57,012 nucleotides of DNA from NCBI GenBank assembly GCA_003024175.1, contig MDYQ01000155.1, forward strand, positions 1-57,012, written 5' to 3'. The notes below the pieces were generated by a model. That model had not been told where the DNA came from, ran no database searches, and was given only the letters and a program-made list of their open reading frames with translations. The position numbers and the translations under genes were made by a program. The DNA is from Planoprotostelium fungivorum (lineage: Eukaryota; Evosea; Variosea; Cavosteliida; Cavosteliaceae). The first letter of the stretch is position 1; each line of letters starts with the position of its first letter. Of this stretch, positions 1-57,012 are shown piece by piece.

Positions 1-377
1 AGCGGCTCTTCGTCACAGGCTCCGTTACCGTCAAAGGTATGACCATGGTGCTTCGATTAGAGAAGAAACCCATAGCTGTAGGCTGCTGTGAGGTTGGTTG
101 TGCTAAATGTGTGGCACGGACTAAATCAGCACGGGTGGTCCGAGTACTAGGAACGACGCCCAGATTTGTAGTAGCCCAAAGGGGCTAATGTTGGGAGTTT
201 GACAAGCGAAGGGACCCTTACGAGGAAAAATCCCATTTTCAGCCCTATGATCATGTGATCCCACGGAAGCATCGTTATATAAGGACCATTTAGATCGAAT
301 CACACCACTTACATTCGTGTGAAGCCACCCCTATCTCTTTCGTCGTAGTAATTCATACTTCCACTGGCACCTTACAC
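1..377. other. Left-edge non-coding stretch, 3' side of CFAP45
   Basis: Both strands carry only a 60-codon open frame with no recognisable composition or motif. The stretch probably holds the 3' flank of the minus-strand CFAP45 gene and the edge of an unseen neighbour. I see no RNA gene or repeat in it. Confidence 0.4.
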
Positions 378-2176
378 TCAGAACTTCACTTTATTTAAAT
401 CCTTAATATACTTCTCTTCCACGCCCTGTAAACGCAGTTCCTACGAAAACGTCAGCCCTGGATGAGAATGAAGAAGATCTACCTCCATCTTCCGTTGCCG
501 TATGTCTTCCAACTGCTTCCTTCTGTTCTCCTTCTCCACCGTCATCTTTCGTCCTTCCTCGTTGATCTCTCTTCTGCTGGTCACGGTCGACTCTTCGTGT
601 GTGGCGATCTGACGCTGTAGCGGATCAGTTGGAGGGGTTCACACTGTGTTCTGGAACTCACTCTGGTCTCGTCGGCAATTTTCACGCGGACTTCCCTGTC
701 CCTCTTCTCCCTCTCCATCTCCATCTCCTTCTCCCTCCTCGAAACATCAGCCAGCCTCTCAGCCTCCATCCTCTCTTTTAGAGCTACTTCTTCTCTCTCA
801 CTCTGTTCATGTGTGAGTCTATCATCACACCATCATCATGATGATCCCACCTCTCGATGACGGATCTGAGCTTGTCGGGTCGCATCAACCTCATCCATCA
901 GCTTCTTCCGTCGCTCCGTCGTTTCTTTCTCTTTCTGAGCCACATCCCTCGCCTTCGCATCTGCATCTCTCTTGGCTCTCAGGTAATCTTCTTGCTCCTG
1001 CGTTACGGTCAACGGATCGGTCGAAAAGGAAGTGGTCTCACTCGCTTGTCTTGTAGCCGCTCTTGGTTAGCTCTCAATCTCGACCACTCGCGCTCCTTCG
1101 CTTGGCGGATACGATTCTGCTCGTCAGAAGCTTCCTTCTCCTTCTGGGCTCTCTCTTGTACGTACTGTGCGATCTTTCTATCCTCTGATTTCTCCATCTC
1201 CTTGTGGATGGCCTTATCTCGGATAGCCTCCGTGTTGGCCTGCTGGTTCAATTCGAGTAGCTTTCGTTGCATGTCTCTCTTGTTTCTCTTCTCCTCCGCC
1301 TCACTGTCTCGGAAGGCTCTGAAGATGAGATCAGCCTCTGTCTGTACGATAAGACACTCACTGTAATTGAGCTTTAATGAGTTCTTGTTCTTGTTCTTTG
1401 AGGTTCTGTGCTCGGATGCGCTCGGATTCTCTCTCTTCCATCTGCAGTTTGAGGATCTACCCTCATCAGCCGAAAGACGAAGGAACGTGCAGTCACCTCC
1501 GCCTGTCTGCGTCTCTCTTCTGCCTTCTTTTCATCGTGTTCGTTGTATAGCTGTATCGTCTTCAGACGGTTTTGGTCCATCATCTCGTCGAGACGTCTGT
1601 CCTGCTCGTCTTCGACTGAGCGCATGGCTTTCTGCGATCGATCAACAACGTCATCGTTTCGAAATATCTCACCTTCTCTGCCATCTGCTTCTCACGGATG
1701 TGTAGACTCTTCGCTTTGTTGGCCAAGATGTTCATCGCCTTCACTTCGTCCCATTCTTCCTGCATCTGCAGCTGAGATTTGTTGAGCGATCTCTGTCTCT
1801 GTTGCTCGCTCTCAGCATCTGTGATTTTGGAGACGGACGTCGATGATTCAGATTCCCTCATTCTATCGGCGTCACGCATGCGTTGTCTCCTCTCTGAAGT
1901 TCTTGTGTCAGCTGATTCATCCCCTCACACAAAGACGCACCTGCTGCACCTGGAGATTGAGACTTGGCCGTTCCTGCTCGACCAGGGGAGGTTTTGTTCA
2001 CAACGGTAGATAACAGCTCCGACAGAGGAACATCTTTCGCAGATGCAGCCTGATGGAGTCACGGTCCGTCGCGATCTCTGTCGGCTCACCTTGATGCGCT
2101 CGAGATCTGAATAAAATACGATTCCAACATCTCTGTTTGTGGAAAGAGGAGATAATCTACCACCAGCACGGCTCAT
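378..2176 (-). CDS. CFAP45: Axonemal coiled-coil protein CFAP45
   Basis: CFAP45 is a microtubule inner protein of ciliary doublets that binds inside the A-tubule. The product, about 470 residues from roughly nine exons, is almost entirely charged coiled coil. Three segments match the family in order: EWDEVKAMNILANKAKSLH (tubulin-lumen segment), RRLDEMMDQNRLKTIQ, and RIRQAKEREWSRLRANQE. The C-terminus, reached by splicing a 57-base intron, reads EGVEEKYIKDLNK, like the EKY-containing end of animal CFAP45. The start ATG lies in an exon beginning MSRAGGRLSPLS. The next intron follows ERIK, and all junctions I checked keep frame. It is somewhat shorter than the human protein (about 550). Its presence implies the organism builds, or recently built, a motile axoneme. 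The gene is followed by a head-to-tail PLC-X gene 305 bases upstream. Confidence 0.86.
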
Positions 2177-2481
2177 GTTCGCGTCTATTCGGTTGATGTC
2201 AAAAATGCAGTGTAGTAGTTCGCAACTTTGTCTATTTATAGCCGAGTTTTCAATGCAAAGGGGGCTCGTTTCTTCCGTGTAGGAACTCGTGGAAAAGAGA
2301 CAACTATTAATTATACCGTAAAGAGTAAGTCACAGCCTTCGCATGTTCCTTAACAGAGACAAGCAGTCACTCCATGCGAAAGATGCGTAGCACATGAACA
2401 AGATGCGTGATCATCCGACCGTCATTCTTCACACTTTATCCACTCTGTGTGCGATCCACACCTTTTCGATCTTCTCTCTCC
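2177..2481. other. Intergenic: CFAP45 upstream region and PLC-X 3' flank
   Basis: This 305-base gap lies between two minus-strand genes. It should contain the CFAP45 promoter and the 3' UTR of the PLC-X gene. AT-rich runs occur around 2300-2320. No open frame of note and no repeat was seen. Confidence 0.4.
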
Positions 2482-4676
2482 TCATGACATCCAACAATTG
2501 TCTCTGTTCGTGTCCAGTCTGCGGAATTGTAAACTGAAATCCAGGTCGAATTCCTTCTTCATCACCCCAGCGGGCCTGCATCTCATCAGAAACTCTTCCC
2601 TCTCTTCATCTTTCACCTCATCGGCGACCACCCACAATCCTATTCCCCTCGTAGCTCTGTGTATCTCCTCTCCACAATCTTGGCTTGTCCATCGGCCGTC
2701 TTCGTGTAAGACAGCACACCCCGGTCGAGAAGGTTCTCCCTCTCTCCACGTCCACACGGCAGATCTCAAGAGGGTGGGGGACACCTGTGATCATCGATAC
2801 GGTGATCTACAGCGTTGTAGATCGATGACGTCACCTCGTCGAAGCCGAGGTAGCTGGGAGCACATTCGATGAATTTTCCTGCGTTCTGTGGAGTGACTAC
2901 GCCACAGTCCTTGGAACCATCGTAGAAGGGTGTGGCCATCTGTCCCTCTCCTCCCCAATTGCTCCACGTTCCAGGTTCGTAACCACCGCATTCTGGATAT
3001 TCTGCGATGGATGTGTCACGATGATGTGTTCTCATTCTTGTCGATGATGGATGATGATCGACACGAGAGGTGATGACGGATGACGATCGATAAGAGATGT
3101 GTTCGACGTGAGATGATGAAAGTTGATTGACTCACCCGTGAAATATTTGATACAGTTCTTCATCCAACCTGGGATCAAGAAGGGTTTGAAGATGAGAGTT
3201 CCATTGTGTGCACCGTACGTGATCTCACTCTGGAACAGAATCCTCTTTCCCTGAGCGATCAGCTCGTTGGTGCTGGGCCATCTGCCTCCGTACTTGTGCA
3301 TCAATTCGGGGGGAGTGAAGAGCATGTCACCAAAGATGTCTCTGATCGGTCCCTCCACCAGCTCTGTCTGATTCCACGTGAAGTATTTCTGTTCTCTCTT
3401 CATCTTTCATTCTCTATCATGATTTCATGTGATTCCTCTACTATATGCTCTATCATTTTGTTCGATTGTATTTCATTCGAATCAGTTCTATCTTCATTCT
3501 ATGTGAAGAGCGTCACCTGCTCATCGTGATGGATGAACACAAACTCTTCCTTGTTCTCGGGTAGATCTAACCACTCTTTGATCTCTGTAAGACCTTCCGT
3601 CCATGTTCTATCCCACGGAGAGCAGAAGAGATTGGCCGAATTCCAATCCATCGTCTCGTTGTAGTACTCGAAATAAAGCTTTGCGATCGTATCCACGAAG
3701 GCGATATCTGCACCCGAATGACACAGACGGACGGCACCAAAGACATAGTGTGGGTCTAAGTGAAGGGCTCTGATTCCCATTCTCAGTTGGTCTGTCATGG
3801 AATATTCTATGGACGGTTTAGAGGTCGATGAGATGTGAAGAGGTGCGAACCCTGTTGGGCGTAGATCCAGACGTAATCTTCACCACTGAAGATGACTTTG
3901 AGAAGGTGATCGATGAGGAGATCGCCGTTGTATTCTCCGTAGCCATCGGCACTTGTCTCGTTCAGATGGTTGTGACGTGATGAGAGTCTCACCGGTTGTT
4001 GTAGGAGTTGTGAGTGGCTAAGAAGGGGAAGTAGTTGAGAGGGAGGTCTCTCGATAGATTTCGCTGCAGTTCGAGGGTGTTGAGTAACCACGGGTCGATC
4101 TTGAGAGTTCCCCTCTTGCATAATCCGAGGAATGAACGATCGCATTCGTCGCCTTTCATCAGGTCGATTAGTTTCTCTACTCCTCCGTAGCCGGTGTCGT
4201 TGAGTTTCTTTGTGATGTGAGTCGCATGTTCTTTACGGATGAGCTACCTTGCCGTAAGTCCGTGGTGGATTCGATCGATCGATGCGAACGATCCTATCTA
4301 CTCCCAACAGATGACGGATGACGATCGTGGCCCAATCGAGTCCATTGTCTGATCTCACTATGACATTCACAGATAACTGTATCTTTCAATGGGATGCGCG
4401 AAGACTGATTACCTCTTCTCGGTTGTGTGTTTGTGATAAGACACGACTGACAGAAAGACCCATCGATGAAAGAGATGATTCCAAATTCTGCTCGGGTCAG
4501 TCTTGCATCATCTGATGATTTCTCAACACCTTCAAGATATTCAGAGTTGTGTGAGGAACTTTAACCGGGTGCCATACTGAAGGAAGCTCCTCTGATTTGA
4601 GTGTCACAGGAAGACATATTGCTATTCCAAAGAAGAGAACGATTAGAAAAAGATACCCCCTCAGCATGTCGAACAT
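2482..4676 (-). CDS. Secreted PI-PLC X-domain phosphodiesterase
   Basis: The product starts MFDMLRGYLFLIVLFFGIAI, a clear signal peptide, so it is probably secreted or lumenal. An exon near 3990-4150 ends FLATHNSYNN, the first catalytic-His block (THNS) of PI-PLC X domains. About 3500-3800 encodes GIRALHLDPHY and RLCHSG, the barrel strand and second His block. FVFIHHDEQ and FQSEITYG follow, as in the secreted fungal and amoebal PLC-X group. The C-terminal exon (2482-2768) reads AVWTWREGEPSRPGCAVLH, then DGRW and a Cys, resembling the lectin-like tail that many of these proteins carry. No Y domain, EF hand or C2 domain is visible, so this is not a receptor-coupled PLC. The substrate is unknown. 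The intron before the last exon carries a nearly perfect palindromic copy of repeat family A. Confidence 0.72.
2804..2823. repeat. Family A palindrome in PLC-X intron
   Basis: Twenty bases, GATCTACAGCGTTGTAGATC, form an inverted repeat with one mismatched pair. They sit inside a short intron of the PLC-X gene (donor next to FDE, acceptor before VSPTLL). Confidence 0.8.
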
Positions 4677-4925
4677 GTAGGGGTCTGGGTGTTGTGGTGG
4701 TTAACATCTACAAACCAAAGTGACCAAATTTTTGTCCGCAAAAAACGCAACATCATCGGAACACACCCCGGATGCCATCTCCGTTGGAACAGGCCTGTTT
4801 CAAGTATGGCTCAGCTCTGTCGGCAGCCTAGTAGATCTATAGAGCAATGATTGGCGACAGGAGGTGTGGTCATGCTGCGAAACTCCAAAGCTCTGTGAGA
4901 TTGACGAAATCCATCTGTACAATCT

Positions 4926-7900
4926 TTATCTACCCTTGATCTTTCCCTCCTGCATCAACTTTGTGAAGATGCCTTGCACTTGTCATCCACTCATTCTCAC
5001 GCATCATGTCTCACCTGGTGCATTCTCTCCCGTCGAGCGGTGTTGTTCCATGATCTTAGAACAGCCACCGAGTGCCTCGCTCATCTCTGACTTGCTGAGA
5101 TCTTTTCTCATCCTCAACAGGGCCTCCACGACAGACATCGTTGCGTCTGGATGTCTCTGGAGCAGTCCGTGCAAGTACAAACTGATCATGTCCGCCTCAC
5201 TGCTCGTCATCAGTCTTCGCTCTCCGTGACGATCATCGCGGATCACTCACGCATCGATGAGACCTCTCAAGTCAGATAGGATCTTCAGCCTGGTCTCCAC
5301 CGTCGCCGGCTTAACGTGCTTACTGAACACCTCCATCATGATTCTCTGTCGCATTTCAGCGGAATCGGTGTTCGTCCACCCACCTCATCCTCTTCCATCC
5401 GTCCCACTGTGTCATCTTCGAAGAATTGTTTCCTGGAAAACAGCTGGATAACGTATTCATCTACGATACGGTCCATACAAGCGACGGCCTGAGATCGTCT
5501 CATGAGACGATCACGATTCACCTTCTCACGAGTTTCTTAAAGTAACCTTCCATGATGACACCGTCGATGTCGGATAGATAACTCTCGATCGTGTTGATGA
5601 TACCTGCAACACATAAGTGTCCGATATTTATAGATTCAGATCTAGATCTACCTCTAGTCAGTGCTCCTTCGTACCATTCGGGTTGGAATAACTGTTGAAG
5701 AGGTGCCTCTAGATCACCGAAGATGACCTCTACAATGATTTGGACAGCTTCCATGGATACCTGATCGATCGATTAGATCCTTTCTTGAATACAACACAGC
5801 TTGATGTTGATGACGACCACGATCACATGATCATCAAGAGGGTGATCTCATCACCTCGTGAAATCCCTTTGAAATGGGAGGAAAAGAAGCTTCGATCTGC
5901 ATCTTGTATTGGTCGTCCAAGAGGCCAATCATGTATTGTGCCATGTCCTCTACCTGACTATTCCTCTCAGTCCATTATCTCCATTCTGACTCACTCGCAG
6001 CAATTGCTTCCGTTGTTCACTTGGGCCATGATAAATTCCATCGGTAGTTCTCTCCACTCCTCTGTCGTCCTTCACTTTCAATGTCAACTCGAATTTTCAC
6101 CTCTCAACACTCGGCTGATCATCTCCTGGAAGACAGAAAAGGTGACGACACATTCTTGCAGTACTTCGTTGAGGAACTGATTTCGAATCAACCTATGCCC
6201 TCATTCTACCACACACCTTGCTCTCTTGAGCCATCTTTCCAACGTTGATCTGCGTGTGAATGGATTCGAACAACATGGTCGGGGCCAGCGTGACATAGTG
6301 GCCGCCCACCATCTCGGGCTCCTTCTCTTTGTCTTGTTCGATGATGTTCGTCGACCACTCGTCCATCAGTTTCTTTCGAAAGTGAGAAGAGGTGACAGCT
6401 GTTACGTCTCCTCACCCGAATGTGCTCGCGGTAGTGATCGTACAGTGGCTCCAGGGCCTCCACCAGCCTCGGCTGTGGATCAGGAATACCGAGTCGCGCC
6501 AACTGTGGTTCGTACTCGCTGTTGACCCAACTGACTGGTCGTTCCGTCAGTTTTCACTCGATTTTCCGCGACATCTCACTGAGATCTATGATCTCTTGGG
6601 GTGTGATCTTTGTGGGATCCGTAGAGTAGACCATGAACATGGTGTTGAATCGAATGTGATATTCTTTGAAAAAGAATTCGAATATATTCCATCTACAACG
6701 TGTCGACAATAGGCCGAAATAAGGACGAGAGGAAGAATTTTGATGGTACACTCACGTGGGCGGGAAGCATTGAATGACCTCGTCTAACACGGTGGTGAGA
6801 TCATCTATGATATTTTGGATCTCTCTCAGTGTCTGTCCCGCAGTATCGCAGTTGAGAAAGGTCGATTCGAATCGATCCGTGACCTTCGCTTTCATCTGGA
6901 TGAAGAACCTCTCCTTGTATCTTCTCATCGTCAATCACATGAAGATGCGATCGACATCACCTCTTAAACAATCGACTGTTGCGATCATCGTCGGGATCTT
7001 TCTTCTGGCTTACTAATTTGGCCCTCAACAGTTTATCGTATTCTTCTTGTCTCTCCACCACCTGCCATCGAGTCAGTGCGACAAGATGATCCGCGCGAAC
7101 AATGATGGACGATGATCACCTGAAGGGCTTTCACCAGGACGGATGGTCTCTTCTGTGCCAAATCGAGAGCTTGGTTTCCAACTTCCAGAAGTTGACTCTC
7201 AAAGTCCGCGATGAGTTGATCGACCGGTTTGAAACACAACTCGAGAGCTTGTATCTCTTCTGGATCCGTTCCTGTTGAAGATGAGAACAGGTGGTGAGAG
7301 ATCGTGTACCCGTGTGGCGGTATGCGTCGTCTCTCATCGTCTCTAACTGCTGAACCTCGTGGTATACCTGCATCATGTGAGATGATGTCAAGAGATGGTT
7401 TGCAGGATTACCCTGTAGAGGTTGATCGGGTTCTTCATAAGAGTTTCGATCACATTGATCTGATTTACTGTCAATCGCTCGTTTACTGAGTGACTCACTT
7501 GTTCTGGAATCTTTGTCAATCTTCCTAATTCTTTCAAGATGAGGGCGAGATTGTTTCGCGTTCGGCTGACTTCTCGAATGACCGAGTGTTCATCGTGCCC
7601 GATCTGCGATTGTACCTCGTAACATAATTCCTCTGTGTTTTCGAAACTGATGTGTTGAGATGAAAGATCGGTGGTGTGATCTACACCTGCTCTCCATCTG
7701 TTTCACATAAGCATTCGAGACGTCTAACAATCGGTAGCTCTCTTTAGCCTCTTCCAGCAACGACTGCACCATTGTCTTGACCTGAGACTGCACATCTGAT
7801 CAACGCAATGCACCAAATTTCATATTCCTACTTCGAGCATCGTCTTTCTGTGGACTATGCTAAATTTGAGAGCTTCAACGTTCTGAAGATGATATGCAAT

Positions 7901-7996
7901 TGACAACTGCTCTCCCAGCTTACGAGTGGCTGCTTGACTAGTTTGGAGCTCGAATTGTTTCCATCGACATGTCTCTAACTTGTCGATCTCCTCCAT
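4926..7996 (-). CDS. SEC6: Exocyst complex subunit SEC6 (EXOC3)
   Basis: SEC6 is a core exocyst subunit that tethers secretory vesicles to the plasma membrane. The N-terminal exon begins MEEIDKLETCRWKQFELQT and is coiled coil. A middle exon (6752-6934) has ILDDLTTVLDEVIQCFPPT-like sequence that matches the invariant QCFPP site of SEC6. C-terminal blocks near 5336-5521 (RLMRRSQAVACMDRIVDEYV) and 5004-5246 (LLQRHPDATMSVVEALLRMR) match the helical rods of the family. A final small exon gives IFTKLMQEGKIKGR and a stop at 4926-4928. The length, about 700-750 residues after removing short introns, is right for SEC6. The start codon at 7996 was chosen because the upstream ATGs are in another frame. 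Many exons were not individually checked. Confidence 0.83.
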
Positions 7997-8481
7997 GCAT
8001 GCATGTGTCGCTTAGGCTGGCAATCTATCTTTGTAGATCACCAAAAATTTTGATAACTGAGAGAACTTCAAAATCAGAGCAGCGCGGGTGACTCGCAGCG
8101 ATCAGATGAGACGACGTGTTGAACCCTGTCTGTAAGAGAACCACTTTCGCGGCCGCTCAAAAAATCGTCGTGGACAATGAAATAAATCAGCGTGCCATCA
8201 TCTCATTCAGAGTTCTTGCATCACGATCAGCACTCTTTCGATCTTACGAGAGAATCTTCTACGATGAACTCGAATCGAAGAGGTTAGATTGAGTTCATAG
8301 CCGTCGACGGCAGTCCTTGAACAGGGGATGAAGATCCGGGTTCTCAGCACACTCCAAGTCTCAACAGTACGAGTTTTCTTCCAGTTTTTCGTCAGATATC
8401 GCGTTCTCATCCCCTCTCAAAAAATAATGTTCTCCATTCACCTCTCACAACGCACGAAACCAACAACACGCACGCTCACGA
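7997..8481. promoter_or_regulatory. Divergent intergenic region, SEC6 and GMC oxidoreductase
   Basis: This 485-base stretch lies between divergently transcribed start codons and must hold both promoters. A NotI-type GCGGCCGC octamer occurs near 8150. I see no coding potential and no family A motif. Confidence 0.5.
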
Positions 8482-11290
8482 ATGAATCGACTATCTCAGA
8501 GGACTCTCGTTCTCTTATTCCTTGCCTACATTGTGGCCAGTCAATACGATGCCATCTTTGTAGGTCTTGGTGCGGCTTCATCCATCACGCTGACCAAGGT
8601 GGCCAAGGCACTTCCCAATAAGAAGTGAGCTTCTATCAGTTCAACGTGACTCCCGATTTTGATCCATTTCTCCAGGTTCCTCGCCATCGAATACGGTGGA
8701 CCTCTCGCCAAAGCGGTGAGCCCTCTTGAATCTTCTCCATCCTGACAACATCCAGAATGGAGGAGCCGACATCCCATCATACTTTAACGGCGTCTCAGAC
8801 GCACAGAAACTGACCAAATTCGACGTGCCGGGAGAATACAGTGGCATCCCCTGGAACGACGCCAATGCACAATATAGAATCTCAGAGACAGGCTTCACCT
8901 GGCAGGGAAAGGGCTACGGAGGAAACTCACAATTCAACGGTATGCTCTACCAGGAGCCACCTTCATGGTACCTCGATTCCCTCCCATCCGGCTGGAAGAC
9001 GAGCGATCTGAGATCGACCTTCAATGATCTGAGATCTCGCATGACAGTCACACCCACACCCTCCAAAGACGGAGTCCATTACCTCGATGGCATCGGTCAA
9101 GTCATGGCCAACGGTTTCCGTGCCAACGGCCAGGTGAGTTCATTCGAATGGGACCCCACACTCACCCACCCAGACCGCAAGTGACATGAGCAATTTGGCT
9201 CCACTGGAGAACCTCCAAGGCTTCTACTCCGCACCGTGAGTATCTACAACGAGCCACTCTCGCTCATCCCACCCAGTTACGTCGTCACCGATGGCAACGG
9301 ACAGAGAGGAGGAACCGTCTCTGCCTTCTTCAAAGATGTCGTGGGCACCAACGGACAAGTTTTACTGTCTAATGTCGAGATCATCGCCAACACGAAGGTG
9401 AAGACAAGTGAAGAGAGAGGAAAGCTGAAGGTGGAAGGTCAATCGCATCCTCTTTGAAGGGAGTGACATCACCGTGGCGACCGGTGTGGAGTACCAGCAG
9501 AACGGAAACACTCTCAAGGCCAATTTGAATCAGGGAGGGAAGATCATCATGGGTGCCGGTGCACTGGTGAGAGAATCAAGACTTGTCATCTCCATCGCGA
9601 TGATGATCCCAAGACGTTGATGATCCCATCGCCGATGATCACGATCTGGATGGTGGATTGATGATGGATCAGATGACACCCAACATCCTGTACCACAGTG
9701 GTATCGGACCCAAGGGAACAGAAGGAAACGTCTTTGTGAACGGAAGAGTCGATTTCGTCAGAAACAACCCCGGAATCGGTGTCCTCTACGACCACGTCGG
9801 AATGCAGACCGTCGTGGTGAGTCCGTCATCTACAACGAGCCGACGAGCTCGTCTACAACGAGTCAGCGAGCTGACGACTGTACAGGAGTACACGGGAGAC
9901 GATCAGAACGTCAACAGCTACAACTACCAGAGCCACAGCGATACGCAGGGAGTGAACAACTACGTCAACCAGAGAACTGGCCCTTACACACAATACGGCC
10001 CCGTCTACACTTCTCACTACAAGGCCAACGGTGCCGCTCATCCCAACATCGAGGTGAGATCGGACGTCGTTGGGCGGGAGATTCAAATTTCGAAAGTTGT
10101 TCGTTTCGGCGGGAGGGCCCGGTGGACCCTCGCAGTATAACACGGCCAAGTCATTCCAAGCCTTCTTCATGCATCTCAACCCCATCAGTAACGATATCTT
10201 GAGAACCAACGGAGACGGTTCATTAGAGGCACCCAACCTCTACCTCACGCAAGTGGCCGACGTCAACGACCTGGTCGATGCCCTCTATCAGTTCGTCAAC
10301 ACGGTGAGATGGCGAGTTGTAGATCGTCGGCTCATCCGTCCAGATCGTTCCCAACAGTCCCAATTTGAAGGTCACATTTGGGCCAGGAGGAATCCAGTCC
10401 CAATACATCGACCCCAAAGACAAAGTGAGAAGGATCATTTGAGAGGATTCACTGAACGATGAACTGACTCACAGACAGAACTCCATACGTAACTGGGTGA
10501 CCAACAGCGGTCAGATCGACGGCCTCGCCACCAGCAAGTTCACCATGAACCACTGGACTGGTACTGTGAGTTCCATTCGAATGAAACACCTCTGACGTCA
10601 TCAGGTTCCCCTCAGAGACGGAGACGAATCGGCCGGAGGTGCCACCCCCGACACTCTCAGAGTCAGAGGTACATCGAACGTGCACGTTGTAGATGCGTCC
10701 CTCCTGCCTAACTCTGTACCCTGTCATCCTATAGCAGTTGTCATGGCATTAGGAAGCAAGGGAGGAGACATCCTGACTACCATGGTGAGACGGTTCTATC
10801 GAGTCTTCGTGGTGACGCGATGCAGTTGAGTGCGAATAAGGTCCAGACTTCGTCTACAACGAGACAATCGACGGTGGCCAGCACCACTTCGTCCACGGTG
10901 CAGCCCACCAGCTCTTCCTCCATCGTGGTGACACCCACCTCTGAGCCCTCCACCACCTCTCAAGCCGTCGTCACATCATCGACAGCAGTGTCATCATCAA
11001 CACCTCCAGCATCATCAACAGCATCATCAACATCTCCAGCATCATCATCAGCGTCATCTGCTGTCTCTCCTTCGGGTAGCCCCAGCGAGAGCGACACTCC
11101 CACAACGAGCCAAGCAGCAACTTCAACTTCACAGAACGCAGCCACCTCTCAAAACTTGACGCAGAGTGGCTCAGTCGTCACGGAGACCACGGACGGAACA
11201 CCCGACACGAACGGCAGATTCCAATCGAATGGAAGTGGAAGGGTCTACGCCTCACTCGGCCTTGTGATCCTCGCTGTCTTCTGCTTGTGA
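8482..11290 (+). CDS. Secreted GMC-family FAD oxidoreductase with Ser/Thr tail and GPI-type C-terminus
   Basis: The product begins MNRLSQRTLVLLFLAYIVAS, a signal peptide, followed by YDAIFVGLGAASSITLTKV, the FAD-binding Rossmann strand. The turn reads G-L-G-A-A-S, so the third glycine of GxGxxG is serine. The body contains GGNSQFNGMLY, the GMC signature around 8920-8950. The C-terminal catalytic region reads TMNHWTGTVPL, then VVDASLLPNSVPCHP and VVMALGSKGGDIL, typical of glucose-methanol-choline oxidoreductases and the cellobiose dehydrogenase flavodomain. After the catalytic domain comes a tail of about 130 residues rich in Ser, Thr, Pro and Ala (10830-11200). It ends in a hydrophobic run with a stop at 11290, as in GPI-anchored surface proteins. 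The substrate is probably a sugar or alcohol but cannot be set from sequence. Introns at 9236, 9816 and 10303 carry family A motifs, and the intron at about 10054 carries family C. Confidence 0.82.
9243..9253 (+). repeat. Family A motif in GMC intron
   Basis: TCTACAACGAG sits a few bases inside the 5' splice site of a short intron (GTGAGTA...CCCAG). It is in sense orientation relative to the gene. Confidence 0.75.
9829..9862 (+). repeat. Two family A motifs in one GMC intron
   Basis: Direct copies of TCTACAACGAG occur at 9829-9839 and 9852-9862. They are separated by 12 bases that include GACGAGCTCGTC, itself a palindrome. Both lie within one intron of about 68 bases. Confidence 0.8.
10073..10091 (+). 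repeat. Family C 19-base motif in GMC intron
   Basis: GGCGGGAGATTCAAATTTC is identical to 19872-19890 in an intron of the SLC52-like gene, which is transcribed from the other strand. A second GGCGGGAG occurs at the 3' end of this same intron and supplies its AG acceptor. Confidence 0.75.
10316..10325 (-). repeat. Family A half-site in GMC intron
   Basis: GTTGTAGATC within a roughly 40-base intron, antisense relative to the gene. Confidence 0.6.
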
Positions 11291-12663
11291 TGTCATCACG
11301 ATAAAGACATGTAGTATTGAAGTTGTGATGAAGGCAAAAGTGAAATGCAACTGAGAAATTCCGGGGAAATTTCACGTCGAAAGAGGGGTAACGGATGCAG
11401 TTGGACGAGTCTGTGCGTGAACGGCATCACAAATTTTGTGATACCGATGCTACTCTACATCGTATCCAGGCACAGAGGCTTCACACGTATCACGGTCAAT
11501 TTTGATGAAGGTGAGAAGTGTATGATTTGTTCTCGTGAATACAATGAAGGAGATAAATACGAGTAGATGAGAGATACGATACAATTCATAATCGATCGTG
11601 TGTTGTGAAATATTTCTTTTTTCTCATGATTGGATCGTTTGGACGCAAAGTCGTTCGGTTTCTTTCTGTGGAAGATGCAGCACAAGGAGAGCACCATTAC
11701 GAGATGAACCACATTCGGGCTCTAAATGGTCGAGACATATACGCGGACCTCGCAGACGCATGGTGAGGATCATCTTTCACGTTCACAGCGATCTGATGGA
11801 TGATGCTGTCTGAGTGATTTCGCATCCGATCGACTCCAAATGTCCTATCAACTCTGAAAGAAAAGTGTACCAATCGATGCTCCATAATGGGATTGGAGCC
11901 CACAGCTCCCAGACTATGTTTATGTGGAAGAATAATAAATCAAGCCCAGGTGGTACTGTCTGAACCTTCGAAGGCCTCTTTTGTCTCTGGCCGAAATTGT
12001 ATTTCTTGAACACATACGCATTCTCTGTGTTGCCCTGCGAGATTCGCCTCTGTTTGTGGTGGACGAAGAGGACTCAAGAGGCCGCTCCATAGCAGCCATA
12101 TCGACTATATATGATGGTCCATTCCCTTCTCGATCGATAATCGGACCTCACTCTCTCGACTTCGCGATCTTAATGCGGCCGTCGGTCAGCTCCGTTCTGA
12201 ATCGTCCTCCTCTCGCCATGTAGAAGAACCGACTCTGAAGACTTGCTCGACCTGAGCTCCGTGCGTGTTGAATGACTTCTGCTTCTCTCTCGAAAACAGG
12301 TATTTTTGGCCTGGCCGTAACCATGGGGACATGAAACTTCTACCCTTCTACAATCTGATAATTAAAGATGGGAAACTTGAAGTCTGACAATCCCGCTGTG
12401 ATTGAAATGTGCAGCAAGCGGCTCTGCTTCCCTACACAGGGGGGGGAGAGAAATCACATCTTAGGGAGGGTACCAGGTCACACATGACACTTTACCCAGG
12501 TGTAGAATCACCTGGGCTACACGGTGGTGTATTCCATTTTTTCGTCCGGACGTTTGTAACAGAGAAAAGTGCCAATGTACGCTTTTTTTTCAGCCGAAAT
12601 GGTTTTATTCGTTGTAAATCGAAACAGTCACGTGTGACACACACAACATCGTAAGGATCGAGC
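11291..12663. other. 1.37-kb stretch without a convincing gene
   Basis: This is the largest gap in the window. On the plus strand, 11345-11566 encodes a 73-residue frame ending GEKCMICSREYNEGDKYE, which looks like the first half of a RING finger, but no following exon supplies the His/Cys half. On the minus strand, 12220 begins MARGGRFRTELTDGRIKI with a splice-like continuation to about 11783, but no family is recognisable. A G8 run occurs near 12430 and a T8 run near 12583. The last 300 bases should contain the XRN promoter. Confidence 0.35.
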
Positions 12664-15600
12664 ATGGGTATACCAGGTTTCTATCGCTGGGTCACTTCGC
12701 AGTTTCCCGATGCTGCCGTGAAACTACCCTCATTAGATGCCAACATCGCCGCTGATCCCTATAACACCTCCGAACACTGCTGCGACTACCTCTATCTGGA
12801 CATGAATGGTATCATACACAATTCCACTTATCAGACAGACAATGTGAGTCCTCAGTGTCGTCCTCCGTCTCAATGTTTCAGGTTCTACCACCCTCATACG
12901 AGGCCGCAGGAGCGAGAGTCTGGGAATACATGGACAAATTAGTTTCCTCTTGTCAACCGTCGCGATGTCTATACATCGCTCTAGGTGAGTGACATCAGAG
13001 CCGGACGTCTGTGACTCTGGACAGATGGAGTAGCACCGCGGGCGAAGATGAACCAACAGAGGCAGAGGAGATACACTGCATCGAAGCAGACGAAAGATGA
13101 ACATCAGACGGAAGCCCGTCTGAAGAAGACATACTTGAAGAATAATCAGAGCTCATCGGAGGGCAGATCTGATGATGGTGAACAAGATGCGTTCCATCTC
13201 GCTCAACCACAGACAGGTGCACTGAAGGATTATGTGGACGAAGCGAAGAAGAGTCCGTTCTACCAATTCGATTCCAATCAGATCACACCAGGCACACCAT
13301 TCATGGAGATCGTCTCCGCATGGGTCCATCAATACGCCATCCAGCACACCCAACAGCCTCAAGGATTCTGGAACAATGTGACGTCTCCTCACATCACATC
13401 ATCACTGACAAAGACAACAGGTGGACATCATCGTGTCTGATTCGAGGTCGGTGCATCTTCTCCATCTTCTCATCATCTCATTCTCATCTTCTCTTCTAAA
13501 GCATCTCTAGCGTTCCGGGCGAGGGAGAGCACAAGTTGGTCGATTTTGTCAGACAGAACCAGAAGAGAGACTCAGAGGAGGGTGCCGCCATCAGACGACA
13601 CGTCTTCTATGGACCGGTGCGTGGGATCGTGTAGACACGGTGTCGCTGATGGATGCATCAGGATGCAGATCTGATGATGCTTGGAATGGCCGTACACCAG
13701 AACAACTTTTGGGTGCTGAGAGAGAACACAATCGCTGAACCATGCCCACTGTGAGAGCTCATTGCATCATCCATCGATCGCATCACGGTTCACATCATCG
13801 ACATCACGATGATCACTCCTCCACATGATGTGATCACATCATCGACATCATGATCACAGACGATGTGAATCTGAACCATCCAGGTGTGGAAGGAGTGGTC
13901 ACTCGTTCCAAAACTGCAAGGGAAGTCAAAAACAAAAGAAGAGAGACGATCACGATCATCCCAGCAACACGACCGTACATCTGTGTGAGTTTCATCTTAT
14001 CCACGTCTGTTTGTCTCATTCGTTCTGAACATCGATTCAATTCTTCTCATTCGATAAACAGTCAACATTCCAAAGAACACGAACGAGAGAGATCTGAGAG
14101 ATTATTTCGGTACGTGTGGTGACATCAAAGAAGTCAGACTCATCCACGATCACAACACGTTTCAGACGAAAAAGTGAGAGGGATTCTCATGTAGAGATAT
14201 TTGGACTTAACGTGGGCAGCTACTGTTTCGTAGAGTTTCAAACTCACGAAGCGGCTGTGGCAGCCGTACAATTGAACACGAGACTGTTCAAGAATCACAT
14301 CTTACACGTGCGATTCGCAAAAATGTCCACAGAGGAGGTGAATCGATTTTGAATGTCTCAAATGCATTCTTCTGAACCTCCATAGAAATTTGAAATCAAC
14401 GACGACAAATTGGCTCAGTTTCAGAGTGTAACAGGTGAGATATTCACATTCAATCGATATTTGTATTAATAGATTCTCTGAATGAGATGATATGCGATCG
14501 AAATTGAATAAAGAGAAGGGATGGACAGCGAGACATCTACCGCGTTCCTTTTAGAGGCGAAGGGTGATCTACAACTAGCCATCATGAATTTCTTCGACCC
14601 ATCTGCTGGTGCAGAAGAGGCCGTCGTGCAGAGTCAGCTCTTGAAAATCGCAGGTGTCATCATCATGAGCTTCTCATCACTGACACCGACAGACATGGAG
14701 ATGAAAGAAAACGAAGGAAGAGAAGAAGACAAATCGAGCGGGAAATCCACTCGATTACAACTGATCGACATCGACAAGCTGATGCTCCACATCAAGGAGA
14801 GAATGGTCCCTGATGGTAGTGCGGAACCATCTGGAGGGTGGGAGACATCATCTCATTCTTTCCTCACCTGCGTAGGTTCGAAATCACGGATAACTTCCTC
14901 TTGTTGGCCGTATTGGGAGGGAACGATTTCTTACCTCCCATCGAAATGGTTTCCATCAAAGAGGGTGACCTCAACTGGCTCGTGTCGAATCACAAGAACT
15001 GGTACTCTACATCTTCAGGTGGACTCATCGATGGAGAGGGAGCAGTGAGAACGCAGCGTTATCGTTTCATTGAACGGAATCAGGTCCTCTGGAATCGATT
15101 TGCGAGTTATATCGAGACGTTATTGGATAAGGAGCATCACAAGATGGCTTATAAATACAGAAAAGTCAAGATTCCAAAGGGTGAACCCAACCGAAAGGCC
15201 ACGCAGGAGGTGAGAGAAAAGAGAGAGTCATCTCAACGAGAAAGGCAGTCGTCAACGATCTCACCAACACGATGAGAGAAGGAGAAGAGATAGAAGAGAA
15301 GAAGGAGAACGAAAAGGAGGAAGAGAAGCAAGTGGAAGATCCGTACCAACACTGGCGGGACAATTACTATCGATCCGTATTCGGTGTTGTGGCAGAGAAA
15401 CCAGATTTCATCACAGAGTGAGTTTTCTCTCCATCACATCTCACCGCGAGAAGATTGGTCGCAGCTTACGTGGAGACCGTTCAGTGGGTGGTCCTCTATT
15501 ACAGGAAGGGTATACCCTCTTGGTCCTGGTACTATCCTTATCACTTTCCCCCCCTCCTCTATGATATCCACGCCTATCTCTCATCTCATGGAGATCTCAC

Positions 15601-16024
15601 CACATCTTGCCGAGTGGATCTGCAGGGTGAGCCACCACAGATTTCAAACTGAACGTGATCAGAACGATTGGGAGCACCTTTCCTTCCCTTCCAACAGCTG
15701 ATGGCCGTGTTACCTCCCAACAGCATCAGATTGGCCCTTCCTCCCTCCTTTCACTCTCTCATCGAAGAGGGATCATCCGTCGGTGAGTTTTATCCCTCTC
15801 AGTGGAAGACCATCCACCGTGGAGCGTACAGAAAGTTTTCTGTGGCGGACCTTCCCTTCATCGAAGAGAAGAGGTTCTTGTCTGCCGTTAGACCCGTCGA
15901 AGAGGTGATGTCGTTCTGTGGATGTTGTCTAAAGGGATCAGGGTCTGTCATCAGAGGAAGCTGCGAGGAATCGAAATGTATCGGTTCACGCCGTTTATTC
16001 ACCACAGAAGAAATGATGAAATGA
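12664..16024 (+). CDS. XRN/Rat1-type 5'-3' exoribonuclease with inserted RRM and UBA-like domains
   Basis: The product starts MGIPGFYRWVTSQFPDAA. It carries the first catalytic half (CR1) in order: YLDMNGIIHN (metal site), DGVAPRAKMNQQRQRR (5'-phosphate pocket), FDSNQITPGTPFM, VPGEGEHKLVDF, and DADLMMLGMAVHQNNFWVLRE. A CCHC knuckle follows (CPLCGRSGHSFQNC), which is typical of nuclear XRN2/Rat1. Then 13970-14337 encodes a complete RRM (VHLFNIPKNT, NYCFVEF, HVRFAK). Next, 14386-14640 encodes a UBA-like domain (LAQFQSVTG, DLQLAIMNFFDP). The second catalytic half (CR2) resumes with LQLIDIDKLMLHIKERM, LGGNDFLPP, QWVVLYYRKGIPSWSWYYPYHF and LPFIEEKRFL. All junctions checked across the RRM-UBA block keep frame. 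The C-terminus after VRPVEE is uncertain: a stop at 16024 or, with another splice, at about 16068. It ends tail to tail against the F-box gene. Its role is probably nuclear RNA decay or transcription termination. Confidence 0.85.
13970..14337 (+). other. RRM domain inside the XRN gene
   Basis: Three exons (to 13984, 14062-14173 and 14220-14337) join in frame to a canonical RRM. Strand 1 (RNP2) is VHLFNIPKN, helix 1 is NERDLRDYFGTCGDI, RNP1 is TKNYCFVEF, and strand 4 is ILHVRFAK. The aromatic residues of RNP1 (Y, F) are present, so RNA binding is plausible. Confidence 0.82.
14386..14640 (+). other. UBA-like (TAP-C/p47 type) domain inside the XRN gene
   Basis: The exons join by an intron of about 84 bases (14435-14518). 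They give KLAQFQSVTGM, then STAFLLEAKGDLQLAIMNFF. The F-x-x-x-T-G turn and the D-L-x-x-A-I-x-x-F-F helix are the hallmarks of UBA-like domains in p47, FAF1 and NXF1. This suggests a ubiquitin or export-factor contact. Confidence 0.75.
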
Positions 16025-16041
16025 AATCGGACGTGTTTGAA

Positions 16042-18900
16042 TCATTCTTCTTCATTCTTTCCGTCTGATTCTTCTCGTTTCCCCTCTTCCTCTTGTCTCT
16101 GTCTCTCTTCTTCCTCTTGTCTCTCTTGCTCTTGTCTCTGTCTCTCTTGCCTCTGCTGTTGTTCCAATCTCTGTTGCTCCTGCCTCCGTTGTCGCCTCTC
16201 CTCGAGCAATCTCTTCTGCTCTTCCATCTGCTGCTTCCTCGCTTGTTTCATCTCGTTGTTATAGCTCTCGATCTGGCTGTTCATCCCGTTCTCCGTGGCA
16301 AACGATTTGGCCTTCTCCTTTGGAATGGCCGTGCCCGTCACAGATAAGACCTCCAATCGATGCGAAGCCCTCGCATGCTTGACCGACTCCATCGTGATCC
16401 TCTCACAGCCAGATAAGATGAGGCTGGATAACATCTTGCAGTTCTGAATCAAGAGAGAGACGGAGGCGTCCGTGATCTGTAGAGGGTTCGATCTTTCAAT
16501 AGACGAAAAGGTTAAACTCACGAGTACACAATTTGTGGCGGTGAAGGTGGTCAATTTGTTGCATTTCTTCGCGATGGCTTCGATGGTGGCGTCTGTGATG
16601 GAATCGACGAAAGCGAGATCTAAGAGTTGAAGGTGAGGACACATGGTGGGGATCAAGCTCGTGCTGGCATCCGTGAGACGATTGCATTCTGATAGAACGA
16701 GAGTCGTCAAGTTGCTGCATTCCTTTAATGATTCCTGTGACTGGTCAGATGATGGATGAAGAAGGTGATGACGTACCAGCAGCATGTGATCGGACATGTT
16801 GATGCATCTAGAGAAGAAGAGACCTTCCATGGTTCTCAGGCCTCCCCTCCTCTCTCTCTGTTGCATCTTCTCTACGTTGTGGATACACACGCAGTGAGAG
16901 AAGTAAGCCCTTCCCAATTGTTCAAGATTCTTATCTTTGTCAGTCTACCTTTCAAGAGAAGATAAATCATCTCTCTTATCACCTGCAGGATAGAAGCAAC
17001 GCTGTCTCCTCTTAAATTCGTACAGCCACTGAGAACGATCGTATCGAGTGTTCTCTTCCAGATTCCTTTGGATAACACCTGTCATTTCTTTTAATATCTC
17101 CCACACCATTTCTCCTGCTTACCTCTACATCTGAATCTTCGATGTTCGTGTCGGCCAAGGCAAGATGTACCATGAATGGAAATGAAGAAGAGATGATGGA
17201 GATGCACTCAGCGTCTACGTTTAGACATCCCGTCAGATCTAAGAGCTGAATCTTTGGACAGCATCTAGCCAGAACACTCAGACTCGAAGCATTGACGCTC
17301 TCTCTACATCCGTTCAACTCTGCCTCGATTAGATCTTCCTCCGTCTCGTCACTCACCGAGTATGGTCAGATTGGAGCACTTTTCGAACACGTCAGAGAGT
17401 CCATTGTTCGTGACGAGAGAGCACAGAGACATGTAAAGTGTGTTGAGTGAAGGACATCCATCTGCCACTGCCGTCATACTCTCGTCTGTTACCTTCGAAC
17501 ATCTCGATAGATTCCTGTTGTATGGTGAGAAATCATTCGAAGAGGTGAAACTCACAGTATCTCTAACTGGGGGCAGTTTTGCGCGATGGAGACCACCGAT
17601 TCATCGATGACAAAGTCTTGACGAGATACGTACAGTTTCTTCATCTCGTGACAAGTGTTGGCGATGCTCGTCAGTACCTGTGGGGGATTTGAGCGAAATT
17701 TCATCGGAATCTACGTGAAATTTCATTCACCTCCCGGTCGACGTTCGATGTACAAGACAGATAACAGGTTTCAAGGTTTTCGGCGGATGAAAACAATTGT
17801 ACGAGAGATGCAGTGTCGACTGCGTTCACTGCGTAAGATGAGATTTCGTCCGAATTTCAATGCGGCTTACGTTGGGTGAGATCGATATATCTCAGATCTC
17901 CAGATCTTCCCGCCAATTCTCTCAGACTCCTTCCACCGATTTTACGACATCTCATGACATGTCACGACGATCGATGGATGTTGCATCTTCACCTTCCCAG
18001 GTTCAACTCGGTCAGGTGACACGATCGGATGACCGATGTGAGTCCATCATCGGTGATGAGAGGTAGCCTGGCGACAGACAGTATGTTGACGTTCGTGCAA
18101 GATTCGGATATCTCGAGGAGGAATCGATCGGTCAGTTTCGAACAGCCGAACACGGACAATTCTCTCAATTCTGGGTTCTGTCTCAGCATTCTGCACAGAC
18201 CATCATCGCGGATCCTAGAACATCGAGACAAGACGATGGACTCCATGTGATGGAATACACCTGGTAGACGGTGAGTGCATGGACACGTGGGAGGAGTTCT
18301 CACCGATGACTTCATCGGTCACCCCGTGGACGCTCGTGAGGTTGACTTTCTTCAGTTGTTTCAGCCAGAGGTGATCTGGGGAGAAGAAATGAAGGAGCTC
18401 GGCTTCGGTGAGAGCGTAGCAGCGGTCCAGATTGATACTTTGGACGTATCGGCCTGTTTAGAATGAGCATTGAACGTGATGCGAGGTGATATCACAGTGG
18501 TGGATTATGTGATCGAGTGTGTGGGGACCAATGCTGTTGGCACGAGAGAAATCGATTTCTTCGATGTACTCGTGCAAGAATAGTTCGGACAGCTGATGCA
18601 TCATCAGACGATCTTTTTAATGTTGGATGGCATACCTCATCGCTGAATAGATGACGAGAGATGGAATAATCCAGAACATTTTGGAGAAGACTCTCTGGTA
18701 ATTGATGAAATCTCGTCTTTAAATCACATCAGCGAAAGTGAATTCCTATTCCAATTACCTTATCCTTTTGAAAACGTTCCAAATGGCTTCCCACGCTTCG
18801 AATGCACAAATTTGATAATGATCCTGTTCAATTGAGGAATATAAACTCTGAACGCATCACCTCGCGTGAGAGCGGCAGCGTGCAGAGCTTGAATGGACAT
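16042..18900 (-). CDS. F-box and leucine-rich-repeat protein (FBXL-like) with charged tail
   Basis: This is a probable substrate receptor of an SCF ubiquitin ligase. The first exon reads MSIQALHAAALTRG and joins SLSNLCIRSVGSHLERF and the F-box LPESLLQNVLDYS. About a dozen LRRs of the Cys-containing (AMN1/GRR1) type follow, for example LSELFLHEYIEEIDF, VQSINLDRCYALTE, MESIVLSRCSRIRDDG, LRELSVFGCSKLTD, LTTLVLSECNRLTD and LSSLILSGCERIT. The last LRR is followed by a tail of about 90 residues of Glu, Gln and Arg (16045-16260), a predicted charged single helix or coiled coil. The start at 18900 was chosen because it is the only ATG that joins the F-box frame through an intron. The stop is only 17 bases from the convergent XRN stop. 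One intron (about 17680-17730) carries a family B repeat. Confidence 0.82.
17698..17725. repeat. Family B repeat in F-box gene intron
   Basis: A 28-base segment matches the reverse complement of 37459-37486 in a TARBP1 intron with about four differences. It contains GAAATTTC, GGAATC and a second GAAATTTC. Confidence 0.7.
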
Positions 18901-19209
18901 GATGTTATCGTGTGGCTATGTCACGTGCATGTGTCAATTGGCTTTGAACTTTCTCTCTGTTTGTTTTCATCCCATCTACAACCTGGTGGACATCTCACAG
19001 GTTGCTTCTCCTCATGTGACGTCGTTGCGATCCGGTCATCAACAACACCCCCCTTGGAATCGCTTCAGAATATGGCAGCAACGAGGAGCATCTCCTCTAC
19101 CTGCTCTGACATGAAACGAAGTCACATCGACAGACCACATACGGCCATCACAGGCCACTTTATTCGACAAGTGTCTTCCTTCCCATCGTCGTTTTCTCAG
19201 CATCTCATC

Positions 19210-21294
19210 TCATCGTATATACACATTACTTCGGATGATGATGTCATTGATGACGATACCGATGGTGGCCCCAATCTGCAGAGTCCTTCAGCACAGAAGA
19301 GAGAAATCCTCTCACCTGATTGGCAAATCCAGCCCACCTGGAGACCTTCTCCATAACTCTGGGCTCACGGTCCCAATCTCTCTGTATTCTCAAGTACACC
19401 ATGGTCGATCCGTAACCTGAGACGAGGGAGAAGCAGACGAGAACTGCAAGTCAAGGAACGTCGATGGATGATGATCGTGATCGTGATCGTGATCGTGATC
19501 ATGCGATGATGAGAAGGATACGAATGCAGACGATCCAGAATTCTACGGAGAACGTCTGAGTGGTCTTGATGACTGGTATGATGATGACACAGAGGAGAAT
19601 CGACTGTATCATTTAGCTTCTGCTGTGATCACGAAGAGTGTTGTTCTCATCGACGTGACAATGAACGATGATGATGCGTGAAGATGCATGTTGTAGACAT
19701 CATGTGATGGATCATGTGATGCATGTGATGGATGACTCACCACAATGACAGATGACCAAGTGAGGTGATACACCTTCAACCAACCCGTTACCATGGCACC
19801 AACAGGTGGAGCGACTAAGAAGATGGCATTCATGTACATCATATTCCTCGGCTCGTCCGACTGCACTCGTCGGCGGGAGATTCAAATTTCAAATTCGACG
19901 ACTCACCAAAAACGGAATAACGGCGGGAACGAAGAAAGTGATCATGGACAACCAGAACATATCTGCAACCCCTCAGTCACTGAAAACTCGATGAAAACTC
20001 ACTGAAAAGCGGCGATAAGCTGGCACGAAGGTGAGACACCGGCTTTACCTCTTCTGAAGGTGGATTCACAGACATGTAGTCCGAATAAGAGGAAGCAGTG
20101 GACCCCTTCGCCCTTCAGTCTCGCCTGAACGTAACGATGTACTCACCCTACCGGTGTCTGTGATGTCGTAGGTTGGTCTCTTCAAAGACCTACCCCACGA
20201 TGTGTGGAGTACGATGATGAGAGTGAAGAGTGTGACCAGCAGCAGGCAGCCCAGACTGAGGAAGAAGACTTCTACCGGGAATCGTTTGACGAGTGGATCT
20301 TGCACCAAAGCCATGATGGTGGTGATGGCACCTCCTACACCTGTTTGGATCGTGAGTCTGTCGGATCCTCTCGTGTGTCGATCTCTCATCGCATGCGATG
20401 AAAGATCGGATGAGATGGATCGTCCGGATGATTGCGATGGTGTAGACACTGTCGATGAGATGTGTGAGATGAACGTACCGAAACCTACGGAGAGGGCGGT
20501 GGTAAATATGGAATGATAGTAAGAGGAGAAGGCGAAAAAAACGAGGGTGGCCGTATTTCCAAACGACCCCGCGAGGAAGCTGCACAAGATGAGGATCCAA
20601 CTGTGATCCGTTCAGTTGATGATGGTCGAGACGCGCTCGCATGCAGATCACCTGACATTACCCCATCGCTCGAGAAAGAAGGTTTTCTTCCAGAGGAAAA
20701 TGATGATGGGGCACAAGGCGAGATTACCCAACATGATGATATATACAAAGAATGTGTCCCTGTCAGATGATTAGACACGAAAGGGAGGCAACTCTTACGT
20801 TATGGGTCTGTAACGTTGGATACAGAGGTAGATCAGGCAGAATATGTTGGCCACCATGAATGCGGTGACAATGTATGCGGAGATCTCCTTCTCCTCCGGC
20901 ACGATCGATTTTAGAACGGCCGTCTATCGTCGATCAATCGATGCCAAAACTTAATCTTCACCTCTGAGAAAAGTGCATTCTGAATCAATTGAGGAGCTAT
21001 CCCCAACATTACGAAACACAAGTAACCCAAGATGAGACTCTGCCTGAGAAGAGATCAATTCGTCGGATTTAGAAGGGGAGAAGAGGGCGTACCACGTCAG
21101 GGGCTCATCTGGCTGCGATGGAACGAGAGAAGCCTGCTCATCCAGCAAGGAATCTTCATCGACTTCCGCCTGTGAAGGTCAGCAAGGGTGACAGAGGTTG
21201 CGTTGCGGTTCTTCACCTTCATCTTGGCTTCTCGTTATACGGCGAAACTCCCGACAGATGTCCTTGTAGTTGAGCTCTTTTCCTTTTCAGGCAT
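19210..21294 (-). CDS. Multi-pass transporter, SLC52 (riboflavin transporter)-like
   Basis: The product begins MPEKEKSSTTRTSVGSFA and joins a cytosolic lead, then about ten hydrophobic segments. Examples are SLILGYLCFVMLGIAPQL, IVTAFMVANIFCLIYLCI, TLVFFAFSSYYHSIFTTAL, GGAITTIMALVQ, VFFLSLGCLLLVTLFTLIIV, MITFFVPAVIPFL and NAIFLVAPPVGAMVTGWL. The pattern W/IAPQLIQNALFSE, ANI...Y and TTALSVGFG-SGVGGAITTIMALVQ resembles SLC52/DUF1011 carriers (the YL.TFFxG.GLSGxxP.LLAL region). The family call is moderate; a nucleoside or other MFS carrier is possible. The end reads GIVINDIIIRSNVYIR with a stop at 19210-19212, but a further small exon cannot be excluded. The start at 21294 is supported by a phase-consistent first intron. 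Introns hold a GATCGT microsatellite and family C. Confidence 0.6.
19473..19500. repeat. GATCGT microsatellite
   Basis: Four perfect GATCGT units plus GATC lie in an intron of the SLC52-like gene. The array is nearly self-complementary, since GATC is palindromic. Confidence 0.9.
19872..19890 (+). repeat. Family C 19-base motif in transporter intron
   Basis: Identical to 10073-10091. Here the intron is transcribed from the minus strand, so the motif is antisense, and the intron also carries the AAATTTCAAATTCGACGACTCAC extension. Confidence 0.75.
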
Positions 21295-21632
21295 TTTATA
21301 CTTTCACTTCGAAGCAAGAGAATAGTATGCATGTATGACATCAAATTGACTCCATAAATGAAGATCTTCGATGAATATGTAGTGAGGTGGTGATGGCTGA
21401 TGTGATCATGTTCATGAAATTGTTGAAATAGACTTTATGAAACAATGATACTTGTTTGGTCCAGCACAGAACACCTCACTGAGACGAGACCGTTAGCCAG
21501 GCGAGAGAGCTTGGCCGTTGTTGGACTGGACACAAGAAACATTCAGGTGTATGTCATTGAATTTCTTGTGTAGACTGACATGGTCTGAAACAGCACTCGA
21601 ATATTCCTCAACAAAACCTCTCAACAGCAACT
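21295..21632. promoter_or_regulatory. Divergent intergenic region, transporter and PAN gene
   Basis: This 338-base AT-rich stretch lies between divergent start codons, so both promoters should be here. No repeat or open frame of note. Confidence 0.4.
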
Positions 21633-22304
21633 ATGAGGTTCATCCTCTTCATCACCTGCCTATCTCTCGTCTGTGCCGACACTTGGGACGACGGTTTCGA
21701 TCGTGTGGGAGGAGATCTACCCAATCAGCCCGTCGTTGCAATCAACGCGCAACACTGTGAAAGCTTGTGCAGAGACGAACCCGCCTGCAGAGGTTGGTCT
21801 TATGACAAATGCTTCAGAAACTCCCTGGATGACATCCAATGGAACATCGACTACCCCTACGGTTCGTTCTACACGAAATGAAGTGCACATTCTGACGCTC
21901 GAGCAGAGGAGCTACAAGATGCCATCATATTGTCCTCTAAAAATGATAGCTCAACTTGCCATTCCATCTGTCTTTCCACGAGAGGATGCGTGGGATGGGT
22001 CGTAGATGCCTGCGGATTGAATTGCTGGTGAGGACTCCGACATCATAATGGAGACATTCTCACGTTTCGATAGGTTGAAGAAAGAGTGGCCACAATCGAG
22101 TTACACAAACTACTGTCGTGGTAGCTTCCACTTCAAGAACGGACAAGGTGAATGCTTCGTCACTGCTTCCTCTTCTGATGTTTCTTCGCAGGCAACAGAT
22201 GTTGGTTGAAGGGAGAGCTCACCACCATCAAACCATTTGATTGCAGCATCTCTGGACAATTGACCACAAAAAAACCACCCATGTGGATCTTGTCACAGGA
22301 TTGA
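21633..22304 (+). pseudogene. Secreted PAN/apple-like Cys-rich protein with an in-frame TGA
   Basis: The product begins MRFILFITCLSLVCA, a signal peptide. Block 1 reads INAQHCESLCRDEPACRGWSYDKC. After an in-frame TGA at 21879-21881 the same frame continues with AEELQDAIILSSKNDSSTCH and SICLSTRGCVGWVVDACGLNCW. Spliced exons then give LKKEWPQSSYTNYCRGSFHF, GNRCWLKGELTTIKPFDC and a stop at 22304. The blocks share a C-x3-C-x4-C-x-GW-x-x-D-x-C pattern typical of PAN/apple repeats. The coding pattern persists past the TGA, and no GT-AG pair of normal length removes it. I therefore read the locus as a recently disabled or truncated gene, a missed intron, or a sequence error. A short functional protein ending at 21881 is also possible. 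Confidence 0.55.
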
Positions 22305-23014
22305 AAGAATCTATCATGATGAATACACCACCCGCGATCAAACGCAAACGCGCTTCATTTCATCGTAATAGATTCTGAGCAGAACATGAGTGTGATATGA
22401 TGAGATAGATGCAGGGTCATACTACGCAGAGATGATCTCGCACCCCTTCTGTGTGTATCCAGATGCCTTAATAATCATAGTTTCTCTCCGGCTGAGAAAT
22501 GAGCTGCGGTTGACGTGGGTATCTCGGTGCGGCCTGCGAGAAATTGCGTCTTTACATCCTATATCCATCCGCTCTTCTGATCCAACTTTGCGCACAGACC
22601 GATGGTGACGTAGCTCAGCCAATCAACAGATTCTTACCGAACAAACGGACACCCGATCGTGCACAAAGTCTGATCGACCGAACAATGGATGTCCAGACCA
22701 ACTTCATCCCTCCTGCCTCTTCTGTTTCAGAGCCCTCTTATGTGGTTCCTGTTCGTGCGTATCAAAAGGCGAATAAAACCAATGGCTGAAAATTTCGTCT
22801 TTGAAATAACTCCGACGGCAGAGGAGAGGCAGAGGAGGAGAGCCGAATCGAAGAGAGAACGTCCTCTATAGACACTGAAATCATTTTATTCTCTGTGACG
22901 GGTAGCATCTTGCCCTCATCATCTAGAACCATTCTCAGAGGAGGTAAGAGTCTATGATGGACAAAGAAGGAGGTAGATAGACATGATATAAACTGGAACC
23001 GTAGGTCAGACGAG
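22305..23014. other. 0.7-kb intergenic region upstream of the ArfGAP gene
   Basis: The plus strand has an 81-residue frame (22544-22789) without an ATG start or recognisable composition. It may be an upstream ArfGAP exon or chance. Nothing else is apparent. Confidence 0.35.
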
Positions 23015-26000
23015 ATGGCTGAGCGGATGAAGAAGATCTTTCGTAGGAAGAATGCGGACGGCAAGAAGTCGAAGACTGAGCAGGAGACAGAAACAGAGGA
23101 GAACAGTGACGAAGAAAGTCTTTACGACTTCTCCGAGGTGGGCAGCGTGGATTCATGTGATATATACATTGACATTGACTCAAGGCCATCGCTGCAGTCA
23201 CCACCGAGATCAAAGAGAGTGAGTCTTGATTTCAAAAGCATATCACATGCACAAATATCAATGACCATAGATCGGTCCGCTATAAACTGTGAATTCTGAC
23301 AGCACTTTTGCAGAGAACAGGAGGTTGACCAACAGTGAGAGTTTAGACGGGGTGTCGATCAGCTCCCAGCCTGGGTCCTCCAGAGTTTCCGTCTCTAATT
23401 TCTCCACCCTCAGAGGAATCGATTCAGACAGTGAGACTCTTCTCCCGTCTCCTCTCAATTCGCACTCCTCCAATCTCATATCACATGCTTCCATATCACA
23501 TGTCATTGTCCAACGCATGACCTATCCCAGAAACTCCAAAGATCTCCGCTTCAGAGGGATTCGTCAGTGGGCCTCTCAGTCCAACCAACAAGGAGAAGAA
23601 GAGGTCTATGAAATTTGGAGCTAGTGAGTCCATCTTCCATCATCTCTCTCATCTCCCTCTCATCTCCCTCGCTCACGATAGAAGGTGCCATCCAAGCCAT
23701 TAAGACATTGAAAGAAGTGGGAAGGCAGCTGAGCCCTGATGGTTCGAACGATCGACTGGTCAGAAGGAACAGCGAATTACGTTTAGAAGACGATACAGAT
23801 CTTCTATCGTGAGTTGTGTGCGTCATAGCACGAGTTGAATTCTCTGCAGACCTAAGAATCGCAAGAACATCGCTTCTTCGGAGAATGTGACGGGGGAGAG
23901 ACAGACCAACACCGACCTTCGATTGCATCGAACGGGGTGATCATCATCATCTCCTCTCCCTTCACATCATCTCCTCTCCTCTCCTCTTCACATCATCATC
24001 ATCTCATCTCGTTTGATCTCGAATTCATCATCATGTGATACCACCATCATGTGATGTCATCAACAACATGAGATCTGAGAGGTGACAGATCTGTGGAAGA
24101 GATCCATTTTACAGATCGAAAGAGTAGAAGGAGTGCTTCTGTCACCCTCCACGCATCAGAAGATCGCCTGCCCGAGACGAAAATGACGGTGAGAGGGTGG
24201 GGGAGGGTCGAGAGTGACTCGTTGTAGATCCAACAGGCCATGGATCACATCGTGTCCACCATCATCCGCCCGGTCAAGCACGGAATGCTCCACGTGAAGA
24301 CCAGACGAAAGGGAAAATGGAAGAGAAAATTCCTCGTATTGTCCACAGATCGGCTGTACTGCTACAAGATCAAGAGCAAAAAGATCTCAGAGAAGAAGAG
24401 CAACATGTACGACATGTTCCACTCTAGCGTGAAACGTGAGTGTCTTCATGATGCATCATCATCATCATCATCTTGATGTGACGTCTCACTTTTATCTTCA
24501 GCTCGGCCCAATAAGGAAGACGGAAGATTTGCCTTCGATCTCATCACCCTCAACGATCAATTGGTCCTGTACACCGACAGGCATGACATCACATGACGTA
24601 ACGCCACATCATCCGCTGACGTGGAGACAGTGAAGAGGAAATGAGAGAGTGGACGAGCAAGATGACTACGGTGTGTAATGATCTCATCTTGAAGACTTTG
24701 GGTCAGAAGCAAGTGGACGATAACACCGTTCCTCCTTCTAAATCGGGAGGTCTCGTCACACGAATGGATGATACGGTGAGATATCACACCATCTCGATAA
24801 GATATCACACCGTGACATACGACATCGCACCTTGACATCATTCTGATCACTCGATCAGATCAACGACACCCACTGGACGAAGGAGCAACACGAGATGAGA
24901 AAACTCCTCACGAGAGAAGGAAACGACGTCTGTGCCGATTGCAATACCGTCGGCCCAGATTGGATTTCCGTCAATCTCGGCATCTTCATCTGCATCAAAT
25001 GTTCCGGAGTACACAGATCTCTCGGAGTCCACATCAGCAAAGTCAGATCGCTCGCCTTGGACAATTTAGACAAGGAACACGTCGACACGGTGGGGCAGAT
25101 GGGAAACATCTTATCGAACAAGATCTGGTTGTCAGAGATCCCCGCTGAATGGACGATGCTCAATCCAAACTCTGAATCGTGAGAGGGGATGTGTGGATGT
25201 AGGCTGACGGTGAAAGTGAATATCGAGTCAAGTTCATCTGTGCAAAGTACAAGGAGAAGAAGTTTATGAATTCGGAATTGGCCGAGAAGGCGAGACAAGA
25301 GCAGGGTGAGCGTTGTAGATGGATCGTAGGATAGAAGAGAAGAGATGAAATGCGTGGGATATTGTACTGAAGAGAAGGATAGAGAAGACAAAGTACAAGG
25401 AGATGTTCATGGCTCTGCTGAAGAACGACAACGAGTTCAGAACTTCCGTTCGATCTTACCTCAACGGAATGGAATCCCCCATCTCTTCCCCCATACCTTC
25501 CTACGTAATTCCAATTCTCCTCCACTTTTCACTCAATCTTCTCAGCTGTCAGCCAACCGTCAGATGCTGCAAGAATCACTCGACGAGGCAGAAATGACTA
25601 CGAGGGACGATTCATCTACAACGACAGAAACGGAGACGAACAAGAATTCTCTGACGGACGTGTCTGGCATCATGTCTAACATCTCGACGGGTGACATCAT
25701 CAAGACATTAGAGGACAGCAGCAGCGACGAGAACGATTCAGTCATTTCTTCTGAGTTGGGATTTGATGGTTCCATCCACTGTGAGTTTTATTGTCGATCT
25801 ACAACTGACCATCGCAGCGCCTTACATGAGGAGCTCGGGTACCAGCCGGAGAGAATCGGAGGTAATTTCGACGAGATCTTGGGTCACGTGACTCAGCTGA
25901 CTGATTCAGGTTGGTACACCCCCGGCGACCGTGTCGACAACAGAAGAGAATACGCCCGTTCCAATTGTCACTTGTCCATCCACGGACAGTGAAATGTCGG

Positions 26001-26944
26001 AGAAAACTCAAGTGCAAGAGACACCAGAAGAGAAGAAGGAACAGAGAGAAGAGAGAGAAGATAGACAAGAGAAGGAGGAGAGAGAAGAAGAGAAGAGAGA
26101 AGAGACAGAACAAGAGAAGACGGAGGAGACAGAGGCTGAGGTTACACCACTGACCAGTCGGCGATCTACAACGAGCATCGTACCCCACAACGAGGGAGGC
26201 ATCGTGGCCAAGACCATCAGCAGGCTCGTCTCAGAGGTGATCTCGGTTTCGAATCCCACTCCCTCCCTTTTTTTCATCTTTTTCCCCCTTTGAAAGTGAA
26301 CGATATGTGAAAGAAAGAGTGAATTCAATTAGACGAAGCAGCCGCGTGCCACGAGGAGCGAGGGAAATATCATGGAAGAATCGAAGGAGAATGGAATGGT
26401 ACCGGAGAGGAACAAGAGCGAGCCCAGCATCATCAATCGTTTCCTGCCATCGAATCCCAACGGGTGACATAGACATCCACTCATCATCATCATCATCCAT
26501 AATCATCAACATGAACATCCATCATCGTCATCACTTACACCATCATCAACATGTTCGATCATGACGAAACACTGAACCATCGGATCAGATTCCTCCAAGA
26601 AGATGACCCAGAATACCAACAACTCAAGACCAAGGCCATCACCGGTGACTTCGGTTCCATCCTCGCTCTCTTCAGTCGAGAGGAACAGAAGGCCCTCCTC
26701 TACAAGGTCAGTCGACTCTTCCTCCTCTATCATCTTGCTCATCGAACAACAGGAACAAGAGAAGGCTCTGAAGATGAAGAAGCAACAGAACTTGAGCTCG
26801 GCTACGACCAGGAGAAACACGGAGAGCCCGCCGACAAACGACGCGCTGAGGAGAAACACCTTCAACGTGAATCGTCCGTTCAGTCCCTCTCCTCTCTCTC
26901 GCTCGACGAGATCATCCACTTCAAATTCCCCAGGAACTGTATAA
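23015..26944 (+). CDS. PH and ArfGAP domain protein
   Basis: This should be a GTPase-activating protein for Arf-family GTPases at membranes. The N-terminus ([20 protein letters not shown]) is basic, then Ser-rich. A PH domain begins near 24240 ([32 protein letters not shown]) and runs to [12 protein letters not shown]. The ArfGAP domain starts at 24860 with [14 protein letters not shown]. It has the zinc finger C-x2-C-x16-C-x2-C (CADC...CIKC) and the arginine-finger segment [31 protein letters not shown] follows. The C-terminal half is low complexity: acidic/Ser, then a Glu/Lys/Arg coil (26000-26130), then a conserved-looking [16 protein letters not shown] segment. It ends SPGTV at 26944. I see no ankyrin repeats, unlike ACAP/ASAP. 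The zinc ligands and arginine finger are intact, so activity is expected. Exons beyond 25600 are less certain. Confidence 0.78.
24218..24230 (-). repeat. Family A motif in ArfGAP intron
   Basis: CTCGTTGTAGATC just upstream of the 3' splice site (CAACAG) that precedes the PH-domain exon. Confidence 0.7.
25311..25322 (-). repeat. Family A motif in ArfGAP intron
   Basis: CGTTGTAGATGG directly follows the GTGAG donor at 25306. Confidence 0.65.
25796..25805 (+). repeat. Family A half-site in ArfGAP intron
   Basis: GATCTACAAC inside the short intron that follows the GFDGSIH exon. Confidence 0.6.
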
Positions 26945-27140
26945 ATAGAAGGTGCTCTCTTCTCAACTGTCTCGTGATGAAAGTCAACAACGATCGACTT
27001 TTCAATCTACGTTTGCAGCGGTATCGAAGTAAAAGATAAGGAGAGAAGAGACGAGACGGGGTCTATCCTCTATTGAATGGACACTCTCGATGGAAGAGAG
27101 AACTCGAGTTGAAAGAATGTGAAGGAGAGACCGACATCCT

Positions 27141-28662
27141 CTACTTGAAGCTCTTCTCCAAACCTTTTCGATTGTTCTTCATCATCTTTCGGATCTGGGA
27201 GTTGAGATCTTTCACGACTATGTTACATATGACCACGGTATAGAACTCGCTGATCCTCTTCAAGCTGTTCGTCAGACTCGTGCTCGATTTACCATTGTAA
27301 TGTTCGATCCATTTACCTTCCTCATCATCAGTCCACCATCTTCATCATCATCATCTCACCCAAAACTTGACTGGAATCGAACAATTCATTGAGAGTGGAG
27401 ACGTAGAGGAGTATGGTCTCGTCTCTGAAAAGAGTTCAGTGTCCTTGCATTCACGAGTGAACTAATACTCACGCCTTCTGTCCTCTTAGCCCCACGCTGA
27501 TTCCTTTTGCACCTCTGGCGATCTTCTCTCCTACTTTCTTAAATACGGTATTCATACCCTTCTCCTGTCATCGCGTCAGAAATAAAAGTAAATAAAAGAT
27601 CCGCCCGAGATGGTTCGATTATCTTCGTTTTCCTCATCTCACCTTCTTCGGTGTGTCCTCTAAATATTCGGGCACGTAACCCAAGGCCTTCGACAGAGTG
27701 TTTTGTATGACTCCTAATTGGATGCAGAAGCCTTCTAATTCCTATTCAAAGGTGTGAGCGAGTCGAAGAGAGAGGTCCCTCACCCTCGTGATGGTGTCTG
27801 AGTCTTCGGTCTTGATTTCAGATAACTTCTGGACGTACTGCAGGAGGTTGTCCGTGCAAGACTGCTTGCTGCTCAGACCCATACTCTTTTTACTTCCAGA
27901 TTGGACCCTTTGTCTACGTCAATACGAATGAATCGAAGAGATGCAAGATGAGAAGACGGATTCGATTAGATGATGTGATGATGATGGTGAGAGGAGAGGA
28001 GAGAATGGAAGACGTACCACGTCGTGGGAGAGAGCCAGATGTCGGGGGTGAGATAACCACCTTGACTGATGGTCTTTGAGAAGATCTTCATCAACCAGAA
28101 CGGTTGTAAGGCAGCATTACTCGGTGGTTTGTCTGGCATGTCCTGCTCGATCGTTAGAGGTGGTTGGCGATGAGAGCGGAGATGAAGATGAATCGATGAG
28201 ATGTAACGTACACCACTGGATGACTCTTCTGTAAACTCTGGACGAATGGGACCGATGGACATCCTATTGCTATAAAAGTTTTCAGAGTCAAGCTTCGAAT
28301 GACATCGGCTCACGAAGGTGACACAGGTACTTGTTTCTCTAGTTCATCGATCCTCTCATTGTATTGCCGTAACTGTTCGGGTTAGATGAACATCGCAGTC
28401 GACAACTCACCAGTGTCTCGATCTTGGATCGATTTTCTTCGGGCATGTTATCCATCTCATTTTCCAATATACGCGTCTTTGCACGAGTGAGCGATTGTTT
28501 AGAAGTCGACATACTCACAGCCAGTTTATAGTTTGTGATAGCAGCCAAGATAGCTCCTTTCCGATCGAAATCGACAGCCAGTGTCGCGTATTGAAGAGCC
28601 GGCACTATTCTCTTCATCAGCGTCGTCTGATCCATGTTGGCCTTATTAGCGCCTCCCTCCAT
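27141..28662 (-). CDS. MIT-domain protein, probable ESCRT or endosomal factor
   Basis: The product starts MEGGANKANMDQTTLMKRIV. It enters a three-helix MIT domain: ALQYATLAVDFDRKGAIL, AAITNYKLAVSM, then NMPEENRSKIETL and QYNERIDELEK. MIT domains bind the C-terminal tails of ESCRT-III proteins. A middle segment includes FWLMKIFSKTISQGGYLTPD, where an SNX15-like or VPS4-like architecture would place a linker. The C-terminal half is helical: LLQYVQKLSEIKTEDSDT, LGYVPEYLEDTPKK, FKKVGEKIARGAKGIS and SEFYTVVICNIVVKDLNSQI. I do not recognise this half; it might be a BAR-like or senescence-type module as in spartin. No AAA ATPase or kinase motif is present. The start ATG at 28662 is the first in frame. 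The stop is at 27141-27143. Confidence 0.66.
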
Positions 28663-29047
28663 TTTTGTGAGGAAATGAAGTGACGATGTTACAAGGGTAT
28701 GAGAGGATCGAGATGGTAGAACGACGGAAGACTTCAGACGATGAAAGTCCAGATGCTGAGCCCGATCGTTTAGATAAAATATGGGTTGAGGTGTAGATGT
28801 CACAGTAATTAGCGTTTCTGGACAGACGAAAGGAAGAGCACAGTAATTAACAAAGAACATAGAATGAGGTTCAATGGATACACTGCTGCCTGCTCTATGA
28901 GAAGCTAAATCTTCTGCTAAGAATAAAATCAAGGTGGAGTAGAATTTATTCCCGCCGTGAAGATGGTCACGTGTTCAAGTTCACGGCGTGAAGAAAGACG
29001 GGACGGATTTTTTCGAACACTTTTCAACATAACACCTCCTCACCAGC
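28663..29047. promoter_or_regulatory. Divergent intergenic region, MIT gene and 29048 gene
   Basis: This 385-base gap lies between divergent start codons. A minus frame runs on from the MIT gene (to 28932) without an earlier ATG that fits, so it is probably 5' UTR. No repeat seen. Confidence 0.4.
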
Positions 29048-29713
29048 ATGAGCATCAGCATAGACTCCATCGCCAAAGAACAACTCAAAGGATATAGACT
29101 TCAGCGTGAGGAACTCTTACCTGGTTACCCCAAGACCGCTGGTCCCGCCATCGACATCGAAGGAGATGAGATGATGGGCGGCACTTTGAAAGTCTACTTG
29201 ATTCCACATAAGGTCCTTCCACTGTGGGTCTCTTCTTGGCCGATGAACGATAGATTGAACTCATCGCAGGCTATCCAGTCCACCTGAGGACCTCATCGCT
29301 CTACCCAACGTTCAATTAATGTACGAAACCACCATCACGAGCTGGAAGCTTTTCATAGCGGGTTTACTGTGCCCGCCTCATCCCTTCCCCGGGGGAGATC
29401 ACTTTCACATCTTTGCCGTGGCAAGCAATTGGGGGATAGCATCAGTTCTGAGCGAGCCCTTTCGACTGTGCTATAAGATCAGAGACTTAAGTGAAGAGTC
29501 TCAGCGACAGAGAAAGCTTGTTCGCCGCAAGAAAATGTCAATGGTGAGTGATGTTTCGCGAGAGATCATGCTCAAATCCAACCACAGGATGAAGAGTTCG
29601 ACTTCCTTCTTGGCAAGCTCAAGAGTAATCTATTGCGACAAAAAGGGGAAAGGAGAAGCGAGAAATGCGATCGAATGATGGAACTGGTTCTGTCCTTAGC
29701 CACAATAGGATGA
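29048..29713 (+). CDS. Unrecognised protein, about 190-200 residues
   Basis: I do not recognise this product. It begins MSISIDSIAKEQLKGYRLQR and includes MMGGTLKVYLIPHK before the first intron. After the intron comes LPNVQLMYETTITSW, then a segment FHIFAVASNWGIASVLSEPF that resembles the last strands of an immunoglobulin-like fold. The C-terminal part is basic and helical (LSEESQRQRKLVRRKK), then FDFLLGKLKSNLL and LVLSLATIG with a stop at 29711-29713. No signal peptide or membrane segment is seen. The exact splice joining exons 1 and 2 is uncertain: two acceptors (about 29264 and 29278) give different frames. Confidence 0.5.
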
Positions 29714-29990
29714 GATACTTTATTGAAAGAGACGAGAGGACCATCTGAATAATCTTGAAACGCAATGGATAAAATACAATTGTAAAAATGATTTGGATGA
29801 TTTCCATGTTGAATGGCTCAACGTGTAGAACATAGCCTTTCTTCAATCTCGATGATCGATGTCCAGACGTTGATTGAAATCACTCCTAAAAGGTTCGTCA
29901 GTGGGTGATGCCTGTCTCGGACATCGGGTGTTTACATCATGTCGACAGAAGAATGTGATATTAACTGTTTATTGCAATGGAATCCTGGAT

Positions 29991-32900
29991 TCATTGGGTG
30001 GAACTTAGCCTCTCTTGGATCTCCCTGATCGACAATCGGTTTACCTTCAATTTCTCCATTTCTGCAGACAGATCCTGATCTAAGTCAATCGAATGATCAT
30101 CATGCTTCTCTTCGTCACCTTGTACTGTCGTCTGAGTAGCGATAATTTCTCTTCGGACTCTTTGTTTCCGCTTGTCGTCTTGTCAAATTCTTTCATCGTG
30201 TCAGTCAGAACCGAGAGATCAATGCATCTCTCACGTGATAAAACGTTTGCTGTCTCTGCACTGAGGTGTTCCTGATCTTCTCTGATGTCCTTGATCCGTC
30301 TCTGATGCTTGATGTTACTCTTTGTGTAGAGAGTGACAGTGCAGTCGAGAGAGCTGAACCAGTTGCTGGACACTCTGCCCTTCAACTGTGTCGGAGTTTC
30401 GACGTCATATTCGACTAGGCCTCCAGACCACTCTTTCTTTGTGATGGGATAAACAGGTCTCTCGTCAAAATCCACTTGATCATAGAACCAACCATCGTTC
30501 TCTGTTCGAGTCAGCAGAGACACTGTCTCTTCAGAAGCGTCTGCTCACCCTTGTATCTCACTTCTTTCGTGATGATTTCCCTGTCGTTATCGATATCACT
30601 CAGTTCTGCTGTGTTCCTCATCTTACGAGCATCTAGATCCTCTTTCTTGGCCGCCAGCTCGTCCGCTTGCTTCGATATATCGGCGATATCACTGCAGGCC
30701 ATTTGGAGGCCGGAGGAGATTCCAGTTCTCTTCGCTGTAGTTCCGTCACTCTTCGCTCTTCAAATGAAAGAACAACAGATCAGATCGACGGGGTCTCTTT
30801 CACCTTGCAAGTTTTTGATCTTCGCTTGATCTATTGCCATCCATTTGTTGGGCTTGGGAAAGCGAGCCGTCTCTACGTTAGACCCAGGGATGTTACAGCA
30901 GCGCTCGAAAAGTGTCCTCCTCAGTCTCATCGCCGCCTTATAATCTTCCTCATCTTCTGGTGTTGCCCTCGAGTCTATCGTATAGGTGGGGACACGGATG
31001 CCCAATATCTTCTCCATCTGTAGCTCTAGATGTTTCACTACACCCTCGGGGGTGATACCATTGGCAGTGTTATTTCTCTGCCAGCGTCTGTCGAGTTGAT
31101 AGCCGGTGATGACCATGACTACGTTCTGATGGAACATCTGATAAGGTGAGATGATGGCTTTTCATGATGAGGAGAGATGATGGCTGACATGAGGATGGGA
31201 GATGAAAGACAACGGGCAGAGCGATGTAACGAAGAGGAAAGATGATTGTGGCTGTATGTAAATGACGTGTGATGATATCCAACATGTGGGTGTCAGCGCT
31301 GGTCACCTGTGAGAAGACAGACCGGTAGAACTGTAAGTTCTTCTTGCACTTGTCATCCAGCAGTGTGGGATACTTGAACACGAGCACGATGCAAGAGATG
31401 CTCTTGCAGTCGACTAGCATCTTGTAAAGGTCTAACATGTGCTCTGCATCTCTATCTTCGCTGTCTCCTGCTCCCGCCGTGTCGATAATCTATCACAGAT
31501 CACAAAATAGTCAATATATCGATTGTCACCTTCATCTTGTGCTTTGTCTCTACGAGAGATAATCCCTCTCTCTCTCTGACTACATCCAGCATCTCCTCCT
31601 TCGTCAGATGCTCGAAATCTTTCATCTGCTTCTTCTTCGAATGAAAGTCATGGTAGCCTTTCATGGCTTCTCTGATCTGTTCTACCGTCACTCTCGTATG
31701 GTAATCTCCGAACGATACTATATCATCTGTCCATTCATCTTCTCACCTCATTGTTATCCCCCTTGATCACAGTTTGATTCCATTCAATCTCTCTCGATTT
31801 CACCTCCGTAGTGCAAGATTCGAAGCCGTTCCCCACTTTGAATGAATCTCTACCCTCCAAATTGTTGCAGAGGAAATTGCACATCGAGCTCTTTCCACTC
31901 TGAGTGTAGCCCACTGTCACAATAGTCTTTGGGACTTGTGTCTCATCCTTCGTAATCAGCCTGAGCACAGGGAGTAGTTTGGCTGTTTGTGATGAATACA
32001 ATCATTCTGAATGTGATGGATGGCTTACGGAGAGGTGTACATTTGTTCTCAGAGAGTCTTGCAGTCCCGCTTCTCGAGATGGAATTAATATATAATTTGG
32101 GAGTGATGGGGTTGTTGAGGCCGTTGGGTATCGAATTCCATAAGCTTCTCGAGCTGTAGAAGATCCCACCAGAAGTCTCGCTCTTCTTTGTATCTTCCAC
32201 CAGCTGAGATCGATGGAGGACTGGCTGTTCTGCCTGAGGAGCTGGCTGTGGGTTTGGCTGCTGGAGCTGAGGATCTGGTTTCTGTGGATGTGGATCTGGC
32301 TGGTGCGGCTGTGGATCAGAGTCTGGCTGATGTGACTGAGGATCTGGCTGATGTGTCTGAGGATCCGACAGTTGTAACTGTGGATCTGGCTGTTGAGGCA
32401 GAGAATCTGGCTGCTGGATTTGAGGATCTGACAGCTGGAGCTGTGGATCTGGCTGCTGCGGCTGTGGATTTGGCTGCTGCTGCTGTGGATGAGGATCCGA
32501 CTGCTGCGGCAGTGCATCAGACTGCTGTAGCAGTGGATTAGGCTGATGTGACAGTGCGCCAGACTGCCGTAGCTGTGGATCTGGCTGATGTGGCTGAGGA
32601 TCTGACAGTTGTAGCCGAGAATCTGACTGCTGAGGGTCTGGCTGCAGGCTAACTCTGTCTACTTCTACCTTGTCCACGTGCAAGCGGGATGCGATCGTCC
32701 CTTTCCTTGACTGAGCAGTGGACTTGCTTCGACTCCTCCGAGTGTCTTTTGTAGGATGCGATGATCTATCCAGGCCCATCTCCCGAAGGTTGACGACCAC
32801 CCACAGAAGCCACGGCAATGTCGCTCTGTGTGGTGGGTTGACTGAAGAAGTATCTCAATAGCACGAGAAGACCAGTAGTCAGAGTGACTATACCGATGAA

Positions 32901-33236
32901 CGCGGCCATTTGTACCACAAGAGTGTGAGCTGATGGAGTCATGTTGTGGTTCTCGGTCGTAGATTGTTGTGTCTGTTTGGCTCTCTTCTGTCTTTTGGCT
33001 TCGTACCTTCCTCTGCTCTCGGCCCAAACTTTTTGGGCTTGTTTGTGGATTTGTTGTAGACTTCCGGCCCAAATGCGAAATCCAAACCCGACTCCTGCTC
33101 GGATGAGAACCCACGCCTGCAAAAAGTCCAACATGAGAATTACGAATACACATTGCTGTTATCAAACTCTTTCTCACTTACATCTTTCTCAATGCCGACA
33201 TCTTCCTCCACATTTATGTCATCCTGCAGATCTGAT
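29991..33236 (-). CDS. Membrane-anchored AIG1/GIMAP-like GTPase with Pro/Gln repeat and coiled coil
   Basis: The N-terminal part holds a basic amphipathic stretch, then a membrane segment (AAFIGIVTLTTGLLVLL) near 32880. A Pro/Gln/Asp tandem repeat of about 19 seven-residue units follows (32210-32660). The GTPase domain shows a P-loop (GYTQSGKSS, about 31890), a switch-like ESCTTEVKSREIEW, and DTAGAGDSEDRDAEH (G3) near 31470. Then come the AIG1-type strand SCIVLVFKYPTLLDDKC and VVMVITGYQLD. The G4 TKxD motif is not visible in the usual place, so base specificity is unclear. After the G domain comes a coiled coil (DELAAKKEDLDARKMRN) and a C-terminal segment ending RLSIREIQERLSSTQ. It may act in membrane-organelle dynamics, like plant or animal AIG1 proteins (inference). 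The first exon and ATG are uncertain; the 5' limit is approximate. Confidence 0.66.
32210..32660 (-). repeat. 21-bp tandem repeat coding for a Pro/Gln/Asp heptad
   Basis: About 19 imperfect units of [PS]-[DN]-P-Q-x-[QH]-[QL] are encoded by 21-base units, with occasional two-residue insertions (QQ, SD). The units lie between the membrane segment and the GTPase domain of the AIG1-like gene. Third-codon positions vary more than first and second, so selection on the protein is likely. Confidence 0.85.
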
Positions 33237-33372
33237 GAACTGTGAGAACTCAGCGCCTACGATTCTCTCTTGTCGCACGTGATACCTTGAATCAAAGTAA
33301 ATTAAGATACATCAGGTCACGCTACACCGCCATCGATCTCACGCGGGATAACCTTTATGTTGGCTCTGTTTA

Positions 33373-36300
33373 TTATTTCGATGCGTTCATCATCTTCTGT
33401 CGAGTGTACTCGAACATCATGATGGATCCACTGACATGGACGTTCAGTGACCTCACGAGCCCCAGTTGCGGAATCTCGACACATTGATCCAACATCTGAA
33501 TGAATTCCACAGGTATTCCTTCTCACATCAGAGACATCACGGTCATCATCTTCACCTTCTTTCTCTTTTCCCAACAATAAAAGACACTTTTTAGGAAATT
33601 CGAAACGAGTCAGATCGACGCTGTTTGATGTCTGCTCAACACCGATGAGAGACCATCCTTCTTCTCTCTTCTCTCTCAGATATCTTGCCAAATCCTCTTC
33701 TGTCACCTGTTCCAAACAATTCAATAAGAATGAAAAGGAGATCAATTTGTCTCGTTGTAGATCGAATTGTAGATGAACTGACCTCCTCGATGGGAACCCA
33801 TTTCTCCGACGTAACGGAAATTTCTTGGAACAATTTATCCGATTCGACCTGTCCCAATTCAGCTCGATGTCATCCCAATTCCCCAAGAATAAAATGAAAT
33901 AAAACCCACCTTCCTCGAAGGCACGACCAACGAATGGACGTTGAAGATCTCGCTCGTTCGAGACAGACCGGCCAGATTTGGGATCTTATCGACAAAGGTG
34001 GCAACGATGATGAGCTGCTGTCTGTCTTTGTTCTTCACGATCTCTTCTCTGAACATGTTGTCTTCGTATTCTAATTCACTCCACGGTGTGATCTTCTTCT
34101 GAAATTCTTCTGAATGGTGATTGAACTCTGGATCAGCAGCGTCAGGCTCGATCAGCTTGTGCTTCTCTTCTTCTCTCTCGTAATTGGATGACAACGTTTC
34201 ATCTTGTACTAATTCCTCGAATAGATCCTGTCAGATATGTCAGACGTGTCACAGGTGTCAGAAGTGTCAATCTGACGCCCAAATTGACCCACCGGACTGA
34301 TTGCATCTTGTAGAGGGTAAGCGTCTTCCTTTGAAAACTTGTACAAGAGTAAATCTACGTCGAAGAAACATTCTCCGCTCGTTGTAGATCGAGAGGGTAC
34401 GTCTTGTACGTCACTGAGGAAGACAGTTCTGGGGTCTTCTAATTGCTTCAGACATTCTTCGTTTGTCGTGATGTAAAAATGAAGCTCTTTGTACTGCTCC
34501 ATCAGTTCATCACTCGCGGCAAGTTTGTGATCGGTCCAGTGGCGGTATACCTTGATGTGTCAACGAGTTCTCGACGAGTTTTCATTCACTTTCACGAAGG
34601 CGTACTGTGCCATCTTTCTTATGGTGGCGTGATTTGATAGACAGTGGATGGATATCATCTTCATCAGATAGAGTGAATCTTCGTCGACTCTATTTTTAGA
34701 GCATATCAAGTAAGCTGAGATGGTGAGAGCAGAATGTAAGATGTCCGATCTCTCGTTGATCTGTCTCATGAGACTGCAGAGGGTGAGTCGATGGTGACGT
34801 CATCACACGTCACCGTTCGAGGTGGGTGCGTCGGGTGTGGTACTGCTCGAAATAGATCATGGAATAGTCCATGTACTGTCTGACGGATTTGTGGTTGTAA
34901 CCTAGCAACGAATGCCATGCCTTATTGTTCCACTCGTCGGCTGCAGTGGATGTCATGTGCTTGATGTGAAGACACAGGAGAGATAAGAATTGCCACAAGC
35001 AGATCTAACGAGGTTTCAGTGAGATTTCGACGAGTCTTCACTCACTTTGCTCCTGTGGAGTGGTGACCAAGCCCTGTGGAAATTTCAGATATGTCGTGAT
35101 TGGCTCGTTGTAGAATGTCACCTGAAGGCTTCTCCACTGTACTCCCACTCCATCATATCACACATGACTCGGCTGACGTAATCTGAAATTTCCTGGAAAA
35201 TTTGAGGAGTGAGTCATTCTCATCGTTCACCTTTGCTTCTTGGTCTTGTGGATTCTGATGAAATTTCGCAGATTCCCGCTTCACCAGATCGATGAAGAGT
35301 GTCATCATGGCCACTCTCACGTAATGGTCCGAATGCGGCACGTTCTTCTTCACGTAACTGAATTTCCTACCACATTCACCCAAATTTCCACGACATTTCA
35401 CCTCACCTGGTGTAGTGGAACACGACGACTTCATATTCCAATACCATGTCTTCTTCCTTCTTGCTCTGTCTCATCAATTTACGATTCGGACTGAAGCAGA
35501 CCATCTTGTACAGCTCAGGGATGTACTTCTTTGCAATGTTGAGATGCTCTACATTCATCCAAGAATTTCTACAGTAGAAGGAAAGACTGTTTGCGATAGA
35601 GAAGGTTGTCTCCGCCTCTTCCATCACTTGATTCATAAACTATACATGATCAACCCGCGTCACCATCGAGATGATGTCATGACGTGTCATCATGATGTCT
35701 CTATGGACGGAGGTGTGATGTCGTGTGAGATGTCTCACCAGTTTGACGGGAGCGTCTGGATTATCTGGGTGCAAGCGTGGATCGTTCAAGATGGCAGGCT
35801 GCATGATGCAGGAGATGAGAGAACAGATCAAACTCAGTTCTCTGAATGTCTTCTCTCGAACTGCATTCCAACCCACCACTGTCAATCGCGATATCTATAA
35901 GAATCAAACGAGGAAAGGGTATGATCTACAGCGATGTAGATCGATGGATGACTTACCGCATCTAGACAACGATCTATGTACAGTCAGAAATTGATTCATT
36001 TATTTCGATGAGCTCACCGACATCAGACGTAACGGATACGTATGCTCCTAAAAATAGACAAGTCGTCTCGAATAGCGGAATCAAATATTCTCCGGTACCA
36101 TTGGATATCTCCTCCATGCATACATCCAACCATCCTCCCACGTCGCATTCTTTTGAGACCGTATCGTTCTACAACGGTCACGTGATCGGAAGAACGGAAG
36201 AATAACTCACCTTCAATAGAGAAGTGACGAGGCTGGTGACACATTCCCACTTGACGATGGAGAATCGTTTGATGAGGATGTGCCACGCTACCTCCCTCGC

Positions 36301-39300
36301 ATCTTCTCTCGCGGTGGAAATCTTGGCGAGTTGTAGATTCATCACGGTGGGTATCAGTGAGATGAGTTGGTCGGTGGAGGTGAAGGAGTGGCTGATTGTA
36401 GATAGCATGATCATCCATGACATCTTCCACAGTTCCGTGGAAAAGTCCGGGGAATTTAGTGTGAGATTTTGAGACCACTGGGGTAATTTCTCGGATAGAT
36501 ATTCGACTAATTTCTGGAGGGATGGTTCTACACCGTTGTAGATAGACAGACAAGACTGCAAGACGGACATGTAGATGCTGATACACTCCATCGAATAGTG
36601 CGGATCAATGTTTTGTGCCCCATTCGTATCCTACAACAGACAATCACCCTGCGTGATTTTCGTCGAATTTTCTCACTGATTGTACGGCCTGAATAGCCGA
36701 TTGTACGTAAGATGAAAACTCCGGGCAAAGTGGCCTGACGATTTCCCTCCACGATTCCACATCCGCTCCCTCTACACCCACTCATGAGATCGTCGAGTCG
36801 AAATTTCAATCGGATTTCCAATTCAAGTCTTTGGGTCTCAAATTCTCACCGTTGATGGCTGATGTGATGAGAGCTAAGACCCTCTCTGGTAGAGTCTTCT
36901 GCATGTAAGCATTACTGTACAATCGACTCGCAATGTCTACGATGGGTTCCAGGAGTTCTCGACGAGTTTTCTCGTCCTGACGTAACGTCAGAAATTTCAA
37001 CGAATTCTCTCTTTTCACCCTGATGTAACGATGAAGTCTGACGATGACTTTCGATTGGGACACGGATTGAGATAGATCATAGCTGGTAGGACCTATCTAC
37101 AATTCATCGTGACATCTTACGTGATATCATGTCACCTGTCGCTTCTAATGTGGGCTCTACGTAATTCTTGATCATGGTCTGGATGTTCGATATCAACCAT
37201 TCCTGTCCCTGGTTCTCCTAGATATCGTGAGAAGATGTCATGACGTATCTACATGATATCATACCTCGAAACGATCCAGCCACTGAGAGAAAGTAGTGCG
37301 GCCGTGCTTCTCTTCACATTCGCTGACGGGAAGATATCTCAGTAAAGACGTCATATCATCGAAATCGACACGTTGTGTATCCGTGAGATTTCTCAGAATG
37401 GTCAATACGTAACCGTACGATTTTGTTCTGTACGTATGGTACCTGTGTGGGTGTCAGGTGAAATTTCGCGTGGATTCCGATGAAAATCACATGATGTAGA
37501 CTTTGTTCTGGACCAACTGAGAGAAGGCCTTCATGCTCTCTCCCTTCAACACTGGTGTCTGCTCCATCTTTGACATGAAAGATAAGATGGCGATGACCAA
37601 TGATCTACAGACGGTATTGTCTTTGAGGTGATAGACAATGGCCTCGACGAAATCGATCTACAACGAGTCAATATAATGAAACGTTAGTCATGATGTTATC
37701 GATGATCGTTTGAAAAGAATTAAATTGACATGAAAATCACCTTTTGAGACGAAGAGAGGTGATTGACGTGATCGAGGAAGAAATCAGTGACGTAATCACT
37801 CATCTTAGCTCCAACCAATCCCTTGTAGATGAGAGGAGTAGACAGGGACTCCAGCGCCGTACCTCCTCTCGTCAATCTACATCGTTGTAGATCGTCACTC
37901 ACCCAAGAGGAATTCGGACCGGTAGCGGAACTTGGAATCGTTCTGTAGAAGAGTGATGAAGATCCATTTCTTGATGGTGGGGCTCTCTGCTTTCAAGGCC
38001 CTGAGATAGAGGATGTCCACCCAACTCATATCCAGCTTATCGTCAGAGTCTTGTACCGTTGTAGATCGATCGACCGAATTGGACTGGACGTATTCCAATT
38101 GACTCCAAATGGGCTATCAGATTTGAGAAATGAAATTCAACTTGAGAATGTGTTTCAACTTGAAGATGTCTCACCTTGACCAAGTGTAGTTTGATGTCAT
38201 CAAATGTATCGTAGATTAAAAAGAAAGTCGACCACAATTTACTCAGATGTTCAGAATGTTCCTGACTCCAGTGGAAGTATCTATCACATCGTCAATATTG
38301 ATGAAATTTCACCGAGATTTCACCGAGTCATATTTCCCCTCTTATCGTGCGAGTAAGTGTAATCGATCGTCTTTTTCAAGAGAAAAGCTGCTCTCTTTCG
38401 TGTGATGGCCTCATCAGATGAGACACTCAATCCAGTGATGATCATCTTCCAATACACTTCTTCCATTCTCAAATCAAAGAGAGGTACGTCTGTCACCAAC
38501 TGAGGATTTGTCAGTCTACAACGAGACAAAGGGGTATTCACCTTGATCGTCTCCGCCTTCTTCTTCTTCCCTTTGTTACGGTTGTCGACTGGAGGTATAG
38601 AAGGAACGTTGCTGTGTTCGTATCAGATGAATCGTGTGGACATCTGACAATCTACAACGAGCCTCACCCGTTACGCAGGTTGAAAAAGTGATGGAAGAAC
38701 TGACAGCACAGACCGAAACTCTCTCGGTTCGAGTCCAAAATTCCGTTCATCTCGGTGATGACTTGCCACAGAGACTGATCGAGTCTCAATTTCCGTTTGA
38801 TATCATCAGAGACATCTCACTCGTAGGCGTTCCTTGAGAATTTCATCGGGATGAGAATCCATGTTGACCAGGGCGGCAACCAATCGCATGGCTGACTTTG
38901 TGTGTTCACTCTTACGAAGTAGAGTCAATACGTGAGGGTACAGCTTATCTTCCATCTCTTCCTTCTGTTCATCCATCAACATCATGTGATACAGATCTGT
39001 GATTTACCGATGGAGATGAAGGTGCGCCGTTGATGATGTGCTCGGACAGCTGCACGATTCCGTCTAAAGAGAAGGTCGGTTGAGTCACTTCCTTCGACAT
39101 CTCTTCGAAACATTTCATGATGGCATCTGAGACGATGGAATAGAGCTGTAGACCAGCCGACTCGATCGATTGAACGAATAGACGACTGACTGAAAGAGTC
39201 ATCGTCTGTACATCTTCTCTCGACATGTCGATGGACTCACTCAGCTTGTGTGCATCCATTTCCGATTCACGATCGTTGAACCGATTGACACCCAAAAGAC

Positions 39301-39706
39301 ACAGAGACAAGTCCCAGAATCTTCTTCCCTCTTGCATGTCTTCATCGCGTTTGATGGTTTGTGTCAACCGTTGTCCCAACTTCAATAAGAGGGTCGGTCT
39401 GTTGCATCGAATGAACAATCGGGAACACCACTACTAGAGACCCACCTTGCTGTTCCCTCTATGGGTTGGGGGCTGGTGGTGATCTCCTGGAGAGATGCAT
39501 TGGTCCACTGAAGGGCGGAATCGACATTTATGTTGTTCGATGATAAGATCGTATCGACCAATACGTCACACATGGTTTCGAAGGCACGACGGTCCCGTAA
39601 AATTAGAGCCGTCGCGTCTAACTGTTGAGATACATGATTGATCCTCTCAAGGAAATCCTGTAAGAACAACGTCAATACGCGAGGAAGTCCAAAGGGTTGT
39701 CACCAT
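33373..39706 (-). CDS. TARBP1: tRNA (Gm18) 2'-O-ribose methyltransferase, TARBP1/Trm3-like
   Basis: The C-terminal SpoU/TrmH domain is unmistakable. Motif 1 reads [20 protein letters not shown] with the catalytic Asn and Arg. Motif 2 is [12 protein letters not shown] then [15 protein letters not shown]. Motif 3 is [19 protein letters not shown], forming the SAM-binding trefoil knot. The protein ends KMMNASK with a stop at 33373-33375. The N-terminal two-thirds (34500-39700) is a long helical solenoid (HEAT-like) with many exons, for example [19 protein letters not shown] and [16 protein letters not shown], as in TARBP1 and yeast Trm3. The total, about 1700 residues, fits. The start at 39706 is an ATG that ends exon 1 and joins [15 protein letters not shown]. 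This is the most intron-rich gene in the window, and its introns carry most of the family A and B repeats. It should act on several tRNAs in nucleus or cytosol. Confidence 0.88.
33751..33764 (-). repeat. Family A motif in TARBP1 intron
   Basis: CTCGTTGTAGATCG, with a second half-site (ATTGTAGATGAA) nine bases on, in the intron between the WVPIEE and VTEEDL exons. Confidence 0.75.
35923..35942. repeat. Family A palindrome in TARBP1 intron
   Basis: GATCTACAGCGATGTAGATC, an imperfect 20-base inverted repeat close to the intron's 5' splice site. Confidence 0.75.
37459..37486. repeat. Family B repeat in TARBP1 intron
   Basis: The reverse complement nearly matches 17698-17725. It contains GAAATTTC, GATTCCGATG and GAAAA. 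The intron is read from the minus strand. Confidence 0.7.
37655..37667 (+). repeat. Family A motif in TARBP1 intron
   Basis: GATCTACAACGAG, antisense to the gene, within about 30 bases of an exon boundary. Confidence 0.7.
37874..37893. repeat. Family A palindrome in TARBP1 intron
   Basis: AATCTACATCGTTGTAGATC, 20 bases with two mismatched pairs; the GTGAGTGAC donor on the minus strand abuts it. Confidence 0.75.
38515..38525 (+). repeat. Family A motif in TARBP1 intron
   Basis: TCTACAACGAG in a short intron, antisense to the gene. Confidence 0.7.
38651..38661 (+). repeat. Family A motif in TARBP1 intron
   Basis: TCTACAACGAG immediately next to the minus-strand donor (plus strand CCTCACCCG). 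It lies only 136 bases from the previous copy. Confidence 0.7.
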
Positions 39707-39772
39707 TGCCCCACGATGTTCTTCTATCCCACATCTCAGGTTTTCGGGTATCTACAACGCAAGCGTCAGAAA
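39707..39772. promoter_or_regulatory. Very short bidirectional promoter between TARBP1 and TraB-like genes
   Basis: The start codons assigned to the two divergent genes are only 66 bases apart, or 9 if the upstream in-frame ATG at 39716 is used for the TraB-like gene. A family A half-site (TCTACAACGCAAG) lies at 39751. Transcripts probably overlap at their 5' ends. Confidence 0.45.
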
Positions 39773-41503
39773 ATGAGGCCCAATCTCCATCCCACGATGA
39801 ACGCAACGATGATCATTGGACGCTCGTTGAATCGAATCACATGCAAGAAGCCTGTCCCATTCACTCGACAGATGGACACCCTTCCATTCAATGGAAGGAG
39901 AGAGTTGATGTTTGTACGAATGCAATCAGCATACCGTTATAAGTTTGATAAGACGTCATCGACACAGGTGAGAACGAATCTCGAAGGTTTATGATTCATT
40001 CTCAACAGCCCAAACCCAACGAAACACCCACCCCTCAAACAAAAGTGAACGATGCAGATGAACCCCGCACAACCATAGGAGACATCTTATTTCGAAGAGC
40101 CAACACGAAGAGCTCCACCATCATCGAGAAGCCAGCTACGAGAGACGAAGACTTCAACTATTCTGTCACTCGCTTGACGAGAGATGGTAAAGAGTTTTAT
40201 CTGCTTGGAACTGTTTTTCCCTGCGAGCAGAGCGTAGCTCACGCCAAGAAGGTGACGACGATCACCATCATACGTCTGATGTGTGACCTCTAAATCGCAT
40301 GACAGTTGTTCGACTTTGTCAAACCAGACGTTCTCTTGGCCGAGTTAGATCCCAGATTCCAACACACCTACAGATTAGCCCGCGTCCACCCCAGTGAGTC
40401 CATCTACAACCCGCCACTCCCGCCTCACCCACATTCAGCCGACGATTTCGATCAGTTGGCCGATTTAGACGGTGATTCGGATGCAGTGAAAGAATACATG
40501 CAGAAGAGACAGTTTCTGCTCGGTCTCATGCATGCGACAAAATTTATGGACAAGAGTTCACCTCTATATACGTCCACTCAGATCGTAGAGATATCGCGTA
40601 TGATATCATCCAAGGGGGTCAAGGTGGTATGTGCGGATCGACCGGCCGAGGTGGGTCACGTGATCGTTGTAGATGGGTGACAGGGGTAGATATCACTGAT
40701 GAGGATGTGGTCTTTGGCTGGGTTCAAACAGAAGGGTGAGTGATGGAGATCATGACGATGAAGGAAGCTCATCATGACACCGATCAGCCAAGTTCTTCTT
40801 CAACATGATGACTCAGTACAGTGATGAGAAGCCGGAGCCGCCTCCCTTAATCGAGGTGAAAAATCTGAAACCAAAAATTATAGAAATCAAAAATCCAATA
40901 TCCAACTGAAAAAATTCTCACACCTCAAAAAATAATCTTTCATCTCGAATTCATTTTTTAGAGTTGACAAATCAATTTTCAAAGGTAGAGAATGACAGAG
41001 AACAGGTTCCATTCTCTCAGTTCAAGGAGATGGACAAGGAATTATCTGGCATCATCACAGACGTACCCGCCGTGCAGTTGACCTTGTCTTTCGAACGTGT
41101 CTTGTATTTCATCGAAAAGACGAGAAGTGTCAGAGCCGATCGCATCATGATGGTCACATCGATCGTGAGATCACATCATCACAATGCGATGCAAGCTGAT
41201 CGATGACGTCTTAGGGTTTGGTGCATGATATCATTCGAGCTTGGAACTTACCGGACATACACATGAAGGAGTTGGAGACGTTCAACGAAGGTGATGGAAG
41301 ATGGATGAGATGATGATGGTGTTGAAGATGAGAAGGTTTCGGAAATTCGATCGAAGCGTGGGAGAAGACAAGAGACGAAGACAAATAAAGATGATTGTCG
41401 TGTGATAGTGATATGGTGTGAAGACGATGACAATGATGATGTGATAGTCAGTGACGTGATGATGTGACATGTGGAAGCGATGAGTTTAAGTTATGGGTGT
41501 TGA
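39773..41503 (+). CDS. TraB/PrgY-family protein, probably mitochondrial
   Basis: The N-terminus is basic and hydroxylated (MRPNLHPTMNATMIIGRSLN) with no acidic residue for about 30 positions, as in mitochondrial presequences. The TraB core reads FYLLGTVFPCEQSVAHAKKL, then FDFVKPDVLLAELDPRF, the first two conserved blocks of TraB/Tiki-like proteins. GVKVVCADRP follows, then a helical segment (PAVQLTLSFERVLYFIEKT) and GLVHDIIRAWNLPDIHMKEL. In most family members the first block is G-T-x-H; here the His position is Phe or Pro, although the Glu of block 2 is present. The protein may therefore be a non-enzymatic or diverged member. Human and yeast relatives act in mitochondrial stress and outer-membrane functions. 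The 3' end is uncertain: a 190-base intron rich in TGATG is inferred, giving a stop at 41501-41503. Confidence 0.66.
40665..40676 (-). repeat. Family A motif in TraB-like intron
   Basis: CGTTGTAGATGG a few bases inside a GTGGGT...TAG intron of about 40 bases. Confidence 0.65.
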
Positions 41504-41678
41504 ATCTCTGGTCTCCTGACTGCCTTGCATCTTCCGCTCGACAACATGATGGTGACACATTTAGCTTTCACCTGCCCCTCCCAACTTTAAATAGAAGATA
41601 TTTTCGTTCTCGCTAAGGGCCTTCACCGTGCTGTCTTTGCGTTTCAGGGATTGAAATTCTAATCCCCTTTCTACCACT

Positions 41679-44359
41679 ATGGTTAGCAAGCGAGAACCGA
41701 TCGAGACACCGGTCATCGTCTTAAAGCAGCCTCTATCGGAGATCAAAAGTGTCAGGACCTCCTCCACAAGCCTTTCGGTGGGTGGCATTCAAAGGTAATC
41801 AGCTTCTCTGTTTGTGATGGGTGTTTGATCTTGAGATCAGACCTCTTCGGTCATTTTTGAGGAAGATCGTGTCTGTGCGATGCATCTCTATGGTTGTGGC
41901 TGTGGCTTCCATTTTGGTCGCGAGCGCCATCATCGGAGCCATAGGAGTAGTCCGTCAACAAGAGCTGCTTGATTCTAGCAGCCAAGCTCAGTTCACCGAA
42001 GTCACCACCAATGTTCAGTCACAAGTGAAAAACCTTCTTAGCTGGCCAGATGATTCCGTCACGCTGAGTGAGATGTCCGTGTTGGAAGACCTAAAAATGA
42101 CATCAACAGTGAACAACTACCTACAGAGGACGAACATATCCTTCAATTCCGACCGTGACCAGAAGGTTCGGGACGTCTATCGCTCCAGTTTAGAGATGAT
42201 GGTGTCCCTCTGTTCGTCGAAGATGGAGGGATGTCTCTCCACTTTTTATTGGCCGAATGGAAAGGTGTGGCCGAGTCTACTTTCTCTTCTGGGTCTCAAT
42301 CTTTCAGTCATTCGGTTCGGAGAACGGATGGACATTTGGGAGAACATCATCTACAACTCTTCTTACACCCCTCTGAGTGGATGGTTCATGAATGAGAGCG
42401 ACGACCTATCACAAGTATTCAACGGTCCTAGGTGAAAGAGGACGATGCATCGAGATTGTCTGACCGTCACAGCGACTTCGGTTACCAGTTCTCGGCGGTA
42501 GTCAATAGAAAACCATCACAAGGAGTTAATTGCTCTTCTCCAAGATGGTGGTCAGATCTTGCCACCTTCCCAGCGTATGACCCGCCCATCATGATTATCG
42601 GTCAGAATTCAGTCTTCTGTCGGAATAACACCCTCATTGGATACATCAAGACGTGCGTGGAATTGAACAAGTGAGATGCATCGAGCCATGTTGAAGTGAT
42701 CGATCTGACGTGAAAACAGCATTCAAAAGTCACTCCAAGATGCGCTCGCAAACGGTCAAAACGGCATGCTCTTCTTAGTGGAAGGAACTGGGAAGATCGT
42801 AGCCACTTCAACGGGACTATTCCCTTACGATCTACAATTGTCGGTGACCATTCTAAAGTCAAGCTGATCGACGCCGTAGACAAACCCCCGTCACGGTGAC
42901 GAACACAAATTTGAGTTGGATCTATCAATCTTACGCTCATTACAATCGAACATCAGCGAAGGTATTTTCGATGGAGATCGATGGTAATAATTCATCTCTC
43001 ATCGATGTCAAGATTGATCTCTACTGCAGGTGTAAACCACTTGATCTATGTCAAACCGGACATTGCGCCCTATCCTGATCTAGACTGGACGGTATTCATA
43101 CTGTCCGTACAACCAGTCGACCACTTCGTGAGAAACGTAGTCTTGATTGCTTTCTTCACGTGCATCGGAGCAGCCATCCTAGTATTTGTCGCCACTTTTC
43201 TCATCACTCGGTCACTCTTTCATTTATCTCACGAGCTGGAGAAGGTGACGATGACATCACCTCTGATGATGAGACCCGCACAGACTGACGAAACGAACAG
43301 GTGTCACGATTGGAACTAGATCTCAACGATCTATCGGAGCCTCCAATATGGGAAGCGCAGAGATTATATAAGTCGTTCATCATGATGCATGCAGCTCTCA
43401 GTTCTTTTCGAAAATTCGTGCCCATCGAGCTGATCTCCCACATCATGAAATCCAGGGTGAGCCGAAGCTCTTTCTCGTTCTTTTCAGTCCACGCATGCCG
43501 TCAATTGATGCAAAGTAGAGAGAAGCTTTTCCTTATTTATATCCTACGCAAGCGACTATTTACTTCCAAGACATCAAAGATTTCACTCGATTAGCGGAAA
43601 CGGAAGAGCCCGACGTATTAGCTGCCATCACAGAAGAATACATGGAGGCGATGACAACCATCATAATCGATGTGAGAGCTTTCGTTCAATATCATCTCGA
43701 ATCTGAATCGCCTCTAGAATGGTGGAATGGTGGATAAATACATCGGAGATTGTATCATGGCTCTGTTCAATCTACCAAAACCTCAAGCCGGTCACGAACA
43801 AGCGGCCACGCGTGCAGCTTTGGAATGTACGGAACAACTGCAGCTTCTCAACAAGCGCTGGAAGAAGTTGTACAACATCGAGCTTCAGCACCGAATCGGC
43901 ATCAACACGGGAGAAGTTTTGGCGGGAAATATCGGCAGCAGTCAGAGGTTAGCCTTCACTTGCATCGGCGACAACGTCAATTTGGCCTCTCGAGTGGAAG
44001 GAGCCAACAAGTGCTATCACACTACGGTTTTAATCACGGACACCACGCATGAGAAGATCGACCGACAAACATTCACCACGAGGAAGATCGGCACTGTACG
44101 TGTGGCGGGCAAGAAGAGAGAGACAGTGCTATACGAAGTTTCGAACCATCGGTCACAAGAGTTCAGAGATCTATGTCAGTCTTACGAATACGCCCTACAA
44201 TTGTACGACGAGAGGAAGCTCCACGAAGCGAAGACGGAAGTGGAGATACTACTGGATCATTATGGATACGATGCTGTGTCTGTACGGCTTTTAGGAAGGA
44301 TCAACGTGGCGTTGGAAAGAGGAGAAGCTTGGAGTGTGATCGAAGTATTGGATAAGTGA
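41679..44359 (+). CDS. Receptor-type class III adenylate cyclase
   Basis: The product begins MVSKREPIETPVIVLKQ. After one intron there is a first membrane helix (SMVVAVASILVASAIIGAIG) and an extracellular sensor domain of about 300 residues (41950-43080). A second membrane helix follows (LIAFFTCIGAAILVFVATF) and a HAMP-like linker, then the catalytic domain. The latter has IYFQDIKDFTRLAE (first metal Asp pair), GIVDKYIGDCIMALFN (second metal Asp and the adenine-selecting Lys), HRIGINTGEVLAGNIG and FTCIGDNVNLASRVEG (transition-state region). The residue usually Asp before the T of D-Y-T is Ala here (L-A-F-T). A helical C-terminal segment like a TPR (SYEYALQLYDERKLHEAKTE) ends at 44359. I infer cAMP production in response to an extracellular ligand; cGMP is less likely given the Lys. 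The ligand is unknown. Confidence 0.82.
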
Positions 44360-44896
44360 CTCTTTCTGGCAGCCACGATAGTCTGTGTTGATAGACGGGA
44401 ATACATGTATAGGGTAATGCATCAATGTTCAAATTTCACGATTTTGAATCCCCACCGTCAAGATGGGTGTCGCTTGATGTCGCGTTCGACCACAGGAGAG
44501 ATTTCATCTCGACTGTAGAGACAATCGAAGCACGAATCGAGAAGCTCAAAAAGGAATAAACACGTGAGGATGTTTGCATCATCACAGTAGAGACCGTCCT
44601 CCTGATGAGACGTCGATCCAGCGATTGAAAGGGAGAAGAAAGAGAAGTAGTAATCGTTTGTATTGAGAGTACATAGATAGTGGTTCAGTGGTTCTGGCAC
44701 ATGCAGCCGGCACCAAATCTTATCGCAGACCTCTTAAAGATGATCGTCGATACTAGTACTTCATCTATGATCAACAGAGTATAGAAGTTGAAACATACAT
44801 GGCACGCATCAGTCGCATGTTCCAAGTTCACACCTTTGCTGTCGAAACAATCCAACTGACCAAATCGAATGAGTCGAAACATTACAAGGAACATAT
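44360..44896. other. Convergent intergenic region, cyclase and RdRP 3' ends
   Basis: The minus strand keeps an open frame of 80 codons (44458-44700) that could be a further 3' exon of the RdRP gene or UTR. It has no family signature. No repeat of note. Confidence 0.35.
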
Positions 44897-47800
44897 TTAT
44901 ACAGGGGCTCGTCTGGCCACACAAGGGGCCGGTCGATCACCCCAACTCTTCCTACACAAGATATTATTGAGGTAAGGAATGCACAGCTCGGCCAGTGCAA
45001 TCTTCTGCTGCGAGATGCAGTAGAAATACCACGCCGAAGCCCTCACCAGCCTCCAATCTGAAGCTTCTGTTACAAAGTCAGCATCGACAGAATCGAACTC
45101 TAGGCAGCCCACTCACTGAGAAGGTTTCTCAATGCTTCATCATCTTCTGGGCCTTGATAGTTATCCAAATACTTCTCTCGAAAAGAGATGCAGAATTCGT
45201 CGGTCACGGACACCGGTTGCTTGTTTCTCCTGCATTTCTGCTGATCCTCTTCCATTGCCTTTTCTTTCTCAACTTACAGAGTCATCATCACCGTTCGTCA
45301 TCATCATCGTGATGCATGCGATGATGTCGATCAGTCACCTGACATTTTCTTCACCAACTCTCCATTGAACATCCTCAGAAACTCTGGTGCCTTTTCGTAC
45401 TCTCTGTTCCACATGGCACTATCTTTCTCGTATGCAAAACCATCGTAGGGTATCTTCTTATCGTTCTTACCTACCAAACCTACTCCTTCAATTTGAATCG
45501 CAACCATCAGAACTCACTCTTGTTCTTTTCCGTCTTCTCTTTCAATCTCGCCATCAACAGAGACAGAATTTGACTTCTGGCCTCCTTCGTGTAGACTTTG
45601 CTTCCTCCTCTGTTGTTGTATCGATTGAATCTTGCATCCAACGTGACGAAATTTCCAGTCTTTCCCGCGTCCTTTGAAATTTGAATTTCGAATCGACATC
45701 TCGATGACTCACGATGGCGAATCCGAAGAGTTTGGCGAGTTGTAGACTGTCGTCGTGCATGGGACCAACCATTTGGGCCGCTTGGAGCCACATGTTGGCG
45801 ATCATTCCCGTCTTGTCTTTCGAAGAAAATTCGCAGAAAAAAGTCCTGGCCGTTTCCAGGAAATCTTTCCCGCCTTCCTGCTTCTCTAATCCGTGTCAGT
45901 TGATGTTCGAATTTCAAATCTCACCTTTCGGCGGGCTGCAGTAATCCAACGGTGGATAATTTTTTCCCGGAAACATGACGAGAGGATTCTGAGAGACAAA
46001 GAAGGTGTCACCATCCAAATCACCTGATGTCATCAAAATGGCATCAAATCGCTATTTCATCGATGAAAGTGATGGACTGTGATGTCAAGACCGAAACGAA
46101 CGATGACATCTATTTCTCTCGATGTCGTGACGAATTGCGATGTCATCAATTATCGATGGATCATCACTCTCACCTCCTCCCATCGTGTTAGCCGCCGGTC
46201 TGGATCCGAGGGCAGGAAACACTTTGACGATGAGACGAATGATCACATCATCAAAGAGGTCTCACCGATGCAAGGTCCTCTGATGTGCATCAGCTCGGGG
46301 CAAGCGACTGCGATGTGCTTTTGGATATCTCCTGGATGATAACAAGGATGTCTGAAGATCAACACCTTCAACCGTGAGCACGATGTGACACATCAAGATG
46401 ATGACATCAAGACGATGACATCAAGATGATGACATCAAGATGATGACATCAAGATGATGACATCACCTCTCCCTCCAGTGGACACGTATCGCCGAAGTTG
46501 ACGTAAACTTGACCTTCTCTCAGACTCATCGTATCGTCTACCACACCGAATATCAGTTTCGAGTCCTGATGGATGTGAGGCTGTGGTTATCTCATCGACG
46601 TTCACCGGTATAGTCAATCTCATCTTATCATGTAGTTTCTTCAGCTCACACCTCTGCAGTTTATCGATGAGACCACGAAACACTGGCTCATCGAATGGTG
46701 TTCCAGCCAGATTGAGCTCGTACACTACGTCATCGTCAATCCATCGTCGATGTCGTGGTTCAAATCATCGATGTGACTCACGTTGATTGATCAGCTTTCC
46801 ATCTTGATGTGCCGCACCGTTGGGAGGCAATCTCTTGCTGATGGACGTGTGACTTCTAGTCATCGAATGAATACTCTCCAACTCCATATCCAGCAGCGTC
46901 TCGAAACTCTACATCGATCGTAAGATGATAAATCGTCGATTTGACCGATCGTGATGTGAACGAAATCGTCGATGTAGTTCGATGGTATCACCTTGTTGGG
47001 AACGCCGAGGGCGCTCAGGAGTAAGATAATTCCCATGTTAATGGTGGCATCTCGACTTCGAGTGGACCACTGAACGATTTCCATCATCTCGTTCTTCGAC
47101 GAGAATTTGACGTTACTATTCCTGAGGTAGATCTTCATCTTTGCATCGTATGGCTGAAATTATGTTAGATCAATTTGCAAACGAATGAGATGAATGATAT
47201 CATGGATGAAGTCGATTTCACCTTTTTCGTTCTCTCCTGCAAATTTTTGATGACGCGATCAGATTGTGTGAATAAGACTCCCTTCGCTCCTCCATATCGA
47301 AATTGAAAGACTGAATAGTAATTATTATGATTGTACAATATAAGATCAGCGGACATAAGAGAGAGGATTCACCAGAGGGTATAGAAGGTAAGGAGAGAGC
47401 TGCGGCTACATCTCTGGCAGCATCCATGGTAATGAGACCGCATCCATCAGTGAAGTTGTATTTACCATCGGGTGTGAAGATATCATCCAATAGGGTAACT
47501 TGTCGTCGGGGAATCTAATCATCGATGAGCTCGTCATCGGTTGATCTGATCAATGCAATCATGATTTGATGTGATGCCTTCGATGTATTTCATGTGATCA
47601 TCGTGTGGATGTTGATGTGTTGATCTGATGTGAACTCACCCGAATAGTGGGTATGGTGTCCGTCATACTCATTCCAAATCGAGCGAACCACTTGTAAGGG
47701 TCCTTTGACCACACCTCCCCCAGCTCACCTCGTGTCATCCTTCAGTTCTCATCGATTCAAATCCGCTCACCGTGGAGGTCCAATACGTCCTTCACTTTGG

Positions 47801-49059
47801 TCAAATTATCCTCTCGAAAATAAATCTGCCTCCCTTGTTTGAGATCGTTATCCGAATACCCCAAAAAGGTATAACTGTACATCCGTCATCTTCGATCACA
47901 CGATCATCATGATGATCATCACGTGATGATCGTGATCGTCAGATCGTCACAAAGAAACTCACGTCTGTCCCTCGTGTTCGATTCCGTTCGTCATGTGCTG
48001 CTGCACTGTTTTCTCCAGCAATCGTGGTGGATACGATGGAAACTGAACGATGATGAAACGGTCCGTTTCTTTTGGAAAGAAGCGAAAGAGACGACAAGAC
48101 TTGCGTTGGTCCTTCTTGAGAGTCCTCCCTTGTTCCATCAGAACGATGATGTTGAGGGAGATGGCAGAGGGATCATCGACGGGACTGTCTGCCGTGGGCG
48201 TCTGTGACGGTGGAATCAAATCCGTCTCATCGTCCTTCTCATCGTCTCCACTCGTTCTGAAACGGCGTCAGATGCGATGTGATTTCGATGATGATTCGAA
48301 TGTGAGAGACGATGATGTTCACCGCACATGGTGTCTTCTTCCGTGTATCGTCTTTGGTTGCTGATGTCTTCGTCGGATAACCACAGATCATCATCCCAAG
48401 AATCAGTCAAGAGAGGATACCTCTCTGAACCTTCTTGTGTGATGAAACTGTCTGGAGAGTCTGTGCATTCTAGTTCTTTGTTCTTGGCTCGTCGTCGACA
48501 GTCCCGACAGCTGCCAGGAGAGACCTCTTCATCTGACTCGGATGGTGATTGTCTCTTTCTCTTTGGTGATGGCTTCTGTTTCTTCGGTGTCGTGATGTTC
48601 TTTATGATTCGTCTTGCGTAAATGGTGTAGATGCCAACTTTTTTCGTGAGGTAATCGAACGCTTGGTCGGGATCGTCCAAGACAATTTTCTCTAATTCCT
48701 CCATGCAGCAATTCCTCTTCACCAGCTTGGAATGCATATCGTCGAGGTGATGTGGATGGAGGAGATCTTCCAGCCACGACTTCAATCGAACGACCGATTG
48801 TTCTGAACTGTAGTCGATGAGTACGCATTCTGGATCTAACAAGAATCAATCACCTCAGTAGCTGTGCATTGAAGGAATTTTCGCCAAAGCCTGACGTCTG
48901 AAGACTGAAATTGGAAGAAGAGAGATTGGACGATAGGGAGTGATTCAGCTGATTTTGAGGGCTGAACGATCTCAACGATCGATTGTACGAACTGTCGGGA
49001 TGAGTTATATCACTGGCAGTATTTTGAAACGGTGACCGCCGCGTGTGAACTCCATGCAT
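44897..49059 (-). CDS. Cellular RNA-dependent RNA polymerase (RDR/QDE-1 type)
   Basis: RDR enzymes make double-stranded RNA for Dicer and amplify small-RNA silencing. The N-terminal quarter (MHGVHTRRSPFQNTASDITH, then an Asp/Glu/Ser-rich linker around 48300-48600) is not conserved. From about 47900 the RDR core reads YTFLGYSDNDLKQGRQIYF, KYNFTDGCGLITMDAA, QFRYGGAKGVLF, LIFGVVDDTMSLREGQVYV and IFRHPCYHPGDIQ. The catalytic double-psi barrel loop SGDLDGDTFFVSQNP follows near 45990; all three Asp of the D-x-D-G-D motif are intact. The C-terminal block is ASDWRLVRASAWYFYC with a stop at 44897. The first join (near 48845) would need an intron of 18-24 bases, so the true 5' structure is uncertain. 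The 3' end may include one more exon. Confidence 0.82.
46397..46466. repeat. 14-bp tandem repeat in RdRP intron
   Basis: Five head-to-tail copies of GATGATGACATCAA, with one substitution in unit 2 and one at the end of unit 5. The minus-strand 5' splice site GTGATGTCATCATC is formed by the last unit. Confidence 0.9.
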
Positions 49060-49272
49060 TTCCTGATGCAACGGCTAGTCTATATCCTGGATTATTATTC
49101 TGCACTACAACTACCAAAGTGGAGAGTGAAATATTTCAAATATCGCACATCCTCTTCCAATTGTTCAGTTTGAACGAACATTGCGATAGAACATTGACGG
49201 GCTCGCTTTATGTTGCTCTCATCACTGCAAACAGTGGAGCACCGATGATGAACTTGCCATCTGAAGAAATAC

Positions 49273-50226
49273 TCAACCTCTCTTCTCCTCTCTGTACGCT
49301 CGAAAGTAACATGCTTTGCATCTCAATCCTGGTGATGACAACACTCTTGTTTGTTTTATGGCCGAGTCGGAAGGTACGTACGTGTGGCATTCGAAGCATC
49401 TGACATATCCATCTCCCTCCTCTTCTACTTTTTCTTTCTCTTCTTCTTTGGTTGTCATCAGTATCGATTTGAAGATGGTCGGTGATGGTTACCTGGAACA
49501 ATCGTCTTGGATTTTGGTGTGTGTCTCTTGTGGCGTATCGGTGGTTCTTCTTCCAGCGGGATTGGTATCCCCTCGGTTTCGGACATCGGCAAGATGCTGA
49601 AGGTGATGAATCAGTAAAAAGGATCGATCGAGATGCAACGAACCTCTCGACGATGGGATGGAAGTGAGCTGGATTGACTCCGATGAAGTCGAGCAAGGCT
49701 ATCAGTACTCTCCCATGCTGCGACTCGAGGTGGAAAGCTTCTAAGAGGGAGGAGATGTCACAACCTGTCCTCTTGATAGTCTGAGCGGTCTCTTCTATTG
49801 ATATCTGTTCTTTGAGAGCGGTTCTGCACCACGTGACTATGTCTAAGAATATACCGTCAATCGAGTGGGATGTGATTGCCAATCGTGTCTCACCTGTGTG
49901 ATCTTCTCTCGGTGGATAACGTTTGGTTGCTCCGAATAGCTTGGAGACGATCTTGAGGGAGATGAACCAGTAAGATGTGACTGGGCATAACTCTGAATAA
50001 GCGGCCTCGACTCTCATTTTGTGCAGAATCTCTTTCATCTTCTTTTCCGTGCCATAGTTATCTCGTATCGCTTTCGCTGTATCATGGAGGAGATCTGCCG
50101 GTATGTCTCCGATGGTAGCTAGCCAATTACGGATCGACAGTAATTTAGACGTCTCTCTGTGGATCGCGTCAGCGAAATCGTGATTGATGATTGTCGATCA
50201 ACATACCCCAATTGTCTAGCACTCAT
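49273..50226 (-). CDS. Unrecognised protein with C-terminal paired CxxC motifs
   Basis: The first exon reads MSARQLG and joins ETSKLLSIRNWLATIGDIPA in frame. A helical body follows (MKEILHKMRVEAAYSELCPV, FLDIVTWCRTALKEQIS, IEETAQTIKRTGCDISSLLE, and LLDFIGVNPAHFHPIVERFV). It resembles an all-alpha regulatory domain, but I do not recognise the family. The last exon is highly charged, then reads RCFECHTYVPSD and LRCKACYFRAYREEKRG before the stop. The two C-x2-C pairs, 20 residues apart, could bind one zinc. The gene is tandem with the RdRP gene on the same strand (213 bases apart), but no shared function is shown. Confidence 0.5.
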
Positions 50227-50581
50227 CGATATAGATTAGAACTATCGAATCGGTCTTGTGATCCACCAAAGGCGAGACGGGAGAAGAGATGATGCGTTGG
50301 GCCTGTCAGGGACCGTCAGTGCTGACACCCTTTGTGGTGATGCGAGTTTCTTCACTAAATTCCCTCATTTATATGGTATTTCTAAATGTCTAAGCTGTTG
50401 ACTTCACACACTCTAATCTTCACACGAACTCGTCAGCTAGGAGCTTCACGCAGTGGAGATCAAGATATCGTTGTAGACGTCAATCACGTGATGTGATTGG
50501 TAAGATCAAACGAGCGTTTTAGTGGAAAAAGAACACGCGAGAAACTGTAACCTTCTATTATCCATATCTCTACATAACACA
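50227..50581. other. Intergenic: upstream of the Cys-pair gene, downstream of acyl-CoA oxidase
   Basis: This 355-base gap lies between two minus-strand genes. It contains one family A half-site (CGTTGTAGAC, 50469-50478), the only clear intergenic copy. Otherwise nothing is visible. Confidence 0.45.
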
Positions 50582-53450
50582 TCACAGGGCCGACTTGAAC
50601 ATGGACCACCACTCCTGTCTATCCATACTGTTCTTGTTTGTGATGGTGGCGCTGTGGAGTCTCTTGTACACCTACACATCTTGTCAGCCACATCTCACAC
50701 GCTCTCCATTCACCTGTCCATCTGAGGCACCGAGGGGTGAGTTCAGTAACTCGTCGGGGGGTGCGACGGCGTCGACGAGAGAGACTGCCTCTGGTTTGAG
50801 CTCCTGGCACAATTGAATGAGACCCTGGCGGACCCAATTGGACTGCTGGGAGGTCACAAAGTCTTCGAGTCTCAGGGTACCCAAGTCTCCTGGGACGTGT
50901 GAGATATCGTCGAGAGTGGAATTTCGGTGAAATTTCACCTTCCATGCGGGTCAAGGCGTAGAGGGCGGACAACTTGTGGAGTACGGTACGTACGGGCTGG
51001 CTGGGAACGGCCTCGATGCCTTCCACGAATTTTCTGCAGACGACAGCTTCGATCCAGGCGCGAGCGGCGTGGTGTAATCCGAAGACCTTTCGATTCATCA
51101 GCTCTCATTGCATCACACATGTGACCGATCGTGCGGATTGTGATCGCGATCATCGTGTGATTGATCATCAGCACGATCGCGATCGATCATCGCATGGAGT
51201 TGTGATCGATGATTCACCTGAGACTTGTTGAAGGCATCAGTGACATCTCCCGTGGCGGTCGCGATAGAAGTGACATTGGCCAGAGCCTGGTGGATGAGAA
51301 CGGCCACCCTGTACTCCATCGCCTTCAGGTAATGCTCGGGCCTCACGACCTGTCGAAACGTCAGTGAAATCTCGATTGAATTTCCCTCACATCCTGCTGT
51401 TGTAGTGCAGACCATTTGGCGCCCTTTTTCAAGAAATCGTTGTGACAGTTGCTCCAGGGGCTCATGGTTCCCAAAGGTCCCAGCCTATTCTATATATCAA
51501 TATTCCTCGTTGTAGATCGACGGCTCACTTTCTCTTGTCTTCTGGCTTGGAGAAATATTCCAAGATGTACTTGGCTGTCTGCTGGATGAGCACCCAGTTC
51601 TCTCCTTCGAAGGTGAGTGAAGGGTCGTTGTCTTCTCTCAATTGGGTCAATCTGCTCTCCTTCGTGTAACCGTGACCACCGCAGCACTCTCGGCTCTGAT
51701 CGAATGTGAGTAGAGAGTATAGATAGACGATGTGATCGTGATCATGATGTGATCGCGATCGTGGAGATGATGTGATCGCCATGTGATGTGATGAGACGAT
51801 GACTTACAGATTGGATTCCGTCTCTGGCTTGCCAAGAGGACAGAGGCTTCGTCGCACTGGACAGAGCGTGCATCTCGTTGAGCAACTTCTTGTCGATCTT
51901 GTCTGCCTTCATCTGGCCCTCCAACTCGACGTAGCGATCACACAGCCACCTTCTAAAGAATTCCATCGAGTAGACGCTGGCGATGTGTGGTATCAATCGG
52001 TACTGCTGAGTCTGGTACTCTAACACGGTAAACTCTCCTGTGGCGTGTGAGAGGAATGGAGGTGGCAGGTTGTAGATCACCGGAGGATGGGCCGAATTGT
52101 TTTCTGACGGCGGAGTAGCGAGTTGCGATGGTGATCGCATGGATCAAATTATTGCAACTGATGCCAGAGATACCCACTCTGATATGTATGAGTATACGTA
52201 ACGAGATTTCGATGGGATTTCACCTGCCAGCGCTGAGGGGGTTGAGTAGGGCTGCGAACCTCTGAGCGGGGGGAATGTGCTCTGCAGTGTAGGTACCATC
52301 CTCTAAGACATCGCCGAATTTGTTCAAAAGATTCTCCCTCGGAATTCGGTACGTGTCGAAGCCGATGTAGCCTGGGGTGTCTCAGCGCTTGTCCACTCTT
52401 TCGGGCGGTCCCGAACATATTCACCGTTATCGAGGCCGTTGAGTCCCGGCTTCTCGCCCATGTCTCCCACGATGACACCGGGTAGGGGCTTGTGGGTCAA
52501 CAGCGATCTACAACGTTGTAGACGAGCTCGACGGGGGAGGCTCACCTGATGGGCACGACGAAGGCGTGGAGGCCGTAGCTCTTTCCCTTGACTCTCAGAT
52601 CGGCCAGGAGACAAGTGTGGTTGGCAGTGTGGCCTGCAAGCCCGATCCACCACTTGTAAGCTTCAATGGTGGGGGAGTGCAGGACGAACTCCTTCGTGCT
52701 GGTGAGAGTGAGCATCATGATGCGATGGGTGATGGACGATGGACATGACGGGTCACCTCTCGTCGTAGGTGGCTGAGGTTTGCATGGCCCTTGCGTTCGA
52801 GCCGTGAGATAGCTCGGTGAGGGCGAAGCAGCCAACGATCTCCATGCTGTGACATCTGGGGATGTACTGATGGTCCATTAGACATGGACTCGATGGAGGA
52901 TGAAGCTCTCACGCTAGCATGTCTTTCCGTTCCGAGGTTGATGATGCAGTTGACAAACATGCCCATGTGGAGGAGGAACTTGGTGCTGAGAGAGTTGTCG
53001 AGGGAGCAGAGGGACAGAGAGAAGCCGGAAAGCTGTCCAAAGTGAGTGTGGGGGTCCTCAGATAAGGTCTCGCGGAATCCACACTGTCAGAGGTGAGAAT
53101 GGATGAAGGGGAGGGTTGTGATCACGTCTCGAATGCGGAACATCTGTTGAATGACATAGCGGCGGTGTTCGGCGACGTTGGTAAACGAGCGGTCGAGGGC
53201 GTAGGGATCAGAGGATAACATCTGATGGATCCTGAGTTTGACATCATACTCTCTGCCCTGGACTGCCTTCTTCATCTGACCTCGCGTCAGTCGGGGGAAA
53301 GTAATATGTCATCACCTCTAAGACATCGAATGATGCCGAGTTTCTCCAAGATGACAACGGCCCGCTGAGCTGTTTCAGTTTAACGACGAAGTCTTCATCG
53401 GCTTTAGAGGGATATACAAGGGGAGCGGGTCTTGTGTGTATAGATTGCAT
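50582..53450 (-). CDS. Peroxisomal acyl-CoA oxidase
   Basis: This enzyme catalyses the first step of peroxisomal beta-oxidation, oxidising acyl-CoA to trans-2-enoyl-CoA with release of H2O2. The N-terminus is [20 protein letters not shown]. Family blocks follow in order: [40 protein letters not shown] (FAD-binding signature), [19 protein letters not shown] (acyl-CoA pocket), [73 protein letters not shown] and [16 protein letters not shown]. The C-terminal catalytic Glu block (FEGEN) is intact. The protein ends MFKSAL; Ser-Ala-Leu is at best a weak PTS1. An intron near 50900 starts GTGAAATTTC, a family B element at the splice site, and two introns carry family A copies. Confidence 0.87.
50920..50940. 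repeat. Family B element at an acyl-CoA oxidase 5' splice site
   Basis: On the minus strand the intron begins with GTGAAATTTCAC, a perfect 12-base palindrome, followed by CGAAATTCC. The donor GT is therefore part of the repeat. Confidence 0.65.
51506..51520 (-). repeat. Family A motif in acyl-CoA oxidase intron
   Basis: CTCGTTGTAGATCGA directly next to the minus-strand intron donor (plus strand CGGCTCAC). Confidence 0.7.
52507..52522. repeat. Perfect 16-bp family A palindrome in acyl-CoA oxidase intron
   Basis: TCTACAACGTTGTAGA is its own reverse complement. It sits in a short intron, with GACGAGCTCG just after it as in the GMC intron copy at 9841. Confidence 0.85.
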
Positions 53451-53854
53451 GGCTAGCTAATGGCGTCTGCCTGTTACTCGGAGAAATGGTGCTCATTGTT
53501 CCGTTTTTCCGGACAAACAACAAACATCTGTAGATAAATAAATGGAAATAAAATGCAAGTAGAAATCCTAACAGAGCGAATCACGCATTTTGGTAGAACG
53601 TCAGATGATGCTGTGCTCTTACCACATGGTGCGTTGTTCATGAGTCGTTTCTTATCATTTGAGATTGTTTCATTGATACGCCAGTTCATACAATTGTACA
53701 GCGCGTGTTGTACTGGTTGCATGGTGTACGATGTATATTTCGTCTCATAGATATCGCTTCACAATTATACTGTAATATATTTCTTCTGCGGCAGACTACA
53801 ACCTAGATCGTAGAAAGCGAAAACAAATCAAGAACGCGTCAACTTTCATGGGTG
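53451..53854. promoter_or_regulatory. Divergent intergenic region, acyl-CoA oxidase and small membrane protein
   Basis: This 404-base AT-rich stretch has runs such as AAATAAATGGAAATAAAA near 53537. Both promoters should lie here. No coding signal. Confidence 0.4.
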
Positions 53855-54340
53855 ATGGGACCACCGAGTGAGACTGCCCTCCTTCTATGGACATGGTCTC
53901 CCATACTCACTTCTATATTACTCTGCGTGCCAGCCATTCCTTTGGCCGTGCGTCTTGGAGGTATCACATTTCTCTACTTGGGTGCCCCTGTCATCCTCTT
54001 TCTATTACCTGAGACCATTCTGTGCTGCGTTTCATTGCATCGCATCAGTCTGAATCGTCCGCCGAAGGTGAGACGTTGTATGATGTGATGTCGATTTTGA
54101 ATCATAAAGATGCCGGTGTATGTATCAGCTCTGGTCGTCACGTCTTGCATCGCAGCCATTGCTATCGCCTGCGGATGGTCTCTATTCATAGGTATCGGTG
54201 ATTGGCAGCATGCATTACCCTTCCTTCCACCGGTCGGCGCTTTAGCCATCCTCCATACCGTTGTCATGTGGATCGGCTATCGAATCTGTAAGAACACACT
54301 GGGTTACAACTTGATCGATTACAGAGGGGTCATCTATTAA
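53855..54340 (+). CDS. Small multi-pass membrane protein, family unknown
   Basis: Two exons join in phase 0 after RISLNRPPK. The product is about 148 residues with four hydrophobic segments: LLLWTWSPILTSILLCVPAI, ITFLYLGAPVILFLLPETIL, YVSALVVTSCIAAIAIACGW, and LPPVGALAILHTVVMWIGYR. It ends NTLGYNLIDYRGVIY. I do not recognise the family. The start is the ATG at 53855; an earlier ATG at 53848 is in a frame that stops after seven codons. No signal peptide distinct from the first membrane helix is visible. Confidence 0.6.
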
Positions 54341-54422
54341 GACCCCATCATATCACATCCCTTCCCATCACAAACACGAAGAGAAGAGAGATAAAGAATG
54401 GAACTGTCTATTTATAAGAAGA

Positions 54423-55712
54423 CTATTGAGCGATGTCCGAAGATGGCTGCTCTTGAATGAGCCAGCCACCGGCGATGGCGTTCTTCTTCAATTCTGCATA
54501 AGTGGTCTCGGCTGTGGGGACGTCCAACTTGATGTCGTTCAAGTTCTCTTCCACACACTCGAATCCCTTTCTGATCTGTCCACTGCCAATCACATCTAAT
54601 GTCCATCAGTCATTTCCATCATCACATGTCGTAATGATGAAACGGATGAGAAGAACGCACCGGCTTGGTAGAGTTCAGACAGAAGAGAAGAAATCTGCTT
54701 CTGCTGCTGAGGTGTCACCTCCAATGCCATCCTGACGCTCTGCTTGACAAAATGGAACGAAAAGTGGGGCACTTTCAGCAGGGTCAAGTTTCTGTGCGAG
54801 ATCATTCCGAGAAACTTCCATCTACAACGCACCTCTGAGCCTCGTTGATGTCACCGTTGCTGATGAACTCTTCTACGATGGTCTTCATCTCCTCCTTCAA
54901 CCTCTTAATGGAGTTGAGATCGGCAGGTCCCCAGATGTGTTGGATCCTGTGGATACGGTGCTTCTGATGGACGAGAGATTGGACGAGAGTGACACACTCC
55001 TCGGCCTGAAGATGGGCAAGGTTGCATGTGCGGACGAAGGACGGAGAGACGACTTCGTCTAAGACGGCACGTGCGAGAAACTTGCTCAACATGTCCACGG
55101 CTTGGGGGATGTCGATGGTGATCTGGAATGGCGTTGGTGAATGGAAGATGATGATGTGATCACCTGTGGAAGTTTGTTGAGGAAGATCTGGAATGCCTCA
55201 TCGTATTGATCTTCGGGGACAATGTCCATGCGAAGGGCAGCAATGAGCTGTGAGACGAGCTCCCTCTCGAATGGCTGTCTTTCCATTGAGACCAACATGG
55301 CCTTCCTGATGAAGTTGGAATGGTTGTGGAACTTAGCCTCTTGAACGGCTGGGATGGCCTCGTTGAGACTACCTGACGCCAGATAATCTTCAATGATGCT
55401 TTGGATCTTCTTCAGAATGGGATCGGCATTCTCAACTCCATCGATGATATCCTGTCTGTGATTGAGAGGTTGTTGTGATGTATGACGTCGATAGAATATC
55501 ACACATCAGAATCGCTTTCATAGTTTGGATCACGAGGGCTCTGGGTCAATTCTTGGAGATCTGCAGCTCCTCCAACTCCCCAGCCTCCTTTTCCTGCGCC
55601 ACCTTCTCTGATGTGAGAAATGCAAGATGGCCCTGGCTCCTCAATCACCTTTCTTGGGTCTACCGTCAACGGCCATGTTAGAATGTCTGTCCATCTTGGG
55701 TTGTGCACTCAT
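54423..55712 (-). CDS. PDCD4-like protein with tandem MA3 domains
   Basis: The N-terminus MSAQPKMDRHSNMAVDGRPK joins EGGAGKGGWGVGG, matching the RPKKGGAGGKGVWG box of animal PDCD4, then DPNYESDSD. The first MA3 domain runs from ILKKIQSIIEDYLASGSLNE to FLNKLPQ, with IDIPQAVDMLSKFLARAV following. The second reads MKTIVEEFISNGDINEAQR, KVPHFSFHFVKQSVRMALE and GSGQIRKGFECVEENLNDIK. In animals such proteins bind eIF4A through MA3 and repress translation; the same role here is inference. It ends QEQPSSDIAQ with a stop at 54423-54425. The start ATG at 55712 is in a short first exon whose acceptor (after CAGAG) preserves the frame. Length is about 390 residues. An intron at 54820 carries family A. Confidence 0.84.
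54821..54830 (+). repeat. Family A half-site in PDCD4-like intron
   Basis: TCTACAACGC next to the minus-strand donor (plus strand ACCTCTG). Confidence 0.55.
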
Positions 55713-56108
55713 TTCTTCCTCTCTTCACGTGCGTGGACTATGAAGATTTGGAATGAGCTATAAGAAGAAGGCGCAGTTGGAGTCCCTCTCTCGTTCGTTT
55801 CGTGTTCTTGTTCGTCTGCTGCTCTCTGTCCCGAGCTAAAAAGTGTGATGTTCCGGTTCTCAAAATGTAAAATGTCGGCGTTCTCGAGCAGGAAAACGAG
55901 CCGCATCTCGTGTCTCTATAGAGGTCTTTGATCCATTCCATTCTCTTCCTCGATTGGCGATCTACGAAGAGAACATACCTCTCACATGCATCACCATGTT
56001 GGTTCAAATCATTAGTTTCACCATCACACATACACTACGGACAGTGACACTCCAAGCACATTTAGAAGTGACACGTCTAAATGTTTACACGATATATATT
56101 GAATCCAG
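55713..56108. other. Intergenic: upstream of the PDCD4-like gene
   Basis: This 396-base gap includes a 97-codon minus frame (55738-56031) of ordinary composition, which I take as 5' UTR or chance. No repeats. Confidence 0.4.
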
Positions 56109-57012
56109 TTAAACTTTCTCCTTTGCGTCGATCTCCATCTCCCTCACTCCATCTTTGCTGGCCTCCATCGTGTTCTCTCCCTCCTTCTCATACTTCACTA
56201 CGTCCTTGACTGCCTCCACGCTGGTGGGAGCGGAGGTCACATCGTGAACGGGAGCAGATGTTGCATCACCAGTGGAGGCGGGTGTGACGGCATCACTGTT
56301 CGATGCAACGACATCCAACGCAGATTCCGCCTCGTCCTTGTTGTCCTCCCTGGTCTCTTCCTTTCCGTTGCCCTCGATGGCGACATCTTTGACATCATTG
56401 TCTTTGGATGCATCTCCTCCGTTTTCCTTCAAATCGATGGGCAGCTCAGACATGGGCTGATGAGTGGCCGGGGGAGGGTATTTGAAGTCGGGGCCGAAAT
56501 TGAACCGCACCTTCACCGTCCATCAGCGACCCCATCTTCATCACACCTCTAACTCACGTTTCCTCCCTTGTAGCAAGCCACGGCGGGATAATAAGTACCT
56601 TTCACCATCAGTCACCCTCTCCATCTCTTCACATCACCTTCGTAGATGTTCGAGTAGGCGACGCCCTGTGCTTCTCCGTTCTTAAAGAAGGCGATCTCGC
56701 TCCCCTGGAACCTCTCCGGCTCATCATCGCTCTTCGTCGTGTCCTGGTGGGAGTCAGATCCATCTACAACGAGCCAGTACCGTCTTGGCCTTGTTGGGTA
56801 TGGTGATGGTGACCCCGATGAAGTCGCCGGGACCCCAAGTGGCGCCGTAAGATTGTCCTCGGCTCTGGTGAAACTTGGTGCCCTCTTTGTCTCGGTAGCT
56901 GTAGCTGTGGCGGTCGTAACCGACGGGGGCTTGGACGTCTCCCTTTTCGGTGGACCATCCGACTCTGAAGAGGATCAGATGATGTGATGATGGAGAGGTG
57001 ATGTGATGATGG
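56109..57012 (-). CDS. ASH2-type SPRY protein (COMPASS subunit-like), 5' end outside window
   Basis: This gene is incomplete: its N-terminus lies beyond the right edge. The visible exons encode an ASH2L/Bre2-like SPRY domain: RVGWSTEKGDVQAPVGYDRH, SYSYRDKEGTKFHQSRGQSY, WGPGDFIGVTITIPNKAKT, GSEIAFFKNGEAQGVAYSNI, TYYPAVACYKGG and RFNFGPDFKYPP. These match the family blocks GWS..LQAPLGYDKFSYSWR, GTKFHQS and INFGPCFKYPP in order. ASH2 binds DPY30 and RBBP5 and supports H3K4 methylation. Downstream of the SPRY domain the usual DPY30-binding helix is not seen. Instead there is an acidic, Ser/Thr/Ala-rich tail of about 110 residues ending DAKEKV. The intron between NKAKT and DTTKSDDEP carries a family A motif. 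This is a partial CDS. Confidence 0.82.
56763..56773 (+). repeat. Family A motif in ASH2-like intron
   Basis: TCTACAACGAG within a 37-base intron; antisense to the gene, with GGCTCGTTGTAGA directly following the GTACT donor. Confidence 0.75.

Follow-up and report, generated by a model that had tools for sequence, protein, structure and literature searches.

XRN-family exoribonucleases are usually described as unselective and as steered by separate partner proteins, and a genome usually comprises two to four XRN-family loci. RRM and UBA-like domains occur together in proteins governing the fate of mRNA, for example NXF1/TAP and GW182/TNRC6, where the domain order is different from the one described below and a nuclease core is absent. 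The UBA domains of p47/NSFL1C, a p97 cofactor and not a nuclease, and of TDP2 bind ubiquitinated proteins. For structural comparison we refer to 5fir, which we take to be XRN2 of C. elegans, and to 7opk, presumably Xrn2 of Chaetomium thermophilum, since its numbering agrees with PMC9512700.

According to the Chaetomium study (PMC9512700), the XRN active site is built of seven conserved acidic residues, the linker between CR1 and CR2 occupies residues 423–568, and a separate loop, residues 266–304, holds the zinc finger. According to the same study, the zinc-finger loop is situated on the active-site side and contributes to RNA binding; without the finger the affinity to RNA decreases 1.5- to 3-fold and stable stem-loops are degraded slower, and the finger in this loop is absent from some yeast XRN2s (PMC9512700).

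The gene considered here is located in a 57,012-nucleotide stretch of the Planoprotostelium fungivorum genome (contig MDYQ01000155.1; hereinafter, the window). Its features are listed in Table 1.

Table 1. Features of the XRN gene (window coordinates; aa, residue numbers in the 852-aa protein).
Feature	Coordinates	Strand	Evidence or remark
Whole XRN gene	12664..16024	+	16 exons, 15 introns, 852 aa
Exons 1-8	12664-12843, 12882-12984, 13025-13377, 13421-13446, 13511-13616, 13662-13750, 13884-13984, 14062-14173	+	
Exons 9-16	14220-14337, 14386-14434, 14519-14653, 14693-14837, 14876-15209, 15245-15417, 15454-15626, 15663-16024	+	
XRN_N (aa 1-278), first part of CR1	12664..13727	+	Pfam 2.9e-71
Zinc knuckle CPLCGRSGHSFQNC (aa 284-297), CX2CX4HX4C	13743..13917	+	sequence; split by intron 6
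Insert, 181 residues (aa 298-478), from last knuckle Cys to LQLIDIDKL	13918..14754	+	
RRM (aa 315-387)	13969..14310	+	Pfam RRM_1 4.7e-18, match at 320-385
RNP2 VHLFNI	13975-14069	+	spans intron 7
RNP1 KNYCFVEF	14169-14238	+	spans intron 8
Exons 8-11 (414 nt)	14062..14653	+	between phase-1 introns 7 and 11
UBA-like domain (aa 402-439), FQSVTG turn	14401..14598	+	Pfam UBA_4 2.9e-9; spans intron 10
Second part of CR1: LQLIDIDKLMLHIKERM, then GNDFLP with D523	14755..14936	+	alignment; XRN_M 6.6e-6
XRN_M / CR2 (aa 607-814): SWSWYYPYHF, QQLMAVLP	15177..15907	+	Pfam 5.5e-44; alignment

The gene model is a prediction read directly from the DNA sequence. It starts with the ATG at 12664 and ends with the TGA at 16022–16024; all 15 introns (35–133 nt) are of the GT-AG type, and the spliced model has no in-frame stop, in agreement with the initial annotation, which had noted that the splices inspected hold the frame across the insert. 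Retention would bring a stop in nine of the 15 introns (counted for the 855-aa version of the model). The two versions differ in intron 4, where both possible acceptors keep the frame, the intron end at 13510 yielding 852 aa and the one at 13501, 855 aa. We selected the former (exon start 13511), as it produces SDSSVPGEGEHK, the spacing of other XRNs, and a better score with XRN_N (2.9e-71 vs 6e-69). Since the region 13884–14900 contains 17 GTRR donors and 24 YAG acceptors, i.e. alternative splice sites, the 16-exon model is to be regarded as the best reading of the sequence, short of proof.

A probable leucine-rich-repeat gene (16045–16944 and beyond, minus strand; LRR_4 match 8e-6, slightly under the curated cut-off) converges with the XRN gene in a tail-to-tail arrangement. 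Elsewhere in the window, other genes encode an ArfGap domain (24847–25179, plus strand, 1.6e-33) and an adenylate/guanylate cyclase domain (43718–44356, plus strand, 5.1e-18).

The Pfam search of the 852-aa protein yielded XRN_N, RRM_1, UBA_4 and XRN_M in this order (Table 1), that is, the four domains expected from the initial annotation. Both XRN_N and XRN_M, the domain pair of the XRN family, exceed the Pfam gathering score. XRN_M matches the protein in two stretches, residues 607–814 being the best one, and the 160-aa piece downstream of the insert matches this profile also when scored alone (6.6e-6). All seven acidic motif positions are kept in the alignment (D46, D95, E225, E227, D257, D259 and D523); we assume them to be the active-site residues, judging by the motifs. 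The domain pair and the seven positions uphold the initial assignment of the locus as an XRN-type exoribonuclease gene.

Other positions of the core are less uniform. His52, the counterpart of CtXrn2 His61, which stacks on RNA bases, is kept. In the column of the RNA-stacking Trp706 of 7opk, next to a one-residue gap, the window gene has Phe791; the stacking Trp is a mechanistic mark of XRNs and no part of the Pfam family definition. The IDDW and REYL motifs have diverged. The XRN_M match stops at profile position 326 of 443 and just 38 residues follow it, hence the XRN2-type C-terminal segment after CR2 seems to be largely missing. Exonuclease activity of this protein is predicted to be likely, not certain.

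The residues of the knuckle, C284, C287, H292 and C297, fall in the loop corresponding to CtXrn2 266–304, so the initially noted CCHC knuckle is present. It is followed by 181 residues, compared to eight in the own XRN2 of the same genome, 22 in 7opk and 24 and 17 in two XRN2-type genes from other sources (L020 and L018, respectively; see below). As the published borders of Chaetomium Xrn2 put the zinc-finger loop inside CR1, the insert is placed within this loop of CR1, between Pfam XRN_N and XRN_M and outside the CR1–CR2 linker. The initial annotation had located the RRM and UBA-like domain between the two catalytic halves; this is correct with respect to XRN_N and XRN_M, but not with respect to the junction of CR1 and CR2, and the segment starting at LQLIDIDKLM, annotated as CR2, is the second part of CR1 by the borders given in PMC9512700. 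The accompanying statement that XRN2/Rat1 proteins have only a variable linker here is valid as to length, 8–24 residues in the four XRN2-type proteins, but underrates the Chaetomium loop, which helps both RNA binding and degradation of structured RNA.

The RRM_1 (4.7e-18) and UBA_4 (2.9e-9) matches are far beyond chance, and both domains had been correctly recognized before, the RRM by its two RNP motifs (VHLFNI and KNYCFVEF) and the UBA-like domain by the FxxxTG turn, here FQSVTG. In unspliced DNA, exon 8 alone matches positions 5–36 of RRM_1 (1.9e-8) and exon 9 alone, positions 41–69 (2.3e-5), these stretches being consecutive in the profile; as each exon matches by itself, the RRM call does not depend on the splice model. 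The UBA_4 match to the spliced protein covers profile positions 1–38 of 43; in the unspliced frame 14512–15045 it is sub-threshold (0.017, positions 12–38), the remainder of the domain being in exon 10.

Binding of RNA by the RRM and of partners or ubiquitin by the UBA-like domain are plausible predictions. Alternatively, the insert could be a docking module only: the XRN core would be real and expressed, the UBA-like domain would bind a non-ubiquitin partner in the NXF2/TAP-C style, and the RRM would bind protein, not RNA. In accordance with this, the UBA-like domain has a weak match to the TAP_C profile (0.054), and NXF2–Panoramix fusions account for two of its six matches to solved chains (the better one 6opf, E 0.025), the others being three p47 chains and one TDP2 chain. 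The p47 chain 1v92, sharing the UBA-like sequence with the F..VTG turn, is the best of all (E 0.0012), and the TDP2 match (E 0.66) is at the chance level. The RRM carries His in RNP2 at a place usually occupied by an aromatic residue, also in line with docking only; however, RNP1 keeps both usual aromatics, Tyr358 and Phe360, and UBA_4 fits the second domain far better than TAP_C does. We consider a docking-only role possible, albeit doubtful.

An error in the gene model would provide another explanation: the RRM-UBA block might belong to another gene, separate or nested, with the XRN being made without this block. The many other GT and AG sites in the insert region and the feasibility of in-frame skipping of exons 8–11 give such an error some room. 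However, exon 7 encodes the first RRM strand (TVHL) together with the knuckle, of which only the initial residues come from exon 6, and the open frame 14512–15045 leads from the UBA exon across intron 11 to the exon on the XRN_M side without a stop, even if this intron is retained. As exon 7 and this frame tie the insert to both XRN sides, a nested or separate gene was rejected, and the gene-model error is very unlikely; thus, the CCHC knuckle, RRM and UBA-like domain belong to one XRN gene with a continuous frame, as annotated initially. The stop-free frame of the insert in the spliced model is a consequence of its construction and hence was not counted as evidence. In composition the insert is similar to the remaining coding sequence: its GC3 is 0.558 (138 codons) vs 0.563 in the rest of the gene, and the mean codon log-likelihood of the insert is −3.97 in the frame of the gene vs −4.32 and −4.33 in the other two frames.

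Skipping of exons 8–11 is predicted to delete the UBA-like domain and the whole RRM beyond strand 1. Since the skip keeps the frame and this region is rich in further GT and AG sites, an isoform of the XRN without these exons is possible. Clean exon shuffling as the origin of the RRM-UBA block is weakened by the position of RRM strand 1 in exon 7, across intron 7 from the remainder of the block, despite the phase-1 flanking introns.

The XRN_N profile search of the 36.9 Mb genome yielded 20 matches. As they fall on eight contigs (C73, C96, C149, C127, C79, C216, C50 and C240), there may be up to eight XRN-family loci in P. fungivorum, which exceeds the usual number. Seven of them (L007–L013), besides the window gene, were cut out and modelled. 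L008 (C149) is an ordinary XRN2 and L007 (C73) has its top scores against XRN1 chains; L010 and L011 also encode XRNs, while for L009 and L012 the parts submitted to Pfam match XRN_N only. The C240 copy, L013, has the look of a broken gene related to L011 (C216). The zinc-finger loop is clearly short in four of the seven paralogues (L007, L008, L010 and L011) and apparently short in L012 and L013, whose models are weaker; in L009 the loop is unreadable.

The genome's own XRN2, L008, resembles the window gene in having the zinc knuckle and differs from it in the short stretch of eight residues after the knuckle, in the absence of RRM and UBA domains and in a long Gly/Arg-rich C-terminal tail. 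One of its introns (approximately 2599–2808 of L008) consists mostly of a long pyrimidine (TCTTCT-like) repeat and is far longer than any intron of the window gene. Two introns are common in place and phase to the window gene (15 introns) and L008 (11 introns), and therefore speak for a native gene. As proof of XRN2 descent they are weakened, since for one of the two L007 and L010 carry a same-phase intron one column off.

With the insert removed, the window XRN shows 28–38% identity to 11 other XRNs in the alignment, and up to the knuckle, 40–42% to three XRNs. It shares with the XRN2/Rat1 structures 7opk and 5fir (about 33–38% identity without the insert) the XRN_N and XRN_M domains, SD-VPGEGEHK, TPGTPFM and the acidic positions, and with 7opk also a CCHC finger in the same place; the differences from XRN2/Rat1 are the RRM/UBA-like insert, Phe for Trp706 and the short C-terminus. 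The XRN1/Pacman chains (9e70, 6q8y, 2y35 and 3pie; about 33% identity) are similar in the catalytic core, but have no zinc finger in the aligned rows. Three marks are XRN2-like, namely the CCHC finger, TPGTPFM and an SD preceding PGEGEHK: SD occurs in all four XRN2-type rows, vs SG in the XRN1 rows, and TPGTPFM in three of the four, the own XRN2 having TPGTVFM instead. In the tree of 12 rows, which leaves aside L009, L012, L013 and seven of the 14 solved XRN chains and has an incomplete 5fir row, the branch of the window gene is the longest (4.24) and falls into no supported set. The gene appears to be an XRN-family member resembling XRN2, not classed as XRN2, and a fast-evolving extra paralogue beside an ordinary XRN2 and an XRN1-like gene.

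Fast evolution might also reflect decay, the locus being a relaxed copy that has acquired domains and lost its efficiency in RNA degradation. The long branch, the Trp-to-Phe change at the stacking position, the diverged IDDW and REYL motifs, the short C-terminus and the broken-looking relative of another paralogue on C240 are consistent with decay. On the other hand, 16 exons are open and stop-free with GT-AG splice sites, the seven acidic positions are kept, and both inserted domains still have good scores. Decay seems quite improbable.

An exon-by-exon search of the genome for another copy of the RRM-UBA block, or for its donor, revealed no such block among the best candidates: the 14 matches comprised four window exons and ten places elsewhere, in the RRM region, with 27–38% identity. 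The UBA_4 family search gave four places in the genome, and is no proof of absence, as it missed the window's own split UBA. In the viral and prokaryote-genome contig collections, single-protein scans produced no outside relative, and alignment scans produced two XRN loci from each (L018–L021), none of the four carrying the RRM-UBA insert. By reading, L018 appears to be a fungus-like XRN2, L019 giant-virus-like and L021 XRN1-like, whereas L020 appears to be an XRN2 that uses the ciliate code.

Two of these loci are of interest in themselves. L020 (approximately 3971–6598), in a Desulfosporosinus MAG record, is a complete gene of the XRN2 type that can be read only if TAA and TAG stand for Gln; eukaryotic contamination of the bacterial assembly is the probable explanation. 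L018 (approximately 4337–6857) comes from a contig of the viral collection; since this fungus-like XRN2 apparently bears introns, the contig may be cellular rather than viral.

An XRN with an RRM and a UBA domain was not found in the open-licence literature on XRN, among the matches listed. The initial claim that no XRN of such architecture had been described is contradicted neither by these matches nor by the four outside loci, and may hold. The RRM-UBA architecture appears to be a real and unusual XRN variant, seen in one genome.

With moderate confidence, we favour the interpretation of the window gene as an extra XRN2/Rat1-like 5'-3' exoribonuclease with an RRM and a UBA-like domain of the p47/NXF type as an extension of its zinc-finger loop, which would be selective due to this recruitment module. 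From the single frame, the two domains, the short loop in the relatives and the kept acidic residues, all seen in the sequence, we infer capture of RNA, hand-over of its 5' end, docking via the UBA-like domain, and selectivity. The knuckle and the RRM, on the active-site side, would capture particular RNAs and pass their 5' ends to the catalytic pocket, and the UBA-like domain would dock the enzyme either to proteins carrying ubiquitin or to a folded partner, as the NXF2 UBA does with Panoramix; the net outcome would be conversion of a general exonuclease into a selective one. The initial suggestion that the two domains could tether the enzyme to certain transcripts, or to complexes carrying ubiquitin, is a plausible prediction.

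Several points speak against the selective-exonuclease interpretation: the long branch (4.24), Phe for Trp, the diverged IDDW and REYL motifs and the apparent loss of the C-terminal segment, and further, His in RNP2, the weak UBA matches among solved structures, and the occurrence in one genome only. A more specific variant, a ubiquitin-directed 5'-3' exonuclease, seems unlikely: here the RRM would read an RNA feature, the UBA-like domain would read a ubiquitin mark on a stalled ribosome, RNA polymerase II or mRNP, and the RNA would be fed to the XRN active site via the zinc-finger loop.

In the favoured interpretation, a recognition module would be built into the very loop that in Chaetomium Xrn2 aids RNA binding beside the active site. 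If this is true, the zinc-finger loop would be a site where evolution can give an XRN a choice of substrates, and the gene would point to 5'-3' RNA decay being linked directly to protein marks.
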